Assembly (NCBI RefSeq): GCF_016741875.1
Contig: NZ_JAERRF010000011.1
Location: 1-64,000, forward strand
Length of the DNA stretch: 64,000 nt
Source: Streptomyces coffeae
GTDB taxonomy: Bacteria; Actinomycetota; Actinomycetes; Streptomycetales; Streptomycetaceae
Direction: 5' to 3'
A model generated the notes under the pieces. That model was given only the letters and a program-made list of their open reading frames with translations, was not told the origin of the DNA and searched no databases. Position numbers and translations under genes: made by a program. Within the stretch, counting starts at the first letter, position 1. Each line of letters starts with the position of its first letter. Shown here one piece after another: positions 1 through 64,000 of this stretch.

Positions 1-146
1 GCCACCAGCGTGGAGGCCACATGTCCGCCGACCGCGAGGGTGCGCGCGTGGACCTCGACGGCCTCCGGGCCGACTGGTTGAAGCAACTCCGTCGCCGAAG
101 TGAGTGTGCCGGCCGCCGTGCGGTGGGCCTTCAACCGTTGGATCAC
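1..146 (-). CDS. VirB4-like conjugation ATPase (N-terminal fragment, continues past window start)
   Basis: Too short for an ORF caller, but reading the minus strand from GTG at 146 gives about 48 residues beginning IQRLKAHRTAAGTLTSATEL, followed by a segment with VGPEAVEV and LAVGGHVASTLV. The segment resembles the N-terminus of actinobacterial VirB4-type ATPases that follow prgI. The GTG overlaps the TGA of the prgI gene in a GTGA junction, so the two are translationally coupled. VirB4 proteins power assembly of conjugative type IV secretion channels at the membrane. The Walker motifs lie outside the window, so the family call rests on the N-terminal pattern and gene order. Confidence 0.6.
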   Translation of the reverse strand, partial: MIQRLKAHRTAAGTLTSATELLQPVGPEAVEVHARTLAVGGHVASTLV

Positions 147-1093
147 GCGTCGTCTCCCTCAGCTTCAGTACCAGGGGTGGAGGGGGGATCGGGATTGCAC
201 GCGGCGGTGATCAAAGCCGTCGTCTCGTCGGCGTCGAGCGGGGTGACGCTGATCTCGGCGGGCGCGAGTGCCCGGGCCGCTTCCTGGACGCGCTGGATGG
301 CCCGCCCGCCGCCCGCCGCGGACCCGGACTGGGGCCGCGTCGATTGTTCGCGGGTAACAAGGACGATCTGACGGGTCAGCAGATCTCCTCCTGCCGCGAG
401 TTCGGCAAGGTAGTCGGCGTGGGCCCAGGCCGCGCGTTCCAGCGCGGGGTGCGGCAGGGCAGGCGCGTGGTGGTGGAGCCGGTCGGCCAGGGGCGCGAGA
501 TCGGTGCGGTGGCAGCGCACCAGGAGTTGCGTGGGGCCGGTCAGCGAGTTGAGCCAGCGGGCGAACGCCGCGACCAGGCCCTGCTGCTCGGCGCCGCTGC
601 GCAGATCGAAGTTGACCGTCGAGCACGTCGCCAGCGCCGCCCGCCCGTGACCACGCAAATCCAGTACCCCTACGGGGCTGACCCGGCTGTAGGGCATCCG
701 CATCGCCGCCGGCACGGGGCCAGCTGCCTGAGTCAGGCGCGGGTTCACGATGTCGGGCAGCGCCGGTACGCCCTCCGGGGCGTGCGCGCGACGCTTGGGG
801 GTGCGGGCGTGGGCACAGGCGGCGAGCAGGAACTGGTCCAGGCCGATGCCCTCCCGGGAGCCCAGCGCGATCGCGGTGACGACCCCGGCCACGGGCACCG
901 TCATGACCAGATACGCCAGCGGTGCCATGACCGGGCGCAGGATCCAGTACCCGCCGTACAGCACCAGGGCGCAGGCGGCCAGGATCGCGGCCTGCCGCGC
1001 GGTGAGCGGGCCCAGGACACGGTCGGGCCGGGCGATGTCGGCGGGGATGCGCGTGGCAGCTGCCGCTTCGTCGTGCACATCGGTCATGAACAC
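143..1093 (-). CDS. PrgI-family conjugal transfer membrane protein
   Basis: 316 residues from GTG at 1093. An ATG at 1087 that overlaps the preceding stop as ATGA is an equally good start; a GGAGG precedes both. The N-terminus has IPADIARPDRVLGPLTARQ followed by two hydrophobic segments at about residues 36-53 and 57-75, then a long soluble C-terminal part. This is the layout of actinobacterial PrgI proteins, which are inner-membrane components of T4SS-type conjugation machines. It lies between the TrbL-like gene and the VirB4-like gene in one operon with overlapping stops and starts. The C-terminal half has no recognised motif. Confidence 0.75.
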   Translation of the reverse strand: MFMTDVHDEAAAATRIPADIARPDRVLGPLTARQAAILAACALVLYGGYWILRPVMAPLAYLVMTVPVAGVVTAIALGSREGIGLDQFLLAACAHARTPKRRAHAPEGVPALPDIVNPRLTQAAGPVPAAMRMPYSRVSPVGVLDLRGHGRAALATCSTVNFDLRSGAEQQGLVAAFARWLNSLTGPTQLLVRCHRTDLAPLADRLHHHAPALPHPALERAAWAHADYLAELAAGGDLLTRQIVLVTREQSTRPQSGSAAGGGRAIQRVQEAARALAPAEISVTPLDADETTALITAACNPDPPSTPGTEAEGDDA

Positions 1094-3033
1094 TCACCCC
1101 TCCGGGGCTGTTCGAGCGGCAGCCTGAGCTGCGCTGGACGGGTGGGCCGCAGACGCACCCGCTCAGCGGGAACCGGCAATACCAACTGACGCGAACGCAT
1201 CCTCGGGCCAACCTGACCCACCAGCGGTCGCACCGAAGAAGGGGAAGAAAGGCTGAGGGCCGTGGCCTGCGAGCGCGGGACACGTTCGGCTCGGATGGGC
1301 AGCCAGGTCTGGGCGGGGCGTCGCGGGCGGCCGGGGACACGCTGCGCGGCCACAGGCAGCTTCAGCTGCTGCTTGCGGCGTGCCTGGGAGGGGTGCATCA
1401 CCGTGCGCGGACCTTTCAGACTCGGGGCGTGTGATGCGGCGGGAGCCGCATCGGCTCGTGGACGGCCAGACGGTGGCCCCTGGGCCAGGCGCATTGCCGC
1501 CGGAGCGAGCGACGATCCGTCGGCGCCTGAGGCCACAGGGGTGGAGAGGGTGCCGCGCGGCGCGGTTGAACCGGCGGTGGCCGCGCTGGCTCCCGCGGCC
1601 CTTGCCGAGCCGCCAGCAGGACGTGGAGCCGGCCCACGGCCAGGCAGTATCCGGAAGAGGCCGGGCCCCGGTCCCGGACCCGGCCCTGGGGGCCGGATGC
1701 CTCCACGGCCGGGCAGCCCGCCTCCGCCGCCGGGGCGGCCACCCCCGCGCCCGCGGCGGAGCAGGGGCATGCCGGGCAGGTAGCGATCCATGAGCCGGTA
1801 CATGGCCAAATGACGCAGGATCCGCACCGCCGTGGGGGCATGGGGGTTGTGGACCGGAGTGGCGCGGAAGACGACCTGCATCGTCCAACCGGGGATCTTG
1901 AACAGCACCCAGAACAGCGCAAAGCTGGCCAGTATCGTGCCCAGCTTGTCCGCGTACGGAATCCCCAGCGCCGTTGCCCCGGGGGCGAAGAACAGCTTGA
2001 GCGCCACGATGAACGTCATCGACTGCGCCACCTGGATCACCAGGCAGCCGGCCAAGGCGCGCCACCACAGCCGGGCCATCGGCTCGGTGAGCGGGTGGGC
2101 GTGGCATGCCAGGGCCAGCGGACCGGAGACAGCGAGCAGAGCCATGACCGCCACCCGTACGAAGAAGCCGATCAGCACAGCCAGGATCAGCGCGATCATG
2201 ACGACCGAGACGATCAGCAGATCGATCTTCAACCCCGGGGCGCCGAACAGAGAGAAGGGGAGCGCGCGCTCAACCAGCCCTTGCCCGGCGTCGGCCATGC
2301 CGATCCCCATGATCGCGTGGGAGAGCCCGTTGCCGAGGGCGATGGTCTTCCCCATCACGGTCAAAGACGTCGCGGAGGCGATCATCCCGAAGACAAGGCG
2401 TGGGGCGATCTGCTTGAGGGCGTACCGGGTCTGGACCGTCTCATACCCCATCACCGTGATCCCGCCCGCGGTCACGAACAGCACATAGATGCCGACCGTG
2501 ATGCCCATCGCCCCCGTCCACAGGCGTTTGAGGTCGGCATGCTTGGTGACATCGGGCGTGGCGAGGAGGGTATCTGCGAGCAGCTCCCGCAGCGGTTTCA
2601 TGATCTGTTCGACGATCAGCCCCAGGAACGAGGTGATCGCGTTCACGATCATCCCCGGGATGTCGAACAGGCCGTCCAGACCCCAGCCTGCCGGGGAGCA
2701 GTCACCGCCGGTGACCTCACAGGCAGGAGGCGTCGGTCCGGGAGTCGGCTCCCGAGCTGGCGCGCGCGAGTGCCCCTCGGACGGGCGGTCAGGCGCCGGG
2801 CTCGCCCCAGGCGCGGTCTCCGGCCGGGGAGATGGCGCCCCCGGTTCCGGCGGGCTTGCTCCAGGACCGGGCTCAGGCCGCGGCTCCGGATCCGCAGGCG
2901 CGGCGGGCGATCGGGGAGCTGTTGCAGGCAGGACGCTTGCGTGTGCGGGCGGCGCGGTGAGCATACCGGCGCTGACAAAGAGGGGAATGGGCGCCAAAAG
3001 CAGGGCAGCGAGGAGGCGGCGGGTGAGGGTCAT
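1084..3033 (-). CDS. TrbL/VirB6-like polytopic conjugal transfer protein
   Basis: 649 residues. Residues 1-32 look like a signal peptide ending near PAHA. A Pro/Glu-rich linker (about 33-110) follows, and then a hydrophobic core with several membrane segments (about 120-150, 172-200, 210-235, 268-310, 328-350 and 365-385). Residues about 400-649 are a Gly/Pro/Arg-rich, probably disordered tail. This arrangement is typical of TrbL/VirB6-like channel proteins of actinobacterial integrative elements. The start overlaps the end of the pilin-like gene (ATGA at 3030-3033), and its own end overlaps prgI. The low-complexity tail produces long spurious frames on the other strand. Confidence 0.7.
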   Translation of the reverse strand: MTLTRRLLAALLLAPIPLFVSAGMLTAPPAHASVLPATAPRSPAAPADPEPRPEPGPGASPPEPGAPSPRPETAPGASPAPDRPSEGHSRAPAREPTPGPTPPACEVTGGDCSPAGWGLDGLFDIPGMIVNAITSFLGLIVEQIMKPLRELLADTLLATPDVTKHADLKRLWTGAMGITVGIYVLFVTAGGITVMGYETVQTRYALKQIAPRLVFGMIASATSLTVMGKTIALGNGLSHAIMGIGMADAGQGLVERALPFSLFGAPGLKIDLLIVSVVMIALILAVLIGFFVRVAVMALLAVSGPLALACHAHPLTEPMARLWWRALAGCLVIQVAQSMTFIVALKLFFAPGATALGIPYADKLGTILASFALFWVLFKIPGWTMQVVFRATPVHNPHAPTAVRILRHLAMYRLMDRYLPGMPLLRRGRGGGRPGGGGGLPGRGGIRPPGPGPGPGPGLFRILPGRGPAPRPAGGSARAAGASAATAGSTAPRGTLSTPVASGADGSSLAPAAMRLAQGPPSGRPRADAAPAASHAPSLKGPRTVMHPSQARRKQQLKLPVAAQRVPGRPRRPAQTWLPIRAERVPRSQATALSLSSPSSVRPLVGQVGPRMRSRQLVLPVPAERVRLRPTRPAQLRLPLEQPRRGECS

Positions 3034-3407
3034 TGCCCGCCGCCATCGTCGACGCCCACGATCTGTTTCAATGCCGCCACGAGGACCGGGGCGAGAATCG
3101 CCAGCCCGTAGCCGATCGCCGCGGCCTTCAGAGCCCGCTTGGAAGCCTCGACCTCACCGGGATCACCGCCGGCCATCAGATAGCGCAGGCCGCCGAAGGT
3201 AAGGAAGAGCGTGGCAAGCCCGGCGAGCAGACCCACGATCCAGGCCCGCAGATTCGACATCACCTCCGGGATCGTGGCCACCGCCCACACTGCGGGCGAA
3301 TCCGCCAACAGCACCGCGGTCGTCACTGGCACGGTGAACACCAGCCGGACCCCACAGCGAAAGAACCGATGCACGGCGCGGGGCGGCCGACGGACGCGGC
3401 TGAGCAT
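3030..3407 (-). CDS. Small pilin-like (TrbC/VirB2-type) membrane protein
   Basis: 125 residues. An N-terminal basic stretch is followed by a hydrophobic signal-like segment ending near PAVWA. Two membrane helices then flank a short loop: RAWIVGLLAGLATLFLTFGG and AIGYGLAILAPVLVAAL. The motif GGLRYLMAGGDPGEVEAS between them is characteristic of the VirB2/TrbC-type pilin-like proteins found at the head of PrgI-VirB4 transfer operons. It is the first gene of the minus-strand operon and overlaps the TrbL-like gene by four bases. Family assignment is from topology and context, because sequence identity among VirB2-type proteins is always low. Confidence 0.65.
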   Translation of the reverse strand: MLSRVRRPPRAVHRFFRCGVRLVFTVPVTTAVLLADSPAVWAVATIPEVMSNLRAWIVGLLAGLATLFLTFGGLRYLMAGGDPGEVEASKRALKAAAIGYGLAILAPVLVAALKQIVGVDDGGGQ

Positions 3408-3718
3408 GGCAGGGCACCTCCATCAGGACTGCAGCCAGACAGGAAACAGCGGGCAGGCGGAGTTGGTGGGGGTGAGCCGGATCCTTCGACCGGGGCCCGC
3501 CTCCTTCGGCGGATACCGGATGGCTCTCGGGGTGTCAGCACGAGACGGCGTGCTCACCCCCACCCAGCACACGGCCTGGAACACAAGAGCGCCGGCAGGC
3601 GGTCCTTTCCAGGCCGGCGGCTCATCCCTATATGCGGGAGGAGCCCCCATTTACCTCAGATAGAGAATCCAGGCCGGAGATTTTGACGCCCCGGCACCGG
3701 AAGTCCCTCTCATGCCCG
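3408..3718 (-). other. Intergenic region upstream of the transfer operon
   Basis: No convincing gene is present. The small frames here are shadows and lack family features. The region must hold the promoter of the minus-strand pilin-trbL-prgI-virB4 operon and the 3' end of the HTH gene. I see no clear operator or terminator. Confidence 0.4.
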
Positions 3719-4489
3719 TTACTGGGCCTGGGGCCGCAGGTGGGCGGCCAGGCGCTGCTCTGCTGAACTGCGATGCCGGTACAGCTGACGCGCACTCACC
3801 CCCCGCTCACTGGCGAGCGCTCCCATCGGCTCACCGTGCAACCGGGTCCGGGCGATCAACTGCGCCTCGGCCAGATTCACTACCCGGGCCCGCACCGCGC
3901 AGGCCAGTACCTGGTGCTCATCCGTCATCCCCTCACCCTCCGCACCGATGGTGGTGTGCAGACGACCGAGGTGAGCCATCGGTTCACCGGCCTCGCGTTC
4001 GCCGCGACGCCGGGCCGCATAGACGAGCCGGTGTACGGCGCGGTCCGCAGCGGCGAACAGCTCCCGGTCCAGCCCCGGATCAGCCGCATCCACCCCCGCG
4101 AGGGCAACCGTCACAGCCGTGAGGGCTTCCTGCTCGACCTCCTGACGCTCCAGATGGGCAGGGCGGGAAAGGCGGGCCAGCATCCGGCGCAGCACTGGAA
4201 TGGTCATGGCCGCGGCCACCACGCTCCACGGCTCGCCGAGCGTGTGCGCGCGGCGCACGACCTCGCACCAGGTACCCGACCGCAGCTCGGGCCGGGTGCT
4301 GGGGTGAGCCAGCCGGGTACGGATCCGGTCGACCGGCCAGGCTCCCTCTACGGGGTCGTCGCAGACCAGGTCCGCGGGCAAGGTGAGCGGCCGCTCAGAG
4401 TGAGCCAAGGCGAGGAACGACTGCTCCAGCGCCTCCAACGGCGAGGTGCCGGAGGTGTGGGAGTGGCGGGGTGCAGGGCGGTGGTTCAT
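3719..4489 (-). CDS. Hypothetical protein with C-terminal sigma-region-4-like HTH
   Basis: Start placed at ATG 4489, which has AGGAG seven bases upstream; a longer frame to 4519 lacks a ribosome site. This gives 256 residues. The bulk is helical without a recognised family. The C-terminal 60 residues contain a helix-turn-helix pattern, LIARTRLHGEPMGALASERG followed by VSARQLYRHRSSAEQRLAAHL, like region 4 of sigma factors. No region 2 is visible, so it is probably a DNA-binding regulator rather than a full sigma factor. Its place between the transfer operon and the methyltransferase block suggests control of element functions. Function is inferred from the HTH only. Confidence 0.6.
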   Translation of the reverse strand: MNHRPAPRHSHTSGTSPLEALEQSFLALAHSERPLTLPADLVCDDPVEGAWPVDRIRTRLAHPSTRPELRSGTWCEVVRRAHTLGEPWSVVAAAMTIPVLRRMLARLSRPAHLERQEVEQEALTAVTVALAGVDAADPGLDRELFAAADRAVHRLVYAARRRGEREAGEPMAHLGRLHTTIGAEGEGMTDEHQVLACAVRARVVNLAEAQLIARTRLHGEPMGALASERGVSARQLYRHRSSAEQRLAAHLRPQAQ

Positions 4490-4957
4490 GACGCGACTCC
4501 TGTGAGGGGGTTCGGACAACTTCCGCCGCCAGCCCTGTCACCCCGCCGCGCCACCGCCGGCCCGTCGGCGCACCACTGCCGGACGACAAGCAGCCCCGTG
4601 GTCCGCTGTGTGCGATGGCTCGCGTCTGGCCCGCCCGCTGTCAGCAGGCGCGGTGCCTGTATGGGCACGGCCGGAATCGAACGTAAAAAATCTTGAAGAA
4701 GTCCCCAGACCCTTCAGCGCCCTCCAACGGGGAGGGTCCGAGGTGGCTCCCTGATGGCTCGTGACCGGCTTGCACCCATCTTGAACTGCAATTATCAAGG
4801 AGGATCGCTGACGGGCCGTCCGGTGCCGCTATCTGTGGGCGGCTGGGCACGCGGCAGATCGAACGAAGCGTGCCAGACGGCAAAGCGCCCGTCCGGAATC
4901 TCTATTGTTCACGTCAGCATCAGACGGTTGGACCCCTTCTCCGGGCGCCACCAGCCA
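4490..4957. other. Divergent intergenic region with a strong Shine-Dalgarno
   Basis: Upstream of both the minus-strand HTH gene and the plus-strand methyltransferase block, so it should carry both promoters. AAGGAGG at 4797-4803 is a near-perfect ribosome-binding site, but the next in-frame codons are CTG at 4808 and GTG at 4823, with the first ATG only at 4958. It is locally less GC-rich than its surroundings (around 4675-4800). Confidence 0.45.
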
Positions 4958-5617
4958 ATGCACGAGCCTCACCACCGAGGACCCAGCCGCCCCGGCACCT
5001 CTCGCCCGCTGCCGACCACCATCTGGCTCCCCGGCCCGAACGACCCGCACCACGTCCCCGGTCCGGACGGCGTGCTACCCAGCTGGGCGATCGACAAGAT
5101 CCGCACCGACTTCACCCGCCGCTCCGCGCCCCTGATCAAAATCTCCATCCGCGATACCGAACCGGGCATGGACGCCCGCACCCCTTGTGCCACCTATACA
5201 GGCGCAGCTGGCAGTGACAGCGAAGCCAGCGGGAAGCCGGTCCTGCTCGCCGAACTGCATCCCGACACCCTCCCCACCCCCAGCGCCGAGCTGACCACCG
5301 ACGCCGCCGACGGCGGAATGCCCGGGGCGATGGAGAACGGCTGGCCCGGCTTCTTTCACCGCGCCCACCGCCTCCTGTCCGGCGACGGCCTCCTCCTGCT
5401 CGCCACCCGGCAGCGCCGCGACGCCGGACGCCTGACCGACCCCCTCGGCTCCCTGATCGCCTCAGCACGCACCGCCGGATTCCACTACCTGCAACACATC
5501 GTGATCGTCCACGGCCACCTCGCCGACGACCGCATCCAGCCCACACCGCCCCAGGGCGCCCCGCCTGGCCTGATCCACTCCGACCTGATCGTCCTGTCCG
5601 CGATCACCAGCGCATAG
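4958..5617 (+). CDS. Methyltransferase-fold-like protein of the mobile element
   Basis: 219 residues from ATG 4958. The frame is open upstream to 4754, and a strong Shine-Dalgarno at 4797-4803 could serve a CTG (4808) or GTG (4823) start, giving up to 50 more residues. The C-terminal part (FFHRAHRLLSGDGLLLLATR, then an 'AGFHYLQHIV' strand and a terminal HSDLIVLSA) resembles the last strands of a class I methyltransferase. It lacks an obvious SAM-binding GxGxG and catalytic motif. It lies 14 bases upstream of the SPPY methyltransferase and is probably co-transcribed with it, perhaps as a partner subunit. No function is demonstrated. Confidence 0.5.
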   Translation: MHEPHHRGPSRPGTSRPLPTTIWLPGPNDPHHVPGPDGVLPSWAIDKIRTDFTRRSAPLIKISIRDTEPGMDARTPCATYTGAAGSDSEASGKPVLLAELHPDTLPTPSAELTTDAADGGMPGAMENGWPGFFHRAHRLLSGDGLLLLATRQRRDAGRLTDPLGSLIASARTAGFHYLQHIVIVHGHLADDRIQPTPPQGAPPGLIHSDLIVLSAITSA

Positions 5618-5631
5618 AAAGGGCGTACGCC

Positions 5632-6609
5632 ATGCCCATCCGGGAATCGGTGTGGAACACCGCACCCACCTCCGCCCCCGCCCAGCGCGGTGACCGCTAC
5701 ACCACCGGCTCGGCCGCGCACCCGGCCAAAATGCTCCCCGCGATCGCCGCCCACGCCATCCGCACCTACACCCAACCCGGCGACCTGATCCTGGACCCGA
5801 TGTGCGGCATCGGCACCACCCTCGTAGAAGCCGTACACCTCGGCCGACACGCCTTCGGCACCGAATACGAATCAAAGTGGGCAAACGTGGCCCGTGCCAA
5901 CCTCGCCCTCGCCGCCCGCCAAGGCGCCACCGGCCACGCAGCGGTCACCTGCACCGACGCCCGGCACCTGCTCGCCCACCTCCCTGAGCAACAACACGGC
6001 ACCGCCGCGCTCGTCATCACCTCACCCCCCTACGGGCCCTCCGCGCACGGCCAAGTCCGCTCCACCCGCGAAAGCGGCAAACGCGGCGTCATCAAGACGC
6101 ACTACCGCTACAGCCACGACCCAGCCAACCTCGCCCACGTCAGCTCCGACCACCTCCTGGCCGCCTTCACCGAGATCCTCATCCAGTGCCGCCACGCGCT
6201 GCGGCCCGGCGGCCACGCGGTGATCACCACCCGCCCCTGGCGGACACGCGGCGAACTCATCGACCTGCCCTCCGCCGTCCTCGCCGCAGCACAAGCCGCC
6301 GGCCTCATCCCCGTCGAGCGCTGCGTCGCTCTCCTTGCAGGCATCCGCGAGGGCCGACTCATCGCCCGCCCGTCGTTCTTCCAGATGAAGAACGTCCGCG
6401 ACGCCCGCCGTGCCGGTGTCCCGCTCGCGGTCATCCAGCACGAGGACACCTTGGTCTTCCGCCGCCCCGTAACCCGGGCCTACTCCGAACGACCCAAACG
6501 CAGAGCGGGTGACGCACGGTGCGCGACCGGGACCGCACGCACACCGGACACGGCCTGTACCTTCCGCTCACGCACCTGCACCACCGGACGCCACCATGAC
6601 CTCCGCTGA
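5632..6609 (+). CDS. DNA methyltransferase (SPPY-type, N6-adenine or N4-cytosine)
   Basis: 325 residues. A motif X-like HPAKM lies near residue 30, motif I as DPMCGIGTT at 55-63, and catalytic motif IV as TSPPYG at 130-135. A (D/N/S)PP(Y/F) motif marks enzymes that methylate the exocyclic amino group of adenine (N6) or cytosine (N4). The motif order X-I-IV is that of an alpha or gamma class enzyme. No cognate endonuclease is nearby, so it is most likely a solitary methyltransferase protecting the element from host restriction. It sits 14 bases after the MTase-like gene, and its end overlaps the cytosine methyltransferase start by 14 bases. Confidence 0.8.
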   Translation: MPIRESVWNTAPTSAPAQRGDRYTTGSAAHPAKMLPAIAAHAIRTYTQPGDLILDPMCGIGTTLVEAVHLGRHAFGTEYESKWANVARANLALAARQGATGHAAVTCTDARHLLAHLPEQQHGTAALVITSPPYGPSAHGQVRSTRESGKRGVIKTHYRYSHDPANLAHVSSDHLLAAFTEILIQCRHALRPGGHAVITTRPWRTRGELIDLPSAVLAAAQAAGLIPVERCVALLAGIREGRLIARPSFFQMKNVRDARRAGVPLAVIQHEDTLVFRRPVTRAYSERPKRRAGDARCATGTARTPDTACTFRSRTCTTGRHHDLR

Positions 6610-7834
6610 CGTGCTGATCGGATCGCTGTGCTCCGGCGTGGGCAGCCTCGACCTGGGCGTACAGGCCGCCCTTGGCGGCCACATCGCCTGGCACGCCGAA
6701 ACCGACCCGCACGCCACCCAGGTACTCGCCCGCCACTGGCAGGTGCCCAACCTGGGTGACGTACAAGCTATTGACTGGCACCGGGTCCGGCCCGTGTGCG
6801 TCCTCACGGCCGGGTTCCCCTGTCAGGACCTCTCGGTTGCGGGCCCTCGCACCGGGCTTGCCCCTGGCACGCGCTCCGGCCTGTGGCATCACATCGTGAC
6901 CGCCATCGAAACGCTCAACCCCTGCCTGGTGGTGATCGAAAATGTCCGCGGCCTCCTCTCTACCCGAGCCGGGACCCATTCCCTTCGCCACATGGAACCC
7001 TGCCCGCGGTGTCTGGGAGACCCAGCCGATCAACCCCGCATGCGGGCACTGGGCGTGCTACTCGCGGACTTGGCCGACCTCGGGTACGACGCGAACTGGA
7101 CGTGCGTACGCGCCTCTGATGTCGGAGCCCCGCACCGCCGCGAGAGAGTGTTTCTTACCGCCTGGCCAGCAACCCTCCCGAGACGATGCGCTGTTGAAGA
7201 CGCCAACGGCGAACCTCGGTGCCAACGGGGGCTCTCAACACCCGGACAAACGCAAGGCTGGAGGCCACGGGCCCACCCTGGCCGACGAGATCGAGCACCT
7301 ACTGCCCACCCCGAGAGCCACCGACGGTGCCAAAGGCTCGCCGAACCAGAAGCATGGCGACGGCAGCCTGACCCTTGCCTCCACCGCGGCGAAGTTCGCT
7401 GCGCGTGCCACGCCACCCGGGGCTGCGGCACAGGCCGACCCCGAGTATCTGCTGCCCACTCCGACCTCATCGGACGGGAGCGGCGGCTCGGGCACCACCC
7501 CGAAACGCAAGGGCGGCATGAACCTGCGCACGGCTGTCACTCGCCTGCCCACTGGTGGGGCGACTACCTGCCTGCCATCTGTCGGTGGGAGCACGTGACT
7601 GAACGCGTCGCACCCAGGCCCACCGTGCCTGGCACACGCCGGCTATCGGCCGAATTCGTCGAGTGGATGATAGGACTCGACGGCCACGTCACCGGTACCC
7701 CGGGCCTTTCCCGCGCCGTTCAACTCCGTCTCCTCGGCAACAGCGTCGTTCCCCACCAGGCCACCCTCGCCTTGACGACCCTGGTCCCGAACTGGAGTCC
7801 TCACTCCTGCCCGCGGCGGGAGGAAAGGCCGTGA
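6596..7834 (+). pseudogene. DNA cytosine-5 methyltransferase with two compensating frameshifts
   Basis: The frame from ATG 6596 is 412 residues. It has C5-MTase motif I (LCSGVGSLDLG), catalytic PCQ (Cys76 in AGFPCQDLS), motif VI ENV (115-117) and motif VIII (HRRERVF, about 180-186). The C-terminus has FVEWMIGLDG and motif X LLGNSVVPHQA. Between about 7175 and 7550, however, the sensible protein is in the +1-shifted frame: DDALLKTPTANLGANGG, GHGPTLADEIEHLLPTPRAT and LLPTPTSSDGSGGSG. The original frame gives only basic nonsense there. One shift near 7175-7183 and the opposite one near 7545-7556 restore the frame. This is either a damaged gene or two sequencing errors. The catalytic half is intact; the target-recognition half is scrambled as written. 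Confidence 0.7.
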
Positions 7835-8175
7835 CGTCCCCCGATAGCACGCTCCCCAACGAGGAACGTGGGGCCGCCGAAGAGGCTGTGGTTCCGTCGG
7901 ACGGGGCGGTCCGCTCTTCCCCCACCCGGAGCTACGGTCCACGTCAAAACCACAGGTCACCGAAGCCTGACGTGACGTTCGAGATCCACACCGCCACCGG
8001 CGAGGAGGCCGATGCGCTGCGCAGGCTCCAGGGACAGGTCATGGTGGAGGTCATGACATGGATCGTGCAGCAGCGGAGGCGGCAACGCACCCCGCGGAAC
8101 TCCTTGCCGCCGCAGTCCCGCGCCACAGATCCCGCGGCGGGACCGGAACCGCCCATGGGACATCGCCCAAGCTGA
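7831..8175 (+). CDS. Small conserved-type protein preceding the recombinase
   Basis: 114 residues from GTG 7831, which overlaps the methyltransferase stop as GTGA. The N- and C-terminal parts look disordered, but the centre, VTFEIHTATGEEADALRRLQ followed by a helix ending WIVQQRRRQ, is a plausible small folded unit. The last 118 bases overlap the recombinase start at 8058 in another frame. Its position directly before the recombinase suggests a role in recombination directionality or regulation, but no motif supports a specific function. Confidence 0.5.
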   Translation: MTSPDSTLPNEERGAAEEAVVPSDGAVRSSPTRSYGPRQNHRSPKPDVTFEIHTATGEEADALRRLQGQVMVEVMTWIVQQRRRQRTPRNSLPPQSRATDPAAGPEPPMGHRPS

Positions 8176-9962
8176 CCCGGCTGGTATTCCTCGGCCGCAC
8201 CTCAACGGAGGACAAGCAGGACCCCACCATCTCCCTTCCCCGGCAGGTGCGCTCGTGCCAGTCGGCCCTCCAGCCCGGCGTTGTCATCGTCGGCTTCTAC
8301 TACGACGTCGAATCCGGCCGCAAAGACCTGGCCGCGCGCGGACACGGGCGCGGCCATGAACGCTTCGACATCCCCGTACCCCGTGACGGAGGCATCCAGG
8401 ATCTCCTCGCCGTCGCCGAGAGCGGTGAGCGGCACTTCGACGCCGTCATCTGCGAATCCATCGAGCGCGTCGCCCGCCGCACCTACTTCGGCACTCTCAT
8501 CGAGCACCGCCTCGAAGCCGCTGGCGTACCGCTCCTGGCCGCGGACGAGCCGATCAACTTCACCGGCTCACGCGCCAAGAAGGCCACACAGGTCCTCACC
8601 CGCCGCGTCAAGCAGGGCGTGGCCGAGTGGTACGTCCTGGAAATGCTGGAGAAGGCGTGGGGCGGCTTCGAAGAGCACACCATCCAGGGCTACAACATCG
8701 GCAAGCCGCCCTACGGCTACCTGGCCGACCGCATCCCCCACCCCGTCCCCGCCCGCCGCAGCGAGGGCAAGACCAAAACCCGCCTCATCCCCGACCCGCT
8801 CTGCGCCCCCGTCGTCCGCAAGACCTTCGAATGGCGCGTCGTCGAGCGCCTCAGCTGCAAGGCGATCGCCGACCGCCTCAACGAGGACCTGGCCGTTAAC
8901 CAGCCACCTTCCCCACCGGACCCGTCACGCAGGCTCGGACGCTGGACCGAATCCAGCGTCCGGGACATCCTCACCAACCCGAAATACACGGGCCATATGG
9001 TCTGGAACCGCCGCGCCATGAAGACGCGCAGCGGCAAGGTCAACCCGATCGAGGACTGGGTGTGGTCACCGAACCCCACCCACCCTCCTCTTGCTTCTCT
9101 CGAAACCTTCGTCCGCGCCCGAACGATGCCCCAGCAGCGCGAGCGCTCACGCAGCGCACCCGGCACGAACACCGCCCACCCCCAGGCTGCCCGCACGTAC
9201 GCACTGCGCTCGTTCCTGTTCTGCGCGATCTGTGAGCGGCGCATGTTCGGCAAGGCACGACGAGACCGAGGCTTCTACGTCTGCGCTCCCAAACCCGAGT
9301 ACATCCCACCGGACCACCCCAAGAGTCTGTGGATCAAGGAGACCTACCTCCTGGAGCCGCTGCAAGAGTTCTTCGCTGCACGGATCTTCGGCCCCGACCG
9401 ACGGGAGCTACTGGCTGCCGCACTGCCCGAGGCCGACGCGAACGAAGGACGCCAGCACGCAGAACGAGACAAGGCCCTCAACGACGCCCTGACGAACCTC
9501 AAGAAACGGCGCGAGCGCCAGTTCCACGCCCTCGAACTCGCCGATAACCCCGACCGCCGGTTCATCCAAGGGGTTCAGATGCGGGTCGCCGAACTCGATG
9601 ATCAGATCCAGGCCAAGGAAGCAGAGATCGCCAGCCACCGGCGAAAGGCACCCATCCGGCAAGACCCAGCCCTCATCGACGCACTGCCAGCCGGACGATG
9701 TGAGATCGCGACACTCCCCGATCCCATGCGCCGTCGGATGTTCGAAGCCTTCCGACTCCAGATTCACTACGACAAACGCACCAGCAGCGCCCGCTGCCGG
9801 GTAGTGCTCACCAGCGACATGATCGACGCAACGGCCCGCATCGCCACAGAAGCGCTGCGGGCCGGTCACACGGACGGGATTTCGTTTCCCATCTGCGTTG
9901 TGCCCCCGGCAGGATTCGAACCTGCGACACCCGCTTTAGGAGAGCGGTGCTCTATCCCCTGA
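8058..9962 (+). CDS. Large serine recombinase (integrase of the mobile element)
   Basis: 634 residues. The N-terminal resolvase-type domain begins at LTRLVFLGRTSTED, with the catalytic serine most likely Ser49 in GRTS. A Recombinase domain follows (NIGKPPYGY; later ILTNPKYTGHMVWNRR), then an imperfect zinc-ribbon (FCAICERRMFGK) and a charged coiled-coil-like segment around residues 460-540. This is the architecture of phiC31-type large serine integrases. ATG 8058 is the only normal start before the catalytic domain and has GGAGG upstream. The last 20 residues (VPPAGFEPATPALGERCSIP) are the antisense of tRNA-Arg, and the stop lies inside the tRNA D-arm. The C-terminus is therefore determined by the integration site. 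Confidence 0.9.
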   Translation: MDRAAAEAATHPAELLAAAVPRHRSRGGTGTAHGTSPKLTRLVFLGRTSTEDKQDPTISLPRQVRSCQSALQPGVVIVGFYYDVESGRKDLAARGHGRGHERFDIPVPRDGGIQDLLAVAESGERHFDAVICESIERVARRTYFGTLIEHRLEAAGVPLLAADEPINFTGSRAKKATQVLTRRVKQGVAEWYVLEMLEKAWGGFEEHTIQGYNIGKPPYGYLADRIPHPVPARRSEGKTKTRLIPDPLCAPVVRKTFEWRVVERLSCKAIADRLNEDLAVNQPPSPPDPSRRLGRWTESSVRDILTNPKYTGHMVWNRRAMKTRSGKVNPIEDWVWSPNPTHPPLASLETFVRARTMPQQRERSRSAPGTNTAHPQAARTYALRSFLFCAICERRMFGKARRDRGFYVCAPKPEYIPPDHPKSLWIKETYLLEPLQEFFAARIFGPDRRELLAAALPEADANEGRQHAERDKALNDALTNLKKRRERQFHALELADNPDRRFIQGVQMRVAELDDQIQAKEAEIASHRRKAPIRQDPALIDALPAGRCEIATLPDPMRRRMFEAFRLQIHYDKRTSSARCRVVLTSDMIDATARIATEALRAGHTDGISFPICVVPPAGFEPATPALGERCSIP

Positions 9963-9973
9963 GCTACGGAGGC
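9901..9973 (-). tRNA. tRNA-Arg (anticodon CCT)
   Basis: Read on the minus strand, the 73 bases fold fully. The acceptor stem GCCTCCG pairs with CGGGGGC (one G-T wobble), the D-stem is GCTC/GAGC, the anticodon stem CCGCT/AGCGG encloses the loop CTCCTAA (anticodon CCT, codon AGG), and the T-arm is GCAGG-TTCGAAT-CCTGC. The discriminator is A and no CCA is encoded. Its 3' half overlaps the end of the recombinase gene, so it is the presumed attachment site of the element to its left. Confidence 0.95.
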
Positions 9974-10122
9974 CCGACGGCGGTGCGGCCGGTGAGGGCT
10001 GTGCCGCCGCAGACAGTGTAGCGGGTGGTGATCCGGAGGCTCCGGGGGTTCGGGGCGGGGGCGGGCGTCGCGGCGGAAAATCATCGGATCCGGCGTGACG
10101 TGCGGCGATACCGTCCCCTTCC

Positions 10123-10788
10123 ATGAGTGGAATATGGACGGGGGTGCGCGAGCGGGTGCTCGCGTTGCGGGAGGCGCCGGGGGCGGCGAACGTTTTTGGG
10201 GCGTCGTGGGGGAAGTCCGGGCACGGCTTCGAGCTGCGGCCGCCCCTCGCCGAGGCCGATCTGCTGGCCGCCGAGCGGGTGTGGGGGGCCACCTTCCCTG
10301 AGGAGTATCGCGGCTTTCTGCTGGAGGTCGGAGCGGGCGGGGCCGGGCCCGACTATGGGCTGTTCCCGATGAAGCCGCCCAGTGCGGAGAAGGCCGCTTC
10401 AGGGGCGGGGCAACCGCCGCGGATCTTCTGGCCCGCCGCCGTGATGGAGCTCCTCGACGCCCATGAGGAGGCCGCGCCGCACCGGGACGCGTATCCCGAC
10501 GACGACGCGTATCTGGCGGCCTTCCGCGCCTGGGACCAGCGGGACGACGAGCTTCGCGACGAACTCACCGACGGAGCCCTGTACCTCGGCCACCAGGGCT
10601 GTGCCTACTACACCCTGCTCGCCGTCACCGGGCCCGAGCGCGGCACCGTCTGGGACGACGTCCAGGCCGTCGGGGAAGGGGTGGTCCCCATCCAGCGGCC
10701 GGGCAAGGACCGGCTGACCTTCGGCGAGTGGTACCTCGGCTGGCTCGAGAGGGCGGAACGTCAGGCCTGGGCCGAGGGGGAGAGCTGA
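10123..10788 (+). CDS. SMI1/KNR4 family protein
   Basis: 221 residues. The central segment LAEADLLAAERVWGATFPEE followed by YRGFLLEVGAGGAGPDYGLF is the SMI1/KNR4 (SUKH superfamily) signature, in which a helix precedes 'P.dyr.fl...NGG.G..yGl.p'. In bacteria such proteins are often immunity proteins to contact-dependent or secreted toxins, or adaptor-like proteins. No toxin gene is adjacent, so the role here is open. It is the first chromosomal gene to the right of tRNA-Arg and stands alone, with a hairpin (about 10803-10840) after it. The start at ATG 10123 has only a weak ribosome site. Confidence 0.8.
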   Translation: MSGIWTGVRERVLALREAPGAANVFGASWGKSGHGFELRPPLAEADLLAAERVWGATFPEEYRGFLLEVGAGGAGPDYGLFPMKPPSAEKAASGAGQPPRIFWPAAVMELLDAHEEAAPHRDAYPDDDAYLAAFRAWDQRDDELRDELTDGALYLGHQGCAYYTLLAVTGPERGTVWDDVQAVGEGVVPIQRPGKDRLTFGEWYLGWLERAERQAWAEGES

Positions 10789-10927
10789 CCCCCGCCCGGC
10801 GTGCCGGGTGTTCTTGACCGCCGGTCGGGGGACACCCGGCCCGGGGCCGCCTCGATTCGCGCCCCGCGCCGTACACCATGTGGGAAAGGGACGGTGCGGA
10901 CAGCGGCACGAGGGCGAGGAGGCCACG

Positions 10928-11437
10928 GTGAGCGCAGCGACACCGGGCTTCGAGGAGTTCGTCGCCGCGCGCGGACCGCGGCTGCTGCGCGTCGCGTGGC
11001 TGCTGACCGGGGATGCCCATCTGGCCGAGGATCTGCTCCAGACCGTGCTGGCGAAGGTCTGGCCGAAGTGGTGGCGGATCGCCGCGGACAACCCGGAGGC
11101 GTACGTCCGCAAGGCCCTGGTCAATACGCATGCGTCCTGGTGGCGGCGGCGCTGGCGCGGGGAGGTCCCGCATGACGAGGTGCCGGATGTGACGGCCGCG
11201 CCGGATCCCTTCGAGGGCATCGATCTGGAGCAGTCGCTGGCCGCGGCGGTACGGCGGCTGCCGGGGCGGCAGCGGGCGGTGGTGGTGCTGCGGTACTTCG
11301 AGGACCTGAGCGTCGAGGACACCGCCGAGGTGCTGGGGTGCAGCGCCGGGACGGTCAAGAGCCAGGCGTCGAAGGCGTTACGCACCTTGCAGTCGCTGGT
11401 GCCACGGACCGAAACGGTGGAAGGCGGAGGGTGGTGA
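10928..11437 (+). CDS. ECF RNA polymerase sigma factor, SigE family
   Basis: 169 residues from GTG 10928; the frame is open further upstream but only this start is followed by the family N-terminus (FEEFVAARGPRLLRVAWLLT). Region 2 includes DAHLAEDLLQTVLAKVWPKW. Region 4 has LPGRQRAVVVLRYFEDLSVE followed by a helix-turn-helix (LGCSAGTVKSQASKALRTL). These are features of the SigE-70 subfamily of ECF sigma factors, abundant in Streptomyces. Its stop overlaps the start of the following membrane protein gene (GTGA), a common arrangement for a sigma factor and a protein that controls it. Confidence 0.9.
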   Translation: MSAATPGFEEFVAARGPRLLRVAWLLTGDAHLAEDLLQTVLAKVWPKWWRIAADNPEAYVRKALVNTHASWWRRRWRGEVPHDEVPDVTAAPDPFEGIDLEQSLAAAVRRLPGRQRAVVVLRYFEDLSVEDTAEVLGCSAGTVKSQASKALRTLQSLVPRTETVEGGGW

Positions 11438-12171
11438 CGGGCGTGGGTGATGAGCAGCCGACGCGGCCGACGCGTGACGAACGAGAGCTGAGGGCGCTTC
11501 TCGAACGGGCCGTACCGCGGCCGGGTGCGCCCGCCGACCGGATGTGGCAGGTACGGCAGCGGGTGCTGCGCCGGCGACGGCGCCGGGCGGCGGGGCTGGC
11601 CGGGGGAGCGGTCGTCGCGTTGGTGGTGATCAATGTTCTGTCCCCGGCCCGTGGCGGCGAGGCGGTGTACCGGCCGAACGCCGCGCCGCGCTCGGGGGCC
11701 AGCGGGTCGTTCCGTTTCACGGCGCTGGCGCGGATGACGGTCCGGCTGCCGGACGGCTGGAGCGGGCGGGCGCTGCGCGCGCGGCCGGGGCGGGATCCGG
11801 TGGGGGTGGCCGGTAGCCGGACGACGACCGTGTCCGCGGTGGACTCAGGGGCTTCCTGCCCGGACGTTCAGCGGTACTGCGTGCGTCGGTCGACGCTCCG
11901 GGCCGGGGAAGGGCTGATCGTCTTCCGCTTGCAGCGCGGTCATACGGGCGAGGGCGGTGCGGAGGGCCTCCTCATGGCCACCGGACTGGGCACGTCCTGC
12001 CGGACGGCGGGTGGCACGCGCGAGTTGACCGGCTGGCGCGCGGTGGAGGAGGGCGCGGGGCGCGCGGGCGACGAGTTGGTGCTCGCGTCCGCCTGTCTTC
12101 ACCGGCCCTCCGCCGCCACGCTCGGCCAGGTGCGGTCCGTCCTGCGGACGGCGGTCTTCCCGGTGGCGTGA
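11434..12171 (+). CDS. Single-pass membrane protein coupled to the SigE-family sigma factor
   Basis: 245 residues from GTG 11434. An N-terminal cytoplasmic segment of about 60 residues (ERELRALLERAVPRPGAPAD) leads to an arginine-rich patch, one membrane helix (AAGLAGGAVVALVVINVL) and an extracytoplasmic domain of about 160 residues with several cysteines. The topology and translational coupling to the sigma gene suggest a sensor or anti-sigma-like role. No zinc-binding anti-sigma motif is visible, so this is inference from context. Members of this arrangement are usually annotated as hypothetical. Confidence 0.7.
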   Translation: MTGVGDEQPTRPTRDERELRALLERAVPRPGAPADRMWQVRQRVLRRRRRRAAGLAGGAVVALVVINVLSPARGGEAVYRPNAAPRSGASGSFRFTALARMTVRLPDGWSGRALRARPGRDPVGVAGSRTTTVSAVDSGASCPDVQRYCVRRSTLRAGEGLIVFRLQRGHTGEGGAEGLLMATGLGTSCRTAGGTRELTGWRAVEEGAGRAGDELVLASACLHRPSAATLGQVRSVLRTAVFPVA

Positions 12172-12531
12172 GGGGGCCGTCCGTCCCGCGGCCGTTCCGC
12201 CGGGTTGGCCGCCGACGGTCCCGGTCCCCCTGACCCGGCCCTCCCAACAAGGCCCGGCCCCCCAAGGCCCGGCCCCGGGCCTTCCCCGGCTCGACCCCCG
12301 GACCGGCCCCCATGCCGGTCCGGAGGCCGACCGCCCCCGCTGGACGTCGTCCCCCCCCCCCCCGCACGCCACGCCCCGAGGGGCGTCCTCCCCGTGCCGG
12401 GGCCGACGGCCCCATGCTCGCCCCCCTGGGGCGGGACCGGTCCCCGGAGCGTGCCTGGGCCGGGGCTGTTCCCACCCCCCAGGCCGGGGCTGTTCCCGCC
12501 CCCCGGCCGCCGCGCCCCCGGGAGACCCCGC
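12172..12531. other. Intergenic region with low-complexity C-rich sequence and a 24-bp tandem repeat
   Basis: No gene is visible. It holds a run of 13 C residues (12351-12363), GGCCC-rich repeats around 12245-12285, and two tandem copies of a 24-base unit starting GGCCGGGGCTGTTCCC (12458-12481 and 12482-12505). It separates the convergent ends of the sigma-associated membrane gene and desD and may include terminators, but no clean hairpin stands out. Confidence 0.6.
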
Positions 12532-14319
12532 TCAGCCCTCCGGGCGGAAGCGCGCGATCGGGTTGCGCAGGGTGCCGATCAGCTGGAGCGCTCCGGCAGG
12601 GTCCTGGAGGTCCACCATCTCCTTGTTGTTGCGCAGTTGGAGACGGTTGAGGCAGGACAGCGCGAAGTCCTCGGCGAACATGTCGTACTGGGCGAACTTG
12701 TCCGCCAGCTGCGGTGCGGACTCCTGATACGCGGTGACGCAGTCGGCCACCGTGCGCCAGAAGGCGTCCTCCGTCAGCAGACCGTCGTCGACCAGGATCC
12801 CGTTGAGGAAGCGCAGGAAGCAGTCGAAGACATCGGTGAAGATCGACAGTAGCTTCATGTCCTCGGGGACGTCCGCGCGGATGCGCTCGACGGCCGGGGG
12901 CAGCACCGCGGCCGGGTCCATGACCGCGATCTCCTCGGCGATGTCCTTGAAGATGACGCGCCGTACCGCGCCGTCCTCGATCACCAGGATGGCGTTCTCG
13001 CCGTGCGGCATGAAGACGAGGTCGTACGCGTAGAAGCTGTGCAGCACCGGGGTGAGATACGCGTCCAGGTAGCGGCGCAGCCACTCGGCCGGGGTGAGGC
13101 CGGACTCCTCGATCAGGGCGCTGACGAAGGAGTTGCCCTCGGTGTCGAGGTGCAGCAGGGACGCCATGGTGGCCAGTCGCTGGCCGGGTTCCAGCGACGG
13201 GACGGGGCTTTCGCGCCACAGCGCGGCGAGCATCTTGCGGTAGGGGGAGTAGCGGTTGGTGGCGGCCTCGTACTGCCGGTGGTGGTAGCCGATGGCCGCC
13301 CGCTCGCGGATGATCGAGAAGCGGGCCGCGCGGAAGACGTCGTCGGCCTCGATGACGCCCGCCAGCCAGTCGTTGATGGCCGGGGTGGCCTCCATGTAGG
13401 CGGCGGACAGGCCCCGCATGAAGCCCATGTTGAGGACGGACAGGGCGGTTTTCACATAGTGCTTGGACGGGTCGCTGGTGTTGAAGAAGGTGCGGATCGA
13501 CTGCTGGGCGAAGTACTCGTCCTCGCCGGGGCCGAGGCAGACCAGGTGCTGCCGGGCGACCTCGGCGGCGAAGGAGACCGAGAGCTTGTTCCACCACTGC
13601 CAGGGGTGCACCGGCAGCAGGTGGTAGTCGGCCAGGTCCAGGCCGAGGCCGGTCATGGTGTCCGCGAAGCGGGCGAGGGTCTCCTCGCCCAGCTCGGAGC
13701 GGATCAGCCCGTCGTAGTCGAGATCCGCGCAGGAGGTGAAGGTGGAGCGGTCGCGGCGGGCGGCGAGCCAGATCAGCTGAACCGGGCTCGCGGTCTCCGG
13801 GGCGTACGAGAGGTATTCGTGGACGCCGAAGCCGAGCCGGCCGTTGTTGGCGACGAAGCAGGGGTGACCCTCGGTCATCCCCGTCTCGATCTCCTGGAAA
13901 CCGGACTTGGCGAGCTGGGCGGCGCCCACCGCCTCGGCGGCCAGTTTGTAGGCGGAGCCGGACAGGGTGGAGCTGATCTCTTCCAGGTAGACCGGCAGGA
14001 TCTCCTCGCTCAGGCCCAGTGTGGCGCGCAGCTCGATGAAGAAGTCGAGTGCGTCGAGGGGGAGTTCGGCGCCGTCGCGGCCGTGGCGGGTGATGCTGTC
14101 GGCGTCGACCAGCCAGTGTTCCAGGGACAGGACGCGGGCGGCGAAACGGTACGTCGAGGCGCCGTTGTCGCTCGGTACGGCGTAGCGGCCGTCGTCCTCG
14201 AGTACGGGCGTCAGTAGCCGCTCATGGGTGAACTCGGCGAGCGCCTTGCGGATGAGCAGGCGGCCCGCCCGCTCCCACAGGTCGGGCGTGAGGTGGGAGA
14301 CGGCATCGCGGGGGCTCAT
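12532..14319 (-). CDS. desD: Desferrioxamine synthetase DesD (NIS synthetase, IucA/IucC family)
   Basis: 595 residues, the usual length. DesD is the ATP-dependent NRPS-independent siderophore synthetase that oligomerises and macrocyclises N-hydroxy-N-succinyl/acetyl-cadaverine into desferrioxamines in the cytoplasm. Family features are visible: GMTEGHPCFVANNGRLGFG, then DYHLLPVHPWQWWNKL, then TFFNTSDPSKHYVKTALSVL, and YAYDLVFMPHGENAILVIED in the C-terminal FhuF-like region. It is the last gene of the operon and overlaps desC by four bases (ATGA). Expression is expected only under iron limitation through the iron box upstream of desE. Confidence 0.95.
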   Translation of the reverse strand: MSPRDAVSHLTPDLWERAGRLLIRKALAEFTHERLLTPVLEDDGRYAVPSDNGASTYRFAARVLSLEHWLVDADSITRHGRDGAELPLDALDFFIELRATLGLSEEILPVYLEEISSTLSGSAYKLAAEAVGAAQLAKSGFQEIETGMTEGHPCFVANNGRLGFGVHEYLSYAPETASPVQLIWLAARRDRSTFTSCADLDYDGLIRSELGEETLARFADTMTGLGLDLADYHLLPVHPWQWWNKLSVSFAAEVARQHLVCLGPGEDEYFAQQSIRTFFNTSDPSKHYVKTALSVLNMGFMRGLSAAYMEATPAINDWLAGVIEADDVFRAARFSIIRERAAIGYHHRQYEAATNRYSPYRKMLAALWRESPVPSLEPGQRLATMASLLHLDTEGNSFVSALIEESGLTPAEWLRRYLDAYLTPVLHSFYAYDLVFMPHGENAILVIEDGAVRRVIFKDIAEEIAVMDPAAVLPPAVERIRADVPEDMKLLSIFTDVFDCFLRFLNGILVDDGLLTEDAFWRTVADCVTAYQESAPQLADKFAQYDMFAEDFALSCLNRLQLRNNKEMVDLQDPAGALQLIGTLRNPIARFRPEG

Positions 14320-15020
14320 CGGGTCACTCCTCGGGCGGTACGGGGTTCAGCGGCGGCGCCCCGAGCGGCATCGGTGGCGCCCCCAGCGGCAGTGGCGGCC
14401 CCCTCAGCGGCAGAGGTGGCGCCCTCCACGGCAGTGGCAGCGCCCCCGGCGTCGGCGGCGGCATTGGCGGCACGCGCGGCCTCGAACCGCTCACGCGTGC
14501 ACACGCTCAGATAGGCGTCCTTCTCCGGTTTGGCGATCTTCTCGACGACCTCGAATCCGACGGCCGCGTTGAGCGCGTGGACCGCCCCGTTGCGCACGTC
14601 GGGCTCGACCACGACGCGCCGGACCGCCGGGTCGGCGAAGCAGAACTCCATCACCGTCGTGATGACGGCGAGGGTGAAGCCGTGCAGCGGGGTGTCGGTC
14701 GGCGCGCACAGGAAGTGCATGCCGAGGTCGCCCTCCTGGGGCTCGTAGAGCCCGACCAGGTCCACGTGGGCCGGGTCGTAGCGCTCGGCGAGGAAGGCGG
14801 GGGCGCCCTCGTGCAGCCCGATGAACGCCTCGTGGTGCGGGTGTTCGTGGATCCGCCGGTACTCCTGCTCGACCTCGGCGAGGCCGGCGTCCTGCATCAT
14901 CCAGAAGGACGCCTTGGGGTGGGTCACCCAGCCGTGCAGCAGCGCCGCGTCGGCCGTGGGGTCCAGCCGCCGCAGCGCGAAGGTGCCGAGCCGGTCGTCG
15001 GTACGGGTGAAGAGGGTCAT
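14316..15020 (-). CDS. desC: DesC, N-hydroxycadaverine acyltransferase (GNAT/AlcB-type)
   Basis: 234 residues. DesC acylates N-hydroxycadaverine with succinyl- or acetyl-CoA (or other acyl-CoA) to form the hydroxamate. The N-terminal 180 residues carry the siderophore acyltransferase pattern ([16 protein letters not shown] and [20 protein letters not shown]). From about residue 182 the protein becomes an Ala/Gly/Thr-rich repetitive tail (DNA 14330-14465) absent from the core family and probably disordered. The start overlaps the desB stop and the end overlaps desD, so desB-C-D are translationally coupled. Confidence 0.92.
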
Positions 15021-16324
15021 GACACGGCTCCTTCCGGCGCACCGAACTCCTGGAACGCGATGGACTTCTCGATCGGGTAGTGCTCACGGCCCAGCAGCTC
15101 GCGGATGATCCACGAGTTGCGGTAGGGGCCCATGCCCAGGTCGGGGGAGGTGAGGCTGTGGGCGTGGGTGGCACCGTTCTGGAGGAAGATGCCGCGCCCG
15201 GTGGTGTCGACGCTGTAGTTGCGGGCGACGTCGAAGCGGCCGTGGCCGTCCCAGCGGATGCGGTCGCGCACCGGCTCCAGGAAGGCGGGCACCTGGTAGC
15301 GGTAGCCGGTGGCGAGGACCAGGCCCTGGGTGGTGAGGGAGAAGTCCCGGCCCTGCTCGGTGTGGTGCAGCGCGAGGGTGTACGTCCCGCCGGCCTCGTC
15401 GTACGAGGCGTCGGTGAGCGCGGTGTTGGTCAGCAGGCGGGTGGGCACCGGACCGCTCACGCTCTTCTGGTACAGCAGGTCGTAGATGGCGTTGATGAGG
15501 TCCGCGTCGATGCCCTTGAACAGGCCCTTCTGCTCGGACTCCAGCCGGTAGCGGGTGTCCTCGGGCAGTGCGTGGAAGTAGTCCACGTACTCCGGCGAGG
15601 TCATCTCCAGTGTGATCTTGGTGTACTCCAGCGGGAAGAACCGCGGGGAGCGGGTGATCCAGTTGAGCCGGTAGCCGTGGCTGTCGATGTCGGCCAGCAG
15701 GTCCTGGTAGATCTCCGCCGCGCTCTGGCCGCTGCCCACGACGGTGATGGACTCCTTGGCCTGGAGGGCTTCCTTGTGCTCCAGGTAGTGCGCGTTGTGC
15801 AGCAGATCGCCGTCCAGGCCCCGGCAGGCGTCGGGGATGTACGGCGGGGTGCCGGTGCCCAGGACGAGGTGGCGGGCGCGGTACGCGGTGGACTCGCCGG
15901 TGGTGGCGCGGACCGCGTGCACCGTGTAGACGCCGTCGGCCTCGTCGTACTCGACGCGGGTCACCTCGTGGCCGAAGCGGACGCTGCTGAGCTTGGCGGC
16001 GGCCCAGCGGCAGTAGTCGTTGTACTCGGCGCGCAGCGGATAGAAGATCTCGCGGATGTAGAAGGAGTACATCCGCCCGGACTCCTTCAGGTAGTTGAGG
16101 AAGGAGTACGGGGAGGTGGGGTCGGCGAGGGTGACCAGGTCGGCCATGAACGGGGTCTGGAGGGTGACGCCGTCCAGCAGCATCCCCGGGTGCCAGTCGA
16201 AGTCGGGCTTGCTCTCCAGGAACAGGCCGTCGAGTTCGTCGATCGGCTCGGTGAGGCAGGCGAGGCCCAGGTTGTAGGGGCCCAGTCCGACCGCGATGAA
16301 GTCGTGGGTGTGAGGGGTGGACAC
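15017..16324 (-). CDS. desB: DesB, cadaverine N-monooxygenase (FAD, NADPH)
   Basis: 435 residues. It hydroxylates cadaverine at nitrogen and belongs to the lysine/ornithine N-monooxygenase family. The FAD-binding motif is GLGPYNLG at about residues 13-20. [20 protein letters not shown] is typical of the substrate region, the NADPH-binding motif is [13 protein letters not shown], and the C-terminal ATGYRY motif is followed by [16 protein letters not shown]. It lies 33 bases downstream of desA and overlaps desC by four bases. Confidence 0.95.
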
Positions 16325-16357
16325 GGGGGTCTCCGGGAGGGGTCGGCGGTCAGCGGC

Positions 16358-17941
16358 TCAGCTGGCGCGGGAGTGGCTGAGTTCGGGCTCGATGTGAAGG
16401 GCCAGGTACTGACCGGCGTGCTCGGCGAGGAGGTCGAGGACGAACGCGATGTCGCTCAGCGAGGTCTCCGGGTTGAGCAGCGTGAACTTCAGGTAGTGGC
16501 GGCCGTCGACGACGGTGCCCGCCACCACGGCCTCACCGGAGGCGGCCAGGGCCTCGCGGGCGTGCAGATTGGCCCGGTCGACGAGGGCGGGGTCGCACGT
16601 CTCGTCGGCGGGCGGAACGTAGCGGAACACCAGTGTGGACAGCTGGGGTTGGGTCACGACCTCGTAGCGCGGATCGGTGTCCAGCAGGCTCCATCCCTCG
16701 GCGGCCCGGTCCACCACCTCGTCGAAGAGCGCCCCGATGGCGTCCGCGCCCATGATGCGCAGCGTCAGCCACAGCTTGAGCGCGTCGAAGCGGCGGGTGG
16801 TCTGGATGGACTTGTCGACCTGGTTGGGGATCAGGTTCTCGGCGCTGCGCTCGGGGTTGAGGTAGTCCGCGTGGTACGTGGCGTGGCTGAGCGTGGCGCG
16901 GTCGCGGACCAGTACCGCGCTGGAACTCACCGGCTGGAAGAAGGACTTGTGGTAGTCCACGGTGACCGAGTCGGCGCGCTCGATGCCGTTCAGCAGATGG
17001 CGGCGGGTGGTGGAGGCCAGCAGTCCGCAGCCGTACGCGGCGTCCACATGAAGCCAGCTGCCGTACCGGGCGCACAGTCCGGCGATCTCGGGCAGCGGGT
17101 CGATGGAGCCGAAGTCGGTGGTTCCGGCGGTGGCGACCACGGCCATGACGACCTGGTTCTCGCGGTGGCAGCGGTCCAGTTCGCGGGCGAGGGCGACGGT
17201 GCGCATCCGGCGGTCCTGGTCGCACGGGACGGGGATGACGGCCTCGTAGCCGAGTCCGAGGATGGCGGCGGCCTTCTGGATGGAGAAGTGGCTGGCCTCG
17301 GAGGTGAGGATGCGCAGCCGCGGCAGGATCGCGGACTTGGGCGGGATCTCCCCGGACCCGGTCGCCGCAGCCTCCTTCTCCACGAGCTTGCAGGCCTCGT
17401 CGCGGGCGAGCAGCATCGCCTGGAGGTTGGACTGGGTGCCGCCGCTGGTGAAGATGCCGTCCGCGGCCTCGCCCAGGCCGATGCGCTCGGCGGTCCAGTC
17501 GATCAGACGGCGCTCGATCAGGGTGCCGCCCGCGCTCTGGTCCCAGGTGTCCAGCGAGGAGTTGACGGCGGACAGGACCGCCTCGCCGAGCAGCGCCGGG
17601 ATCACCACCGGGCAGTTGAGGTGGGCGAGATAGCGCGGGTGGTGGAAGTAGACGGCGTCCTTGAGGTAGACGCCTTTCAGCTCCTCGAGCGCCGCGCCCG
17701 CGTCACCCAGCGGCCGTTCCAGGTCGATTCCGGAGATCTCGGGGGCCAGTTGGGCGGGGGTGACACCGGTGAACGGGCGGTCGGTGCGGGCGACGGTGGC
17801 GGCCACCAGGTCGACGCCGCCGGTCACGGAGCGCCGGTAGCGCTCGGCCGTACGGTCGTTGAAGAGGTGGGCCCGGCCATCCGCCGCCCCCGGTATGGAC
17901 TCCGGCGACGGGTCCTCAGCGGTCTGCGCGAGGAAACTCAC
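16358..17941 (-). CDS. desA: DesA, lysine decarboxylase (PLP-dependent, group II)
   Basis: 527 residues. DesA converts lysine to cadaverine, the first committed step of desferrioxamine synthesis. Features of group II decarboxylases are clear: TSGGTQSNLQAMLLARD, the pocket LHVDAAYG, and the PLP lysine (Lys332) in VTVDYHKSFFQP. The final part contains HYLKFTLLNPETS. A 180-bp gap separates it from desF, with no iron box in it, so it probably relies on the desE promoter or on an unseen one. Confidence 0.95.
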   Translation of the reverse strand: MSFLAQTAEDPSPESIPGAADGRAHLFNDRTAERYRRSVTGGVDLVAATVARTDRPFTGVTPAQLAPEISGIDLERPLGDAGAALEELKGVYLKDAVYFHHPRYLAHLNCPVVIPALLGEAVLSAVNSSLDTWDQSAGGTLIERRLIDWTAERIGLGEAADGIFTSGGTQSNLQAMLLARDEACKLVEKEAAATGSGEIPPKSAILPRLRILTSEASHFSIQKAAAILGLGYEAVIPVPCDQDRRMRTVALARELDRCHRENQVVMAVVATAGTTDFGSIDPLPEIAGLCARYGSWLHVDAAYGCGLLASTTRRHLLNGIERADSVTVDYHKSFFQPVSSSAVLVRDRATLSHATYHADYLNPERSAENLIPNQVDKSIQTTRRFDALKLWLTLRIMGADAIGALFDEVVDRAAEGWSLLDTDPRYEVVTQPQLSTLVFRYVPPADETCDPALVDRANLHAREALAASGEAVVAGTVVDGRHYLKFTLLNPETSLSDIAFVLDLLAEHAGQYLALHIEPELSHSRAS

Positions 17942-18121
17942 GGTCTGTCCCTTCTGGAAGCGGGCGTGGGGGGTGGTCCGCGGGCGGGTGGGCGTGCGGG
18001 TGCCCTGGCCGCCGGGGCCGGGGCGCGCCGGAGCGCACCGCCGGTCAGTCGCCCGTCGGCCAGTGGTGATCGGTATGGGGGAGGGGTTCGGGAACGAGGA
18101 AGAAGAGGGGCTACGAGGGGG

Positions 18122-19003
18122 TCAGTTGTCTTCCGCGCGGCCGGTGCCCGACACGGCTTCCTCGACGAGCTGTTCCTCACAGGCGCCCAGGCGCCAGTAG
18201 CCGGTGAAGGTCACGGCTTTGCGGTCGAAGCCGCGTTCGCGGACCAGATGGCGGCGCACCTCGCGCACCGTCCCGGCCTCGCCCGCGATCCAGGCGTACG
18301 GGGTGCCCCGGGGCAGCTCCGCGGCGCGCAGTGCGTCCAGGACGAGGGCGTGGCGCGGGGTGCCGGGGGCGGCGCCGTCCCGGACCAGCCAGGTGATCTC
18401 GGCGTCGGCGGCGGTGGGCAGTTCCTGGATGTCCGCGGCGTGCTGGACCTCGATCCAGACCTTGGCGAGGGTGCCCGCGGGGAGCCACTGGAGGCTTCCG
18501 GCGACGGCGGGCAGTGCCGTCTCGTCGGCGGTGAGGAGGACCCAGTCGGTACCGGGCGGCGGGCGGAAGTCGACTCCCGCGTTGTCGCCCTCGGTGGGGC
18601 CGAGCAGGGTGACGCGGTCGCCGGCCTCGGCACGGGCGGCCCAGCGCGCGGCCGGTCCGCCGTCCTCGTGGAGGGCGAAGTCCACGTCGATCTCGCCGGG
18701 TTCACGGCGCTGGTCGCGCACGGTGTACGAGCGCATGACACCGCGGACGGCGGGGTCCATGGCCCGCCAGGCGGCGAACCAGCCCTCGCCGTGCTCGGTG
18801 GGCACGACGGGGGCGGACTGGCCCGGATGCGGCAGGAACAGCTTGAAGCGCTGGTCCCGGCCTCCGGTGGCGAAGTCCTTGAGACATCCGCCGCCGAAGG
18901 TGATCCGGGCCATGGAGGGTCCGAGCGGACGGGTGCGCACCACCTGCGCGTCGAAGAAGCGGAACGGGACGGCGGTGGGGGCGGTGGTGGCTGCGGTGGT
19001 CAT
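18122..19003 (-). CDS. desF: DesF, siderophore-interacting protein (ferric-siderophore reductase)
   Basis: 293 residues. The siderophore-interacting FAD-binding family (ViuB type) reduces iron bound to imported siderophore, using NAD(P)H in the cytoplasm. Visible features are the FAD-binding barrel with MRSYTVRDQRREPGEIDVDF and HEDGGPAARWAARAEAGD, followed by the nucleotide-binding SIP domain (VLLTADETALPAV, AWIAGEAGTVREVRRHLV, FTGYWRLG). It follows desE by 48 bases in the same direction, and its position in the des operon supports a role in recovery of iron from ferrioxamine. Confidence 0.92.
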   Translation of the reverse strand: MTTAATTAPTAVPFRFFDAQVVRTRPLGPSMARITFGGGCLKDFATGGRDQRFKLFLPHPGQSAPVVPTEHGEGWFAAWRAMDPAVRGVMRSYTVRDQRREPGEIDVDFALHEDGGPAARWAARAEAGDRVTLLGPTEGDNAGVDFRPPPGTDWVLLTADETALPAVAGSLQWLPAGTLAKVWIEVQHAADIQELPTAADAEITWLVRDGAAPGTPRHALVLDALRAAELPRGTPYAWIAGEAGTVREVRRHLVRERGFDRKAVTFTGYWRLGACEEQLVEEAVSGTGRAEDN

Positions 19004-19051
19004 GGGAGGGTGTCTTCCCTTCGCTTGCCGTGGATCGGCCGGGGCAGCGGG

Positions 19052-20077
19052 TCAGCTGACCTTCTTCGCGTCCTGGATCGCCTTGGTGAGGGACTCGATC
19101 AGCGGCGCCGCACCCGCGTACGAGAACCGCGGCTCGCTGCTCCAGGGGGCGATCTGGTCGGCCTTGACGGCGGGCAGCTTGGACCAGGTCGGCTTGCCGG
19201 TCAGGGCCTCGGGCTGGAGGGTGGCGGTGCGGTTGTCGAGGAAGAGCACATCGGCGTCGTACTTGTCGGCGTTCTCCCAGCTGAGGCTCTCGAAGTAGCC
19301 GCCCTTGTCGGTCTTTTGGGGCTGGACGAAGTCGACACCGAGCTCGCTGAAGTAGATCAGGTCGGCGTTGATCTTGGGGTTGGAGACATAGAAGAGGTCG
19401 GCGCTGGCGGAGCAGGCCATGACCTTGATCCGGTGCGATTTCACCGTCGTGCGCAGCTCTTCGGACGCCTTCTCGAAGCGCTTCTTGGCCTCGGTGACCT
19501 TCTTGGCCTGGAGGTCCGCGCCGAGAGCCTTGGCCAGCTCGGCATAGCGCTTGATGGGCTCCACCATGGAGACGCGGCCAGTGGTGATGGCGGCGCTCGG
19601 GGCCAGGTCCAGGATCTTCTTCTTGCTGTCGTCCGGGATGTAGAAGAGCGCGCCCGGGTCGTACATGTTGGTGATCAGCAGATCGGGCGTGAGCGAGGCG
19701 TACTTCTCGACGTTGAACTGCCCCCAGACATTGCCCAGGGACTTCGCGTGGTCGACGGGGAAGTCGCCCGCCTGGACGTCCGGCTTGCCGTTCTTCAGCT
19801 TGCTGGGGCCGAAGATGCCGGTGATCTGCTGGTCGATGCCGAAGTCGTAGAGCGCGGCCGCGGCGCCGATGTACGCCACGATGTGCTCGGGCGCGCTGTC
19901 GCCGGTGATCTTCTTCTTGCGGTCATCGGTGAACGACCAGGAGCCGCCTTTGCCGCCGTCGCCGGAGTCCGAACCGCCCTTGCTGCCACAGGCGGTGACC
20001 AGGGCGCCGAGTCCGACGGCTCCGCCCGCGGCGAGGAGACCGCGGCGGGACAGGGGGAGTGCTCTGGCGTGGCGCAT
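19052..20077 (-). CDS. desE: DesE, ferrioxamine-binding lipoprotein of an ABC importer
   Basis: 341 residues. The N-terminus has a twin-arginine-like SRRGLL (10-15), a hydrophobic stretch and a lipobox ending at Cys30 (LVTAC), so it is an exported lipoprotein. The mature part matches Fe-siderophore periplasmic binding proteins of the FepB/FhuD class (ITGDSAPEHIVAYIGAAAAL; SLTPDLLITNMYDPG). DesE binds ferrioxamine B/E at the outer face of the membrane and hands it to an ABC permease that is not encoded here. It is the first gene of the locus and lies downstream of the iron box. Confidence 0.93.
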   Translation of the reverse strand: MRHARALPLSRRGLLAAGGAVGLGALVTACGSKGGSDSGDGGKGGSWSFTDDRKKKITGDSAPEHIVAYIGAAAALYDFGIDQQITGIFGPSKLKNGKPDVQAGDFPVDHAKSLGNVWGQFNVEKYASLTPDLLITNMYDPGALFYIPDDSKKKILDLAPSAAITTGRVSMVEPIKRYAELAKALGADLQAKKVTEAKKRFEKASEELRTTVKSHRIKVMACSASADLFYVSNPKINADLIYFSELGVDFVQPQKTDKGGYFESLSWENADKYDADVLFLDNRTATLQPEALTGKPTWSKLPAVKADQIAPWSSEPRFSYAGAAPLIESLTKAIQDAKKVS

Positions 20078-20143
20078 GATGCCTTCTCTCGATCTGCATG
20101 CTGCACGGGGACGTGGTCACGGGACGGCGACCCGAGGACGTAG

Positions 20144-20162
20144 TTAGGTTAGCCTAACCAAC
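20144..20162 (-). promoter_or_regulatory. Iron box (DmdR1/IdeR operator) upstream of desE
   Basis: TTAGGTTAGCCTAACCAAC contains the perfect inverted repeat GGTTAG-C-CTAACC and agrees closely with the Streptomyces iron-box consensus. It starts 67 bases upstream of the desE ATG. The Fe2+-loaded DtxR-family repressor would block transcription there. It is the only such site I find in the des region. Confidence 0.9.
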
Positions 20163-20237
20163 ACGATTGTCCAGGGGGCGGGGTCCGTCCTGTCCGGCGA
20201 TCGAGAGGTGCCGGCGCCGGGCCGCGGTGAACGCGCG

Positions 20238-20279
20238 ACACCCCGCGGCAGGCACAACAGGCGTGCCCGCGCGGGGTGT
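20238..20279 (-). terminator. Hairpin terminator of the small membrane-protein operon
   Basis: Arms ACACCCCGCG and CGCGGGGTGT enclose a further short GGCAC/GTGCC stem. It lies just downstream of the DUF4190 gene stop and between it and the desE promoter. Confidence 0.6.
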
Positions 20280-20299
20280 TGGGATGTGCTGTCGGTCCG

Positions 20300-20578
20300 T
20301 CAGCCGCCGAACTGCCAGAAGACGGACTGGTCCAGGGTCACCAGGACGATGAGCAGGATCACGTCCACGGCGCCGAGTGCGATCCCGAGCAGCGCCCGGC
20401 CCCGGCGGCTCGTCTCCCGGGCGAGCGCGAGCGTCCCGAGGACGATGGCGCACGGTCCGAAGACGGCGTTGAAGAGCAGGGTGCCGATGAGCCCCAGGAC
20501 GAAGGAGGCGACGGCCATACCGTCGGCGTCCTTGCGGGCCCGGGTCGGCGAGGTGCGGGTGGGTGCGGTCAGTGCCAT
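20300..20578 (-). CDS. DUF4190-type small membrane protein
   Basis: 92 residues with two strong membrane helices: MAVASFVLGLIGTLLFNAVF, and a second at about 62-83 (ALLGIALGAVDVILLIVLV). The 'A.aSlvlGlig' opening and the 'alGiall' second helix match the DUF4190 family, whose function is unknown. It forms an operon with the next small membrane gene (three bases apart) and is divergent from the TetR gene, so it is probably repressed by it. Confidence 0.75.
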   Translation of the reverse strand: MALTAPTRTSPTRARKDADGMAVASFVLGLIGTLLFNAVFGPCAIVLGTLALARETSRRGRALLGIALGAVDVILLIVLVTLDQSVFWQFGG

Positions 20579-20581
20579 GGG

Positions 20582-20737
20582 TCAGCTCCCCTTGTGTCCG
20601 GTGCGTTCGCGGATGAAGAAGACCGTCAGCCAGACGCCGATGGCCGCGGAGGCGGCGAGGAACAGCGGGAGCGGGGTGTGTGCAGCCGCGCCCAGCAGAA
20701 TCCCCATCAGGGCGAGAGCCGCGACGATGAAGAGCAT
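20582..20737 (-). CDS. Very small membrane protein
   Basis: 51 residues from ATG 20737, preceded by a GAGAGAGG ribosome site; the upstream extension to 20824 would run through the operator and is unlikely. Two hydrophobic helices (MLFIVAALALMGILLGAAAH and PLFLAASAAIGVWLTVFFI) end in a short basic tail. No family is recognised. It is co-transcribed with the DUF4190 gene and sits next to the TetR operator, so it is likely a target of that regulator. Confidence 0.65.
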   Translation of the reverse strand: MLFIVAALALMGILLGAAAHTPLPLFLAASAAIGVWLTVFFIRERTGHKGS

Positions 20738-20796
20738 GTGAGCCTCTCTCGAAGAGGTGGATCCGGATGCGGATGGGCGTGGGGGGTGGTATTTCG

Positions 20797-20882
20797 GTGA
20801 ACAATTGAATGCACACTTGTTCACTGACTTCCAGAGTACTCCCCGAACCCCTGGCCAAAGTCAGCAAACAGCTGTTTACTGA
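20797..20882. promoter_or_regulatory. Two inverted repeats between divergent TetR and small membrane genes
   Basis: The first is GTGAACAA (20797-20804), 12 bases, then TTGTTCAC (20817-20824), a perfect repeat. The second is a 22-base near-perfect palindrome at 20861-20882, with core AAACAGCTGTTT and outer TCAG/CTGA, ending five bases before the TetR ATG. Both are good candidates for TetR operators controlling the divergent genes. Confidence 0.65.
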
Positions 20883-20887
20883 ATGAT

Positions 20888-21517
20888 ATGAGTCACACGT
20901 CCGGGGTCCGGCAGGCCCAGAAGGAGAAGACGCGGCGCGCGCTGCTGGACGCGGGGCTGCGACTGCTGGAGGACCAGAGCCTGAGCAGCCTCGGCCTGCG
21001 CGAGGTCACCCGGGTGGTGGGGGTGGCCCCCGCCGCCTTCTACCGGCACTTCCGGGATCTGAGCGACCTCGGCGTCGCGCTGGTCGAGGAGTCGCTGGGC
21101 AGCCTGCACGCCCTGATCCGCGCGATACTCGCCGACCAGATCGGGGACGAGGAGCGGATCGAGGCCACCGTCGAGGCGGTCGCCGAACAGGTCCGCCGCT
21201 ACCCCGCCCACATCCGCTTCATCGCACGTGAGCGGCATGGCGGCGTCCGTCCGGTGCGTGAGGCGATCGCCGCCGAACTGGACCGGTTCGCCGACGAGGT
21301 GGCCGATGCCTTCGCCCCGCAGCTGACCCCGGAGGGCTGGTCCGCCGAGGATGTCCGGATCCTTGCCCAGATGTATGTCGACCACATGGTGATGACCGCG
21401 ACCGCGTTCCTGGAGGTTCCGCCGGACCGGCCGGACGAGGAGCGCCGGGTGGCCGACACCGCACGGAAGCAGCTGCTGCTGATCAGCCTCGGGCGCCGCC
21501 ACTGGCGCGACGGGTGA
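20888..21517 (+). CDS. TetR/AcrR family transcriptional regulator (FabR-like)
   Basis: 209 residues from ATG 20888. The N-terminal HTH (TRRALLDAGLRLLEDQSLSS, then VTRVVGVAPAAFYRHFRDLS) is canonical TetR. The C-terminal ligand domain has IRFIARERHGG, a pattern shared with FabR-type regulators. It probably binds the palindromes immediately upstream, repressing itself and the divergent membrane-protein pair. Its 3' end overlaps the convergent M6 protease gene by 35 bases. The ligand is unknown. Confidence 0.88.
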   Translation: MSHTSGVRQAQKEKTRRALLDAGLRLLEDQSLSSLGLREVTRVVGVAPAAFYRHFRDLSDLGVALVEESLGSLHALIRAILADQIGDEERIEATVEAVAEQVRRYPAHIRFIARERHGGVRPVREAIAAELDRFADEVADAFAPQLTPEGWSAEDVRILAQMYVDHMVMTATAFLEVPPDRPDEERRVADTARKQLLLISLGRRHWRDG

Positions 21518-22808
21518 CCTCTATGCCGTAGGCACCGCTCGCGTCCTGCCTCACGACCCGGACCCGTACCCGGATGCCTCCCACGCTCCCGGTGAAGGTC
21601 TCACCGGGGCCGAAGGCCGCGTCGCTGAGCCCGGGGTGCACATTGCGCTCCCGGGTGCAGCCGCGGCCGTCGGGGACGCTGTCCATGACGGTGACCGGGC
21701 CGCCGCCGGAGTCGACGCGGGTGTCCACCCAGGAGATCAGCACTCCGGGCTTGCAGACCGCTTCGTCGTTGCCGCCGTTCGTCCGCGCCTCTATGGCGTA
21801 GCCGGTGGACGCCGAGACGGGCACGAAGACCAGCTTGGTGCCATCCGCGCGGTGCAGCGGCGTCAGGGTGTGGCCCGAGACGCCGGGCCGGGAGGCGCAG
21901 CTGACCTGGCCCGGACCGAACCAGCCCAGCTTCCACTTGTGCCAGGCCAGCAGATCGTTCCCGGCGCCCCAGTCCTCGGACATCACATCCCAGTGGCCCA
22001 CCCGGTCCCCGCCGCCGTGGGTGTAGAGGTCGGGCAGCCCGAAGACATGGCCGTTCTCATGCGGCAGCACCCGGTAGCCGGTGCGGTGCAGCGAGCCCGA
22101 GCCGTCGTCCTGGCGGCTGTAGACGAACGAGACATTGGCCAGCGGCACACCGTCGGCGACCGGGGCGCGCTGGTTGTCGGCGTAGGTCACCGAGAGCACG
22201 GCATGGGCGGCGGGCGGCCCGGCGTTCGGTGTCACCAGCACGTTGACCAGGTCGTAGCGGCTGAAGTCGATGCGGCGGTCGGCCACCTTGACGAGGTCGG
22301 CGACCAGCTTGCGATAGCCGGGCTCGAAGGGGCTGCCACGCTTGATGTCATAGGACGTGAAGGAGTGCGGCATCCGCAGCCAGTGGTCGATCGGCATCGC
22401 GGGACGGTAGTCGAGCCGTCCGTACGAACTCCGCGCGAACCAGCGGGAGGTCTGCGGGAAGAACTCCTCGAAGCGCTCCCGGGCCGTGCCCTTGCCGCGT
22501 ACGTCCGGGAAGTCGATCATCAGGTTGAGGGCGTGGACCGTACCGGTGCTGCGGCTGAAGCCGCGGCCGGTGGGGATGCCCTCGGACATCTGGAGTCCAT
22601 GGCCCGAGGCGAGGGTGCACGGCGCCAGTGATCCGGTGACCGGGTGGGCGGACGGGGCGGGTGCCCGCTTGGGGGCGGCGGGCGCCGGGGGATGAGGGGC
22701 CGCCGCCGGGGCCACCACCGCCGCCGTGAGCACGGCGGCGGCGGCGAATGCGCTGCCTCGGCGGGGCCTGCGTATTCGAGGGCGGGAGGTCTCACGGCTC
22801 TGGCTCAT
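21483..22808 (-). CDS. Secreted M6-family (immune inhibitor A-like) metalloprotease
   Basis: 441 residues from ATG 22808; an upstream GTG at 22922 would add 38 residues. A basic N-terminus and an Ala-rich hydrophobic stretch (AFAAAAVLTAAVVAPAAA) form a signal peptide. The zinc motif is HENGHVFGLPDLY, an HExGHxxGLPDLY variant of M6 proteases, followed by WDVMSEDWG, the equivalent of the 'D.Ms' Met-turn. The protein acts outside the cell. It is divergent from the second TetR gene and convergent with the first. Confidence 0.82.
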   Translation of the reverse strand: MSQSRETSRPRIRRPRRGSAFAAAAVLTAAVVAPAAAPHPPAPAAPKRAPAPSAHPVTGSLAPCTLASGHGLQMSEGIPTGRGFSRSTGTVHALNLMIDFPDVRGKGTARERFEEFFPQTSRWFARSSYGRLDYRPAMPIDHWLRMPHSFTSYDIKRGSPFEPGYRKLVADLVKVADRRIDFSRYDLVNVLVTPNAGPPAAHAVLSVTYADNQRAPVADGVPLANVSFVYSRQDDGSGSLHRTGYRVLPHENGHVFGLPDLYTHGGGDRVGHWDVMSEDWGAGNDLLAWHKWKLGWFGPGQVSCASRPGVSGHTLTPLHRADGTKLVFVPVSASTGYAIEARTNGGNDEAVCKPGVLISWVDTRVDSGGGPVTVMDSVPDGRGCTRERNVHPGLSDAAFGPGETFTGSVGGIRVRVRVVRQDASGAYGIEVTRRASGGARG

Positions 22809-22939
22809 CGCCGACCACGGTGTGTCGGCGCGGGTCGCGGCGCCCGTGGGGTGCGGCCGTGCGGGGGAAAACGCTGGTCCGTCCGGGTGGTCCGGCCGTC
22901 GATCGAGTGTGAGGCAGGTCACAGAGGACTGCGAAATTC

Positions 22940-22995
22940 CGGGGACTGATTCCCCGTTTGAACCAGTGCACGCACAAACGGGGACTGACTCCCCG
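22940..22995. promoter_or_regulatory. Two copies of a CGGGGA-N5-TCCCCG palindrome
   Basis: CGGGGA-CTGAT-TCCCCG at 22940-22956 and CGGGGA-CTGAC-TCCCCG at 22979-22995, 39 bases start to start. The flanks TTTG and CAAA make the pair a larger inverted repeat. They lie about 75-130 bases upstream of the TetR start at 23072 and are its likely operators. Confidence 0.75.
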
Positions 22996-23071
22996 GAAAC
23001 GTTGAACGCCGAAACATCGGAACCGGACCCTCCGGATGCCCGGACACCGATACGCGGAAAGGAGCGCTGCC

Positions 23072-23758
23072 ATGGCCTCAGCGGCCACCAGCAAGACGGC
23101 TACGGCCGGCCGGCGGACGGCGAAGTCGGCCCGGCCCGGGCAGCACCGCCTGCGTGCGGACGCCCTGCGCAACCGGGAGCGGATCATCGCCACCGCCCGG
23201 GAGGCGCTCGTCGAGTACGGGGCCGAGATCCCGCTCGATGAAATCGCTCGACGGGCCGGTGTCGGCAATGCCACCATCTATCGGCACTTCGCGAACCGCC
23301 GCGAGCTGATCCACCACGTGACCCTCTCGGTGATGTCCCGTATCGCCGAGCAGGCCGAATCGGCCCTGGCCGAGGAGTCGGACGCGTTCCTCGCGCTGCG
23401 GCGCTTCGTGCATGCGGCGGCGGATGAGCGGATCGGCGCCCTGTGCCCTCTGCTCTCCGACAGCCTCGACAAGGAGCACCCTGACCTCATCGCCGCCCGC
23501 GACCGTCTGGCCGCCGGTATCGACGCCCTGATGGGGGCGGCGCGAGCCTCCGGCCGACTGCGCACCGACATCGGCGTCGGTGATCTGATGGTCGCCCTCA
23601 CCCAGCTCACCCGGCCGCTGCCCGGCAACGGCTGTGTGGACTTCGACATCTTCGTGCACCGGCATCTTCAGCTGTTCCTGGACGGCCTGTCGGCCCCGGC
23701 GCGCTCCGAACTACCCGGCTCTCCCGCCACCTTGGAGGATCTGCAACAGCGGCAGTGA
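23072..23758 (+). CDS. TetR family regulator of the adjacent exporter
   Basis: 228 residues from ATG 23072, with GGAAAGGAG upstream. The basic N-terminus is followed by the HTH: RIIATAREALVEYGAEIPLD, then RAGVGNATIYRHFANRRELI. The C-terminal domain is of the type found with multidrug exporters. Two strong palindromes lie upstream and an EmrB/QacA exporter starts 201 bases downstream in the same direction. The usual logic is repression of regulator and exporter, relieved by a drug or oxidant. The inducer cannot be told from sequence. Confidence 0.9.
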   Translation: MASAATSKTATAGRRTAKSARPGQHRLRADALRNRERIIATAREALVEYGAEIPLDEIARRAGVGNATIYRHFANRRELIHHVTLSVMSRIAEQAESALAEESDAFLALRRFVHAAADERIGALCPLLSDSLDKEHPDLIAARDRLAAGIDALMGAARASGRLRTDIGVGDLMVALTQLTRPLPGNGCVDFDIFVHRHLQLFLDGLSAPARSELPGSPATLEDLQQRQ

Positions 23759-23959
23759 TCTGAATCTCACTCGGCCGACCAGCGAGCACCGCTTATTTCT
23801 CACGCGTTCACAGGTCTTCTGTGTGTGCGTGCCTTACTTCCCTTCCGGCGCTTCTCCTCTCCGTTCCACCCCGACGCCCGACCCAACGACTTCACGCCGG
23901 TGACCACCGGCCCAGTCCGTCCCGTTTTTCACTCTCTGCACCGCTAGGTAGGCCCACTC

Positions 23960-25468
23960 ATGCCTGAAACGGCTCAATTCGTCGATCCCCGGCGCTGGAA
24001 AGCGCTGATATTCATCTCCCTCGCCCAGCTGATGGTCGTCCTCGACGCCACCATCGTGAACATCGCGCTGCCCTCCGCCCAGGCCGATCTGGGCATCTCG
24101 GACGGCAACCGCCAGTGGGTCATCACCGCGTACGCCCTCGCCTTCGGCGGACTGCTGCTGTTCGGCGGCCGGATCGCCGACCTGTGGGGCCGCAAGCAGA
24201 CCTTCATCGTCGGGCTGGTGGGCTTCGCGGCGGCCTCGGCACTGGGCGGCGCCGCCGTCAACAGCGCGATGCTGCTGGGCGCCCGGGCGCTCCAGGGCGT
24301 GTTCGGCGCGCTGCTCGCGCCCGCCGCGCTCTCGCTGCTCGCCGTGATGTTCACCGACGCCAAGGAACGTGCCAAGGCGTTCGGTGTGTTCGGTGCCATC
24401 GCGGGTGGTGGCGGTGCCGTGGGTCTGATCCTCGGCGGTGTGCTCACCGAGTACATGGACTGGCGCTGGACGTTCTTCGTGAACATCCCGTTCGCCGCCG
24501 TGGCCGCCGCCGGTGCGTTCGCCGTGATCCGCGAGCCCGTCGAGAGCCGCAACCGGTCCCGGCTGGACATCCCGGGCGTGATCCTCGCCACCACCGGTCT
24601 GGTCGCGCTGGTCTACGGCTTCACCCGTGCCGAGTCCGACGGCTGGACCGCGGGCTGGACGATCGGGCTGTTCATCGCCTCGGCCGTGCTGCTGACCGCG
24701 TTCGCCGTCGTCGAGTCCCAGACGAAGGCCCCGCTGCTGCCGCTGCGGGTGGTCACCGAGCGGAACCGGGGTGGTGTCTACATCTCGATGGGTCTCGCCA
24801 TCATCGGCATGTTCGGTCTCTTCCTGTTCCTCACCTACTACATGCAGATCGTGAAGGGGTACAGCCCGGTCAAGACCGGTCTTTCCTTCCTGCCGATGAT
24901 CGCTGGCATGATCGTCGGCTCCACGCAGATCGGCACCCGTCTGATGACCCGGGTCCCGGCCCGGCTGCTGATGGGTCCGGGCTTCGTGGTCGCCGCGGTC
25001 GGCATGCTGATGCTGACCCAGCTCGATCTGGACACCTCGTACACCTGGCAGATCCTGCCCGGGTTCATCCTGCTCGGCCTGGGCATGGGTACGGCGTTCA
25101 TGCCCGCGATGAGCCTGTCGACGCACGGTGTCCAGCCGCGTGACGCGGGTGTCGCCTCGGCGATGGTCAACACCTCGCAGCAGGTGGGCGGTGCCATCGG
25201 TACCGCTCTGCTGAACACCATCGCGGCCAGCGCCACCACTGACTACGCCAAGTCCCACATGGCCGGCGCCCCCTCGCTCACGGCGCTGAAACTGGAGGCC
25301 ATGGTGCATGGCTACAGCACCGCCATCTGGTGGGCGGTCGGCATCCTGGTGCTGGCGGCGGTGATCGCTGTCACCTTCATCAACGCGGGGCCGCAGGACG
25401 GCGGGGGTCCGGTCGCCGGTTCCGGTGACGGCGCGGTCGAGGACGCCGTGCCGGTCATGGCGCACTGA
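23960..25468 (+). CDS. MFS drug exporter, EmrB/QacA (DHA2, 14-helix) family
   Basis: 502 residues. Membrane helices run along most of the chain. The family motifs LDATIVNIALPSAQADLG (end of helix 1) and FGGRIADLWGRKQTF (motif A, loop 2-3) are clear. VQPRDAGVASAMVNTSQQVG in the later loop is typical of DHA2 members. It exports hydrophobic or cationic compounds in exchange for protons at the cytoplasmic membrane. It is regulated by the TetR protein encoded just upstream and is followed by a strong terminator. Confidence 0.92.
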   Translation: MPETAQFVDPRRWKALIFISLAQLMVVLDATIVNIALPSAQADLGISDGNRQWVITAYALAFGGLLLFGGRIADLWGRKQTFIVGLVGFAAASALGGAAVNSAMLLGARALQGVFGALLAPAALSLLAVMFTDAKERAKAFGVFGAIAGGGGAVGLILGGVLTEYMDWRWTFFVNIPFAAVAAAGAFAVIREPVESRNRSRLDIPGVILATTGLVALVYGFTRAESDGWTAGWTIGLFIASAVLLTAFAVVESQTKAPLLPLRVVTERNRGGVYISMGLAIIGMFGLFLFLTYYMQIVKGYSPVKTGLSFLPMIAGMIVGSTQIGTRLMTRVPARLLMGPGFVVAAVGMLMLTQLDLDTSYTWQILPGFILLGLGMGTAFMPAMSLSTHGVQPRDAGVASAMVNTSQQVGGAIGTALLNTIAASATTDYAKSHMAGAPSLTALKLEAMVHGYSTAIWWAVGILVLAAVIAVTFINAGPQDGGGPVAGSGDGAVEDAVPVMAH

Positions 25469-25527
25469 CGCATCGCACTGACGCACCCTGCCTGCCGTAC
25501 GCCGCCGCCGGCCGCCGTACCGCGGTG

Positions 25528-25555
25528 AAGGCCCCGCTTCCTGGAGCGGGGCCTT
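25528..25555 (+). terminator. Rho-independent-type hairpin after the exporter gene
   Basis: AAGGCCCCGCTTCC and GGAGCGGGGCCTT arms pair almost perfectly with a very short loop, 60 bases past the exporter stop. It can serve both this gene and the convergent marR. Confidence 0.8.
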
Positions 25556-25570
25556 CGTGTGTTCGTGGGT

Positions 25571-25613
25571 GGGGGCGCGTTGTCCGATGGGGGCGCGTTG
25601 TCCGATGGGGGCG
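25571..25613. repeat. Short tandem repeat, 18-bp unit
   Basis: GGGGGCGCGTTGTCCGAT occurs at 25571-25588 and 25589-25606, followed by a partial copy, immediately before the marR stop. Confidence 0.8.
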
Positions 25614-25623
25614 TGCGGGCCGC

Positions 25624-26133
25624 TCAGCGCAGCCAGGGCAGATCGGCGCCCTCCGGCTGGAGCCCCTCGCGGATGATCTGGCAGATGTCGCCGAACTGCT
25701 CGATCTGCTCGGGAGTGAGCCGGTCGAAGATCGTGGTCCGTACGGCGTCGACATGGCCGGGTGCGGTCTGCTTCAGCACCTCGAACCCCTTGTCGGTGAG
25801 GACCGCGTTCTGTCCGCGCTTGTCGGAGGCGCAATCCTCACGCCGTACCCAGCCGTCCTTCTCCATCCGCGCGATGGCGTGCGAGAGCCGGGAGCGGGTG
25901 ATCTTGGCGGCCTCGGCGAGCTCGGTCATCCGCAATCTGTGGCGTGGCGCCCAGGAGAGCCTCACCAACAGGCCGTAGTAGACATGCGGCATCCCCGCGT
26001 CCCGCTGCAACTGGCGGTCGAGATGGTCCTCCAGGAGCATGCTCGCCTGGATGTACGCCTGCCAGGTGCGCTGTTCGTCTTCGGTCAGCCAACGGGTCGC
26101 TTCACCGTCTGCGGGGGTCTTCATGGCGTCCAC
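25624..26133 (-). CDS. MarR family transcriptional regulator
   Basis: 169 residues from GTG 26133, or 166 from ATG 26124. The winged-helix core is typical: LRMTELAEAAKITRSRLSHA, then IARMEKDGWVRREDCASDKR and GQNAVLTDKGFEVL. It is divergent from the extradiol dioxygenase gene with a 99-bp gap that contains a MarR-like palindrome. The expected arrangement is repression of the dioxygenase until an aromatic ligand binds. Confidence 0.92.
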   Translation of the reverse strand: MDAMKTPADGEATRWLTEDEQRTWQAYIQASMLLEDHLDRQLQRDAGMPHVYYGLLVRLSWAPRHRLRMTELAEAAKITRSRLSHAIARMEKDGWVRREDCASDKRGQNAVLTDKGFEVLKQTAPGHVDAVRTTIFDRLTPEQIEQFGDICQIIREGLQPEGADLPWLR

Positions 26134-26197
26134 GTGTTCATTGTACGGAGGATTCCTTGAAACTTAAACAATAGAGTGCTATGGTCGGTCGAAATTG

Positions 26198-26211
26198 CTT
26201 GAGACTTCAAG
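26198..26211. promoter_or_regulatory. Candidate MarR operator
   Basis: CTTGA-GACT-TCAAG is a palindrome with MarR-type half sites. A related half-site series CCTTGAAACTTAAAC lies at about 26155-26170. Both are between the divergent marR and dioxygenase genes. Confidence 0.6.
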
Positions 26212-26232
26212 TTTCTGGATCGAGGTGTCATC

Positions 26233-27015
26233 ATGTCCGGGTTCGACGGGCGTATGCCCGCCCTCTATCTGAGCCATGGTGCCCCGCCTCTCGCCGACGA
26301 TCCGGTCTGGCCCGGGCAGCTGGCCGCCTGGTCGGCGGAGCTTCCCCGGCCGAAGGCCATTCTCATGATCTCCGCCCACTGGGAGGAAGCGCCGCTGGCC
26401 ATCGGGGCCACCCAACAGGTGCCGCTGGTCTACGACTTCTGGGGTTTCCCCCGGCACTACTACCGGGTGCGGTACCCGGCGCCCGGTGCCCCGGAGCTGG
26501 CCGAGCGCATCCGCGGGACGCTGCGTACGGCGGGCACCCCGGTGCGGGACATCCCCCGCCGCGGGCTCGACCACGGCGCGTATGTCCCGCTGGTCGAGAT
26601 GTATCCGGAGGCCGATGTCCCGGTCCTCCAGGTGTCGATGCCGACGCTCGATCCGGGGAGGCTGATGGAGATCGGGCGCAAGCTGGCACCGCTGCGGGAC
26701 GAGGGGGTGCTGATCGTCGGCAGCGGCTTCTTCACCCACAACCTGGCCGCGCTGCGGGACACCGGCCCGACACCGCCCAGTTGGTCGGCCGAGTTCGACG
26801 ACTGGGGGCAGCGCGCCCTGGACGCACAGGACATCGACGCCCTGCTGGACTTCGAGCACACCTCCCCGGCGGGACGGCTCGCGCATCCGCGCACCGAGCA
26901 CTTCGCTCCGCTGTTCGTCACCTTGGGAGCCGCCGAGTCCGAACTCGGCAGTCAGCGCAGTGTGATCGACGGCTTCTGGATGGGACTGGCCAAGCGCTCG
27001 GTGCAGTTCGGCTGA
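26233..27015 (+). CDS. DODA-type extradiol aromatic ring-opening dioxygenase (LigB family)
   Basis: 260 residues. LigB/YgiD-type enzymes open catechol-like rings, for example 4,5-DOPA dioxygenase, with a metal bound by histidines. Conserved histidines are His15 (YLSHGAPPL), His49 (ISAHWEE), His114 (GLDHGAYVPL), His169 (FFTHN) and His223 (TEHFAPLFVT). The length fits the family. It is divergent from marR, which fits induction by a phenolic substrate; the real substrate is not evident. Confidence 0.9.
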   Translation: MSGFDGRMPALYLSHGAPPLADDPVWPGQLAAWSAELPRPKAILMISAHWEEAPLAIGATQQVPLVYDFWGFPRHYYRVRYPAPGAPELAERIRGTLRTAGTPVRDIPRRGLDHGAYVPLVEMYPEADVPVLQVSMPTLDPGRLMEIGRKLAPLRDEGVLIVGSGFFTHNLAALRDTGPTPPSWSAEFDDWGQRALDAQDIDALLDFEHTSPAGRLAHPRTEHFAPLFVTLGAAESELGSQRSVIDGFWMGLAKRSVQFG

Positions 27016-27045
27016 GGGCGGGGCGGCTCAGTCGTCGGGGTGCGG

Positions 27046-28149
27046 TTACGGGGCCGCCGACGGCGAGTCGATGAGCGCGCAGGCGTGCAGGGCCGCGGCG
27101 AGGGCGGGGCCGGGGTCCTCGCCGGTGGCGGCGGCGTCCCGGGCGACATCGAGCGCGGTGTCGGTCAGCTTGATGGCGTGCTCGTCGCCGTGCGCGGCGG
27201 CACGCGCGAACACCTCCTCGGGGGAGGTGGTGGCCGCCGCTGACGGCGGGAGAACCGGCTCCGGGGGTCCGTACGCCGCCGTGACCGCGGCGCTCGCCGC
27301 CCAGGCCGCGTCCAGGCTCGGTGCCCACAGCGCACGGGGGAGCGCGGGCAGGGTCCGCAGGACGGCGTTGGGTGCGGTCGCGGCGTGGACCAGCATGACG
27401 GGCTCGCCGTGGCCATGGGTGAGATAGCGGTGGGTCGCGGCCCGTACCAGCTCGGCCAGCCGGTCGTGCGCGGTGTCGGGGCCGGCGGGCCCGGAGGTGC
27501 CCACGGAGGTGTCCACGGGCCAGGCGGGGAACGCCGTGAGCTGCGGCAGCCGGTCCCGGATCCCACCGCTCCGGTCCGCGACGGGGGACACGGTGGCCAG
27601 CGCGTCCGCCGCCGATCCGGACGGCGGTCCCGGCAGGCGGCCGAGCGGCGGCAGCGGTGCGTGGCGGGCCGCCCAGTAGCCGAGGGCATGGGCGAGCTCG
27701 GCGGTGCGGGGCGCGGTCGCGGTACCGGGTGCGTCGAGAAGGGTGCGCACGGCGTGGCCGACGCGGATCACCGGATGGGCGGCCCCTCCGGCGATGCCCG
27801 GCAGCAGTCGCGGCCACCACAGGGCGAGGACGTCCCGCCAGGGCCGGTCGGCCAGCTCGTGGCCGAAGTACGCGGTCCAGTCGGCGATATGACGGGGATC
27901 GCCGAGCGCCTCCCGCCAGTTCTCCGCGGTGATCGGAGCGTGCGCATCCGGCATGTCCTCCAGCTTGCCGCGGTAGTGGTCGAGCCAGCGGTGGACGGCG
28001 TGGCGTTGGCCGTGACGCACCAGGGCCTCGACCGCCATCGGTCCGTGGTTGCTCAGCCAGCCGTGCCGCTCGGGGCCTGCTGCGTGCAGTCGCTCCAGGG
28101 CCTCGTCGAGCGTTCCCGAGGTGTCATCGGTCATGGTGTCATCGGTCAT
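27046..28149 (-). CDS. Questin oxidase-like protein
   Basis: 367 residues. The N-terminal SNHGPMAVEALVRHGQRHAV and the later WREALGDPRHIADWTAYFGH and WWPRLLPGIAGGAAHPVIRV match the questin oxidase (GedK)-like family. The fungal member catalyses Baeyer-Villiger-type opening of the anthraquinone questin; bacterial members are uncharacterised. It is convergent with the dioxygenase gene, with 30 bases between them. The first ten residues are a direct duplication (MTDDTMTDDT, a 15-bp DNA repeat), so the true start may be the second Met. Confidence 0.85.
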   Translation of the reverse strand: MTDDTMTDDTSGTLDEALERLHAAGPERHGWLSNHGPMAVEALVRHGQRHAVHRWLDHYRGKLEDMPDAHAPITAENWREALGDPRHIADWTAYFGHELADRPWRDVLALWWPRLLPGIAGGAAHPVIRVGHAVRTLLDAPGTATAPRTAELAHALGYWAARHAPLPPLGRLPGPPSGSAADALATVSPVADRSGGIRDRLPQLTAFPAWPVDTSVGTSGPAGPDTAHDRLAELVRAATHRYLTHGHGEPVMLVHAATAPNAVLRTLPALPRALWAPSLDAAWAASAAVTAAYGPPEPVLPPSAAATTSPEEVFARAAAHGDEHAIKLTDTALDVARDAAATGEDPGPALAAALHACALIDSPSAAP

Positions 28150-28305
28150 GGGGCCACGCTAGGAACGCGGGCGCGGTGCCGGGAACGGGCCGTGGATGTA
28201 CCGGGCGGGGGGCCGCGGACCTACGTCGGACAACCGGGCCCGGGGAACGGGCCCGGCCGGAGCCGGGCGGGGACGGGAACGGGGCGCCGGGCTGCGGGAG
28301 GGCGC

Positions 28306-28713
28306 TCACTCGTCGTGTGTGTGGAAGACGTAGAAGGCCGCGACCCCCATGGCCAGCCCCACCCCGAGCCCCATCGCCGAGGCCCGGTAGTTCGCCGCGC
28401 CGCTGATGTTGTAGAGGAAGCCGATCGCACAGCCGAAGACCGCCCCGTACAGCGCCGCCCGGACCTCCGGCAGCAGCTTGGACTGCACCTTGCCGACGCC
28501 GTAGCAGACCGCTCCGAAGACGATCGCCGCCACGATGCCGAGGATGAAGGCGGCGGGGATGGAGGAGCCCTGGTTATGGTCGATGAAGATCGCCCATCCG
28601 CCGATCAGGACCCCCAGGACGACCGGGGCCACCCAGGAGGCGGAGGGGTGCAGCGGCGGGTGAAGGCGGGGGCGGCGCGGCTCACGTGCGGTGATGGCGG
28701 CAGGGGTATGCAT
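28306..28713 (-). CDS. Small four-helix-like membrane protein
   Basis: 135 residues from ATG 28713, with GGAGG eight bases upstream. A basic N-terminus precedes four hydrophobic segments (WVAPVVLGVLIGGWAIFI; AFILGIVAAIVFGAVCYGVG; ALYGAVFGCAIGFLYNISG; GLGVGLAMGVAAFYVF). No family is recognised with confidence. It is divergent from hrdD and shares its intergenic region. The role is unknown. Confidence 0.75.
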   Translation of the reverse strand: MHTPAAITAREPRRPRLHPPLHPSASWVAPVVLGVLIGGWAIFIDHNQGSSIPAAFILGIVAAIVFGAVCYGVGKVQSKLLPEVRAALYGAVFGCAIGFLYNISGAANYRASAMGLGVGLAMGVAAFYVFHTHDE

Positions 28714-29016
28714 GGCAGGACCTCCTCGTCGCCCGCCGGACCGGTCCCTTCCAGCGCACACCCGCGCTTCACCACCGGCAACTCGGGTCCCGGTGCACCG
28801 CTCCCGGCCCCCCACGGTCCGCTCGTATACGGCCCGAGCGCACGGCGTCCATTTCGGGCAACCGGAAACCTGTGGAATTCGTCCTTGAGGGTGGGAGGCA
28901 GCTACGGACGGCGCTGTTCGAGTCCCTGACCTGCGCTTCCCGGTGTTCCGAGACCACGCTGAGGCTCCTGTGGCGGGACAGGATACTGCATGATCGTAAA
29001 AAGGTGGGCACGGCTG

Positions 29017-29044
29017 GGGAATTCTGTCCGGATTCCAGTCGTTG
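29017..29044 (+). promoter_or_regulatory. SigR-type promoter of hrdD
   Basis: GGGAAT at 29017-29022 is followed by exactly 18 bases and then GTTG at 29041, which matches the SigR (thiol-oxidative stress) promoter consensus GGGAAT-N18-GTT. The predicted start of transcription is about 70 bases before the hrdD ATG. hrdD is a known SigR target in Streptomyces coelicolor. Confidence 0.85.
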
Positions 29045-29120
29045 TTTCCATCGGACGGGGCACCCGGCAGGGGCAGGTCCGTCCATAGTCCGCGCCCGAT
29101 CCATCTGTAAGGGAGCACGC

Positions 29121-30122
29121 ATGGCAACCCGTGCCGTCGCCCGTCATCAGTCCGCCAGCGGTGGTGCTGATGGGGCCAACAGCGTTCGCGCCTCAGGCGG
29201 GGAAATCGCCGATCGCGACCTGGTCGGCATGTATCTCGACGAGATCGCTCGTACCCCGCTGCTGGACGCGGCGAAGGAGGTCGAGCTGTCCCAGTCCATC
29301 GAGGCGGGCGTCTACGCCCAGCAGATTCTGGACGGGGAGGTGGAGGAGGCCGAAGCCGCGGGTGCGAGCCGTGAGGAACTGGAGGCGATAGCCGCCGAGG
29401 GTGCCCGCGCCAAAGACGTCTTCATCCGCTCCAACCTGCGCCTGGTCGTGGCCGTGGCGCGCCGCTATCCGCGCAGTGGGCTGCCGCTCCTCGATCTGAT
29501 CCAGGAGGGCAACGCGGGCCTGGTGCGCGCGGTGGAGAAGTTCGACTACACGAAGGGCTTCAAGTTTTCGACGTATGCGACATGGTGGATTCGTCAGGCC
29601 ATCACCCGCTCGATCGCGGATCAGTCCCGTACGATCCGGCTGCCCGTCCATCTGGTCGAGGAGCTCGGCCGGATCCGCCGGGTGCAGCGGGAGTTCAACC
29701 GTGAGCACGGCCGTGAGCCGGAGCATGCGGAGATTGCCCACGAGCTCGGCTCCACGATGGAGCGGGTCTCGGATGTGCTCGACTGGGCCCGTGACCCGGT
29801 CAGTCTGAACATGTCGGTGGACGACGAGGGGGAGACCCAGTTCGGCGATCTGCTGGAGGACACCTCGGCGGTCTCGCCCGAGCAGTCGGTGATGACGCTG
29901 CTGCGGAGTGAGGAACTGGAGGACCTCATCGGCCGCCTCGACGACCGCACCGCCTCGATCATCAAGGCGCGTTACGGCATCGACGACGGCCGGGAGCGCA
30001 CGCTCACGGAGGTCGGCAAGCAGCACGGTCTGACGCGTGAGCGGATCCGCCAGATCGAGAAGCACGCGCTGCTCGAGCTGAAGAAGATGGCCCGCCAGAC
30101 CGGTTTTGACGCCGCGGCGTGA
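29121..30122 (+). CDS. hrdD: RNA polymerase principal-like sigma factor HrdD
   Basis: 333 residues from ATG 29121, with GGGAG upstream; the frame extends further but lacks a ribosome site. It has sigma-70 regions 1.2 (DLVGMYLDEIARTPLLDAAK), 2 (NLRLVVAVARRYPRSGLPLL, KGFKFSTYATWWIRQAITRS), 3 (VHLVEELGRIRRVQREFNRE) and 4.2 (HGLTRERIRQIEKHALLELK). It lacks a long region 1.1, as expected for a group 2 sigma factor. It is assigned as HrdD rather than HrdA/HrdC by length and by its neighbours (fructose operon, MarR/TetR-exporter). It is probably induced by thiol stress via the SigR promoter. Confidence 0.85.
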   Translation: MATRAVARHQSASGGADGANSVRASGGEIADRDLVGMYLDEIARTPLLDAAKEVELSQSIEAGVYAQQILDGEVEEAEAAGASREELEAIAAEGARAKDVFIRSNLRLVVAVARRYPRSGLPLLDLIQEGNAGLVRAVEKFDYTKGFKFSTYATWWIRQAITRSIADQSRTIRLPVHLVEELGRIRRVQREFNREHGREPEHAEIAHELGSTMERVSDVLDWARDPVSLNMSVDDEGETQFGDLLEDTSAVSPEQSVMTLLRSEELEDLIGRLDDRTASIIKARYGIDDGRERTLTEVGKQHGLTRERIRQIEKHALLELKKMARQTGFDAAA

Positions 30123-30194
30123 GCCCGCCGTGGTGGAGAGCCCGGCACGTGTGGATCCGATCGGATCCGATGGATTCCTTCAACCCCATAGACC

Positions 30195-30229
30195 GAGCCC
30201 CGGCGCCCTTCCCCCCGGCGCCGGGGCTC
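30195..30229 (+). terminator. Strong hairpin terminator after hrdD
   Basis: GAGCCCCGGCGCC pairs perfectly with GGCGCCGGGGCTC across a nine-base loop, 73 bases past the hrdD stop. It can also end transcription of the convergent SDR gene. Confidence 0.85.
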
Positions 30230-30274
30230 ACTCCGTGCCCGCCGCGGTCCGATGTGCCGGGGCGTGCGGTGTGA

Positions 30275-31012
30275 TCAGGCGGCGAAGCCGCCGTCCACGG
30301 CGATCGACGCGCCGGTGATGTAGCGGCCGTCGTCACCCGCGAGATGGGCCACGGTCGCGGCGATCTCCGACGGCTGCCCGTAGCGGCCCAGGGCGGTCAG
30401 ACCGCTCTGCATGGGGGCGCTCTCGCCGTCGGCCGGGTTCATGTCCGTGTCGATCGGACCGGGGTGCACCAGGTTGACCGTGATACCGCGGGTGCCCAGC
30501 TCACGGGCCAGTGCCTTGGTGAGGCCGGTCAGTGCGGTCTTGCTGGTCGCGTAGAGGCTGCCGCCGGGGAAGGCGGCGCGCTCGGCCATACAGCTGCCGA
30601 TGTTGATGATCCGTCCGCCGTCGGACAGCCGCTCCAGCGCCGCCTGGGTCATGAGGAACGGCGCCCGGACATTGATGGCGAGCACGCGGTCGACGTCTTC
30701 CAGGGACAGCTCGCCGACGGGGCCGAGTGCTCCGGCCCCCGCGTTGTTGACCAGGATGTCGAGGCGGCCGAACTCGGCGGCGGCGCCGGTGACGGCGTCG
30801 CGCACCGCCTGCGCGTCGGCGCTGTCGGCCTGGACGGCCCAGGCCCGGCGGCCCAGTGCCTTGATCTGGTCGACGACGTCGGCCGCGCGCTCGGCCTGGG
30901 AGTGATAGGTCAGCGCGACATCGGCGCCGTCCTGGGCGAGCCGGAGCGCCACCGCCGTGCCGATACCGCGGCTGCCACCAGTGACCAGGGCCGCTTTGCC
31001 GTCGAGTGTCAT
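30275..31012 (-). CDS. Short-chain dehydrogenase/reductase
   Basis: 245 residues, the classical SDR length. The cofactor motif is TGGSRGIG (11-18). The NNAG motif is in LDILVNNAGAGAL, the catalytic Ser is in IINIGSCMAERAAF, and Tyr-Lys are in YATSKTALTGL. The C-terminus (LAGDDGRYITGASIAVDGGF) is that of 3-oxoacyl-ACP-reductase-like enzymes. The substrate is unknown. It is divergent from the fructose regulator, with GGAGCTGAC as ribosome site. Confidence 0.9.
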   Translation of the reverse strand: MTLDGKAALVTGGSRGIGTAVALRLAQDGADVALTYHSQAERAADVVDQIKALGRRAWAVQADSADAQAVRDAVTGAAAEFGRLDILVNNAGAGALGPVGELSLEDVDRVLAINVRAPFLMTQAALERLSDGGRIINIGSCMAERAAFPGGSLYATSKTALTGLTKALARELGTRGITVNLVHPGPIDTDMNPADGESAPMQSGLTALGRYGQPSEIAATVAHLAGDDGRYITGASIAVDGGFAA

Positions 31013-31045
31013 GTCAGCTCCATGGTTGCCATGTCATTGAATGAG

Positions 31046-31246
31046 GTGAGATCCCCGGGATCAGTGAGATCACCGGGATCCCTGGTGTGCGGTGATCCCG
31101 GGGGCATGACCTGATCCTGGTCGCCCGCCCACGGGAAGTCCGGCGGCATTCGGACACGGTGCTGGGGGTGAGCCCGGCGGACGGACGGGATCGGTTCATG
31201 GCATGGCAGTGTCCGGGCGCGGACATGGCATGACGGTGTCCGGGCG
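31046..31246. promoter_or_regulatory. Repeat-rich regulatory region upstream of the fructose operon
   Basis: The 330-bp gap 31013-31342 has no gene. It contains two tandem 18-base units (GTGAGATCCCCGGGATCA and GTGAGATCACCGGGATCC, 31046-31081), and two 23-base direct repeats at 31197-31219 and 31224-31246 that share CATGGCATG and GTGTCCGGGCG. These are candidate binding sites for the DeoR-family regulator or another factor. Confidence 0.55.
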
Positions 31247-31342
31247 AGTCTGCTTCATGCCCGAGTCTGTTTACTTTCCAGGATTGGCGCCGTAATCTGG
31301 CCGCGAAATCACAGGTTCGGGCATCGAGGAGCGTAAACCCAC

Positions 31343-32104
31343 ATGTACGCACCGGAGCGGCAGCAGGAGATCCTCCGGCTCGCCCGCGAGAGCGGGCGGG
31401 TCGATGTCCTGTCCCTCGCCGAGGAGTTCCAGGTCACCGCCGAGACCGTACGGCGCGATCTGCGGACGCTGGACCGGGCGGGGCTGGTGCGCCGGGTGCA
31501 CGGCGGCGCCATCCCGGCCGGACGCCTCGACTTCGAGCCCGATCTCGCCGAACGCGAAGGCACCGCCTCCGACGAGAAGGACCGCATCGCCCGGGCCGCC
31601 CTCGCCGAACTCCCCTCCGACGGCAGCGTGATCATCGACGCCGGCTCGACGGCGGCCCGGTTCGCCGCCGCCTTTCCGCTGGAGGCGGGTCTCACCGTGG
31701 TCACCCACGCCCTGCCGATCGCGGCGCGTCTCGCCGACCACCCCGGTATCGCCCTGCACCTCGTCGGCGGCCGGGTCCGGCACCGCACCCGGGCCGCCGT
31801 GGACGCCTGGGCGCTGCGCGGCTACGGCGAGATCAAGGCCGATGTGCTCTTCCTGGCCACGAACGGCTTCTCGCTCGACGGCGGGCTGACCACCCCCGAC
31901 CTCGCGGAGGCCGCCGTCAAACGCGCGATGATCGCCGCCGCCCGCCGGGTCGTGCTGCTGGCGGACTCCGCCAAGTTCGGCCAGGAGCACTTCGCCCGCT
32001 TCGGTGACCTCGGCCATGTGGATCTGCTGATCACGGACACCGGGCTGAGCCCGCAGGACGCCCTCGCCATCGAGCACCAGGGCACCGAAGTGGCCCGCGC
32101 ATGA
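31343..32104 (+). CDS. fruR: DeoR/GlpR family regulator of fructose utilisation
   Basis: 253 residues. The N-terminal HTH (QQEILRLARESGRVDVLSLA, then EEFQVTAETVRRDLRTLDR) is followed by the DeoR sugar-phosphate domain (VIIDAGSTAARFA; VLFLATNGFSLDGGLTTPDL; LLADSAKFGQEHFARFGDL). By analogy it represses the fru operon, with fructose 1-phosphate as likely inducer. Its TGA overlaps the fruK ATG (ATGA), so regulator and enzymes are one transcript. Confidence 0.88.
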   Translation: MYAPERQQEILRLARESGRVDVLSLAEEFQVTAETVRRDLRTLDRAGLVRRVHGGAIPAGRLDFEPDLAEREGTASDEKDRIARAALAELPSDGSVIIDAGSTAARFAAAFPLEAGLTVVTHALPIAARLADHPGIALHLVGGRVRHRTRAAVDAWALRGYGEIKADVLFLATNGFSLDGGLTTPDLAEAAVKRAMIAAARRVVLLADSAKFGQEHFARFGDLGHVDLLITDTGLSPQDALAIEHQGTEVARA

Positions 32105-33045
32105 TCCTCACCGTCACCCCCAACCCCAGCCTGGACCGCACCTATGAGATCCCGGCGCTGGAGCGCGGCGCGGTACTGCGTGCCACCACCGATCGGGTCG
32201 ACCCCGGTGGCAAGGGCGTCAATGTCTCGCGCGCGGTGGCCGCCGCGGGGCGGCGCACGGTCGCTGTGCTCCCGCTCGGCGGACCGGAGGGCGCGCTGCT
32301 GGCGCGGCTGCTCGGGGAGCTGGGCATCGAGGCGGCAGGTGTGCCGGTGGCGGGCTCGACCCGGGTCAATGTCGCCGTCGCGGAGCCCGACGGCATCCTC
32401 ACCAAGGTCAACGCGGGCGGGCCCGAGCTGAGCGGCGCCGAGGCGGAGGCGGTGCTCGAGGCGGTGCGGACCAAGAGCGCCGACGCCGACTGGATCGCCT
32501 GCTGCGGAAGCCTTCCGCGCGGGCCTGCCCCCGAGTGGTACGCCGAACTCGTCGCTCGCGCCCACCGGGTGGGCGCCCGGATCGCCCTGGACACCTCCGG
32601 CCCCTCGCTGACCGCGGCGCTGCGCGCATGCCCGGATGTGGTGAAACCCAACGCCGAGGAACTGACCCAGGCCGTGGGCCGCCCGCTGGCCACCGTCGGC
32701 GAGGCGGTCAAGGCGGCCGAGGAACTGCGCGGGCTGGGCGCCCGCGCCGTCCTGGCCAGCCTCGGCGCCGACGGTCAGCTGCTGGTCGACGATTCCGGCA
32801 CCTACTTCGGCGCGGCTCGCGTCTCCACACTGCGCAGCAACGTCGGCGCGGGCGATGCCTCGCTCGCCGGATTCCTCGCGGCGGGCGGCGCCGGGCCCGC
32901 CGCGCTCGCCGCGGCGGTGGCCCATGGCGCGGCCGCCGTGCAACTGCCGGGCAGCGCCATGCCGACCCCGGCCGACCTCGACCCCTCCGCCGTCATGATC
33001 ACGGCGGACGTCCCGCTGGACCGCGTGCTCACGGAGCCCGTGTGA
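32101..33045 (+). CDS. fruK: 1-phosphofructokinase
   Basis: 314 residues. It phosphorylates fructose 1-phosphate, made by the PTS, to fructose 1,6-bisphosphate. PfkB features are ILTVTPNPSLDRTYEIPALE at the start, RVDPGGKGVNVSRAVAAAG, and the C-terminal signature SNVGAGDASLAGFLA with the catalytic Asp in GAGD. It is coupled to the DeoR gene by an ATGA overlap and followed by fruA 87 bases downstream. Confidence 0.95.
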   Translation: MILTVTPNPSLDRTYEIPALERGAVLRATTDRVDPGGKGVNVSRAVAAAGRRTVAVLPLGGPEGALLARLLGELGIEAAGVPVAGSTRVNVAVAEPDGILTKVNAGGPELSGAEAEAVLEAVRTKSADADWIACCGSLPRGPAPEWYAELVARAHRVGARIALDTSGPSLTAALRACPDVVKPNAEELTQAVGRPLATVGEAVKAAEELRGLGARAVLASLGADGQLLVDDSGTYFGAARVSTLRSNVGAGDASLAGFLAAGGAGPAALAAAVAHGAAAVQLPGSAMPTPADLDPSAVMITADVPLDRVLTEPV

Positions 33046-33132
33046 CCGGCCCGACCCACTCCCACCCCCCGTCCCCGTTCCGTTCCGCCTCTCCCCGATA
33101 CCGGGCGGAACCGTACCCAAGGGAGCCGCGAG

Positions 33133-35211
33133 ATGAGTGAGCTGATCACCGCGGATCTGGTCGACCTTGACCTGTCCGCCGACACCAAGGAATCCGCCGC
33201 CCGGTCGCTCGCCGCACGGATGGCCGCGGCCGGCCGGGTCACCGACCTCGATGGCTTTCTCGCCGATGTGGCGGCACGCGAGGAGCAGATGCCGACCGGC
33301 CTGGACGGCGGCATCGGCATACCCCACTGCCGCAGCGAACATGTCACCGAGCCCACGCTTGCCTTCGGGCGCAGCACCGTCCGGATCGACTTCGGCGCGC
33401 CGGACGGACCGGCCGATCTGATCTTTCTGATCGCGGCCCCGGCGGGGGCGGACAGCGACCATCTGACCATCCTGTCCAGCCTCGCCCGCTCGCTGATGGA
33501 CACCGCCTTCACCGACGCGCTGCGTTCGGCGGACGAGCCGGAGCGGGTGGCCGCCCTGATCCGCGGCGACGAGCAGGAGGCCGTCCCGGGGGAGGCGGTC
33601 CCGGGGGAGGTGGCCCCCGGGCAGACGGTCCGGGCCACGACGGAGGCGCCGCAGGCAACCGCGGCCGAGACGCCGCAGGCGCCGACGGCCCCCTTCCGGA
33701 TCGTCGCGGTCACCTCGTGCCCCACCGGTATCGCCCACACCTACATGGCCGCGGAGTCCCTGGAGAGGGCCGCCGCCGAGGTGGGTGTCGAGCTGGTGGT
33801 CGAGACCCAGGGCTCCGCAGGGTTCGACAAGCTCCCGGCCGCCACCATCGCCGCAGCCGACGCGGTGATCCTCGCGCATGACGTACAGGTGCGGGACAAG
33901 GGCCGGTTCGCCGGAAAGCCGACCGTGGACGTCGGGGTGAAGGCGGGCATCAACCGCCCGGCGGAACTGGTCGCCGAGGCGCGGGAGAAGGCCGCGCGCG
34001 GTGAGACGAGCGCACCGGCCGATGGCCCGGAGGAGGTCTCGGCCCCGATGGACGCGGGCGCCGCCGCCGGTGACGGTTTTGGCACCCGGCTGCGCACATG
34101 GCTGATGACGGGCGTGAGTTACATGGTCCCGTTCGTGGCCGCGGGCGGTCTGCTGATCGCCCTCGCCTTCGCGATCGGCGGCTACGAGATCGCCGGTGCC
34201 AAGTCGGTGGCCGACCACTTCGTCTGGACCGAGACGGCCAGCTGGGCGGCGCTGCTCTTCCAGATCGGCGGCGCGGCCTTCACCTTCCTGGTGCCGGTCC
34301 TGGCGGGCTACATCGCCTACGGGATGGCCGACCGGCCCGGTCTGGTCCCCGGCTTCGTCGGCGGCTTCATCGCGACCACCATCAAGGCCGGATTCCTCGG
34401 CGGCCTCGTCGCGGGCCTGATCGCGGGCGCGGTGGTGATGGGCATCCAGCGGTTCTCGGTGCCCGCTTCGCTGCGCGGCATCATGCCGGTGGTCGTGATC
34501 CCGCTGATCTCGTCGGCGGTCGTCGGGTTCCTGATGTTCGTGGTGATCGGCAAGCCCATCGCCTCCGCGCAGAAGTCGATGACCGACTGGCTCAATGGCC
34601 TCTCCGGCGCCAACGCCGTGATCCTCGGCGTGATCCTGGGCCTGATGATGTGCTTCGACCTCGGCGGCCCGGTCAACAAGGTCGCCTACGCCTTCGCCAC
34701 GGGCGGTATCGCGGCCTCGGACCCGTCCACCGGCAGCCTCAAGATCATGGCTGCGGTGATGGCGGCCGGGATGGTCCCGCCCCTGGCGATGGCACTGGCC
34801 ACCACCGTGCGCGGGCGGCTGTTCACCAAGGCGGAGCGGGAGAACGGCAAGGCGGCCTGGGTGCTGGGCGCCTCCTTCATCAGCGAGGGCGCGATCCCGT
34901 TCGCCGCGGCGGACCCGCTGCGCGTCATCCCCTCGGCCATGGCGGGCGGTGCGGTCACCGGCGCGCTGTCGATGGTCTTCGACTGCACTCTGCGCGCCCC
35001 GCACGGCGGCATCTTCGTGGTCCCGCTGATCGGCCAGGCGTTCCTCTACCTGCTGGCCGTCGTGGCGGGTACGGCGGTCTCGGCCGGGCTGGTCATCTTC
35101 CTCAAGGGGCTGCGGAAGACCGCACGGCCGGAGTCGGACACGGCACCGGCCACCGACCCGACCGCCACGGGCACCACCGGGGACGAGTCGAAGGTGGCGG
35201 TCGCGGTCTGA
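33133..35211 (+). CDS. fruA: PTS fructose transporter subunit IIABC
   Basis: 692 residues. The IIA domain (1-145) has the phosphorylated His65 in GIGIPHC. A linker with VPGEAVPGEVAPG repeats precedes the IIB domain (about 188-285) with Cys196 in VTSCPTGIAHTYMAAE. The membrane IIC domain (about 315-665) has many helices and the typical RAPHGGIFVVPL near its end. It imports fructose and phosphorylates it to fructose 1-phosphate at the membrane. No HPr domain is fused, so it depends on separate HPr and enzyme I. Confidence 0.95.
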   Translation: MSELITADLVDLDLSADTKESAARSLAARMAAAGRVTDLDGFLADVAAREEQMPTGLDGGIGIPHCRSEHVTEPTLAFGRSTVRIDFGAPDGPADLIFLIAAPAGADSDHLTILSSLARSLMDTAFTDALRSADEPERVAALIRGDEQEAVPGEAVPGEVAPGQTVRATTEAPQATAAETPQAPTAPFRIVAVTSCPTGIAHTYMAAESLERAAAEVGVELVVETQGSAGFDKLPAATIAAADAVILAHDVQVRDKGRFAGKPTVDVGVKAGINRPAELVAEAREKAARGETSAPADGPEEVSAPMDAGAAAGDGFGTRLRTWLMTGVSYMVPFVAAGGLLIALAFAIGGYEIAGAKSVADHFVWTETASWAALLFQIGGAAFTFLVPVLAGYIAYGMADRPGLVPGFVGGFIATTIKAGFLGGLVAGLIAGAVVMGIQRFSVPASLRGIMPVVVIPLISSAVVGFLMFVVIGKPIASAQKSMTDWLNGLSGANAVILGVILGLMMCFDLGGPVNKVAYAFATGGIAASDPSTGSLKIMAAVMAAGMVPPLAMALATTVRGRLFTKAERENGKAAWVLGASFISEGAIPFAAADPLRVIPSAMAGGAVTGALSMVFDCTLRAPHGGIFVVPLIGQAFLYLLAVVAGTAVSAGLVIFLKGLRKTARPESDTAPATDPTATGTTGDESKVAVAV

Positions 35212-35218
35212 CCGCATC

Positions 35219-36202
35219 TCAGCCATCCCCCGTCCGGTCCGGTGCCGCCGCGCCGAGGTTCACGGGCAGGCCGCGCGAGGCGTAGTAGGTGCCGAGCGCG
35301 GCCTCGCCGCCCGACCCCATGGCGGTCGCGATCCGCTGGAAGCGGGCGGACCGCAGATCACCGGCGGTGAACACCCGGGGGTGCTGACGCGCGGGCGGGC
35401 AGTACCCGGACCCGTCGGTGACAACGGCCCCTTCCGGGACCGCCGGTGCACTGCCCAGGTTGAGATATCCGCGATCGGCCCTGAGGGTGCGCCGCTCGCC
35501 CGTCACGGTGAGGGCCTCGGCGGTGAGCGGCCCGCTGCCGGGCGCCAACTCCAGCCTCCGCACCGCCACCAGCTCCATCCGCGGATCCGGGCCGAGCTCC
35601 TCGGTCTTGTACGCGTCCTCGGGTGGATGGGCGACGAGGAAGCGGACGCGCAGCTCCGGATGGGACCGCGCACAGGTGCCCAGCGGCCGGTCCGCGCCGA
35701 GCACCAGCACGGTGCGCTCGGCCAGCTCCGCCGGATCCGCCTCCCACAGCGGGCGAAGCCCCCGGTCCTCGGCCCCGCTCAGCCACTCGGCGTCCGCGGG
35801 CCCCAGTGGCCCGACTCCCGTGGCCACGACCACATATGGCGCCGTCAGCCGCACGGCGCCCGCACGGGTCTCCGCGGGCCGCGGCGGATGCTTGCCCATC
35901 GCGCCGGCCACCGGCTCGAGAGCGATCGCCACATGGTCGTCGAAGGCTTCGACCCGTGCAACGCGCCGCCCCAACTCGACCCGGCACGGACCGCAGCGCG
36001 CCACATCGGCCTCGATCGCGGCAGCCAGCCCGGGGCCGCTGGTGAACCCGAGCACATTGCGCACCACGGGGATACGCCGCAGCACCCCGCACAGGGCTTC
36101 GCCGGACTCCACCAGCACCGAGCGCATCCCGACGCTCGCCGCCATCACGGCGGCCGCGCAGCCCGCCGGACCGCCGCCGACGATCAGCAGATCGGTATCC
36201 AT
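35219..36202 (-). CDS. Thioredoxin-reductase-like FAD/NAD(P) oxidoreductase
   Basis: 327 residues with GGGGAG upstream. The FAD motif is LLIVGGGPAGCAAAVMAASV, the ATG motif is VVVATGVGPLG, and the C-terminal FAD motif is PRVFTAGDLRSARFQRIATAM. Standard TrxB has a redox CxxC in the NADPH domain near residue 140; none is present there. A CGPC occurs instead at residues 70-73 (DVARCGPCRVELG) inside the FAD domain. It therefore resembles ferredoxin/flavin-type TrxB-like enzymes or an unusual disulfide enzyme. It is convergent with fruA (7-bp gap). Confidence 0.78.
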   Translation of the reverse strand: MDTDLLIVGGGPAGCAAAVMAASVGMRSVLVESGEALCGVLRRIPVVRNVLGFTSGPGLAAAIEADVARCGPCRVELGRRVARVEAFDDHVAIALEPVAGAMGKHPPRPAETRAGAVRLTAPYVVVATGVGPLGPADAEWLSGAEDRGLRPLWEADPAELAERTVLVLGADRPLGTCARSHPELRVRFLVAHPPEDAYKTEELGPDPRMELVAVRRLELAPGSGPLTAEALTVTGERRTLRADRGYLNLGSAPAVPEGAVVTDGSGYCPPARQHPRVFTAGDLRSARFQRIATAMGSGGEAALGTYYASRGLPVNLGAAAPDRTGDG

Positions 36203-36252
36203 GGCCGCTGTCTCCCCCTCATGTCCCGGTCACCCGTCCCCTCATCACGTCA

Positions 36253-37398
36253 TCAACCCTTCGCTCCGTACAACTCGCGGTACGCGGGGAAGACTCCACC
36301 CGGTCCGTCCACCCTCTCCGCCGCCAGCACCGCCTTGACCACCGCCCGCGTCAGGACATCCGCCCCGGCCGCCAGCACCTCGTTCAGCGCGCCGCTCTCC
36401 CGGTGCACCCCGAAGGCGGGATCCGTGCCCTCCTCGCCGTCCTCCGGCACCAGCGGGTGGCCGGCGGTGGCCAGGGCGAACACGGTGTCCCCGTCGGACA
36501 GCAGGTGCACCGGCCGGACGGCCCGCGCCAGACCGTCGTGCGCGGTGCCCGCCAGCTTCTGCGCCTGGGCACGGGTCAGGGTGGCGTCGGTGGCGACCAC
36601 GGCCAGCGTGGTGTTCAGCGGAGGCCGTACCGAGGCGGCCTGGCGCCGCTCCGACTCCGCGCGTGCCATCGCCAGTCTGCGCAGCGCCTCTGCGTGCTCG
36701 GCCTCGCCCGGCCGGTGCGGCCCGCCCTCGGCCGACGGCCCGTAAATCTCCCCGTACAGCACGCCCGTCCGCGGATCGACCACCGAACCCACCGCGTTGA
36801 CCGCCGCCAGGGCGGCCACGGTGATCCCGGACGGCAGCACCACGGAGGCCGAACCGATGCCGCCCTTGAGACCACCGGCCACCGCGCCCGTACCGGCCCC
36901 GACGCTGCCCTGCGCCACCGGCGCCCCCCGCTCAGAACCAGCCGCGGCCTCGGTCGCCTCCCGGCCCAGCGCCGCTCCCGGCCGGGCCTTCCAGTCCCCG
37001 CCCCGGCCGAGGTCGAAGAGGGCGGCCGCCGGAACCACCGGGACGACCTGTGACGGGTCGGGGCCGACCCGGAAGCCGCGGCCCCGCTCCTCCAGCCACT
37101 CGGCCACCCCCGAGGCGCTGTCCAGTCCGAAGGCGCTGCCACCGGTCAGCACGATGGCATCGACGCGCTGGACGAGATTGCGCGGATCGAGGGCGTCGGT
37201 CTCCCGGGTGCCGGGGCCGCCGCCCCGCACATCGACCGCGGCGACCGCACCCCCTTCAGGAGCCAGCACCACGGTTGTGCCGGTCAGCCAACCGCCATCA
37301 GTGCGCTGGGCGTGGCCGACTCGCAGCCCGTGGACGTCCGTCAGCGCATCGGCCCGGCCGGTGCGGGGGGATCCGGGGATTGTCCCGTCGGTATTCAT
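36253..37398 (-). CDS. P1 family peptidase (DmpA/NylC-type Ntn hydrolase)
   Basis: 381 residues from ATG 37398. The frame continues upstream without a stop, but that part has no family features and the divergent gene starts at 37613. Family hallmarks are LTDVHGLRVGHAQRTDGGWL, VDAIVLTGGSAFGLDSASGV and GTGAVAGGLKGGIGSASVVL. Autocleavage is expected at Asn262-Thr263 in PPLNTTLAVVATDAT, as in NylC, leaving Thr as nucleophile, rather than Gly-Ser as in DmpA. Such enzymes are aminopeptidases or cyclic-amide/oligoamide hydrolases. The natural substrate is unknown. Confidence 0.85.
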   Translation of the reverse strand: MNTDGTIPGSPRTGRADALTDVHGLRVGHAQRTDGGWLTGTTVVLAPEGGAVAAVDVRGGGPGTRETDALDPRNLVQRVDAIVLTGGSAFGLDSASGVAEWLEERGRGFRVGPDPSQVVPVVPAAALFDLGRGGDWKARPGAALGREATEAAAGSERGAPVAQGSVGAGTGAVAGGLKGGIGSASVVLPSGITVAALAAVNAVGSVVDPRTGVLYGEIYGPSAEGGPHRPGEAEHAEALRRLAMARAESERRQAASVRPPLNTTLAVVATDATLTRAQAQKLAGTAHDGLARAVRPVHLLSDGDTVFALATAGHPLVPEDGEEGTDPAFGVHRESGALNEVLAAGADVLTRAVVKAVLAAERVDGPGGVFPAYRELYGAKG

Positions 37399-37612
37399 GG
37401 AAGGTATGCGTAGCACGGGACGCCATGGCGTGGTCCGTGGCATGGTCGGGGTGCGAGGCGCGCGCCGGGGGGCATCGGACGCTGCCGGGAGCGGCGCCAC
37501 AGGACGGGCTCGGGGCCTAAGCACCGTCATATACAGGACGTTCATCAGATGTTGATGACCCACCAGCAGTCTGAGCGGTATCCCGCCCGTACCCGCTCGA
37601 AAGAAGACCGAC

Positions 37613-38155
37613 GTGCCCCGTACCTCTCGGACTGAGGTGCTCCCGACACTGGTCGCCGACTCCCGGCAGCCCGCCCGGGTGGCCCTCCGCTGGATCAGCG
37701 AACCGGACTGCACCGAGGAGCTCACCCACGCCGACCTGCTCGACCAGGCGGCCAGGGCCGCGGCCGCCCTCACCCGGCTCGGAGTCCGCGCCGGTGACCG
37801 GGTGGCGGTCCATCTGCCGCTGGTGCCCGAGTCCGTGATAGCCACGCTCGCCTGCGGCCGCCTTGATGTCGTCCGTGTCAGCCTCCCCGTGGGACTGCGC
37901 CCGCATGAACTGCGCGACCGGATCAGGGAGGTGGGCGCCAAGGTCGTCGTCACCGCGGACGGCGAGCAGCGCTGCGGCGAGCCGAAGCCGCTCAAGCAGA
38001 TCGTCGACCGGGCGCTGACCGGCTGCCCTGAGGTGCGGTCGGTGCTGGTGGTGCACCGCCTCGCCCGCCCGGTGTCCTGGAAGTCCGGCCGGGACCGGTG
38101 GTGGCACGAGGAGCTGGGGCGGTACACCGAACCGCTGCCTCGGCCGTACTCTTGA
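37613..38155 (+). CDS. Truncated acyl/acetyl-CoA synthetase-like (AMP-binding) protein
   Basis: 180 residues. It matches only the N-terminal part of acetyl-CoA synthetase: LTHADLLDQAARAAAALTRL, GVRAGDRVAVHLPLVPESVI, ELRDRIREVGAKVVVTADGE, VLVVHRLARPVSWKSGRDRW and WHEEL. It stops before the P-loop-like (T/S)SGTTGxPK motif and the whole catalytic C-terminus. It cannot be an active ligase alone. It could be a decayed remnant or a retained regulatory or partner fragment; the open frame with normal codon use and a proper start suggests retention. Confidence 0.7.
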   Translation: MPRTSRTEVLPTLVADSRQPARVALRWISEPDCTEELTHADLLDQAARAAAALTRLGVRAGDRVAVHLPLVPESVIATLACGRLDVVRVSLPVGLRPHELRDRIREVGAKVVVTADGEQRCGEPKPLKQIVDRALTGCPEVRSVLVVHRLARPVSWKSGRDRWWHEELGRYTEPLPRPYS

Positions 38156-38158
38156 GGC

Positions 38159-38347
38159 ATGAGCACCGCCCCTGCCTCCGGACCGCGCGATCCGGCAGCC
38201 GCGCTGATCTTCGGTGATCCACTGGCGCAGCCGTCACCGGACGACACGGACCGCGGGTGGGGTGAGCGGACTCCTGGCGGCGACAGCGCCGACAGCGCCG
38301 CGGATCTGGCGCGGTTCCTCGACGAGAAACCGCCCCACCACCTCTGA
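38159..38347 (+). CDS. Small conserved-type hypothetical protein
   Basis: 62 residues, starting four bases after the AMP-binding fragment and so probably co-translated. Charged and probably disordered, with a distinctive C-terminus DLARFLDEKPPHHL. No domain is recognised. It is convergent with mscL (7-bp gap). Confidence 0.6.
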   Translation: MSTAPASGPRDPAAALIFGDPLAQPSPDDTDRGWGERTPGGDSADSAADLARFLDEKPPHHL

Positions 38348-38354
38348 GGCTTTG

Positions 38355-38837
38355 CTAGGCGCTGGAGCCGCTGCGCTGTGCCACCAGCTCGTCGCGGATT
38401 TCCCGGAGCAGGGTGATCTCGGCGGCCTCCACCGCGGCCTGCTCCTCCTCCGCCTTCGCCTCCCGGGCGGCCTTCCGCGCCAGATAGCGCGACATCGGCA
38501 GCACCATCAGGAAGTACACCACCGCCGCGGTGATCAGGAAGGTCAGCACGGCGGAGAGCACCGCGCCCCACAGGATCGGAATGCCGTGGACGACCTCGCC
38601 CGCGGCGTTCGTCTCGCAGGGTGCCTTCAGGCACGAGCGGTACTTCTCGAGGTCCTTCGTGCCGAAAGCCCCGACTATGGGATTGATCAAGCCTTTCACT
38701 ATGGAGTTCACGACGGCGGTGAAGGCAGCGCCGATGACGACCGCGACAGCCAGGTCGATCACATTGCCGCGCATCAGGAAGGCTTTGAAGCCGTCCAGGA
38801 CGCTCTGCTTCTCCTCGGTCACCTTCTCCTCGCTCAC
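38355..38837 (-). CDS. mscL: Large-conductance mechanosensitive channel MscL
   Basis: 160 residues from GTG 38837, or 168 from ATG 38861; AGAGG precedes the GTG. The first helix has the MscL signature GFKAFLMRGNVIDLAVAVVI, followed by the AAFTAVVNSIVKGLINPI pore-lining segment, an extracellular loop with two cysteines (about 77-82, CLKAPC) and a second helix (AVLTFLITAAVVYFLMVLPM). It ends in a charged cytoplasmic helix. It releases solutes on hypo-osmotic shock. The cysteine pair in the loop is unusual for MscL. Confidence 0.95.
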   Translation of the reverse strand: MSEEKVTEEKQSVLDGFKAFLMRGNVIDLAVAVVIGAAFTAVVNSIVKGLINPIVGAFGTKDLEKYRSCLKAPCETNAAGEVVHGIPILWGAVLSAVLTFLITAAVVYFLMVLPMSRYLARKAAREAKAEEEQAAVEAAEITLLREIRDELVAQRSGSSA

Positions 38838-38930
38838 GCCACAGCCTCTCTTTCGCCGCATCAGTGCTGGAGCGGACGGTTCCGCAACCTACACCGGAGC
38901 GGAGCAGGGGCAAGAGTCCAGGTGGGATCA

Positions 38931-39611
38931 TCAGGAGCGGCACAGCGTCACCGCCAGCCGGGAGGTGGCCGCCGCACCGGCCAGCGCCGCGGCGGTCGCC
39001 CGCGGCACGGTCAGCACGACCAGCGATCCGCCGCCCTCCGGCGGCTCAGCCCCATAGGTCCCGCTCTCGGCCGCCCCGGCGTCGTGCGCCTGGGTGTCGT
39101 CCGCCCCACCGCCATCCGTACCGGCCTTGTCCGCCGTCCCACCTCCGTGGGGCCCGCTCCCGGGTGCTCCGGGCACCTGGGCGACCTGCACCCCGGGCGC
39201 GACGACCCGAGCGGCGGCTGCGGGCCCACGGCCCGGAGCCGCCGTCGGCCGGGGCATGGCCAGCACATCCACCCGGTCGCCCGGGTGCAGCAGCTCCACC
39301 GCCGCGGCGTCGGCGATCCGGACCGGGGCCGCCACCATGGCGGGCCGCGGGCCACCGCCGCGCCCACCGTCCTCCGAGGCGGGCACCTGCGCGGGTGTCC
39401 CGCCCCCGGGCCCTTGGCCGGGCGGTGCCGCGGCCGCGAGCGCCGCGGCGGTCAGCGCGAGACCGGCCGCCATCGGGCGTCTGCGCCGCCACACCGCTCG
39501 CCGCAGCCGATGCCCGCCGTCCCGCCCGACCCGGACCGGGGCGAAGCGGGGAACCGTGCTCAGCGGGGGAGCGGAGCGGGGTAACGCGAGTGCGGGGGAG
39601 GGATGGGACAT
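38931..39611 (-). CDS. SAF-domain (RcpC/CpaB-like) membrane protein
   Basis: 226 residues. A basic N-terminus and one membrane helix (PMAAGLALTAAALAAAAPPG, about 46-65) are followed by an SAF-like region with ELLHPGDRVDVLAMPRP and a C-terminal SLVVLTVPRATAAALAGAAA, as in Flp-pilus assembly protein RcpC/CpaB. A Gly/Asp/Thr-rich insert (about 150-190) is disordered. In streptomycetes such single genes next to mscL are not part of a pilus locus, so function is uncertain. Confidence 0.75.
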   Translation of the reverse strand: MSHPSPALALPRSAPPLSTVPRFAPVRVGRDGGHRLRRAVWRRRRPMAAGLALTAAALAAAAPPGQGPGGGTPAQVPASEDGGRGGGPRPAMVAAPVRIADAAAVELLHPGDRVDVLAMPRPTAAPGRGPAAAARVVAPGVQVAQVPGAPGSGPHGGGTADKAGTDGGGADDTQAHDAGAAESGTYGAEPPEGGGSLVVLTVPRATAAALAGAAATSRLAVTLCRS

Positions 39612-39743
39612 GGCACATCACCGCCTGTCGTGAAGGGTCCTGAGCTTCCGGCCCCTTCACGATGCCCGTCCCCGCCCGAACCCGCTTGGGCCTGTGGACG
39701 ACCAAGCAGGCTGTGCATAACTCGGTCACCCGTTCGAGCGATG

Positions 39744-39795
39744 CGCCCCCAAGGCGACTCCGCCCCCAAGGCGACTCCGCCCCCCAGGGCGACCC
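39744..39795. repeat. Tandem repeat, 17-bp unit, three copies
   Basis: CGCCCCCAAGGCGACTC at 39744-39760 and 39761-39777, followed by a slightly diverged 18-base copy to 39795, directly before the stop of the MTA phosphorylase gene (39800). No gene is present between 39612 and 39799. Confidence 0.8.
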
Positions 39796-39799
39796 CGCC

Positions 39800-40648
39800 C
39801 TACGGCAGCTCGATCCCCAGGTCCCAGCCGTCGTGCGCATGGGTGCACAGGCAGTCCCGCTCGGAGCTCTCCGGCACCCTGCCCACCGCGTCGAAGAGCA
39901 CCTCGCGCAGTCGCCCGACGTTCTCGCCGAACACCTTCAGCACCTCGGTGTGGGTGACTCCCTCGCCCGTCTCCACCCCGGCGTCCAGATCGGTCACCAG
40001 CGACAACGACGTGTAGCAAAGCCCCAGTTCACGAGCGAGTACGGCTTCCGGATGGCCGGTCATACCCACCACCGACCAGCCCTGTGCCGCATGCCAGCGC
40101 GATTCCGCCCGGGTGGAGAAGCGCGGCCCCTCGACCACACACATGGTCCCGCCGTCCACGGGCTCCCACGCATGGGCGCGCGCCGCGTCGACGGCCGCCT
40201 GCCGCCCCACCGGGCAGTACGGGTCGGCGAAGGTCGTGTGCACCACGTTCGGGATCCGGCCGTCCGGCAGCGGCTCGCCGTCGAAGTAGGTCTGGACGCG
40301 CCCCTTCGTACGGTCCACCAACTGGTCCGGCACCAGAAGCGTCCCCGGTCCGTACTCCGGCCGCAGTCCGCCCACCGCGCACGGCCCGAACACCTGCCGC
40401 ACACCGAGCGAGCGCAGGGCCCACAGGTTGGCGCGGTAGTTGATCCGGTGCGGCGGCAGATGGTGCTTGCGGCCGTGGCGGGGGAGGAAGGCGACCCGTC
40501 GTCCCGCGATGTCGCCGAGGAAGAGCGCGTCGCTCGGCGTCCCATAGGGAGTTTCAACGGTGATTTCGGTCACATCGTCGAGGAACGAGTAGAACCCGGA
40601 TCCCCCGATGACCCCTATGTCTGCTTGCCTGTTGCTGGTCTCGGCCAT
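39800..40648 (-). CDS. mtnP: S-methyl-5'-thioadenosine phosphorylase
   Basis: 282 residues. It cleaves methylthioadenosine, a by-product of polyamine and other SAM-using reactions, with phosphate to adenine and methylthioribose 1-phosphate. The phosphate-binding GVIGGSGFYSF at the N-terminus, RHGRKHHLPPHRINYRANLW, the segment VVEGPRFSTRAESRW and the substrate site VVGMTGHPEAVLARELGLCY identify the PNP/MTAP family. The Pro-Glu pair in TGHPEA favours MTA-type over inosine-type. It stands between the SAF protein and FmdB genes, all on the minus strand. Confidence 0.92.
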   Translation of the reverse strand: MAETSNRQADIGVIGGSGFYSFLDDVTEITVETPYGTPSDALFLGDIAGRRVAFLPRHGRKHHLPPHRINYRANLWALRSLGVRQVFGPCAVGGLRPEYGPGTLLVPDQLVDRTKGRVQTYFDGEPLPDGRIPNVVHTTFADPYCPVGRQAAVDAARAHAWEPVDGGTMCVVEGPRFSTRAESRWHAAQGWSVVGMTGHPEAVLARELGLCYTSLSLVTDLDAGVETGEGVTHTEVLKVFGENVGRLREVLFDAVGRVPESSERDCLCTHAHDGWDLGIELP

Positions 40649-40702
40649 GTGATCACCCTAGCCAGCGGCGCCCGCCCGTACGACCGGCTTCGGGGAGACG
40701 CA

Positions 40703-40740
40703 CGACACCCCGCCGTCTCCGGGGAGATGGCGGGGTGTCG
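40703..40740 (-). terminator. Hairpin terminator after the FmdB gene
   Basis: CGACACCCCGCC and GGCGGGGTGTCG arms with an inner CTCC/GGAG stem, between the FmdB stop and the MTA phosphorylase start. Confidence 0.75.
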
Positions 40741-40750
40741 CGGCGGAAGA

Positions 40751-41125
40751 TCAGGCGGCCGAGCTGGCGCTGCTCGACGAGGAGCTCGACGAGCTGGATG
40801 ACGACGAGGAGGACGTCGACGAGGACGAAGTGCCCGACCCGGACGAGGAGTCCGAGGACGAGGACGAGGACGACGAAGCGGAGGACGAGCTGCCGCTGTC
40901 GCTCTTCGCCGCGGGCTTGGCGGAGCCGCTGCTCGAGCTGCTGGAAGAGGAACGGCTGTCGTTCCGGTAGAAGCCGGCGCCCTTGAAGACGATGCCGACC
41001 GCCGAGAACACCTTCTTCAGGCGTCCCTGGCAGCTGGGGCACTCGGTGAGCGCGTCGTCGGTGAACTTCTGGACCGCCTCGAGGCCCTCGCCGCACGCGG
41101 TGCACTGGTACTGGTAGGTCGGCAC
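40751..41125 (-). CDS. FmdB-family zinc ribbon protein with poly-serine tail
   Basis: 124 residues. The N-terminal zinc ribbon has Cys8, Cys11, Cys29 and Cys32 (YQYQCTACGE and TECPSCQGRLKKVFSAVG), the FmdB/CxxC_CXXC_SSSS regulatory-protein family. The C-terminal half, about residues 58-124, is mainly serine with a few Gly, Asp, Lys and Ala. Family members often end in a short serine run, but this one is unusually long. FmdB proteins are thought to regulate amide-utilisation genes; evidence is thin. Confidence 0.9.
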   Translation of the reverse strand: MPTYQYQCTACGEGLEAVQKFTDDALTECPSCQGRLKKVFSAVGIVFKGAGFYRNDSRSSSSSSSSGSAKPAAKSDSGSSSSASSSSSSSSDSSSGSGTSSSSTSSSSSSSSSSSSSSSASSAA

Positions 41126-41343
41126 GTACTTCCTCCTGGCACTCTCACTCAGTGAGTGCTAACGACGCTCCATAGTGCAGTATTCCGGCCCATCAGTCCA
41201 CCGGGTCGAGCCATACGGTGATCGATCCCACGCGCCGCCGACCCTGCCGCCATCAGCCCCGCCGCCGACCCCGCCACCGCGGCGAGCCCGGCTCCGTCCC
41301 GCCGCGCCGCCGCGCAGCCGCCCCCATCCCCGAGGCCGGGACT

Positions 41344-42873
41344 TCAGCCGCCACCCGTCCCCAGCCAGCCCGCCAGCTTGCCGCCGCGCCCCACCGCTCG
41401 CAGTCGCTTCTCCGCCGCGTCGCGCACCGGGTCCGTGGCCACCACCAGCAGTTCGTCGCCGCGCCGCAGCACCGTCGAGGGCAGCGGCACAAAGCTGGTC
41501 CCGTCCCGGACGACCAGGGTGACCGCGGCCCCGTGCGGCAGTCGCAGCTCGGCGATCTCGACCCCGTGCATCTTGGAGTCCTGGGGGATGGAGACCGACA
41601 GCAGATGGCCGCGCAGCCGCTCCAGTGGCGCCGACTCGATCCCGAGGTCGGACGCCTCCTCCGGCTCGCCGAGCCGGAGCCGGGTGGCCAGCCAGGGCAG
41701 CGTCGGCCCCTGGACCAGGGTGTAGACGATCACCAGCACAAAGACGATGTTGAAGATCCGGCGGCTGTCGGGGACCTCGCCGACCATGGGGATGGTCGCC
41801 AGCACGATGGGCACCGCACCGCGCAGCCCGGCCCAGGACAGCAATGCCTTCTCCCGCCACGGCACCGGGAACGGCGCCGTGCTGACCAGGACCGACGCCG
41901 GCCGGGCGACCACCGTCAGCACCAGCCCCACGACCACCGCGGGCCAGATGTCGTCGGCCAGCTCGTGCGGGGTCACCAGCAGTCCGAGCAGGACGAACAT
42001 GCCGATCTGGGCGAGCCAGCCCAGGCCCTCGGCGAAGCCGCGCGTCGCCGGCCAGTGCGGCAGCCGGGCGTTCCCCAGGACGAGCGAGGCGAGGTAGACG
42101 GCGAGGAAGCCGGAGCCGTGTGCCAGCGCGCCCCCCGCGTAGGCGGTGACGGCGATGGCGATCACCGCGATCGGGTAGAGACCTGAGGCGGGCAGCGCCA
42201 CATGCCGCAGGCCGTAGGCGCCGAGCCAGCCGATCGCCAGTCCGATCACCGCGCCGATCGCAAGCTCCAGGGTGATCTCGCCCATCAGTGTGTACCAGTG
42301 GGAGACGGGGCCCTGAGCGGAGAAGGCGACCACCAGGATCACCACCGGGGCGTCGTTGAAGCCCGACTCGGCCTCCAGGGCGCCTGTGAGCCTCTTGGGC
42401 AGCGGCACCTTGCGCAGTACCGAGAAGACCGCCGCCGCGTCCGTGGACGACACCACCGCGCCGATGATCAGCGCCTGCCGCCAGTCCAGTCCCACCACAT
42501 AGTGCGCTGCCGCCGCGGTGACCCCCACGCTCACCGCGACGCCGACGGTCGACAGCGCCGCCGCTATCGGCAGGGCGGGTTTGATCTCCCGCCACTTCGT
42601 GCCGAGACCGCCCTCGGCCAGGATCACGACCAGCGCGGCATAGCCGAGGATCTGCGTCAGCTCGGCGTCGTCGAATTTGACCCCGATGCCGTCCTGGCCG
42701 ATGGCTACGCCGATCCCGAGGTAGATCAGCAGGGTGGGCAGCCCGCTGCGGGAGGAGATCCTGACGGCCGCCACCGAGGTGAGGAGGACGAGCGAGCAGA
42801 CCAGCAGCAGTTCATTGAGGTGGTGGACAGTCAGGGGCCGAACCTTTCTCGCGGGAGCGGCGCGGGGTCGCAT
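41344..42873 (-). CDS. K+/H+ antiporter (CPA1/NhaP2-type) with TrkA-C domain
   Basis: 509 residues. About twelve membrane helices carry CPA motifs (IYLGIGVAIGQDGIGV, GAVVSSTDAAAVFSVLRKVP, LEAESGFNDAPVVILV). The Asn-Asp pair in SGFNDAP is the ion-binding site. The cytoplasmic C-terminus (about 400-495) is a TrkA-C/RCK-type domain (GVEIAELRLPHGAAVTLVVR). Such proteins exchange K+ or Na+ for H+ at the membrane and are gated by nucleotides or pH. The start is uncertain within the first 15 residues. It is divergent from the penicillin acylase gene. Confidence 0.9.
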   Translation of the reverse strand: MRPRAAPARKVRPLTVHHLNELLLVCSLVLLTSVAAVRISSRSGLPTLLIYLGIGVAIGQDGIGVKFDDAELTQILGYAALVVILAEGGLGTKWREIKPALPIAAALSTVGVAVSVGVTAAAAHYVVGLDWRQALIIGAVVSSTDAAAVFSVLRKVPLPKRLTGALEAESGFNDAPVVILVVAFSAQGPVSHWYTLMGEITLELAIGAVIGLAIGWLGAYGLRHVALPASGLYPIAVIAIAVTAYAGGALAHGSGFLAVYLASLVLGNARLPHWPATRGFAEGLGWLAQIGMFVLLGLLVTPHELADDIWPAVVVGLVLTVVARPASVLVSTAPFPVPWREKALLSWAGLRGAVPIVLATIPMVGEVPDSRRIFNIVFVLVIVYTLVQGPTLPWLATRLRLGEPEEASDLGIESAPLERLRGHLLSVSIPQDSKMHGVEIAELRLPHGAAVTLVVRDGTSFVPLPSTVLRRGDELLVVATDPVRDAAEKRLRAVGRGGKLAGWLGTGGG

Positions 42874-43088
42874 AAGGGGCCCCGGCCGACCGGAACTTCA
42901 TTGCCTTACCTAACATTTTACGGGTTCTTGACGCGTGCCTCCGGTGAGGGTGCTGGGCCGGGGGTGTAGAGACTCGGCCCGGTGGCCGGTGATCGGCGTC
43001 AGTCATGACTCCGCGTAGGGGCGGAGTCAGCGCTGCGCCTATGGTTGCTCCAGCACTCCTGGACCACCCTGCCCCTCGAAGGACAGCG

Positions 43089-45863
43089 ATGCCCGCCAAT
43101 AAAACCGGCTCTTCTCCCAAAAAGAAGAAGAGCCGACGTCTCCGCCTGATCGTGATCGCAGTCGTGCTGCTGCTCGTCGGAGGCGTCGGCTACGGCACGT
43201 ACTGGAGTATCAGTACCGTGCGTGCCTCCTTCCCGGAGACCACGGGGTCGCTTCAGGTGAAGGGGCTCTCGGGGCCCGTCCAGGTCAAGCGTGACGGCTA
43301 TGGCATACCGCAGATCTACGCCGACACCCCTGAGGACCTGTTCCGCGCCCAGGGGTTCGTCCAGGCCCAGGACCGCTTCTGGGAGATGGACGTCCGTCGT
43401 CATATGACCTCCGGCCGGCTTTCGGAGATGTTCGGTTCCGGCCAGGTGGAGACCGACGCCTTCCTGCGCACCATGGGCTGGCACCGGGTGGCCAAGCAGG
43501 AGTACGACACCAAGCTGTCGCCCGCCACCAAGAAGTATCTGCGGGCCTACTCCGACGGGGTCAACGCCTACCTGAAGGACCACTCGGGCGAGGAACTCTC
43601 CGTCGAGTACGCGGCCCTGGACTTCGCGAACGAGGGCTACAAGCCGGAGAAGTGGACCCCGGTCGACTCGGTTGCCTGGCTCAAGGCGATGGCCTGGGAC
43701 CTGCGCGGCAATATGCAGGAAGAGGTGGACCGCGCCCTGGCGTCCAGCAGGCTGGACCCGGACCAGATAGAGGACCTCTACCCGTCGTACCCGTACAGCC
43801 GGAACAAGCCGATCGTCCAGGACGGTGCGCTCGACCGGGCCACCGACGAGTACGACCCCAAGGCGACCACCACGGGCGGCACCGGCGGTACGGGCGGTAC
43901 GGGCGGCACCGGTACGACCCCCGGCGCCGGAAGCGCCGCCCACGGCCTCCAGAGCGGGCTGTCCTCGCTCTCCAAGACCCTGGACAAGATCCCGGCGCTG
44001 CTCGGCCCGAACGGCACCGGTATCGGCTCCAACTCCTGGGTCATCGACGGCCGGTACACCACCACTGGCAAGCCGCTGCTGGCCAACGATCCGCACCTCG
44101 CCCCGCAGCTGCCGTCCGTCTGGTACCAGATGGGCCTGCACTGCAAGCAGGTCAGCAGCTCCTGTCCGTTCGACACGGCGGGCTTCACCTTCGCGGGCAT
44201 GCCGGGCGTGGCCATAGGCCACAACCAGAACATCAGCTGGGGCATGACCAATCTGGGCGCCGATGTCAGTGACCTCTACCTGGAGAAGGTCACCGCGAAC
44301 AGCTACCTCTACGACGGCAAGCAGGTCCCGTTCACCACCCGTGACGAGACCATCAAGGTCGCGGGCGGCAAGAGCCGCACCATCACTGTCCGCACCACCA
44401 ACAACGGACCGATCGTCTCCGACCGCGACGACGAGCTGACGGATGTCGGGAAGAACGCCCCGGTCGGCAGCGGCGCCGATGATGTGGCCCCCGACCGCGG
44501 CGACGGCTACGCGGTGGCCCTGAAGTGGACGGCGTTGTCCCCGTCCAACTCCATGGACGCCGTCTTCGGGCTCAACACCGCCCGGAACTTCACCGACTTC
44601 CGCAAGGCCGCCCGCGATTTCGCGGTCCCCTCGCAGAACCTGATCTACGCCGACACCAAGGGCAACATCGGCTATCAGGCGCCGGGCAAAATCCCGGTGC
44701 GCGCCAAGGGGGACGGCCGCTACCCGGCGCCCGGCTGGGACTCGCGCTACAAGTGGAGCAAGTACATTCCGCAGTCGGCGCTGCCCTGGGAGCTCAACCC
44801 CAAGCGCGGCTACATCGTCACCGCCAACCAGGCCGTCATCGACAAGAAGAAGTACCCGTACCTGCTGACGGAGGACTGGGGTTACGGCGCGCGCAGCCAG
44901 CGCATCACCGATCTGATCGAGTCCAAGATCAAGGACGGCGGCAAGGTCTCCACCGAGGACATGCAGTCCATGCAGATGGACGACAGCAGTGAGATCGCCA
45001 AGCTGCTGACGCCCTATCTGCTGAAGATCGACATCAAGGACAGCTTCGTCCGTGAGGCCCAGAAGCTGCTGGAGGGCTGGGACTACACCCAGGACTCCGA
45101 CTCGGCGGCCGCCGCGTACTTCAACGCCGTCTGGCGCAACACCCTCATGCTCGCCTTTGGCAACAAGCTCCCCAAGGAGCTGAGGGTCGAGGGGCAGTGT
45201 CTGCGGGTGCGCCCGGCCGACGACTCCGGCCCGGTCGAGGACCTGGATGGCAATACCCGGCTGGTGCGCGAGTGCGGCACGCGCGACCCGGACATGGCCC
45301 AGCCCGACGGCGGCGACCGCTGGTACGAGGTGATGCGGAAGATCCTCAAGGAGCCGCGCAACGACTGGTGGAAGTCGCCCGGCTCCCGGCTCGACCCGGG
45401 TTCGGACAACCGTGACGAGCTGCTGAAGAACGCCATGAAGGACGCACGCTCGGAGCTCACCGCCAAGCTGGGCAAGGACATCAACAGCTGGAGCTGGGGC
45501 CGGCTGCACCGGCTCACGCTGGAGAACCAGACCCTGGGCACCGAGGGCCCCGGCGTGGTGCAGTGGCTGCTCAACCGCGGCCCGTGGAACCTCGGCGGCG
45601 GTGAGGCCGCGGTCAACGCCACCGGCTGGAACGCGGCGGGCGGTTACGACGTCACCTGGGTCCCGTCGATGCGGATGGTCGTCAATCTGGACGATCTCGA
45701 CAAGTCGCGCTGGATCAATCTCACCGGTGCTTCCGGCCACGCCTTCCACGAGCACTACACGGACCAGACCGACAAGTGGGCCAAGGGCGAGCTACTGCCC
45801 TGGGCGTTCAGCAAGAGCGCGGTGGACAAGGAGACCGACGACGAGCTGGCGCTGACCCCCTGA
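43089..45863 (+). CDS. Membrane-anchored penicillin acylase (S45 Ntn hydrolase) family protein
   Basis: 924 residues from ATG 43089, with GAAGGA upstream. A lysine/arginine-rich start and one helix (LIVIAVVLLLVGGVGYGTYW) anchor it, with the enzyme outside. The alpha chain has DGYGIPQIYADTPEDLFRAQ and GFVQAQDRFWEMDVRRH. A spacer with TGG repeats (around 259-275) precedes the autocleavage site G|SNSWV with nucleophile Ser314. The beta chain carries LLANDPHLAPQLPSVWYQMG and AGMPGVAIGHNQNISWGMTN. The family includes penicillin, cephalosporin and acyl-homoserine-lactone acylases; the substrate here is not predictable. Confidence 0.92.
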   Translation: MPANKTGSSPKKKKSRRLRLIVIAVVLLLVGGVGYGTYWSISTVRASFPETTGSLQVKGLSGPVQVKRDGYGIPQIYADTPEDLFRAQGFVQAQDRFWEMDVRRHMTSGRLSEMFGSGQVETDAFLRTMGWHRVAKQEYDTKLSPATKKYLRAYSDGVNAYLKDHSGEELSVEYAALDFANEGYKPEKWTPVDSVAWLKAMAWDLRGNMQEEVDRALASSRLDPDQIEDLYPSYPYSRNKPIVQDGALDRATDEYDPKATTTGGTGGTGGTGGTGTTPGAGSAAHGLQSGLSSLSKTLDKIPALLGPNGTGIGSNSWVIDGRYTTTGKPLLANDPHLAPQLPSVWYQMGLHCKQVSSSCPFDTAGFTFAGMPGVAIGHNQNISWGMTNLGADVSDLYLEKVTANSYLYDGKQVPFTTRDETIKVAGGKSRTITVRTTNNGPIVSDRDDELTDVGKNAPVGSGADDVAPDRGDGYAVALKWTALSPSNSMDAVFGLNTARNFTDFRKAARDFAVPSQNLIYADTKGNIGYQAPGKIPVRAKGDGRYPAPGWDSRYKWSKYIPQSALPWELNPKRGYIVTANQAVIDKKKYPYLLTEDWGYGARSQRITDLIESKIKDGGKVSTEDMQSMQMDDSSEIAKLLTPYLLKIDIKDSFVREAQKLLEGWDYTQDSDSAAAAYFNAVWRNTLMLAFGNKLPKELRVEGQCLRVRPADDSGPVEDLDGNTRLVRECGTRDPDMAQPDGGDRWYEVMRKILKEPRNDWWKSPGSRLDPGSDNRDELLKNAMKDARSELTAKLGKDINSWSWGRLHRLTLENQTLGTEGPGVVQWLLNRGPWNLGGGEAAVNATGWNAAGGYDVTWVPSMRMVVNLDDLDKSRWINLTGASGHAFHEHYTDQTDKWAKGELLPWAFSKSAVDKETDDELALTP

Positions 45864-45930
45864 GGCGCCCGGTGGCCGCCTCCACGGCGCCCGCGCCGTC
45901 GTCGCGGCCCCCGGCCCCGCCGACCCTCCC

Positions 45931-45972
45931 GGCCCCGCTGAGGGGCGCCTTCGGGCGTCCCTCAGCGGGGCC
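45931..45972. terminator. 19-bp hairpin with TTCG tetraloop (bidirectional terminator)
   Basis: The arms (45931-45949 and 45954-45972) pair along all 19 positions with one G-T wobble around the stable tetraloop TTCG. It lies between the convergent acylase and cyclo-ligase genes and covers the last 11 bases of the latter. Confidence 0.9.
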
Positions 45973-46573
45973 GCCGCGTGAAGCGGTGCACCCCCGAGGG
46001 CGTCACCGCCGCGTGCACCGGCCGGTCGTGGGCCTCCTCGGGGACCTCCTCCAGCAACTCACCGTCGTGGAGCAGCACCACCAGCGCCGGATCGGTTCCG
46101 GCCCGCGCCAGCCGCTCCAGCACCCGGTCGTACGAGCCGCCGCCGCGGCCCAGCCGCATCCCGCGCCGGTCCACCGCGAGCCCCGGGAGCAGAACGGCGT
46201 CCGCCCCGGTGACGGCCTCCGGTCCGAGCCGCGGCCCGACCGGCTCCAGCAGCCCGCGCCGGGCGGGCGCCAGCCGCGCGGGTCCCTCGTCCTCACCCCA
46301 GTCGAGATCGTTGTCCGCCAGCAGGACCGGGAGCAGCACCCGTACGCCCCGGGCGCGCAGCGCCTCGCGCAGGGCGTGCGTACCGGGCTCGCTGCCCAGG
46401 GACACATAGGCCGCCACCGTGCCTGCCTCCGCCAGCTCCGGAAGCTCCAGCGCTCGACACGCCAGGGCGGTTGCGGCCGCTTCGATGTCATCCGCAGTCA
46501 ACCTGGATCTCACCGCCAGGAGGCGCCGCCGCAACACGCCCTTACTACCGTCGTTCGTGATCACTGAGTGCAC
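45962..46573 (-). CDS. 5-formyltetrahydrofolate cyclo-ligase
   Basis: 203 residues. It converts 5-formyl-THF to 5,10-methenyl-THF with ATP, recovering folate. Family features are VLRRRLLAVRSRLTADDIEA at the start, the central VAAYVSLGSEPGTHALREAL and the active-site signature LPGLAVDRRGMRLGRGGGSYDRVL. It is convergent with the acylase and divergent from galU. The coding end forms one arm of the strong terminator hairpin. Confidence 0.93.
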   Translation of the reverse strand: MHSVITNDGSKGVLRRRLLAVRSRLTADDIEAAATALACRALELPELAEAGTVAAYVSLGSEPGTHALREALRARGVRVLLPVLLADNDLDWGEDEGPARLAPARRGLLEPVGPRLGPEAVTGADAVLLPGLAVDRRGMRLGRGGGSYDRVLERLARAGTDPALVVLLHDGELLEEVPEEAHDRPVHAAVTPSGVHRFTRRPR

Positions 46574-46647
46574 AAACTCCTTGTCTCATGTCATATTCAC
46601 CGAATCCTCATCATCCGCCCCCAAAGGCACCAGATAGGGTTCTGTAC

Positions 46648-47550
46648 ATGACTCAATCGCGTACTCGGATCAGCAAGGCTGTCATCCCCGCCGCGGGACT
46701 GGGCACCCGCTTTCTGCCGGCCACCAAGGCCACCCCCAAGGAGATGCTGCCGGTCGTCGACAAGCCGGCGATCCAGTACGTCGTCGAGGAAGCCGTCACC
46801 GCGGGACTGTCCGACGTCCTCATGATCACCGGCCGTAACAAGCGGCCGCTGGAGGACCACTTCGACCGCAACTACGAGCTCGAGGAGACCCTGACGCGCA
46901 AGGGTGACGACACCCGCCTCGCCCGCGTCCAGGAGTCCAGCGATCTCGCGACCATGCACTACGTGCGCCAGGGCGACCCCAGGGGTCTTGGCCACGCCGT
47001 GCTGTGCGCCGCCCCGCACGTCGGTGACCAGCCCTTTGCCGTACTCCTCGGCGACGACCTCATCGATGCCCGTGACCCGCTGCTGTCCCGCATGGTCGAG
47101 GTGCAGGAGCAGCACGGCGGCAGCGTCATCGCCCTGATGGAGGTGGATCCCGCGCAGATCCACCTCTACGGCTGCGCCGCCGTCAAGCCGACGGTCGACG
47201 AGTCCGTCGTCCAGGTCACCGGTCTGGTGGAGAAGCCGGACCCGGCCGACGCGCCCAGCAACTACGCCGTCATCGGCCGCTACGTCCTGGACGCGTCCGT
47301 CTTCGACGTGCTCCGCAGGACCGAACCGGGGCGCGGTGGCGAGATCCAGCTCACCGACGCGCTCCAGGCACTGGCCTCCGATCCCGACCTCGGCGGCCCG
47401 GTCCATGGTGTGATCTTCAAGGGCCGGCGGTACGACACAGGAGACCGTGGCGACTATCTGCGTGCCATTGTCAGACTCGCGTGCGAACGTGAAGACCTGG
47501 GCCCGGACTTCCGGGACTGGCTCCGCAGTTACGTCACCGAGGAGATGTAG
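46648..47550 (+). CDS. galU: UTP-glucose-1-phosphate uridylyltransferase
   Basis: 300 residues from ATG 46648. GalU makes UDP-glucose. The nucleotidyltransferase motif AVIPAAGLGTRFLPATKATP is followed by KEMLPVVDKPAIQYVVEEAV, and VEKPDPADAPSNYAVIGRYV and DTGDRGDYLRAIVRLA complete the family pattern. It begins a co-directional run galU-moeA-moaC-mogA-GNAT-sepX; the moeA start lies four bases after its stop. Confidence 0.95.
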   Translation: MTQSRTRISKAVIPAAGLGTRFLPATKATPKEMLPVVDKPAIQYVVEEAVTAGLSDVLMITGRNKRPLEDHFDRNYELEETLTRKGDDTRLARVQESSDLATMHYVRQGDPRGLGHAVLCAAPHVGDQPFAVLLGDDLIDARDPLLSRMVEVQEQHGGSVIALMEVDPAQIHLYGCAAVKPTVDESVVQVTGLVEKPDPADAPSNYAVIGRYVLDASVFDVLRRTEPGRGGEIQLTDALQALASDPDLGGPVHGVIFKGRRYDTGDRGDYLRAIVRLACEREDLGPDFRDWLRSYVTEEM

Positions 47551-47554
47551 CACC

Positions 47555-48874
47555 TTGAGCAGCACCGCAGCACGGGCCACCGACCAGGGCCCGGACCAGG
47601 ACCGTGTCTGGACGGTGTCCGAGCACCTCGACGACATCCTCGGGCACATCCACCCGCTGGAGCCGATCGAGCTGCAACTGCTCGACGCCCAGGGCTGTGT
47701 CCTGGTCGACGACATCACCGTCCCCGTCGCCCTCCCGCCCTTCGACAACAGCTCCATGGACGGCTATGCCGTGCGGATCGCTGATGTGGCGGCCGCCACG
47801 AGGGACCACCCCGCGGTGCTCACCGTCATCGGCGATATCGCGGCGGGCAGCGGTGAGCTGCCCGCCGTGGGCCCCGGCGAGGCGGCCCGGATCATGACCG
47901 GTGCCCCGGTGCCGCCCGGCGGGCAGGCCGTGGTCCCCGTGGAGTGGACCGACGGCGGCCTGGACAACGGGCCGGTCACCACCATGCCGACGCGCGGTGA
48001 GGGCCCGGACGGCGGCAGTGGCAGGGTGCGGGTCTACCGCCCGGCCAAGGAAGGCCAGCATGTGCGCACCCGGGGCAGCGACGCGGGCGCGGGCGAGCTG
48101 GCGCTGCGCGCCGGTACCGTCCTGGGGCCGCCGCAGATCGGGCTGCTGGCCGCCATCGGCCGCGCCACCGTCAAGGTCCGCCCGCGGCCGCGGGTCGTGG
48201 TGCTGTCCACCGGCAGCGAGCTGGTCCAGCCCGGCGAGGAGGCCGGTCCCGGCCGTATCCACGACTCCAACAGCTACCAGCTCACCGCCGCCGCCCGGGA
48301 CGCCGGTGCCATCGCCTACCGGGTCGGCGCGGTCGCCGACGACGCGGCCACCCTGCGCGCCGCCGTCGAGGACCAGCTGCTGCGCGCCGACATCGTGGTC
48401 ACCAGCGGCGGTGTCAGCGTCGGCGCGTACGACGTGGTGAAGGAGGCGATGCACGAGGTCCGGTTCCGCAAGCTGGCGATGCAGCCCGGAAAGCCCCAGG
48501 GCTTCGGCCGTGTCGGCCGCGACGCCACCCCGCTGCTCGCACTCCCCGGGAACCCGGTGAGTTCGTACGTCTCCTTCGAGCTCTTCGTGCGCCCGGTCAT
48601 CCGCACCATGCTGGGCGGCGGCGAGATCCACCGGCCCCTCGTGCGGGCGGTGTGCCCCGAGGGCGTCGAGTCCTCCCCGGAGGGCAGGCGCCAGTTCCTG
48701 CGCGGCTGGTACGAGCCGTCGGCGGGGGCGGAGCCGGGCACCGTCACCCCTGTGGGCGGTGCGTCATCCCATCTGATCAAGGCCATGGCCCAGGCCAATG
48801 CGCTGATCGTGGTCCCCGAGGAGGTCACCGCGGTGGCCCCCGGCACCGATGTGGACGTGCTCCTGCTCACCTAG
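47555..48874 (+). CDS. moeA: MoeA/gephyrin-like protein (molybdopterin molybdotransferase or Glp)
   Basis: 439 residues from TTG 47555, with GGAG inside the galU end. It has all MoeA domains: the VPVALPPFDNSSMDGYAVRI motif, the domain III MogA-like core (VVVLSTGSELVQPGEEAGPG, SGGVSVGAYDVVKEAM, ALPGNPVSSYVSFELFVRP) and the C-terminal barrel. MoeA inserts molybdate into molybdopterin. In Corynebacterium the homologue at galU-moeA-rimJ-receptor is Glp, a gephyrin-like protein that binds SepF in cell division. The same order here, ending in a sepX-like gene, makes that role plausible. Confidence 0.9.
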   Translation: MSSTAARATDQGPDQDRVWTVSEHLDDILGHIHPLEPIELQLLDAQGCVLVDDITVPVALPPFDNSSMDGYAVRIADVAAATRDHPAVLTVIGDIAAGSGELPAVGPGEAARIMTGAPVPPGGQAVVPVEWTDGGLDNGPVTTMPTRGEGPDGGSGRVRVYRPAKEGQHVRTRGSDAGAGELALRAGTVLGPPQIGLLAAIGRATVKVRPRPRVVVLSTGSELVQPGEEAGPGRIHDSNSYQLTAAARDAGAIAYRVGAVADDAATLRAAVEDQLLRADIVVTSGGVSVGAYDVVKEAMHEVRFRKLAMQPGKPQGFGRVGRDATPLLALPGNPVSSYVSFELFVRPVIRTMLGGGEIHRPLVRAVCPEGVESSPEGRRQFLRGWYEPSAGAEPGTVTPVGGASSHLIKAMAQANALIVVPEEVTAVAPGTDVDVLLLT

Positions 48875-48937
48875 GACGCCGCCACGGCGGGTACGGTGTC
48901 GTCCCACAAAAGCCGCGCGGCCCGGACCGGGAGAACG

Positions 48938-49420
48938 ATGAGCAGCGCCCAGGACCATCTCACCCACCTCGACCAAGCGGGCGCCGCGCGCATGGTCGAC
49001 GTCTCGGCCAAGGACGTCACCGCGCGCACCGCCCGCGCCAGCGGCCGTGTCCTCGTGGCGCCGCGCGTGGTCGAACTGCTGCGCGGCGAAGGCGTTCCCA
49101 AGGGCGACGCCCTCGCCACCGCCAGGATCGCGGGCATCATGGGCGCCAAGCGCACCCCGGATCTGATCCCGCTATGCCATCCGCTCGCGGTGTCGGGGGT
49201 GACGGTGGATCTCACCGTCGCCGACGACGCGGTCGAGATCATGGCCACGGTGAAGACCACCGACCGTACGGGCGTGGAGATGGAGGCCCTGACCGCCGTC
49301 TCCGTCGCCGCCCTGACGGTGATCGACATGGTCAAGGCGGTCGACAAGGGCGCCGTTGTCACGGACATCCGGGTGGAGGAGAAGACGGGCGGGAAGTCCG
49401 GCGACTGGAGCCGGACATGA
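48938..49420 (+). CDS. moaC: Cyclic pyranopterin monophosphate synthase MoaC
   Basis: 160 residues from ATG 48938, with GGGAGAA upstream. MoaC forms cyclic pyranopterin monophosphate, the first stable molybdopterin intermediate, together with MoaA (not in this window). Diagnostic segments are [20 protein letters not shown], the active-site [20 protein letters not shown] and [20 protein letters not shown] followed by [12 protein letters not shown]. It is coupled to mogA by an ATGA overlap. Confidence 0.95.
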
Positions 49421-49950
49421 CCGGCTCACCGCCGCCGCGCCGCCGGGCCCTGGTCATCACCGCCTCCAACCGCGCCGCCGCCGGCGTCTACGCCGACAAG
49501 GGCGGTCCGCTGATCGCCGAGGGGCTGGCCGAGCTGGGGTTCGCGGTGGACGGCCCGCGGGTGGTGCCCGACGGCGATCCGGTGGAGGCGGCGCTGCGGG
49601 AGGCGGTGGCCGCCGCGTACGACGTGGTCGTCACCACCGGCGGTACCGGGCTCACCCCCACCGACCGCACCCCGGAGGCCACTCGCGCCGTCCTCGACCG
49701 TGAGGTCCCCGGTATCGCGGAGGCCATCCGGGCCGAGGGGCTCGCCAAGGTGCCCACCGCCGCGCTCTCCCGGGGGCTCGCCGGGGTCGCGGGCACGACC
49801 CTGGTCGTCAATCTCCCCGGCTCCACCGGAGGAGTGCGCGACGGGCTCGCGGTCCTCGGCCGTGTCCTGGTGCACGCCGTGGACCAGATCCACGGCGGCG
49901 ACCACCCCAGACCCGCCGGATCCGCCGGTCCCGCCGGGAGCACGCACTGA
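49417..49950 (+). CDS. mogA: MogA/MoaB family molybdenum cofactor protein
   Basis: 177 residues from ATG 49417, overlapping the moaC stop. It belongs to the molybdopterin adenylyltransferase family, which activates molybdopterin with AMP for metal insertion by MoeA. Motifs are [40 protein letters not shown] and [20 protein letters not shown]. MoaB- and MogA-type proteins are hard to separate by sequence alone. It ends within a CTGA that may start the next gene. Confidence 0.9.
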
Positions 49951-49967
49951 ACGCCCCCTGGCCGGTC

Positions 49968-50570
49968 GTGCTGGCGGACGGCGATACGGTCCTCCGCCCG
50001 ATAAAGCTGCGAGACCAGCGCGCCTGGCGGGAGGTCAACCAACGCAACCGGGAGTGGCTACGGCCCTGGGAGGCCACCATTCCGCCACCCCCGCCGGGCG
50101 GCCCCGTCACCCACCGGCCCACCTACCGGCAGATGGTCCGTCATCTGCGCGCCGAGGCGCACGCCGGGCGGATGCTGCCGTTCGTCATCGAGTACCGGGG
50201 GCGGCTGGCGGGGCAGTTGACGGTTGCCGGGATCACCTGGGGCTCGATGTGCTCGGGCCATGTCGGCTACTGGATCGACGAGGCGGTGGCCGGGCGCGGG
50301 GTGATGCCGACCGCCGTGGCGCTCGCGGTCGACCACTGTTTCCGCACCATCGGACTGCACCGGATCGAGATCTGCATCCGCCCGGAGAACGTGCCCAGCC
50401 GGCGGGTGGTGGAGAAACTCGGATTCCGCGAGGAGGGGCTGCGGCCCCGCTATCTCCACATCGACGGGGCATGGCGCGACCATCTGGTCTTCGCGCTCAC
50501 CGTCGAGGAACTGTCCGAAGGGCTGCTGGCGCGCTGGCACCGGACTCGACCAGGGGCATCACAGAAATAA
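49968..50570 (+). CDS. GNAT acetyltransferase, RimJ/RimL type
   Basis: 200 residues from GTG 49968. The frame extends to a CTG at 49947 (giving [13 protein letters not shown]), which overlaps the mogA stop as CTGA and has GGGAG about eight bases upstream, while the GTG has no ribosome site; the CTG may be the real start. The GNAT core is clear: VLRPIKLRDQRAWREVNQRN, GHVGYWIDEAVAGRGVMPTA, GLHRIEICIRPENVPSRRVV, EKLGFREEGLRPRYLHIDG. The family acetylates ribosomal or other N-termini. The gene belongs to the conserved moeA-rimJ-sepX neighbourhood. Confidence 0.9.
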   Translation: MLADGDTVLRPIKLRDQRAWREVNQRNREWLRPWEATIPPPPPGGPVTHRPTYRQMVRHLRAEAHAGRMLPFVIEYRGRLAGQLTVAGITWGSMCSGHVGYWIDEAVAGRGVMPTAVALAVDHCFRTIGLHRIEICIRPENVPSRRVVEKLGFREEGLRPRYLHIDGAWRDHLVFALTVEELSEGLLARWHRTRPGASQK

Positions 50571-50712
50571 AATATCTGTTCGAATTAAGCCGGTACATTT
50601 CCAGACCGGTCATCCCATCAATCACAAAAAACTTTCGAGATATCAGCCAGATCGTGCGACACACCGCGCCAATTGGCGGATGGCCTCGCGCGGACCCCTC
50701 TACCGTGTGACC
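50571..50712. promoter_or_regulatory. AT-rich leader upstream of the sepX-like gene
   Basis: The first 80 bases after the GNAT stop are strikingly AT-rich for this genome; by my count about 29 of 80 are G or C. It includes AAATAAAATATCTG and CACAAAAAACTT and a CCGGT-N10-ACCGG inverted repeat around 50591-50610. It probably carries the sepX promoter. Confidence 0.6.
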
Positions 50713-51870
50713 GTGAGCAGCAGTGGCCTCATCTACGCAGTCATCGTCGGGGCCTGGGCCGCCTATTTGGTGCCGATGTGGCTTCGGAGGCAGGACGAGC
50801 TGAATGAGGCCCGTCCGACGGAACGCTTCAGCACCGCCATCCGGCTGCTGTCCGGACGGGCGGGCATGGAGCGCCGTTACGCCAAGGGGCTGGAGGACGA
50901 GCGCCGGGGGAGCCCGGAGGACCCGGCGGAGCGCACCGCCGAGGACGCGGACGCCCCCGAGGCCGGGGGCGGCGCGGCCGCGCCGGAGCACTTCACGACC
51001 GACCCGGACGCGTTGACCGACGCGATCGACGTCCGGGCCTTCGCCGACCCCGTAACCCTGCGTGCGCCCGTCCCGACGGCCGTCGCGGCAGCTTCCGCCG
51101 AGGGCACCGCTCCGTCCGGTGCGAAGGCCGGTCGCGCTGGCTCCGCACTGGACCGTGGACGGCGCGCGCGAGTGCTCGCACGCCGCCGCCGCACCACCGT
51201 GATCCTGTTCATCGCCTTCACCCTCGGCGCGATCGTGGCGGGGATCGGCGGACTGGCCTTCCTGTGGGCGCCGGGTATCCCGGCCATACTGCTCAGCGCG
51301 TATATCGCCTATCTGCGCAGCCAGGAGCGCCGCCGCTTCACCTTCACCATGGACCAGCGCCGTGCCGAGCAGGCCGCGCAGCGCCTGCGCGAGCGCCGCC
51401 CGCGCCCCCACCCCTCCGACGCGGCCGTGTCCGACAGCGGCGGCCCCGCCGATCCGCCCGCCTCCGCCGAGACCGAGCCCGCCGCGGCACCGGCGGCCTC
51501 CGCCCGCGCGGCGGGGCGCCGGGCGCTGGTCGAGCAGACCGACCACGCGGAGTGGGTGGACCAGGAGCGCGAGCGTGAGCGCGGTCCGGCCGCCGGAGAC
51601 GGCTGGGAGCCGGTCCCCGTGCCGCTGCCGACCTACGTCACCGCGCCGGTCGCCCCGCGTGCCACCGGCAGCGTCGATCTGGCCGCCCCCGACGCCTGGA
51701 GCTCCGCCCGCTCCAGCACCGTCGAACCCGCCCACGACCCCGCCCCGGCTCCGTCCGCGGAGCCCGCCCAGCGCCCGGCCGCCTCCTCCCGCGGCCCCCG
51801 CGAAAGCGGCCGCACCCCGCTGTTCGACCAGTACGCCGACGAGGAGCGGCCGCGTGCTGCCAACGAGTGA
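50713..51870 (+). CDS. sepX: SepX-like (Glp-receptor-like) actinobacterial cell-division membrane protein
   Basis: 385 residues from GTG 50713, giving the N-terminus SSSGLIYAVIVGAWAAYLVP (first helix), then MWLRRQDELNEARPTERFST. A charged linker leads to two close helices (about 161-201: TVILFIAFTLGAIVAGIGGL and PAILLSAYIAYL), then a long acidic/Pro-rich, probably disordered tail. This topology, plus its place after galU-moeA-rimJ, matches SepX of Streptomyces, a septal membrane protein, and the corynebacterial receptor for Glp. Identification is from topology, N-terminal sequence and gene order. Confidence 0.75.
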   Translation: MSSSGLIYAVIVGAWAAYLVPMWLRRQDELNEARPTERFSTAIRLLSGRAGMERRYAKGLEDERRGSPEDPAERTAEDADAPEAGGGAAAPEHFTTDPDALTDAIDVRAFADPVTLRAPVPTAVAAASAEGTAPSGAKAGRAGSALDRGRRARVLARRRRTTVILFIAFTLGAIVAGIGGLAFLWAPGIPAILLSAYIAYLRSQERRRFTFTMDQRRAEQAAQRLRERRPRPHPSDAAVSDSGGPADPPASAETEPAAAPAASARAAGRRALVEQTDHAEWVDQERERERGPAAGDGWEPVPVPLPTYVTAPVAPRATGSVDLAAPDAWSSARSSTVEPAHDPAPAPSAEPAQRPAASSRGPRESGRTPLFDQYADEERPRAANE

Positions 51871-51945
51871 TGCGCACTCCACTGACCTGGGCGGAACGGA
51901 TTTCCAAGCAGCCTGCGCGGGATGCTAGAGTTTCACTCGTTGCAA

Positions 51946-52019
51946 GGGCCTGTGGCGCAGACTGGTAGCGCACCTCGTTCGCATCGAGGGGGTCAGGGGT
52001 TCAAATCCCCTCAGGTCCA
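51946..52019 (+). tRNA. tRNA-Ala (anticodon CGC)
   Basis: The acceptor stem GGGCCTG pairs with CAGGTCC and contains the G3-T70 wobble that identifies tRNA-Ala. The anticodon stem CCTCG/CGAGG encloses TTCGCAT (anticodon CGC, codon GCG), and the T-arm is AGGGG-TTCAAAT-CCCCT. The discriminator is A, with no encoded CCA. Confidence 0.93.
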
Positions 52020-52028
52020 CCGCAGCTC

Positions 52029-52062
52029 AAAGCCCCCGCCGGAGAAATTCGGCGGGGGCTTT
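52029..52062 (+). terminator. Terminator of tRNA-Ala
   Basis: AAAGCCCCCGCC and GGCGGGGGCTTT form a perfect 12-bp stem around a ten-base loop, beginning ten bases after the tRNA, and the stem ends in a T stretch. Confidence 0.9.
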
Positions 52063-52216
52063 CTGGTGCCGTACAGCAGCGAAATACGGCAACTCCCTCC
52101 GACCGGCGGATGTGACGGGTGTCATGCGGTCGGGGCCGTGCACCGATCGCTCTGCCGGAGAAGCGTGGGGGGAAAACGGGTCGTTGCCGGGAGGGGCGCG
52201 GGCCTAGCGTGCGGGC

Positions 52217-52867
52217 ATGCTCACTTCAGCTCTTGCCTTCGCCGGTGTTGCCGCGCTGATCAATATCACTCCGGGTCTGGACACCTTGCTGGTGCTGCGG
52301 ACCTCCGTCTCCCAGGGGCGCACCGCCGGTCTTGCCTCCGCGCTCGGGATCCTCACCGGATGTGTGGTGTGGGGTATCGCGACCGCCGTCGGGCTCACTG
52401 CGCTGCTGACCGCCTCGCGGTTCGCGTACGACACCCTGCGGATCGCGGGCGCCGCGTATCTGGTGTGGCTCGGGGCCTCGGCGCTGTGGCGGTCGAGGAG
52501 GGCGGCGGGTGACGAGAGCTCGCAGGTGCCGGGTGCGTTCGCCGAAGCGGAGCCGCGGGGGCGGTGGGCCGCGTTCCGGGCGGGGGTGGGGACCAATCTG
52601 CTCAACCCCAAGGCCGGGGTGTTCTACATGAGCCTGATACCGCAGTTCACCCCGCACGGGGAGTCCGTGTTCACCATGACGCTGCTGCTCACGGCCATCG
52701 ATATCGTCGAATTGGCCATCTGGTACTGGGTGGTCTCGGGCGCCGCTTCGGCGCTGGCGGACCGGCTCAGGCGGCCCGCCTTCCGGCGGCGGATGGAGCA
52801 GGTCAGCGGGATCGCCTTCTTCGGTTTCGCCGCCAACCTGCTGGCCGACCGGGGCAGGGCCGCCTGA
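52217..52867 (+). CDS. LysE/RhtB family amino-acid exporter
   Basis: 216 residues. The N-terminus FAGVAALINITPGLDTLLVL, with the family Pro-Gly in its first helix, and about six hydrophobic segments identify the LysE/RhtB translocators, which export amino acids or related small molecules. FRAGVGTNLLNPKAGVFYMS is the other family motif. The gene is single and convergent with the serine protease gene, seven bases apart. Confidence 0.92.
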   Translation: MLTSALAFAGVAALINITPGLDTLLVLRTSVSQGRTAGLASALGILTGCVVWGIATAVGLTALLTASRFAYDTLRIAGAAYLVWLGASALWRSRRAAGDESSQVPGAFAEAEPRGRWAAFRAGVGTNLLNPKAGVFYMSLIPQFTPHGESVFTMTLLLTAIDIVELAIWYWVVSGAASALADRLRRPAFRRRMEQVSGIAFFGFAANLLADRGRAA

Positions 52868-52874
52868 GGTCGCG

Positions 52875-53792
52875 TCAGGCCGGCTTCGCTGTCAGCCAGG
52901 TGTGGACGGCGGCGACATCGGTGAAGAAGTTCGGGCCCGGGGAACCGCAGGGCTTGCCCGCGGTCTCCATCCCGAAGCTGAAGACGCCCACCACCTCAAC
53001 GCTGCCGTGCCGCCGGGCCACCAGCGGGCTGCCGCTGTCCCCGGTGCAAGCCACCGTCCGGCCGCCGCGGCCGCACAGGACCGATGCGCCGTCCACCGGG
53101 GCCGGGGTGGCCGGGGCGCAGGAGGCGTCCGGCCGCGTCCGGTAGGTGCCGCGGCGCAGGACGTCGCCACGGGTGGCGGGGCCGGTGAGACCGTGGCCGT
53201 ACAGGGTGGCGGTGGCACCGGACGACGGGGCGGTACGGGCGACGGGGAGCGTCGGGACACCGCGCACCGGGCGGTCGAGGGTGACCACCGCGATGTCGTA
53301 CGCCGCGCTGGAGGCCGCGGGGTTGTCCGGGTCCTGCGGGGAGGGCAGCAGCCGGTAGCGGGGGTGGACGGCGGCGCCCGCGATTCCCGCCACCCGGCCG
53401 GGATCCCCGGACAGCACCCGCGCGCCGATGTGGTACTCGCCGCTCCGTGGCAGATCGTCGACGGTGACGCAGTGCGCGGCGGTGAGCACCTTGGTGGGGG
53501 CGATCAACGCGCCACCGCATGAGGCGCGTTGGAGCAGCGGTGCGTCGCCCTTGACCGCGAGGGTCGCCATCCACGGCGCCTCACGGTCGTCATGGACCTT
53601 CTCTCCGCCCGCGATGGCGTGTGCGCCGGTGGCGGGGAGAGCCGTGGCGGCAGCCGCCGCGAGCAGGGTGCCCATTGCGGCGGCCGTCCGCCGGACGCGT
53701 CGGCCGTGCGCCCGCGTGGCCCTCGGGTGCTTCCGGCCGCGCTCGTGCTCGCGCCCGTGCTCGGGCTCTTTGTCGTTCGGATGGTTCAACAC
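52875..53792 (-). CDS. Secreted trypsin-like serine protease (S1)
   Basis: 305 residues from GTG 53792, which has GGTGGAGGG upstream; the frame is open to 53867. A long basic N-region and the hydrophobic AMGTLLAAAAATALPATGAHA form a signal peptide. The mature enzyme starts near IAGGEKV. The catalytic triad is His in VLTAAHC, Asp in AYDIAVVTL and Ser in CTGDSGSPLVA. Four or more cysteines fit the disulfides of secreted trypsin-like enzymes. The residue before the GDSG motif region (DASCAP) is compatible with tryptic specificity, but this is not certain. Confidence 0.88.
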   Translation of the reverse strand: MLNHPNDKEPEHGREHERGRKHPRATRAHGRRVRRTAAAMGTLLAAAAATALPATGAHAIAGGEKVHDDREAPWMATLAVKGDAPLLQRASCGGALIAPTKVLTAAHCVTVDDLPRSGEYHIGARVLSGDPGRVAGIAGAAVHPRYRLLPSPQDPDNPAASSAAYDIAVVTLDRPVRGVPTLPVARTAPSSGATATLYGHGLTGPATRGDVLRRGTYRTRPDASCAPATPAPVDGASVLCGRGGRTVACTGDSGSPLVARRHGSVEVVGVFSFGMETAGKPCGSPGPNFFTDVAAVHTWLTAKPA

Positions 53793-54106
53793 CCCTCCAC
53801 CGTCGCGTTCCCGGCGGCGGTGCACCTCAGGGGCCGTCCCTGAAACGACCCGGAGACCCGACCTCAACTCCCCTCGGGGACAGACCTCCCCCGTGTCCTG
53901 TTTTCGATGGCGCCGTTCAGCCGTTCGATGTCATGGAATCGTGCGGACGGCGTTCGTGTTGTGTGCGGGCCGGGCCACGGGTGAGCGTCCTGGACGGGAG
54001 CCCAGGCATAGTAGATGCCTGTTCCAGTCAGTGGACCGTGGCGCGAAACCACCGCACCACCGCACAGCACAGCAGCACACAGCACAACTCAGGGGGAGAG
54101 GGCTTC

Positions 54107-55273
54107 ATGCCACTCATACGACGTTCCGCCGTGGCGGCCGCCGCGGTGACCGCGCTGCTCGCGGTCTCCGCCTCGGCCTGTGGACCGGGTGAGGACAAGG
54201 CCGGTGCCGAGACCAACGCCTCGGATTCCAGCGGTGATCAGCAGGCCAAGGACGGAATCAAGCTGCCCGAGGGCGTTCCGACGAGTCTGGAGGACCTGAA
54301 GGAGTGGAAGGAGGGCGGCTGGAAGGACTGGGACAACTGGGCGCGCAAGGCGTCCGAATTCGCCAATCCCGTCATCAAGAACTTCTGGCAGCCGTCCCGG
54401 ATGGCCAAGGCCGAGGACGCGCCACACACCGCCTCCGCGCAGACCACCGGTCAGAACCAGCCGACCACCGACCCCGAGCCGCCCGCGGTTCCGGCCAAGC
54501 AGGTCTCGCGGCCGTACCACCAGAACATGGCGCCCGTCGGGAAGGTGTTCTTCGACAGCCCCGACGGGCCGATGGTGTGCTCCGGCACGGTCGTCGACGA
54601 TCCGGCCCATCCGGGCAAGTCCAACCTGGTGTGGACCGCGGGCCATTGTGTGCACTCCGGCAAGAAGGGCGGCTGGATGCGCAACATCGTGTTCGTGCCG
54701 TCGTACAACGACAAGGGGCTGTCCGCCCGCAGCACGCAGACCGCCGCGCAGCGGGACGTCAGCCCGTACGGCGTGTGGTGGGCCGACTGGTCGCAGACCT
54801 CGTCGCAGTGGATCGACACCGGCGGCAAGACCGGCGGGATCAGTTCCGCTTATGACTTCGCGGTGCTGCGTGTGAAGCCGGAGAACGGCGGCGGCAAGTC
54901 GCTCCAGGAGACGGTCGGGGCCGCGGTGCCGGTGTGGTTCGGGGCGCCCTCGGCGGACCGCGTCAGCTCGATCGGGGCGTACGGATATCCGGCGGCGCCG
55001 CCCTACGACGGCGCGAAGATGTTCAACTGCACCAGCCGTCCGGGCAGGCTGTCGTTCTCACCCACCTCGCCGACGATGTACCGGATCGGCTGCTCGATGA
55101 CCGGCGGCACCTCCGGCGGCGGCTGGTTCGTGAACCACAAGGGCAAGACCGTGCTGGTGTCCAACAGTTCCATCAGCTCCTCCGGGCACACCTGGCTCGC
55201 GGGTCCGCATCTGGGCACCGAGGCGAAGGGTGTGTTCAACGCCATCAGCAAGAAGTTCGGCACCAAGGGGTGA
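54107..55273 (+). CDS. Secreted trypsin-like serine peptidase lipoprotein
   Basis: 388 residues from ATG 54107, with GGGGGAGAGGG upstream. A signal peptide ends in a lipobox (AVSASAC). A charged linker of about 110 residues follows, then a glutamyl-endopeptidase-like chymotrypsin fold with His in VWTAGHCVH, Asp in AYDFAVLRV and Ser in GCSMTGGTSGGGWFV. It therefore acts at the outer cell surface. It is divergent from the other protease gene. The leader before it contains a CACAGCA-rich repeat (about 54045-54090). Confidence 0.88.
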   Translation: MPLIRRSAVAAAAVTALLAVSASACGPGEDKAGAETNASDSSGDQQAKDGIKLPEGVPTSLEDLKEWKEGGWKDWDNWARKASEFANPVIKNFWQPSRMAKAEDAPHTASAQTTGQNQPTTDPEPPAVPAKQVSRPYHQNMAPVGKVFFDSPDGPMVCSGTVVDDPAHPGKSNLVWTAGHCVHSGKKGGWMRNIVFVPSYNDKGLSARSTQTAAQRDVSPYGVWWADWSQTSSQWIDTGGKTGGISSAYDFAVLRVKPENGGGKSLQETVGAAVPVWFGAPSADRVSSIGAYGYPAAPPYDGAKMFNCTSRPGRLSFSPTSPTMYRIGCSMTGGTSGGGWFVNHKGKTVLVSNSSISSSGHTWLAGPHLGTEAKGVFNAISKKFGTKG

Positions 55274-55283
55274 GAGGGCGCAG

Positions 55284-55319
55284 GACGGGACCCGCTCCAT
55301 GGCCGGAGCGGGTCCCGTC
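55284..55319 (+). terminator. Strong terminator after the lipoprotein peptidase gene
   Basis: GACGGGACCCGCTCC pairs perfectly with GGAGCGGGTCCCGTC around a six-base loop, 11 bases past the stop codon. Confidence 0.88.
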
Positions 55320-55364
55320 GCCTCCCCACCACTCTCTCAGCGAATCCGCATATTCATGCCGGAG

Positions 55365-55382
55365 ATCGCATGTCTATGCGAT
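55365..55382. promoter_or_regulatory. Perfect inverted repeat upstream of exonuclease III
   Basis: ATCGCAT-GTCT-ATGCGAT, 40 bases before the gene start. It is a candidate operator; it does not match the actinobacterial LexA box. Confidence 0.5.
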
Positions 55383-55421
55383 AGTGGTCGACGCGGGATT
55401 TTTCTGTCGTATCGTGCCGTG

Positions 55422-56225
55422 GTGCTCACCGTGACGACCGTGAATGTGAACGGGCTGCGCGCCGCGGCCAAGAAGGGCTTTGTGCCCTGGCTCGACGGCA
55501 CCGCGGCCGATGTGGTGTGCCTCCAGGAGGTACGGGCCGAACCCCATGAGCTGCCCGAGTCCGTACGGGAGCCGGACGGCTGGCATGTGGTGCACACCCC
55601 GGCGGCGGCCAAGGGACGGGCCGGGGTGTCGGTGTACGCGCGGCGTGAGCTGGAGGCGGTGCGGGTCGGCTTCGGGTCCTCGGAGTTCGACGGCAGCGGC
55701 CGCTATGTGGAGGTCGATCTGCCCGGCGTGACCGTCGGCAGCCTCTACCTCCCCTCGGGTGAGGTCGGCACCGAGCGGCAGGACGAGAAGGAGCGCTTCA
55801 TGGCGGAGTTCCTTCCGTATCTGAAGGAGCTCCGCGAGCGGGCGGCGGCCGGTGGCCGGGAGACGCTGGTGTGCGGCGACTGGAACATCGCCCATCAGGA
55901 GGCCGACCTGAAGAACTGGAAGGCCAACCGGAAGAAGTCGGGCTTCCTTCCGGAGGAGCGCGCCTGGCTGTCACGGGTGCTGGACGAGGCGGGATACGCG
56001 GATGTGGTGCGCGCGCTGCACCCGGAGGTCGAGGGTCCCTACTCGTGGTGGTCCTACCGGGGCCGGGCGTTCGACAACGACGCGGGCTGGCGCATCGACT
56101 ACCAGCTCGCGACGGCCGGGCTGGCCGGACGAGCGCTCAAGGCCGTCGTGGAGCGCGCCGCCGCGTACGACCAGCGGTGGAGCGACCACGCGCCGGTGAC
56201 CGTCACCTACGGCTCGGCTCACTGA
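55422..56225 (+). CDS. xth: Exodeoxyribonuclease III
   Basis: 267 residues from GTG 55422 (GTG 55419 is an alternative). The enzyme is an AP endonuclease and 3'-5' exonuclease in base-excision repair. Metal and catalytic motifs are TTVNVNGLRAAAKKGF, the Glu in VCLQEVRAE, YLPSGEVGT, LVCGDWNIAHQEADLKNWKA and the C-terminal WRIDYQL and WSDHAPV with the catalytic Asp-His. It is convergent with the MerR gene, which it overlaps by seven bases. Confidence 0.93.
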   Translation: MLTVTTVNVNGLRAAAKKGFVPWLDGTAADVVCLQEVRAEPHELPESVREPDGWHVVHTPAAAKGRAGVSVYARRELEAVRVGFGSSEFDGSGRYVEVDLPGVTVGSLYLPSGEVGTERQDEKERFMAEFLPYLKELRERAAAGGRETLVCGDWNIAHQEADLKNWKANRKKSGFLPEERAWLSRVLDEAGYADVVRALHPEVEGPYSWWSYRGRAFDNDAGWRIDYQLATAGLAGRALKAVVERAAAYDQRWSDHAPVTVTYGSAH

Positions 56226-57007
56226 CCGTCGGCACCGGCTCCCTCGCCATCGGCCCGTTCGCGCAGCCACGCCTCGACGCCCTCCCGCATCCGCCGGTCC
56301 ATGGCCATCGACAGCTCCGCGTCCACCACGGCCTTGGCCAGCGGTCGCAGCCGTTCCACCGTCTCGCTGATCCGGGCGGTGTGCTCCGCGTCCGGCCCCG
56401 GTCCGTCCGCGCCCTCCGCCATGAGGTCGGCCAGCACATGGGTGCACAGCACCGCGGTGAAGGTCTCGGCGATCGCGTCCACGTGGCCGCGCAGTTCGCG
56501 TCCGGCGGCGAGTACGGCGGCCAGTGGCACACCGCGCTCCACCAGGGTCTGCGAGGCGTCCAGCAGCCGTCTGCTGATGTGCACGATCTCGTCGCCGTCG
56601 ACCCGGAGATAGCCGATGTCGAGCGAGGCGCTGAGGTTCTCCGGGGTGACCTCGCCTTCGAAGTAGTCGGCGAGTGCCTCGGGAGTGAGCCGGACCGGGG
56701 TCTCCTCGGACCAGGTGGGCATACCGTCCAGGCCGAGCAGTTCACCCACGTCCCGGCGGCCGCTCTCGAAGGCGGTCATCAACTCCGCGATCCCGCCCAG
56801 GGTGTGGCCGCGCTCCAGCAGCGCCGCGATCGTCCGCAGCCGGGCCAGATGGTGGTCGTTGTACCAGGCGATACGGCCTTCCCGGCGGGGTGGCGGGATG
56901 AGTTTGCGCTCCCGGTAGAAGCGCAGGGTGCGCACGGTGATACCGGCCTTGTCGGCCAGTTCGCCCATCCGGTACTCGGCCACCTCGTCCGCTCCCCTCG
57001 TCACCAC
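56219..57007 (-). CDS. MerR family transcriptional regulator
   Basis: 262 residues. The N-terminal winged HTH is typical (YRMGELADKAGITVRTLRFY, then RERKLIPPPRREGRIAWYND and HHLARLRTIAALLERGHTL). A long C-terminal helical domain lacks the metal-binding cysteines of MerR/CueR, so it more likely senses an organic compound. It is divergent from the Baeyer-Villiger operon with a 146-bp gap, so it is a likely regulator of that operon. Confidence 0.9.
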   Translation of the reverse strand: MVTRGADEVAEYRMGELADKAGITVRTLRFYRERKLIPPPRREGRIAWYNDHHLARLRTIAALLERGHTLGGIAELMTAFESGRRDVGELLGLDGMPTWSEETPVRLTPEALADYFEGEVTPENLSASLDIGYLRVDGDEIVHISRRLLDASQTLVERGVPLAAVLAAGRELRGHVDAIAETFTAVLCTHVLADLMAEGADGPGPDAEHTARISETVERLRPLAKAVVDAELSMAMDRRMREGVEAWLRERADGEGAGADGQ

Positions 57008-57153
57008 AGGGGCAGCCTATGCGCCCGCCGTTGGGTGCGACCGCCGGTAACTTCCTTGTCCACAGCCCCTACCGCTCAGTTGTGCCCCTGCCGTACGCTC
57101 CCATCGTGCCAGTGATTGCTGGCATGGTTCCGAGTGTTGCGGGAGGCGGCGGC

Positions 57154-58680
57154 ATGGCTGGGCTGACGCGTGAGCACGTACGGGTGGCGGTGATCGGATC
57201 CGGGTTCGGCGGGCTGGGGGCGGCCGTACGGCTGCGCCGCGCGGGCATCACCGACTTCGTGGTCCTGGAGCGGGCGGACGCCGTCGGCGGGACCTGGCGC
57301 GACAACAGCTATCCGGGCTGCGCCTGCGATGTCCCCTCCCACCTCTACTCCTTCTCCTTCGCGCCCAACCCCGACTGGCCGCGCAACTTCTCCGGGCAGC
57401 GGCACATCCGCGCCTATCTGGAGCGCGTCACCGACACCTTCGGGCTGCGCCCGCATCTGCGCTTCGGCGCCGAGGTGCGGTCCCTGCGCTGGGACACCGC
57501 CGCGCTGCACTGGGAGGTCGAGACCGTACGCGGCACCCTGACCGCCGATGTGGTGGTCAGCGCCACCGGACCGCTGTCCGATCCGCAGATCCCGGACATT
57601 CCCGGTCTTGACGGCTTCCCCGGCAAGGTCTTCCACTCCTCCCGCTGGGACCACGGCTTCGCGCTGCGCGGCAAGCGGATCGCGATGGTCGGCACCGGCG
57701 CCTCGGCCATCCAGATCGTCCCCGCCATCCAGGAGGAGGTGGGCCGGCTCACCCTCTTCCAGCGCACCCCGCCCTGGGTGCTGCCCCGTATGGACCGCCG
57801 GATCAGCGGTGTCGAGCGCTGGCTGCACGGCAAAATCCCGGCCACCCGCGCACTGCGCCGCGGGGGGCTGTGGGGGCTGCGCGAGCTCCAGGTCGGCGCC
57901 TTCACCAAGCGGCCGAACGAACTCGGGCTGATCGAGCGGCTGGCCGCGGCCCATATGCGGAGCGCGGTCAAGGATCCGGGACTGCGCGCCGTGCTGACCC
58001 CCGACTACCGCATCGGCTGCAAGCGCATCCTGCTCTCCAACGACTACTACCCGGCGCTGACCCAGCCGCATGTGGATGTGGTCCCCGCCGGGCTGAGCGA
58101 GGTGCGCGGTTCGACCCTGGTGGCCGCCGACGGCACCGAGACCGATGTCGACGCGATCGTCTTCGGCACCGGCTTCCATGTCACCGACATCCCTATCGCC
58201 CACCGGGTGACCGGGGCGAACGGCACCACGCTCGCGGAGGAGTGGAAGGGCGGGATGGAGGCGCTGCGCGGCAGCAGCGCGGCCGGATTCCCCAACTTCC
58301 TGACCATCATCGGCCCCAACACCGGGCTCGGGAACAGCTCGATGATCCTGATGATCGAGGCTCAGCTGAACTACATGACCGACTATCTGCGGCAGTTGGA
58401 CGTCCTGGGCGGCAAGGTCGCGCTGGACGCCCGGCCGTCGGCGGTGCGCGCCTACAACAACATGATCCAGCGGCGGATGGAGCGCACCGTCTGGAACACC
58501 GGCTGCGACAGCTGGTATCTGGACCATGGGCGCAACACCACCCTGTGGCCCGGGTCCACCGGTGAGTTCAAGAAGGTCACCCGGCGGGTGGACCTGGCCG
58601 AGTACACGGTGCTTCGGCCCGCGGCGGTGCCCGCCAAGGTCACCGTCTCCACCGCCGACGCGGGGCGGGGATCCCGGTGA
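57154..58680 (+). CDS. Flavin-containing Baeyer-Villiger-type monooxygenase
   Basis: 508 residues from ATG 57154, with GGGAGG upstream. The first Rossmann motif is AVIGSGFGGLGAAVRLRRAG (12-31), the BVMO fingerprint FPGKVFHSSRWDH spans about 155-167, and the second nucleotide motif is IAMVGTGASAIQIVPAIQEE. These enzymes use NADPH and O2 to convert ketones to esters. It is the first gene of a coupled trio with a hydrolase and an SDR. That order matches the mycobacterial mymA operon, and the enzyme resembles MymA-type monooxygenases. Confidence 0.9.
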   Translation: MAGLTREHVRVAVIGSGFGGLGAAVRLRRAGITDFVVLERADAVGGTWRDNSYPGCACDVPSHLYSFSFAPNPDWPRNFSGQRHIRAYLERVTDTFGLRPHLRFGAEVRSLRWDTAALHWEVETVRGTLTADVVVSATGPLSDPQIPDIPGLDGFPGKVFHSSRWDHGFALRGKRIAMVGTGASAIQIVPAIQEEVGRLTLFQRTPPWVLPRMDRRISGVERWLHGKIPATRALRRGGLWGLRELQVGAFTKRPNELGLIERLAAAHMRSAVKDPGLRAVLTPDYRIGCKRILLSNDYYPALTQPHVDVVPAGLSEVRGSTLVAADGTETDVDAIVFGTGFHVTDIPIAHRVTGANGTTLAEEWKGGMEALRGSSAAGFPNFLTIIGPNTGLGNSSMILMIEAQLNYMTDYLRQLDVLGGKVALDARPSAVRAYNNMIQRRMERTVWNTGCDSWYLDHGRNTTLWPGSTGEFKKVTRRVDLAEYTVLRPAAVPAKVTVSTADAGRGSR

Positions 58681-59639
58681 GCCGGCGGTCCGCCGCCCTC
58701 GCCTCCGGCCCGTACGCCCCGCCGGTCCCGGAGCGTGAGCAGACCGTGATCTCGGCCGACGGCAGTCGGCTCCACGCCGAGCTGTACGGCCCCGAGGACG
58801 CCCCCGCCGTGGTCCTCGCCCATGGCTGGACCTGCTCCACCGCCTTCTGGGCACCGGTGCTGCGCCGGCTGAGCGCCGATCACCGGGTGGTGGTGTACGA
58901 CCAGCGCGGCCACGGCCGCAGCCCGGCCCCGGGACCCGGCGGCTACAGCACCGAGGCGCTCGCCGACGACCTGGTGGCCGTGCTGGACCAGGCGCTGCCG
59001 CCGGGGCGGCGCGCCGTGGTGGTGGGCCATTCCCTGGGCGGGATGACGGTGATGGCCGCCGCCGGACGTCCGCAACTGCGCGAGCGCGCCGCCGCGGTGG
59101 TGCTGTGCAGCACCGGCGCCGCACGGCTGGTGGAGCGGGCGCGGGTGGTGCCGCTGCGCGCCGGGCGGCTGCGCACCCGGGTGCAGCGCGCGGTGCTGGG
59201 TTCGCGCGCCCCGCTCGGCCCGGTCAACCCGCTCGGCAAGCGGGTGCTGCGGTACGCGACGATGGGGCGCGGCGCGGAGCCCGCCATGGTGGAGGCGTGC
59301 GCGCGGATCGTGCACGCCTGCCCCCGTATCGTGCGCGCCGAGTGGGCCCATGTGCTCGCGGAGCTGGATCTCGACGCGCGGATCGCCGAACTCACCATGC
59401 CCGTGGCCGTGATCGTCGGCACCGCCGACCGGCTCACCCCGCCCGAGCATGCCCACGCCCTGGTGGCCGGGCTGCCGCGGTGCACGGGCCTCACCGAGCT
59501 GCCGGGGCTCGGCCATATGACCCCGGTCGAGGATCCGGCGGCGGTCAGCGGTGTGATCCGCGGCCTCGCCCTCGCCCATGGACAGCCGGCAGAACCGGTT
59601 GTGGAAGCAGCCCCCGACGCGGAGGAGCAGACGACATGA
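58677..59639 (+). CDS. Alpha/beta-fold hydrolase
   Basis: 320 residues from GTG 58677, overlapping the monooxygenase stop as GTGA. The oxyanion HG is in VVLAHGWTCSTAFW, the nucleophile elbow is GHSLGG with Ser119, the acid follows VIVGTADRLTPPEHA, and the catalytic His is in LPGLGHMTPVEDP. Following a Baeyer-Villiger enzyme, it would hydrolyse the ester formed. In the mymA-like arrangement the equivalent gene is a lipase/esterase. Confidence 0.9.
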   Translation: MSRRSAALASGPYAPPVPEREQTVISADGSRLHAELYGPEDAPAVVLAHGWTCSTAFWAPVLRRLSADHRVVVYDQRGHGRSPAPGPGGYSTEALADDLVAVLDQALPPGRRAVVVGHSLGGMTVMAAAGRPQLRERAAAVVLCSTGAARLVERARVVPLRAGRLRTRVQRAVLGSRAPLGPVNPLGKRVLRYATMGRGAEPAMVEACARIVHACPRIVRAEWAHVLAELDLDARIAELTMPVAVIVGTADRLTPPEHAHALVAGLPRCTGLTELPGLGHMTPVEDPAAVSGVIRGLALAHGQPAEPVVEAAPDAEEQTT

Positions 59640-60541
59640 GTGCGCGCAGGAGCCTGGACGGCAAGGTCGCGGTGGTGACGGGCGCGGCGCGGGGCGTCGG
59701 CGAACTGCTCGCCCGCAAGCTGTCCGCGCGCGGTGCCCGGGTGGCGCTGGTGGGGCTGGAACCGGACGGGCTCAAGCGGGTGTCGGAGCGGCTGATGACC
59801 GAGTCCGACCACTGGTGCGCCGATGTCACCGACTCCGAGGCGATGGCGCGGGTGGCGCGGGAGGTCGTGGAGCGCTTCGGCTCGGTGGACATCGTCTGTG
59901 CCAACGCCGGGGTGGGGCAGGCCGGTCCGTTCCTGGACACGGACGAGACGGACTGGCGGCGGGTGATCGAGGTCAATTTGCTGGGCAGTGTCACCACCGC
60001 GCGTGCGTTCCTGCCCGCGCTGATCGCCAGCCGTGGCTATCTGCTCCAGATCGCCTCGCTCGCCGCGATCACCCACGGGCCGATCATGACGGCGTACTGC
60101 GCGTCCAAGGCGGGGGTCGAGGCGTTCGCCCACTGTCTGCGGGCCGAGGTGGGTCACCGCGGGGTGCGGGTCGGGGTCGGCTATCTCAGCTGGACCGACA
60201 CCGACATGGTGCGCGGTGCCGACCGGGACGAGGTGATGCGGGAGTTGCGGCAGCGGCTGCCCTGGCCCGCGAACCGCACCTATCCGCTGGGCCCGGCCGT
60301 GGACCGGCTGGTGGCCGGGATCGAGCGCCGGTCGGCGCATGTGTACGCGCAGTGGTGGCTGCGTGGAATGCAGTCGGTGCGCGGCTATCTGCCCGCGATC
60401 ATCGGGACCATGGGCGGACGTGAGATGCGCCGCGCCGAGCCGCGGCTCGCGGCCACCCGCGGGGAGCGCGGCGGTCTGCTGGGGGAGGGCGGGGCGGCGG
60501 ACGAGCGGGCCCGCGCGGTGGGCACCCAGCGTCACCGGTAA
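59636..60541 (+). CDS. Short-chain dehydrogenase of the monooxygenase operon
   Basis: 301 residues from ATG 59636, overlapping the hydrolase stop. The cofactor motif is VVTGAARGVGELLARKLSAR; then ADVTDSEAMARVAREVVERF, the motif VDIVCANAGVGQAGPF, and the catalytic Tyr-Lys in TAYCASKAGVEAFAHCLRAE. The C-terminal extension of about 60 residues is typical of SDRs paired with BVMO genes. It could oxidise the alcohol product of the hydrolase or supply the ketone substrate. Confidence 0.9.
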   Translation: MSARRSLDGKVAVVTGAARGVGELLARKLSARGARVALVGLEPDGLKRVSERLMTESDHWCADVTDSEAMARVAREVVERFGSVDIVCANAGVGQAGPFLDTDETDWRRVIEVNLLGSVTTARAFLPALIASRGYLLQIASLAAITHGPIMTAYCASKAGVEAFAHCLRAEVGHRGVRVGVGYLSWTDTDMVRGADRDEVMRELRQRLPWPANRTYPLGPAVDRLVAGIERRSAHVYAQWWLRGMQSVRGYLPAIIGTMGGREMRRAEPRLAATRGERGGLLGEGGAADERARAVGTQRHR

Positions 60542-60662
60542 CGCTGTGTGGTCCGTGCTGACCTGCGCCTTCTCCATGAACACCGATCCGACATGCGGAG
60601 CGTGTCGCTGCGTGTAACTCTGGTCGGGCCCGACCCCCTTCACCCGATGAGGAGTGACACTC

Positions 60663-60965
60663 ATGGGCACGAGCGACGAGTTCAACGAGAAGGCTCAGCA
60701 GGGCAAGCGCAAGGCTCAGGGCGAGCGGAGCCGCCAGCAGCAGCGCGGTCAGAAGTCCGGTGAGCGCATGGAGGAGCGCGCCCGTCAGGACATGGGTGCC
60801 CGCCCCCAGGACCGGCCGCGGAACCGGCCCCAGGACCGTGAGCAGGCGCAGGCCAAGAGCCAGGAGCGCCGTCAGCAGGGCCAGGGCAGCATGAGCCAGG
60901 AACGCCGTCAGCAGGGCGAGGGCAGGGAGACGCGGGAACAGCAGGAGCCCTTCGAGGAGATGTGA
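60663..60965 (+). CDS. Small, highly charged disordered protein
   Basis: 100 residues from ATG 60663, with GAGGAG upstream. It is rich in Gln, Arg, Glu and Lys with no hydrophobic core. A repeat SQERRQQGQGSM / SQERRQQGEG is visible near the C-terminus. No domain is recognised. The composition recalls stress-related hydrophilins, but that is only resemblance. It stands alone and is followed by a strong terminator shared with the tricorn gene. Confidence 0.65.
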   Translation: MGTSDEFNEKAQQGKRKAQGERSRQQQRGQKSGERMEERARQDMGARPQDRPRNRPQDREQAQAKSQERRQQGQGSMSQERRQQGEGRETREQQEPFEEM

Positions 60966-61015
60966 CCTCCCGCGGCTGACGCCGGGGCGCCGCCCGGCCG
61001 GAGCCGAAGGGCAGC

Positions 61016-61047
61016 AAGGGGCGTGTCCGACGCGGGACACGCCCCTT
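61016..61047. terminator. Bidirectional hairpin terminator
   Basis: AAGGGGCGTGTCC and GGACACGCCCCTT arms around a six-base loop, between the convergent small-protein and tricorn genes. Confidence 0.85.
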
Positions 61048-61067
61048 GGCCGTGCGGCCGGTGTGGC

Positions 61068-64000
61068 TCAGTTCCCCTCGCGCGGCGGCAGTTTGGGGCG
61101 CCGCAGATCCGGGACGTCCGAGTAGTCGGGCGGTGTGGCCGCCGGATGGCGCTCCAGCAGATCCAGTGCGGTACGGACCGCGATGCCCAGCTGCGGATGG
61201 CGTCCCTCGGCCCAGTCCAGCGGGGAGCGGAGCACCTCGATGTCCGGCTCCACACCGTGGTTCTCCACGCCCCACCCGTAGGCGTCGAACCACGCGGCGT
61301 TCATCGGCACGGTGATCGCCGTACCGTCGGCGAGGAGATGACGGCCGGTCATCCCGACCACCCCGCCCCAGGTGCGCCGCCCCACCACCGGGCCGATGCC
61401 CTGGAGCTTGATCGCCGCGGTGATCATGTCGCCGTCGGAGGAGGTCATCTCGTCGGCGACGGCCACGATCGGCCCGCGCGGCGCGTTGCTGGTGTAGGAC
61501 ACCGGCTGCGCGTTGCGGGTGAGGTCCCAGCCCATCACCGTGCGGGTGAGCTTCTCGACCACCAGCTCGCTGATGTTGCCGCCCGCGTTGCCCCGGACGT
61601 CCACGATCAGCGCGGGCAGCGACATCTCCCGGCGTAGGTCCCGGTTGAACTGGGCCCAGCCCGAACCGCCCATATCGGGGATGTGCAGATAGCCGCACCG
61701 CCCGTCGCTCAACTTCCGGACCACCGCGCGGCGTTTGGCCACCCAGTCCTGGTAGCGCAGCGGCCGGTCGTCGATCAGCGGGACGACCGCGACCCGGCGC
61801 GGCGGCCCCTCCCCGTCGGCCGATACGAAAGTGAGCTCCACCGTGGTGCCGCCCGCGGCGGTCAGCAGCGGATACGGCCCCGCCAGCGGATCCACCGGGC
61901 GTCCGTCGACATGGGTGAGCGTGGCGCCCTCCCGGATGCCCGCCCCCGCCAGCGGTGAGCGCGCCCGGGAGTCGGAGGACTCCCCGGGCAGGATGCGGGA
62001 GAGGACCCAGGCGCCGTCCTTGGTGCGGGTCAGGTTGGCGCCGAGCAGTCCGATGGGGCGCTGGTAGTGGGCCGGGCCCTCGTTGCGCCGCGCGGGGCTG
62101 ACATAGGCGTGGGAGGTGCCCAGTTCGCCCATCACCTCGCGCAGCAGATCGGCGAACTCGTCGGGGGAGGCGACCCGTTCGACCAGCGGTCGGTACTGGT
62201 CGAGCACCGCGTCCCAGTCGATGCCGCACATCCGGGGCTCCCAGAAGTAGGCCCGGGTGATCCGGCCCGCCTCCTCGTACGCCTGCCGCCACTCGGCCGC
62301 CGGATCGACGGTGTGCTGGATCCGGCGCATGTCGATGTGGACGGTGGAGTCGCTGTCGCCGGACTCGGTGGCGGGCACCGCGCGCAGATCGCCCTCGTCG
62401 TAGACCACCAGCCGGGTGCCGTCGCCGCTGACCGCGAACCAGTCCAGCTCGTCTGCGAGTTCGGTGCGCTTGGCCTTGGCCAGGTCGAAGTGTTCCAGGG
62501 TGGGGCGGGCGGAGGTGTCGGCCGGATTGGCGAACGTCTCGCCGAGCGCACCGGAGATCGGCCAGCGCAGCCACACCAGCCCACCGCCGCTGACCGGGTA
62601 CAGCGAGGAGTACTTGGAGGCGGGCACCGGGAAGACGGTGACCCGGCTCGGCAGCCCCTCCACCTCGACCGTGACGGTGCCGTCGCCCTCGGCCGTGTCG
62701 TCGTCCGGGTCGAGCCCGCCCGCCGCGGGGCGCCCCTCGGGGGACAGCGCGAAGGGGGAGGGAGTCGCGGAGGACAGCGGTACGAGATAGGGGCGGCAGC
62801 CGAGGGGGAAGGAGAGGTCGCCGGTGTGCACGTCGTAGACCGGGTCGAAACCGCGCCAGGAGAGGAACGCCAGATAGCGGCCGTCGCTGGTGAAGACCGG
62901 TTCCTCGTCCTCGAACCGGCCGTTGGTCACATCCACCGTGGTCCGGTCCGACAGCCGGGCGATCTTGATCGAGCGCAGGGAACGCCCGATGCCCGGATGG
63001 GACCAGGCCAGCCAGGCGGAGTCGGGGGAGAAGGCGAGATCGCCCACCGGGCCGTTGAGCGACCGCACCAGCTCGGTGACCTCGCCGTCCCCGTCCGGGG
63101 AGGTGTCCACCAGCAGCAGCCGTCCGTCGTGGGAGGCCACCGCGAGCCGGGTTCCGTCCGGGGCGGGCTCCACCTCGTGCACCCGGCCCAGCTTCCCGGC
63201 GGCCAGCCGCCGCGGTTCGCCGGTCTCGGTGGCCCGCGGCAGATACCCGATCTGTATCGCGTCCTCGCCCTCGGCGTCCGTCACATAGGCCACCCGTCCC
63301 GTGGAGCCCAGGATCGCGGGCAGCCGCACCCGGACCCCGGGGGTGTCGGCGAGGGTGCGGGCTGGGCCGTCGCGGTGGGTCAGCCAGTACAGGCTGCCGC
63401 GGACGCACACCGCGCTGGCCCGCCCGGTGGCGTCCACCGACAGCGAGTCGACATGGGAGGCGGCCGCCACCTGGTAGGGCCGCCGCCCGGCCCGCGGTCC
63501 GCCCAGCCGTACGGCCAGTCTGCGCGGTACGGCGTCCGGGGCGAGGTCGTCCACCAGCCACAGCTCACCGGCGCACTGGTAGACCACGCGGGAGCCGTCG
63601 GTCGAGGCGTGCCGGGCGTAGAAGTCCTCGTGGTCGGTGTGGCGGCGCAGATCGGAGCCGTCGGGCAGACAGGAGTAGAGATTGCCGATGCCCTCGTGGT
63701 CGGAGAGGAAGGCGATCCGGCCGCCGACGAACATCACCGAGTCCAGATGGCCGCCCAGGTCGGGCACCAGCCGGGTGCCGTGCAGCCACAGCCGCCCCAT
63801 CGCCCCGCCCCGGTAGCGCTTCCAGGAGGCGGGCTCGTGCGGCGGCTTCCCGGTGAGCAGCAGGGTGCGGTGCTCGCCGTCCAGATCTGCCACCGCGATG
63901 TCGGAGACCGGCCCCCAGGGCAGCCGCCCGCCGGGGCTGCCGTCGGTGGACAGGCTGTAGGCCCAGGAGAAGTAGGAGAAGGGCTGGCCGTGGGAGGAGA
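61068..64000 (-). CDS. Tricorn-type protease (S41), N-terminus beyond window
   Basis: At least 977 residues, 5'-truncated by the window end. The frame continues through 63893 to the edge with SSHGQPFSYFSWAYSLSTDG and GGRLPWGPVSDIAVADLDGE, typical of streptomycete tricorn proteins, so an internal GTG at 63893 is not the start. Propeller repeats (SDHEGIGNLYSCLPDGSDLR; FTSDGRYLAFLSWRGFDPVY) precede a PDZ region (REGATLTHVDGRPVDPLAGP) and the S41 catalytic core. The core has GYLHIPDMGGSGWAQFNRDL, VDVRGNAGGNISEL and the nucleophile segment ADEMTSSDGDMITAA. Tricorn degrades oligopeptides released by the proteasome or other proteases in the cytoplasm. Confidence 0.92.
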   Translation of the reverse strand, partial: SSHGQPFSYFSWAYSLSTDGSPGGRLPWGPVSDIAVADLDGEHRTLLLTGKPPHEPASWKRYRGGAMGRLWLHGTRLVPDLGGHLDSVMFVGGRIAFLSDHEGIGNLYSCLPDGSDLRRHTDHEDFYARHASTDGSRVVYQCAGELWLVDDLAPDAVPRRLAVRLGGPRAGRRPYQVAAASHVDSLSVDATGRASAVCVRGSLYWLTHRDGPARTLADTPGVRVRLPAILGSTGRVAYVTDAEGEDAIQIGYLPRATETGEPRRLAAGKLGRVHEVEPAPDGTRLAVASHDGRLLLVDTSPDGDGEVTELVRSLNGPVGDLAFSPDSAWLAWSHPGIGRSLRSIKIARLSDRTTVDVTNGRFEDEEPVFTSDGRYLAFLSWRGFDPVYDVHTGDLSFPLGCRPYLVPLSSATPSPFALSPEGRPAAGGLDPDDDTAEGDGTVTVEVEGLPSRVTVFPVPASKYSSLYPVSGGGLVWLRWPISGALGETFANPADTSARPTLEHFDLAKAKRTELADELDWFAVSGDGTRLVVYDEGDLRAVPATESGDSDSTVHIDMRRIQHTVDPAAEWRQAYEEAGRITRAYFWEPRMCGIDWDAVLDQYRPLVERVASPDEFADLLREVMGELGTSHAYVSPARRNEGPAHYQRPIGLLGANLTRTKDGAWVLSRILPGESSDSRARSPLAGAGIREGATLTHVDGRPVDPLAGPYPLLTAAGGTTVELTFVSADGEGPPRRVAVVPLIDDRPLRYQDWVAKRRAVVRKLSDGRCGYLHIPDMGGSGWAQFNRDLRREMSLPALIVDVRGNAGGNISELVVEKLTRTVMGWDLTRNAQPVSYTSNAPRGPIVAVADEMTSSDGDMITAAIKLQGIGPVVGRRTWGGVVGMTGRHLLADGTAITVPMNAAWFDAYGWGVENHGVEPDIEVLRSPLDWAEGRHPQLGIAVRTALDLLERHPAATPPDYSDVPDLRRPKLPPREGN

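Follow-up and report, generated by a model that had tools for sequence, protein, structure and literature searches.

A sepX-linked moeA of Streptomyces coffeae as a candidate Glp-type partner of SepX with a possible dual role in molybdenum cofactor synthesis and septation

Does the moeA gene that lies upstream of sepX in Streptomyces serve molybdenum cofactor synthesis, cell division or both? The question is raised by a locus at positions 46648-51870 of the first 64,000 nucleotides of Streptomyces coffeae contig NZ_JAERRF010000011.1 (positions 1-64,000, forward strand; hereafter the window). The gene order galU-moeA-moaC-mogA-GNAT-sepX given in a preliminary description was borne out by an open reading frame list and profile library scans, with all six genes present on the plus strand. 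These comprise galU, encoding UTP-glucose-1-phosphate uridylyltransferase (46648..47550; TIGR01099, 335.7 bits, cut-off 326.8), moeA (47615..48874; 419 residues from a GTG start), moaC (48938..49420; PF01967), a gene for a MogA-type MoCF domain protein (49417..49950), a gene for a RimJ-like GNAT acetyltransferase that scores below the RimJ equivalog cut-off (49968..50570), and sepX, also termed glpR (50680..51870; 396 residues from the ATG at 50680). The mogA ATG sits on the moaC stop in an ATGA overlap. As to starts, galU has a further possible one at 46588, and the moaC frame is open from 48896, the ATG at 48938 being favoured by eye. The A+T-rich stretch 5' of sepX on the same strand (50571..50679) is conserved among close Streptomyces, contains a GACAC that we take to be a WhiA-type motif, and is likely to be a separate sepX promoter; a single weak promoter-like match was found at 50546-50573.

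Conservation of the locus in Streptomyces was followed in 81 loci, that of the window and the 80 best of the named ones, drawn from at least 526 relatives among at least 593 stretches. Of these, 80 carry the six genes grouped on a single strand, the one locus without galU and glp lying near a contig end; in seven of the 80, open reading frame midpoints placed mogA ahead of moaC. The six-gene order in Streptomyces is more than chance. A class-wide survey covered 158 genomes of Actinomycetes, assigned to families coded f1-f33 without taxonomic names, among which f4 appears to resemble Mycobacteriaceae and f19 to be aquatic and streamlined. The glp and sepX genes were linked in 142 of the 158 genomes, the other 16 falling outside; the linked set includes G012, with the operon spread over two contigs, and G068, with about 5.7 kb from GNAT to sepX. 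In G035, G037 and G116 another Glp outscored the sepX-linked one, and the sepX-linked one was substituted before counting. A GNAT gene was present at every one of the 142 glp-sepX loci, galU lay near glp at 105 of the 158 class loci, and moaC was present at 100 of the 142, mogA being searched at the locus only. The notion that moaC and mogA had been inserted relative to the corynebacterial arrangement was wrong, the order without moaC and mogA being the reduced one.

The moeA product has the MoeA domains PF03453, PF00994 and PF03454 in a Pfam scan and is named "divisome protein Glp" by NCBIfam (NF045515, 565.1 bits, cut-off 475); it falls under the MoeA equivalog cut-offs, among them that of MoeA_actino (NF050098, 470.0 bits, cut-off 560). 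The last gene is likewise named "divisome protein SepX/GlpR" (NF050099, 241.6 bits, cut-off 150) and has no Pfam match. The Glp and SepX/GlpR identifications are therefore already in NCBIfam and not new. In the PDB, window Glp is best matched by C. glutamicum Glp (250.8 bits), the gephyrin E domain reaching 191.1 bits. A structure model of window Glp, based on 20 aligned Streptomyces rows, was of mediocre quality (pLDDT 69.7, pTM 0.57); its top matches were 8bve and 8bvf (Z 28.7 and 28.0, rmsd 11.3 and 11.6, 370 and 367 residues aligned), with other MoeAs at Z of at most 26.7, and it is too weak to tell an open from a closed hinge. Two proline-rich hinge regions are described for Glp (PMC10522489), of which the second is present in the window protein as PRPR (P190-R-P192-R, residues 190-193), and the first, with P14 and P17, is non-diagnostic in the alignment. 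An EDQLxRAD motif occupies residues 252-259. The same work gives M361 and Y369 as the FtsZ-binding loop signature for Corynebacteriales (PMC10522489); this signature was not found in the alignment of window Glp, which has E367 and G375 instead, and among 80 Streptomyces Glps the loop is 16 or 18 residues long in 68, against 24 in the corynebacterial loop. The signature was hence rejected as proof of a division role, and because of its absence the protein was filed as a putative Glp-clade variant rather than a corynebacterial-type Glp. The FtsZ of the same genome keeps the L, V, P and F of the Glp-bound peptide (EELDVPDFLK).

The SepX of the window is predicted from hydropathy to have three hydrophobic segments (10-28, 174-192 and 194-212), with two long, cytoplasmic-type stretches judged by eye to be disordered. 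Short motifs are partly conserved, namely a C-terminal RA[VA][GN]x in 93 of 137 sequences and W.P..P.P.Y in 70 of 137.

The Glp of the window also carries a complete insertase site. D49, T95, E202, D242 and D273 correspond to D59, T100, E188, D228 and D259, which we take to be the catalytic residues of E. coli MoeA, and mutants of several of them appear in PDB titles. S371 of the E. coli protein is conserved too, and K279 is replaced by Q, as in the aligned sepX-free actinobacterial MoeAs. What is new here is that the catalytic residues of sepX-linked Glp appear to track the need of the cell for a molybdenum insertase. Where this Glp is the only MoeA, defined as one MoeA_N match (f19, with a Glp without MoeA_N, being counted as having an extra MoeA), the catalytic set is intact in 59/59 cofactor-making genomes, and it is intact in 0/20 cofactor-less genomes that keep a sepX-linked Glp. 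Across the 142 loci, moaC and an intact site occur together in 100, neither is found in 41 and one is odd, moaC never standing beside a broken Glp. Families f27 and f29 and genome G144, having a sepX locus without glp, were excluded from the active-site count on the tree, and a phylogenetic pair test gave only p of about 0.06. A further 41 genomes that have an additional MoeA likewise keep Glp intact, so that intactness is no proof of use.

Of the genomes without MoaA, MoaC and MoaE, 20/21 keep glp, GNAT and sepX in a row, moaC and mogA being gone from the locus; the cofactor-less G134 has sepX and no recognisable Glp. MoeA domain II is missing from Glp in the small cofactor-less genomes of f19 and G107, and the domain-II-less form is still best matched in the PDB by C. 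glutamicum Glp (118.7 bits, against at most 100.9 for other MoeAs). Nine of ten pairs of cofactor-less f19 Glps showed dN/dS values of 0.008-0.084, indicating strong purifying selection; the values of 0.42-0.48 in f10 are unremarkable. Catalytic positions were retained less than other conserved positions of domains III and IV in seven full-length cofactor-less Glps (0.49 against 0.68; G004, G009, G010, G027, G040, G061 and G064, the domain-II-less G107 and f19 being excluded) and less than other domain III/IV positions in the 12 cofactor-less genomes of f19 (0.37 against 0.57). No such lower retention was seen in the 14 genomes of f4 (0.77 against 0.73), where the "broken" call rests on D228, kept in none of them.

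The explanation that we consider probable is that the moeA of the window is the Streptomyces orthologue of Glp, serving as an enzyme and as a SepX-docked septal scaffold, with sepX, four genes downstream, encoding the membrane receptor GlpR. Glp would most likely still make cofactor, because its insertase active site is kept and its operon includes moaC and mogA, and the same Glp dimer would dock on SepX and help to hold the division machinery at septa. Docking would involve the parts that survive catalytic loss, that is domain III with EDQLxRAD, the PRPR hinge and domain IV. Two jobs are probable because relatives that abandoned molybdenum chemistry retain both genes even though the enzyme part has degenerated or been excised; the binding of Glp to SepX in Streptomyces, and the performance of both jobs by one protein, are what we infer. 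The earlier proposal of a possibly dual-purpose Glp/receptor pair behind the moeA label is supported by NCBIfam, by the class-wide linkage and by the retention of glp-GNAT-sepX without cofactor. Its premise that corynebacterial Glp binds SepF was mistaken, since direct SepF-Glp binding went undetected and C. glutamicum Glp bound the FtsZ C-terminal peptide and GlpR (PMC10522489), and SepF was on this ground rejected as a direct partner. For the class as a whole, we lean towards an ancestral sepX-linked MoeA that was bifunctional, a bacterial gephyrin combining enzyme and septal scaffold, a state retained in Streptomyces. Corynebacterial Glp would be a derived, division-only split, and the cofactor-less lineages would hold a pure scaffold, with domain II lost in f19 and G107; moaC in the operon would separate these states.

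The best surviving alternative, although unlikely, is that Streptomyces Glp is a division-only, repurposed scaffold as in C. glutamicum, with intact residues reflecting inertia and cofactor made by another MoeA. The window genome is predicted to use molybdenum cofactor, having MoaA, MoaC, MoaE and four molybdopterin-enzyme matches, and it contains a second moeA, the presence of which was proposed as a check in the preliminary description; this is a divergent copy (C176), so that Glp need not be the insertase. The copy was considered as broken (PGHP, S371 lost), an idea that was dropped because in the cofactor-making G078 and G087, whose Glp lacks domain II, the sole MoeA_N match belongs to this type. 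A copy of this type also occurs in G023, alongside other MoeA_N matches. Such a division of labour has a precedent in f4, with Glp broken and a second MoeA intact in 14/14 genomes. Against it, every catalytic residue and GGVSVG are kept in 80/80 Streptomyces glp genes (the window and 79 named), and moaC, never seen beside a broken Glp, is still in the operon. With the catalytic residues also intact in all 16 surveyed genomes of the genus, a role in division "rather than" cofactor synthesis is disfavoured. It is more doubtful still that the gene encodes an ordinary cofactor enzyme, near sepX by chance and having no division role in Streptomyces. The intact active site, moaC and mogA and the missing FtsZ-loop signature would fit such an enzyme, but the protein lies on the Glp side of the NCBIfam cut-offs, the sepX linkage is class-wide and outlasts loss of the cofactor, and EDQLxRAD is common to decayed Glps and largely absent from the sepX-free MoeAs of f3, f25, f27 and f29 as a group. 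That the GNAT is the true partner of SepX, for instance by acetylating SepX or its partners with glp carried along, is highly improbable despite its constant presence, including at nine sepX loci without adjoining glp (two of these sepX calls being weak), because Glp stays with GNAT-sepX in nearly all cofactor-less genomes despite lost catalysis and so is no passenger, and because GlpR directly binds Glp in C. glutamicum (PMC10522489).

The locus provides a named candidate for the partner of SepX, testable in S. venezuelae, and bears on the origin of gephyrin-like scaffolds. The survey suggests that scaffolding was taken on by a working enzyme, with catalysis given up later in several lineages, and Glps without domain II may point to the part that is essential to the division scaffold.

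SepX is required for septation in S. venezuelae (PMC8748795), and the window protein passes the SepX/GlpR family and resembles S. venezuelae SepX (vnz_14865) in its three-TM topology, a likeness drawn from family and topology. In the accessible text of that study, no divisome gene is reported near sepX, no partner is known for its effects on Z-rings, MoeA is not named in the pull-down text and the neighbouring glp is not considered (PMC8748795). In the open-licence literature without preprints, no paper joining SepX with GlpR or MoeA was found, and searches on gephyrin-like, divisome and Streptomyces, or on GlpR, divisome and MoeA, returned only PMC10522489. The C. glutamicum Glp/GlpR pair described there (Cgl0883/Cgl0885; PDB 8bve and 8bvf) belongs to the same NCBIfam families as the window pair and shares with it the linked three-TM membrane protein and the PRPR hinge, and a GNAT gene lies between glp and sepX in f4 relatives too. 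The two systems differ in that D228 is lost in C. glutamicum and f4 Glp whereas window Glp keeps the catalytic set, lacks the conserved FtsZ-loop residues and still has moaC and mogA in its operon. The disordered stretches of C. glutamicum GlpR have pI values of 4.05 and 10.87 (PMC10522489), whereas those of window SepX (35-165 and 218-396) have values of 5.28 and 5.35 and are not oppositely charged. E. coli MoeA (PDB 1fc5 and 1g8l) shares D59, T100, E188, D228, D259 and S371 with window Glp, which differs in its scores below the MoeA equivalog cut-offs, in Q at K279 and in its link to sepX. Shared ancestry of the gephyrin and Glp roles has been called open (PMC10522489). Gephyrin, a moonlighting MogA-MoeA fusion, has an unrelated receptor, and MogA and MoeA are unfused in the window; it nevertheless likewise uses the MoeA fold as both an enzyme and a membrane-receptor scaffold, as proposed here for Glp, and mogA lies in the same operon.

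On the forward strand of the window, galU (46648-47550) is followed by a MoeA-fold gene (47615-48874), moaC (48938-49420), mogA (49417-49950, its start overlapping the moaC stop), a gene encoding a RimJ-like GNAT acetyltransferase, sepX (50680-51870) and, immediately downstream of the latter, tRNA-Ala (cgc; 51946-52021). NCBIfam release 20 names the MoeA-fold product Glp and the last protein SepX/GlpR, both above cut-off, so that the basic identification is already in a public model library; the closest named SepX among the matches listed is from Streptomyces sp. NEAU-Y11 (89% identity). Close Streptomyces share a strikingly conserved A+T-rich stretch upstream of sepX (50571-50679). In all 81 loci compared (the window and the best 80 of at least 526 relatives, named Streptomyces), GACAC, which we take to be a WhiA site, or GTGTC lies upstream of sepX.

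The available text of PMC10522489 names the FtsZ C-terminal peptide and the membrane receptor GlpR, the latter bound with nanomolar strength, as ligands of Corynebacterium glutamicum Glp, and reports that the Glp clade occurs mostly in Actinomycetes, co-localised with glpR. The preliminary description of a Glp/receptor locus in a molybdenum operon holds in outline, NCBIfam already naming both proteins, but not in its SepF partner, since direct SepF-Glp binding was not detected according to that text, nor in its insertion of moaC and mogA between glp and sepX, moaC being present at 100 of 142 glp-sepX loci. According to the available text of PMC8748795, cross-walls and normal sporulation septa depend on SepX, which also interacts with DynB and is encoded by a WhiAB target; the authors saw no known divisome gene near sepX and suggested an unidentified SepX partner. 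The main text of PMC10522489 does not contain the word SepX, the main text of neither paper mentions an acetyltransferase, and no report joining SepX with GlpR or MoeA was found in the open-licence literature outside preprint servers.

Linkage was surveyed in 158 genomes, the window's own and others drawn evenly from the class at a completeness of at least 95%, with matches to MoeA_N in 145, to Glp above cut-off in 120, and to MoaA and MoaC in 137 each. Mapping of the Glp neighbourhoods fetched from the other 157 genomes, using profiles grown from the window proteins, placed sepX at 137 loci, window included; the remaining 21 genomes were searched whole with a 31-row sepX alignment (positive controls 6/6 matched) and their loci refetched, giving a final count of 142 genomes with glp and sepX together. 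GNAT-sepX occurs without adjacent glp in nine genomes (six of family f27, G144, and G081 and G090 of f29, the sepX matches of these last two being weak), and glp-sepX linkage was negative or unclear in seven of the 158 (G002, G060 at a contig end, G072, G108 with a marginal match, G117, G135 and G153). The RimJ-like GNAT (49968-50570 in the window; loci L116-L272 and L313-L326) is present at 142/142 glp-sepX loci and at 9/9 sepX loci without glp. In genome G068 (L317), about 5.7 kb separates GNAT from sepX in an otherwise standard locus.

MoaA and MoaC are both missing from 21 of the 158 genomes (20 in both no-match lists, and G150, in neither match list), and MoaE is missing from all 21, the same search having matched 6/6 cofactor-making genomes. 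In 20 of these 21 cofactor-less genomes glp, GNAT and sepX are kept consecutively, the locus moaC and mogA being gone. The exception, G134, keeps galU-GNAT-sepX and shows as MoeA only a divergent, second-type ORF on a small contig, which tells against SepX depending strictly on Glp. In a 151-genome tree built from GNAT and GalU, the cofactor state switches at least nine times, and both states occur within each of f13, f19, f23, f27 and f32.

The catalytic set of the sepX-linked Glp (E. coli MoeA positions 59, 100, 188, 228 and 259, with D or E accepted at 259) was intact in 59/59 cofactor-making genomes that have no other MoeA. Among cofactor-making genomes with a further MoeA it was intact in 42 and broken in another 21, and among the cofactor-less it was intact in 0/20 (101 intact and 41 broken in total; corrected sums agree with separate counts). 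The 21 include all 14 genomes of the probably Mycobacteriaceae-like f4, whose second MoeA is intact in 14/14. Across the 142 loci, moaC accompanied an intact site in 100 and a broken site in none, whereas its absence went with a broken site in 41 and an intact one in a single genome (G029). As the surveyed genomes are not phylogenetically independent, independent pairs were compared, and of six supported pairs about five went in the expected direction and none in the opposite (p about 0.06). On a 75-row MoeA tree, on which long broken rows are possibly attracted to each other, the sepX-linked label needs 5 changes against a shuffled mean of 18.5; the window Glp falls among sepX-linked rows, and Glps from genomes without the cofactor lie dispersed between those of relatives that make it (e.g. 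G064 within f13). Linked G062 and G035 group with other MoeAs below a starred branch, and the unlinked f27 proteins, G060 and the second G116 copy lie among linked rows.

In f19, inferred to be streamlined aquatic (12 of its 14 genomes cofactor-less), as in G107, the Glp protein has about 300 residues and an intact frame but lacks domain II, its N-terminal helix and the opening portion of domain I leading directly into domains III and IV (e.g. L148:6470-7378 in G019; L228:6372-7292 in G107; other f19 loci). MoeA_N found no match in 13 genomes, namely the 12 cofactor-less f19 genomes and G107, and the best solved-structure match of f19 Glp is C. glutamicum Glp. Since f19 and G107 stand apart on the MoeA tree, domain II may have been lost twice. 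Judged by dN/dS of 0.008-0.084 in nine of ten cofactor-less f19 pairs, the tenth being saturated and synonymous divergence also high in several of the nine, f19 Glp is under strong purifying selection.

The window genome, with MoaA, MoaC, MoaE and four molybdopterin-enzyme matches, makes and uses the cofactor. The second moeA proposed as a check was found (G000:C176:236323-237309; L005, L327): its product is divergent (605 aa, greatly extended at the N-terminus, and carrying GGTAAGP...PGHP as a variant site) and a MobA-like gene adjoins it, so Glp is not necessarily the only insertase. Catalytic residues are intact in 16/16 surveyed members of the genus and, together with GGVSVG, in 80/80 Streptomyces glp genes (the window and 79 named, the latter among the best 80 of at least 526 relatives). 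EDQLxRAD at 252-259 and a PRPR hinge, common to intact and decayed sepX-linked Glps and not to the sepX-free MoeA group, are candidates for the division role; EDQLxRAD is partial in the f27 MoeAs, which are sepX-unlinked yet within the Glp part of the tree. A C-terminal RA[VA][GN]x tail (about 51850-51870 in the window), shared by 93 of the 137 SepX sequences, among them most from cofactor-less genomes, is a possible short binding motif.

Across the class, the gene content of the operon, the integrity of the Glp active site and the need for the cofactor follow one rule, which we have not met elsewhere, nor have we met a domain-II-less Glp; together, both argue that the Streptomyces protein is a putative enzyme and scaffold at once. 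The window genome encodes FtsZ, whose tail retains the contact residues, and two SepF-family matches. The FtsZ-binding loop of the corynebacterial type is not conserved in the window Glp, so that FtsZ contact in Streptomyces, if any, would have to differ in detail from that of the corynebacterial protein.
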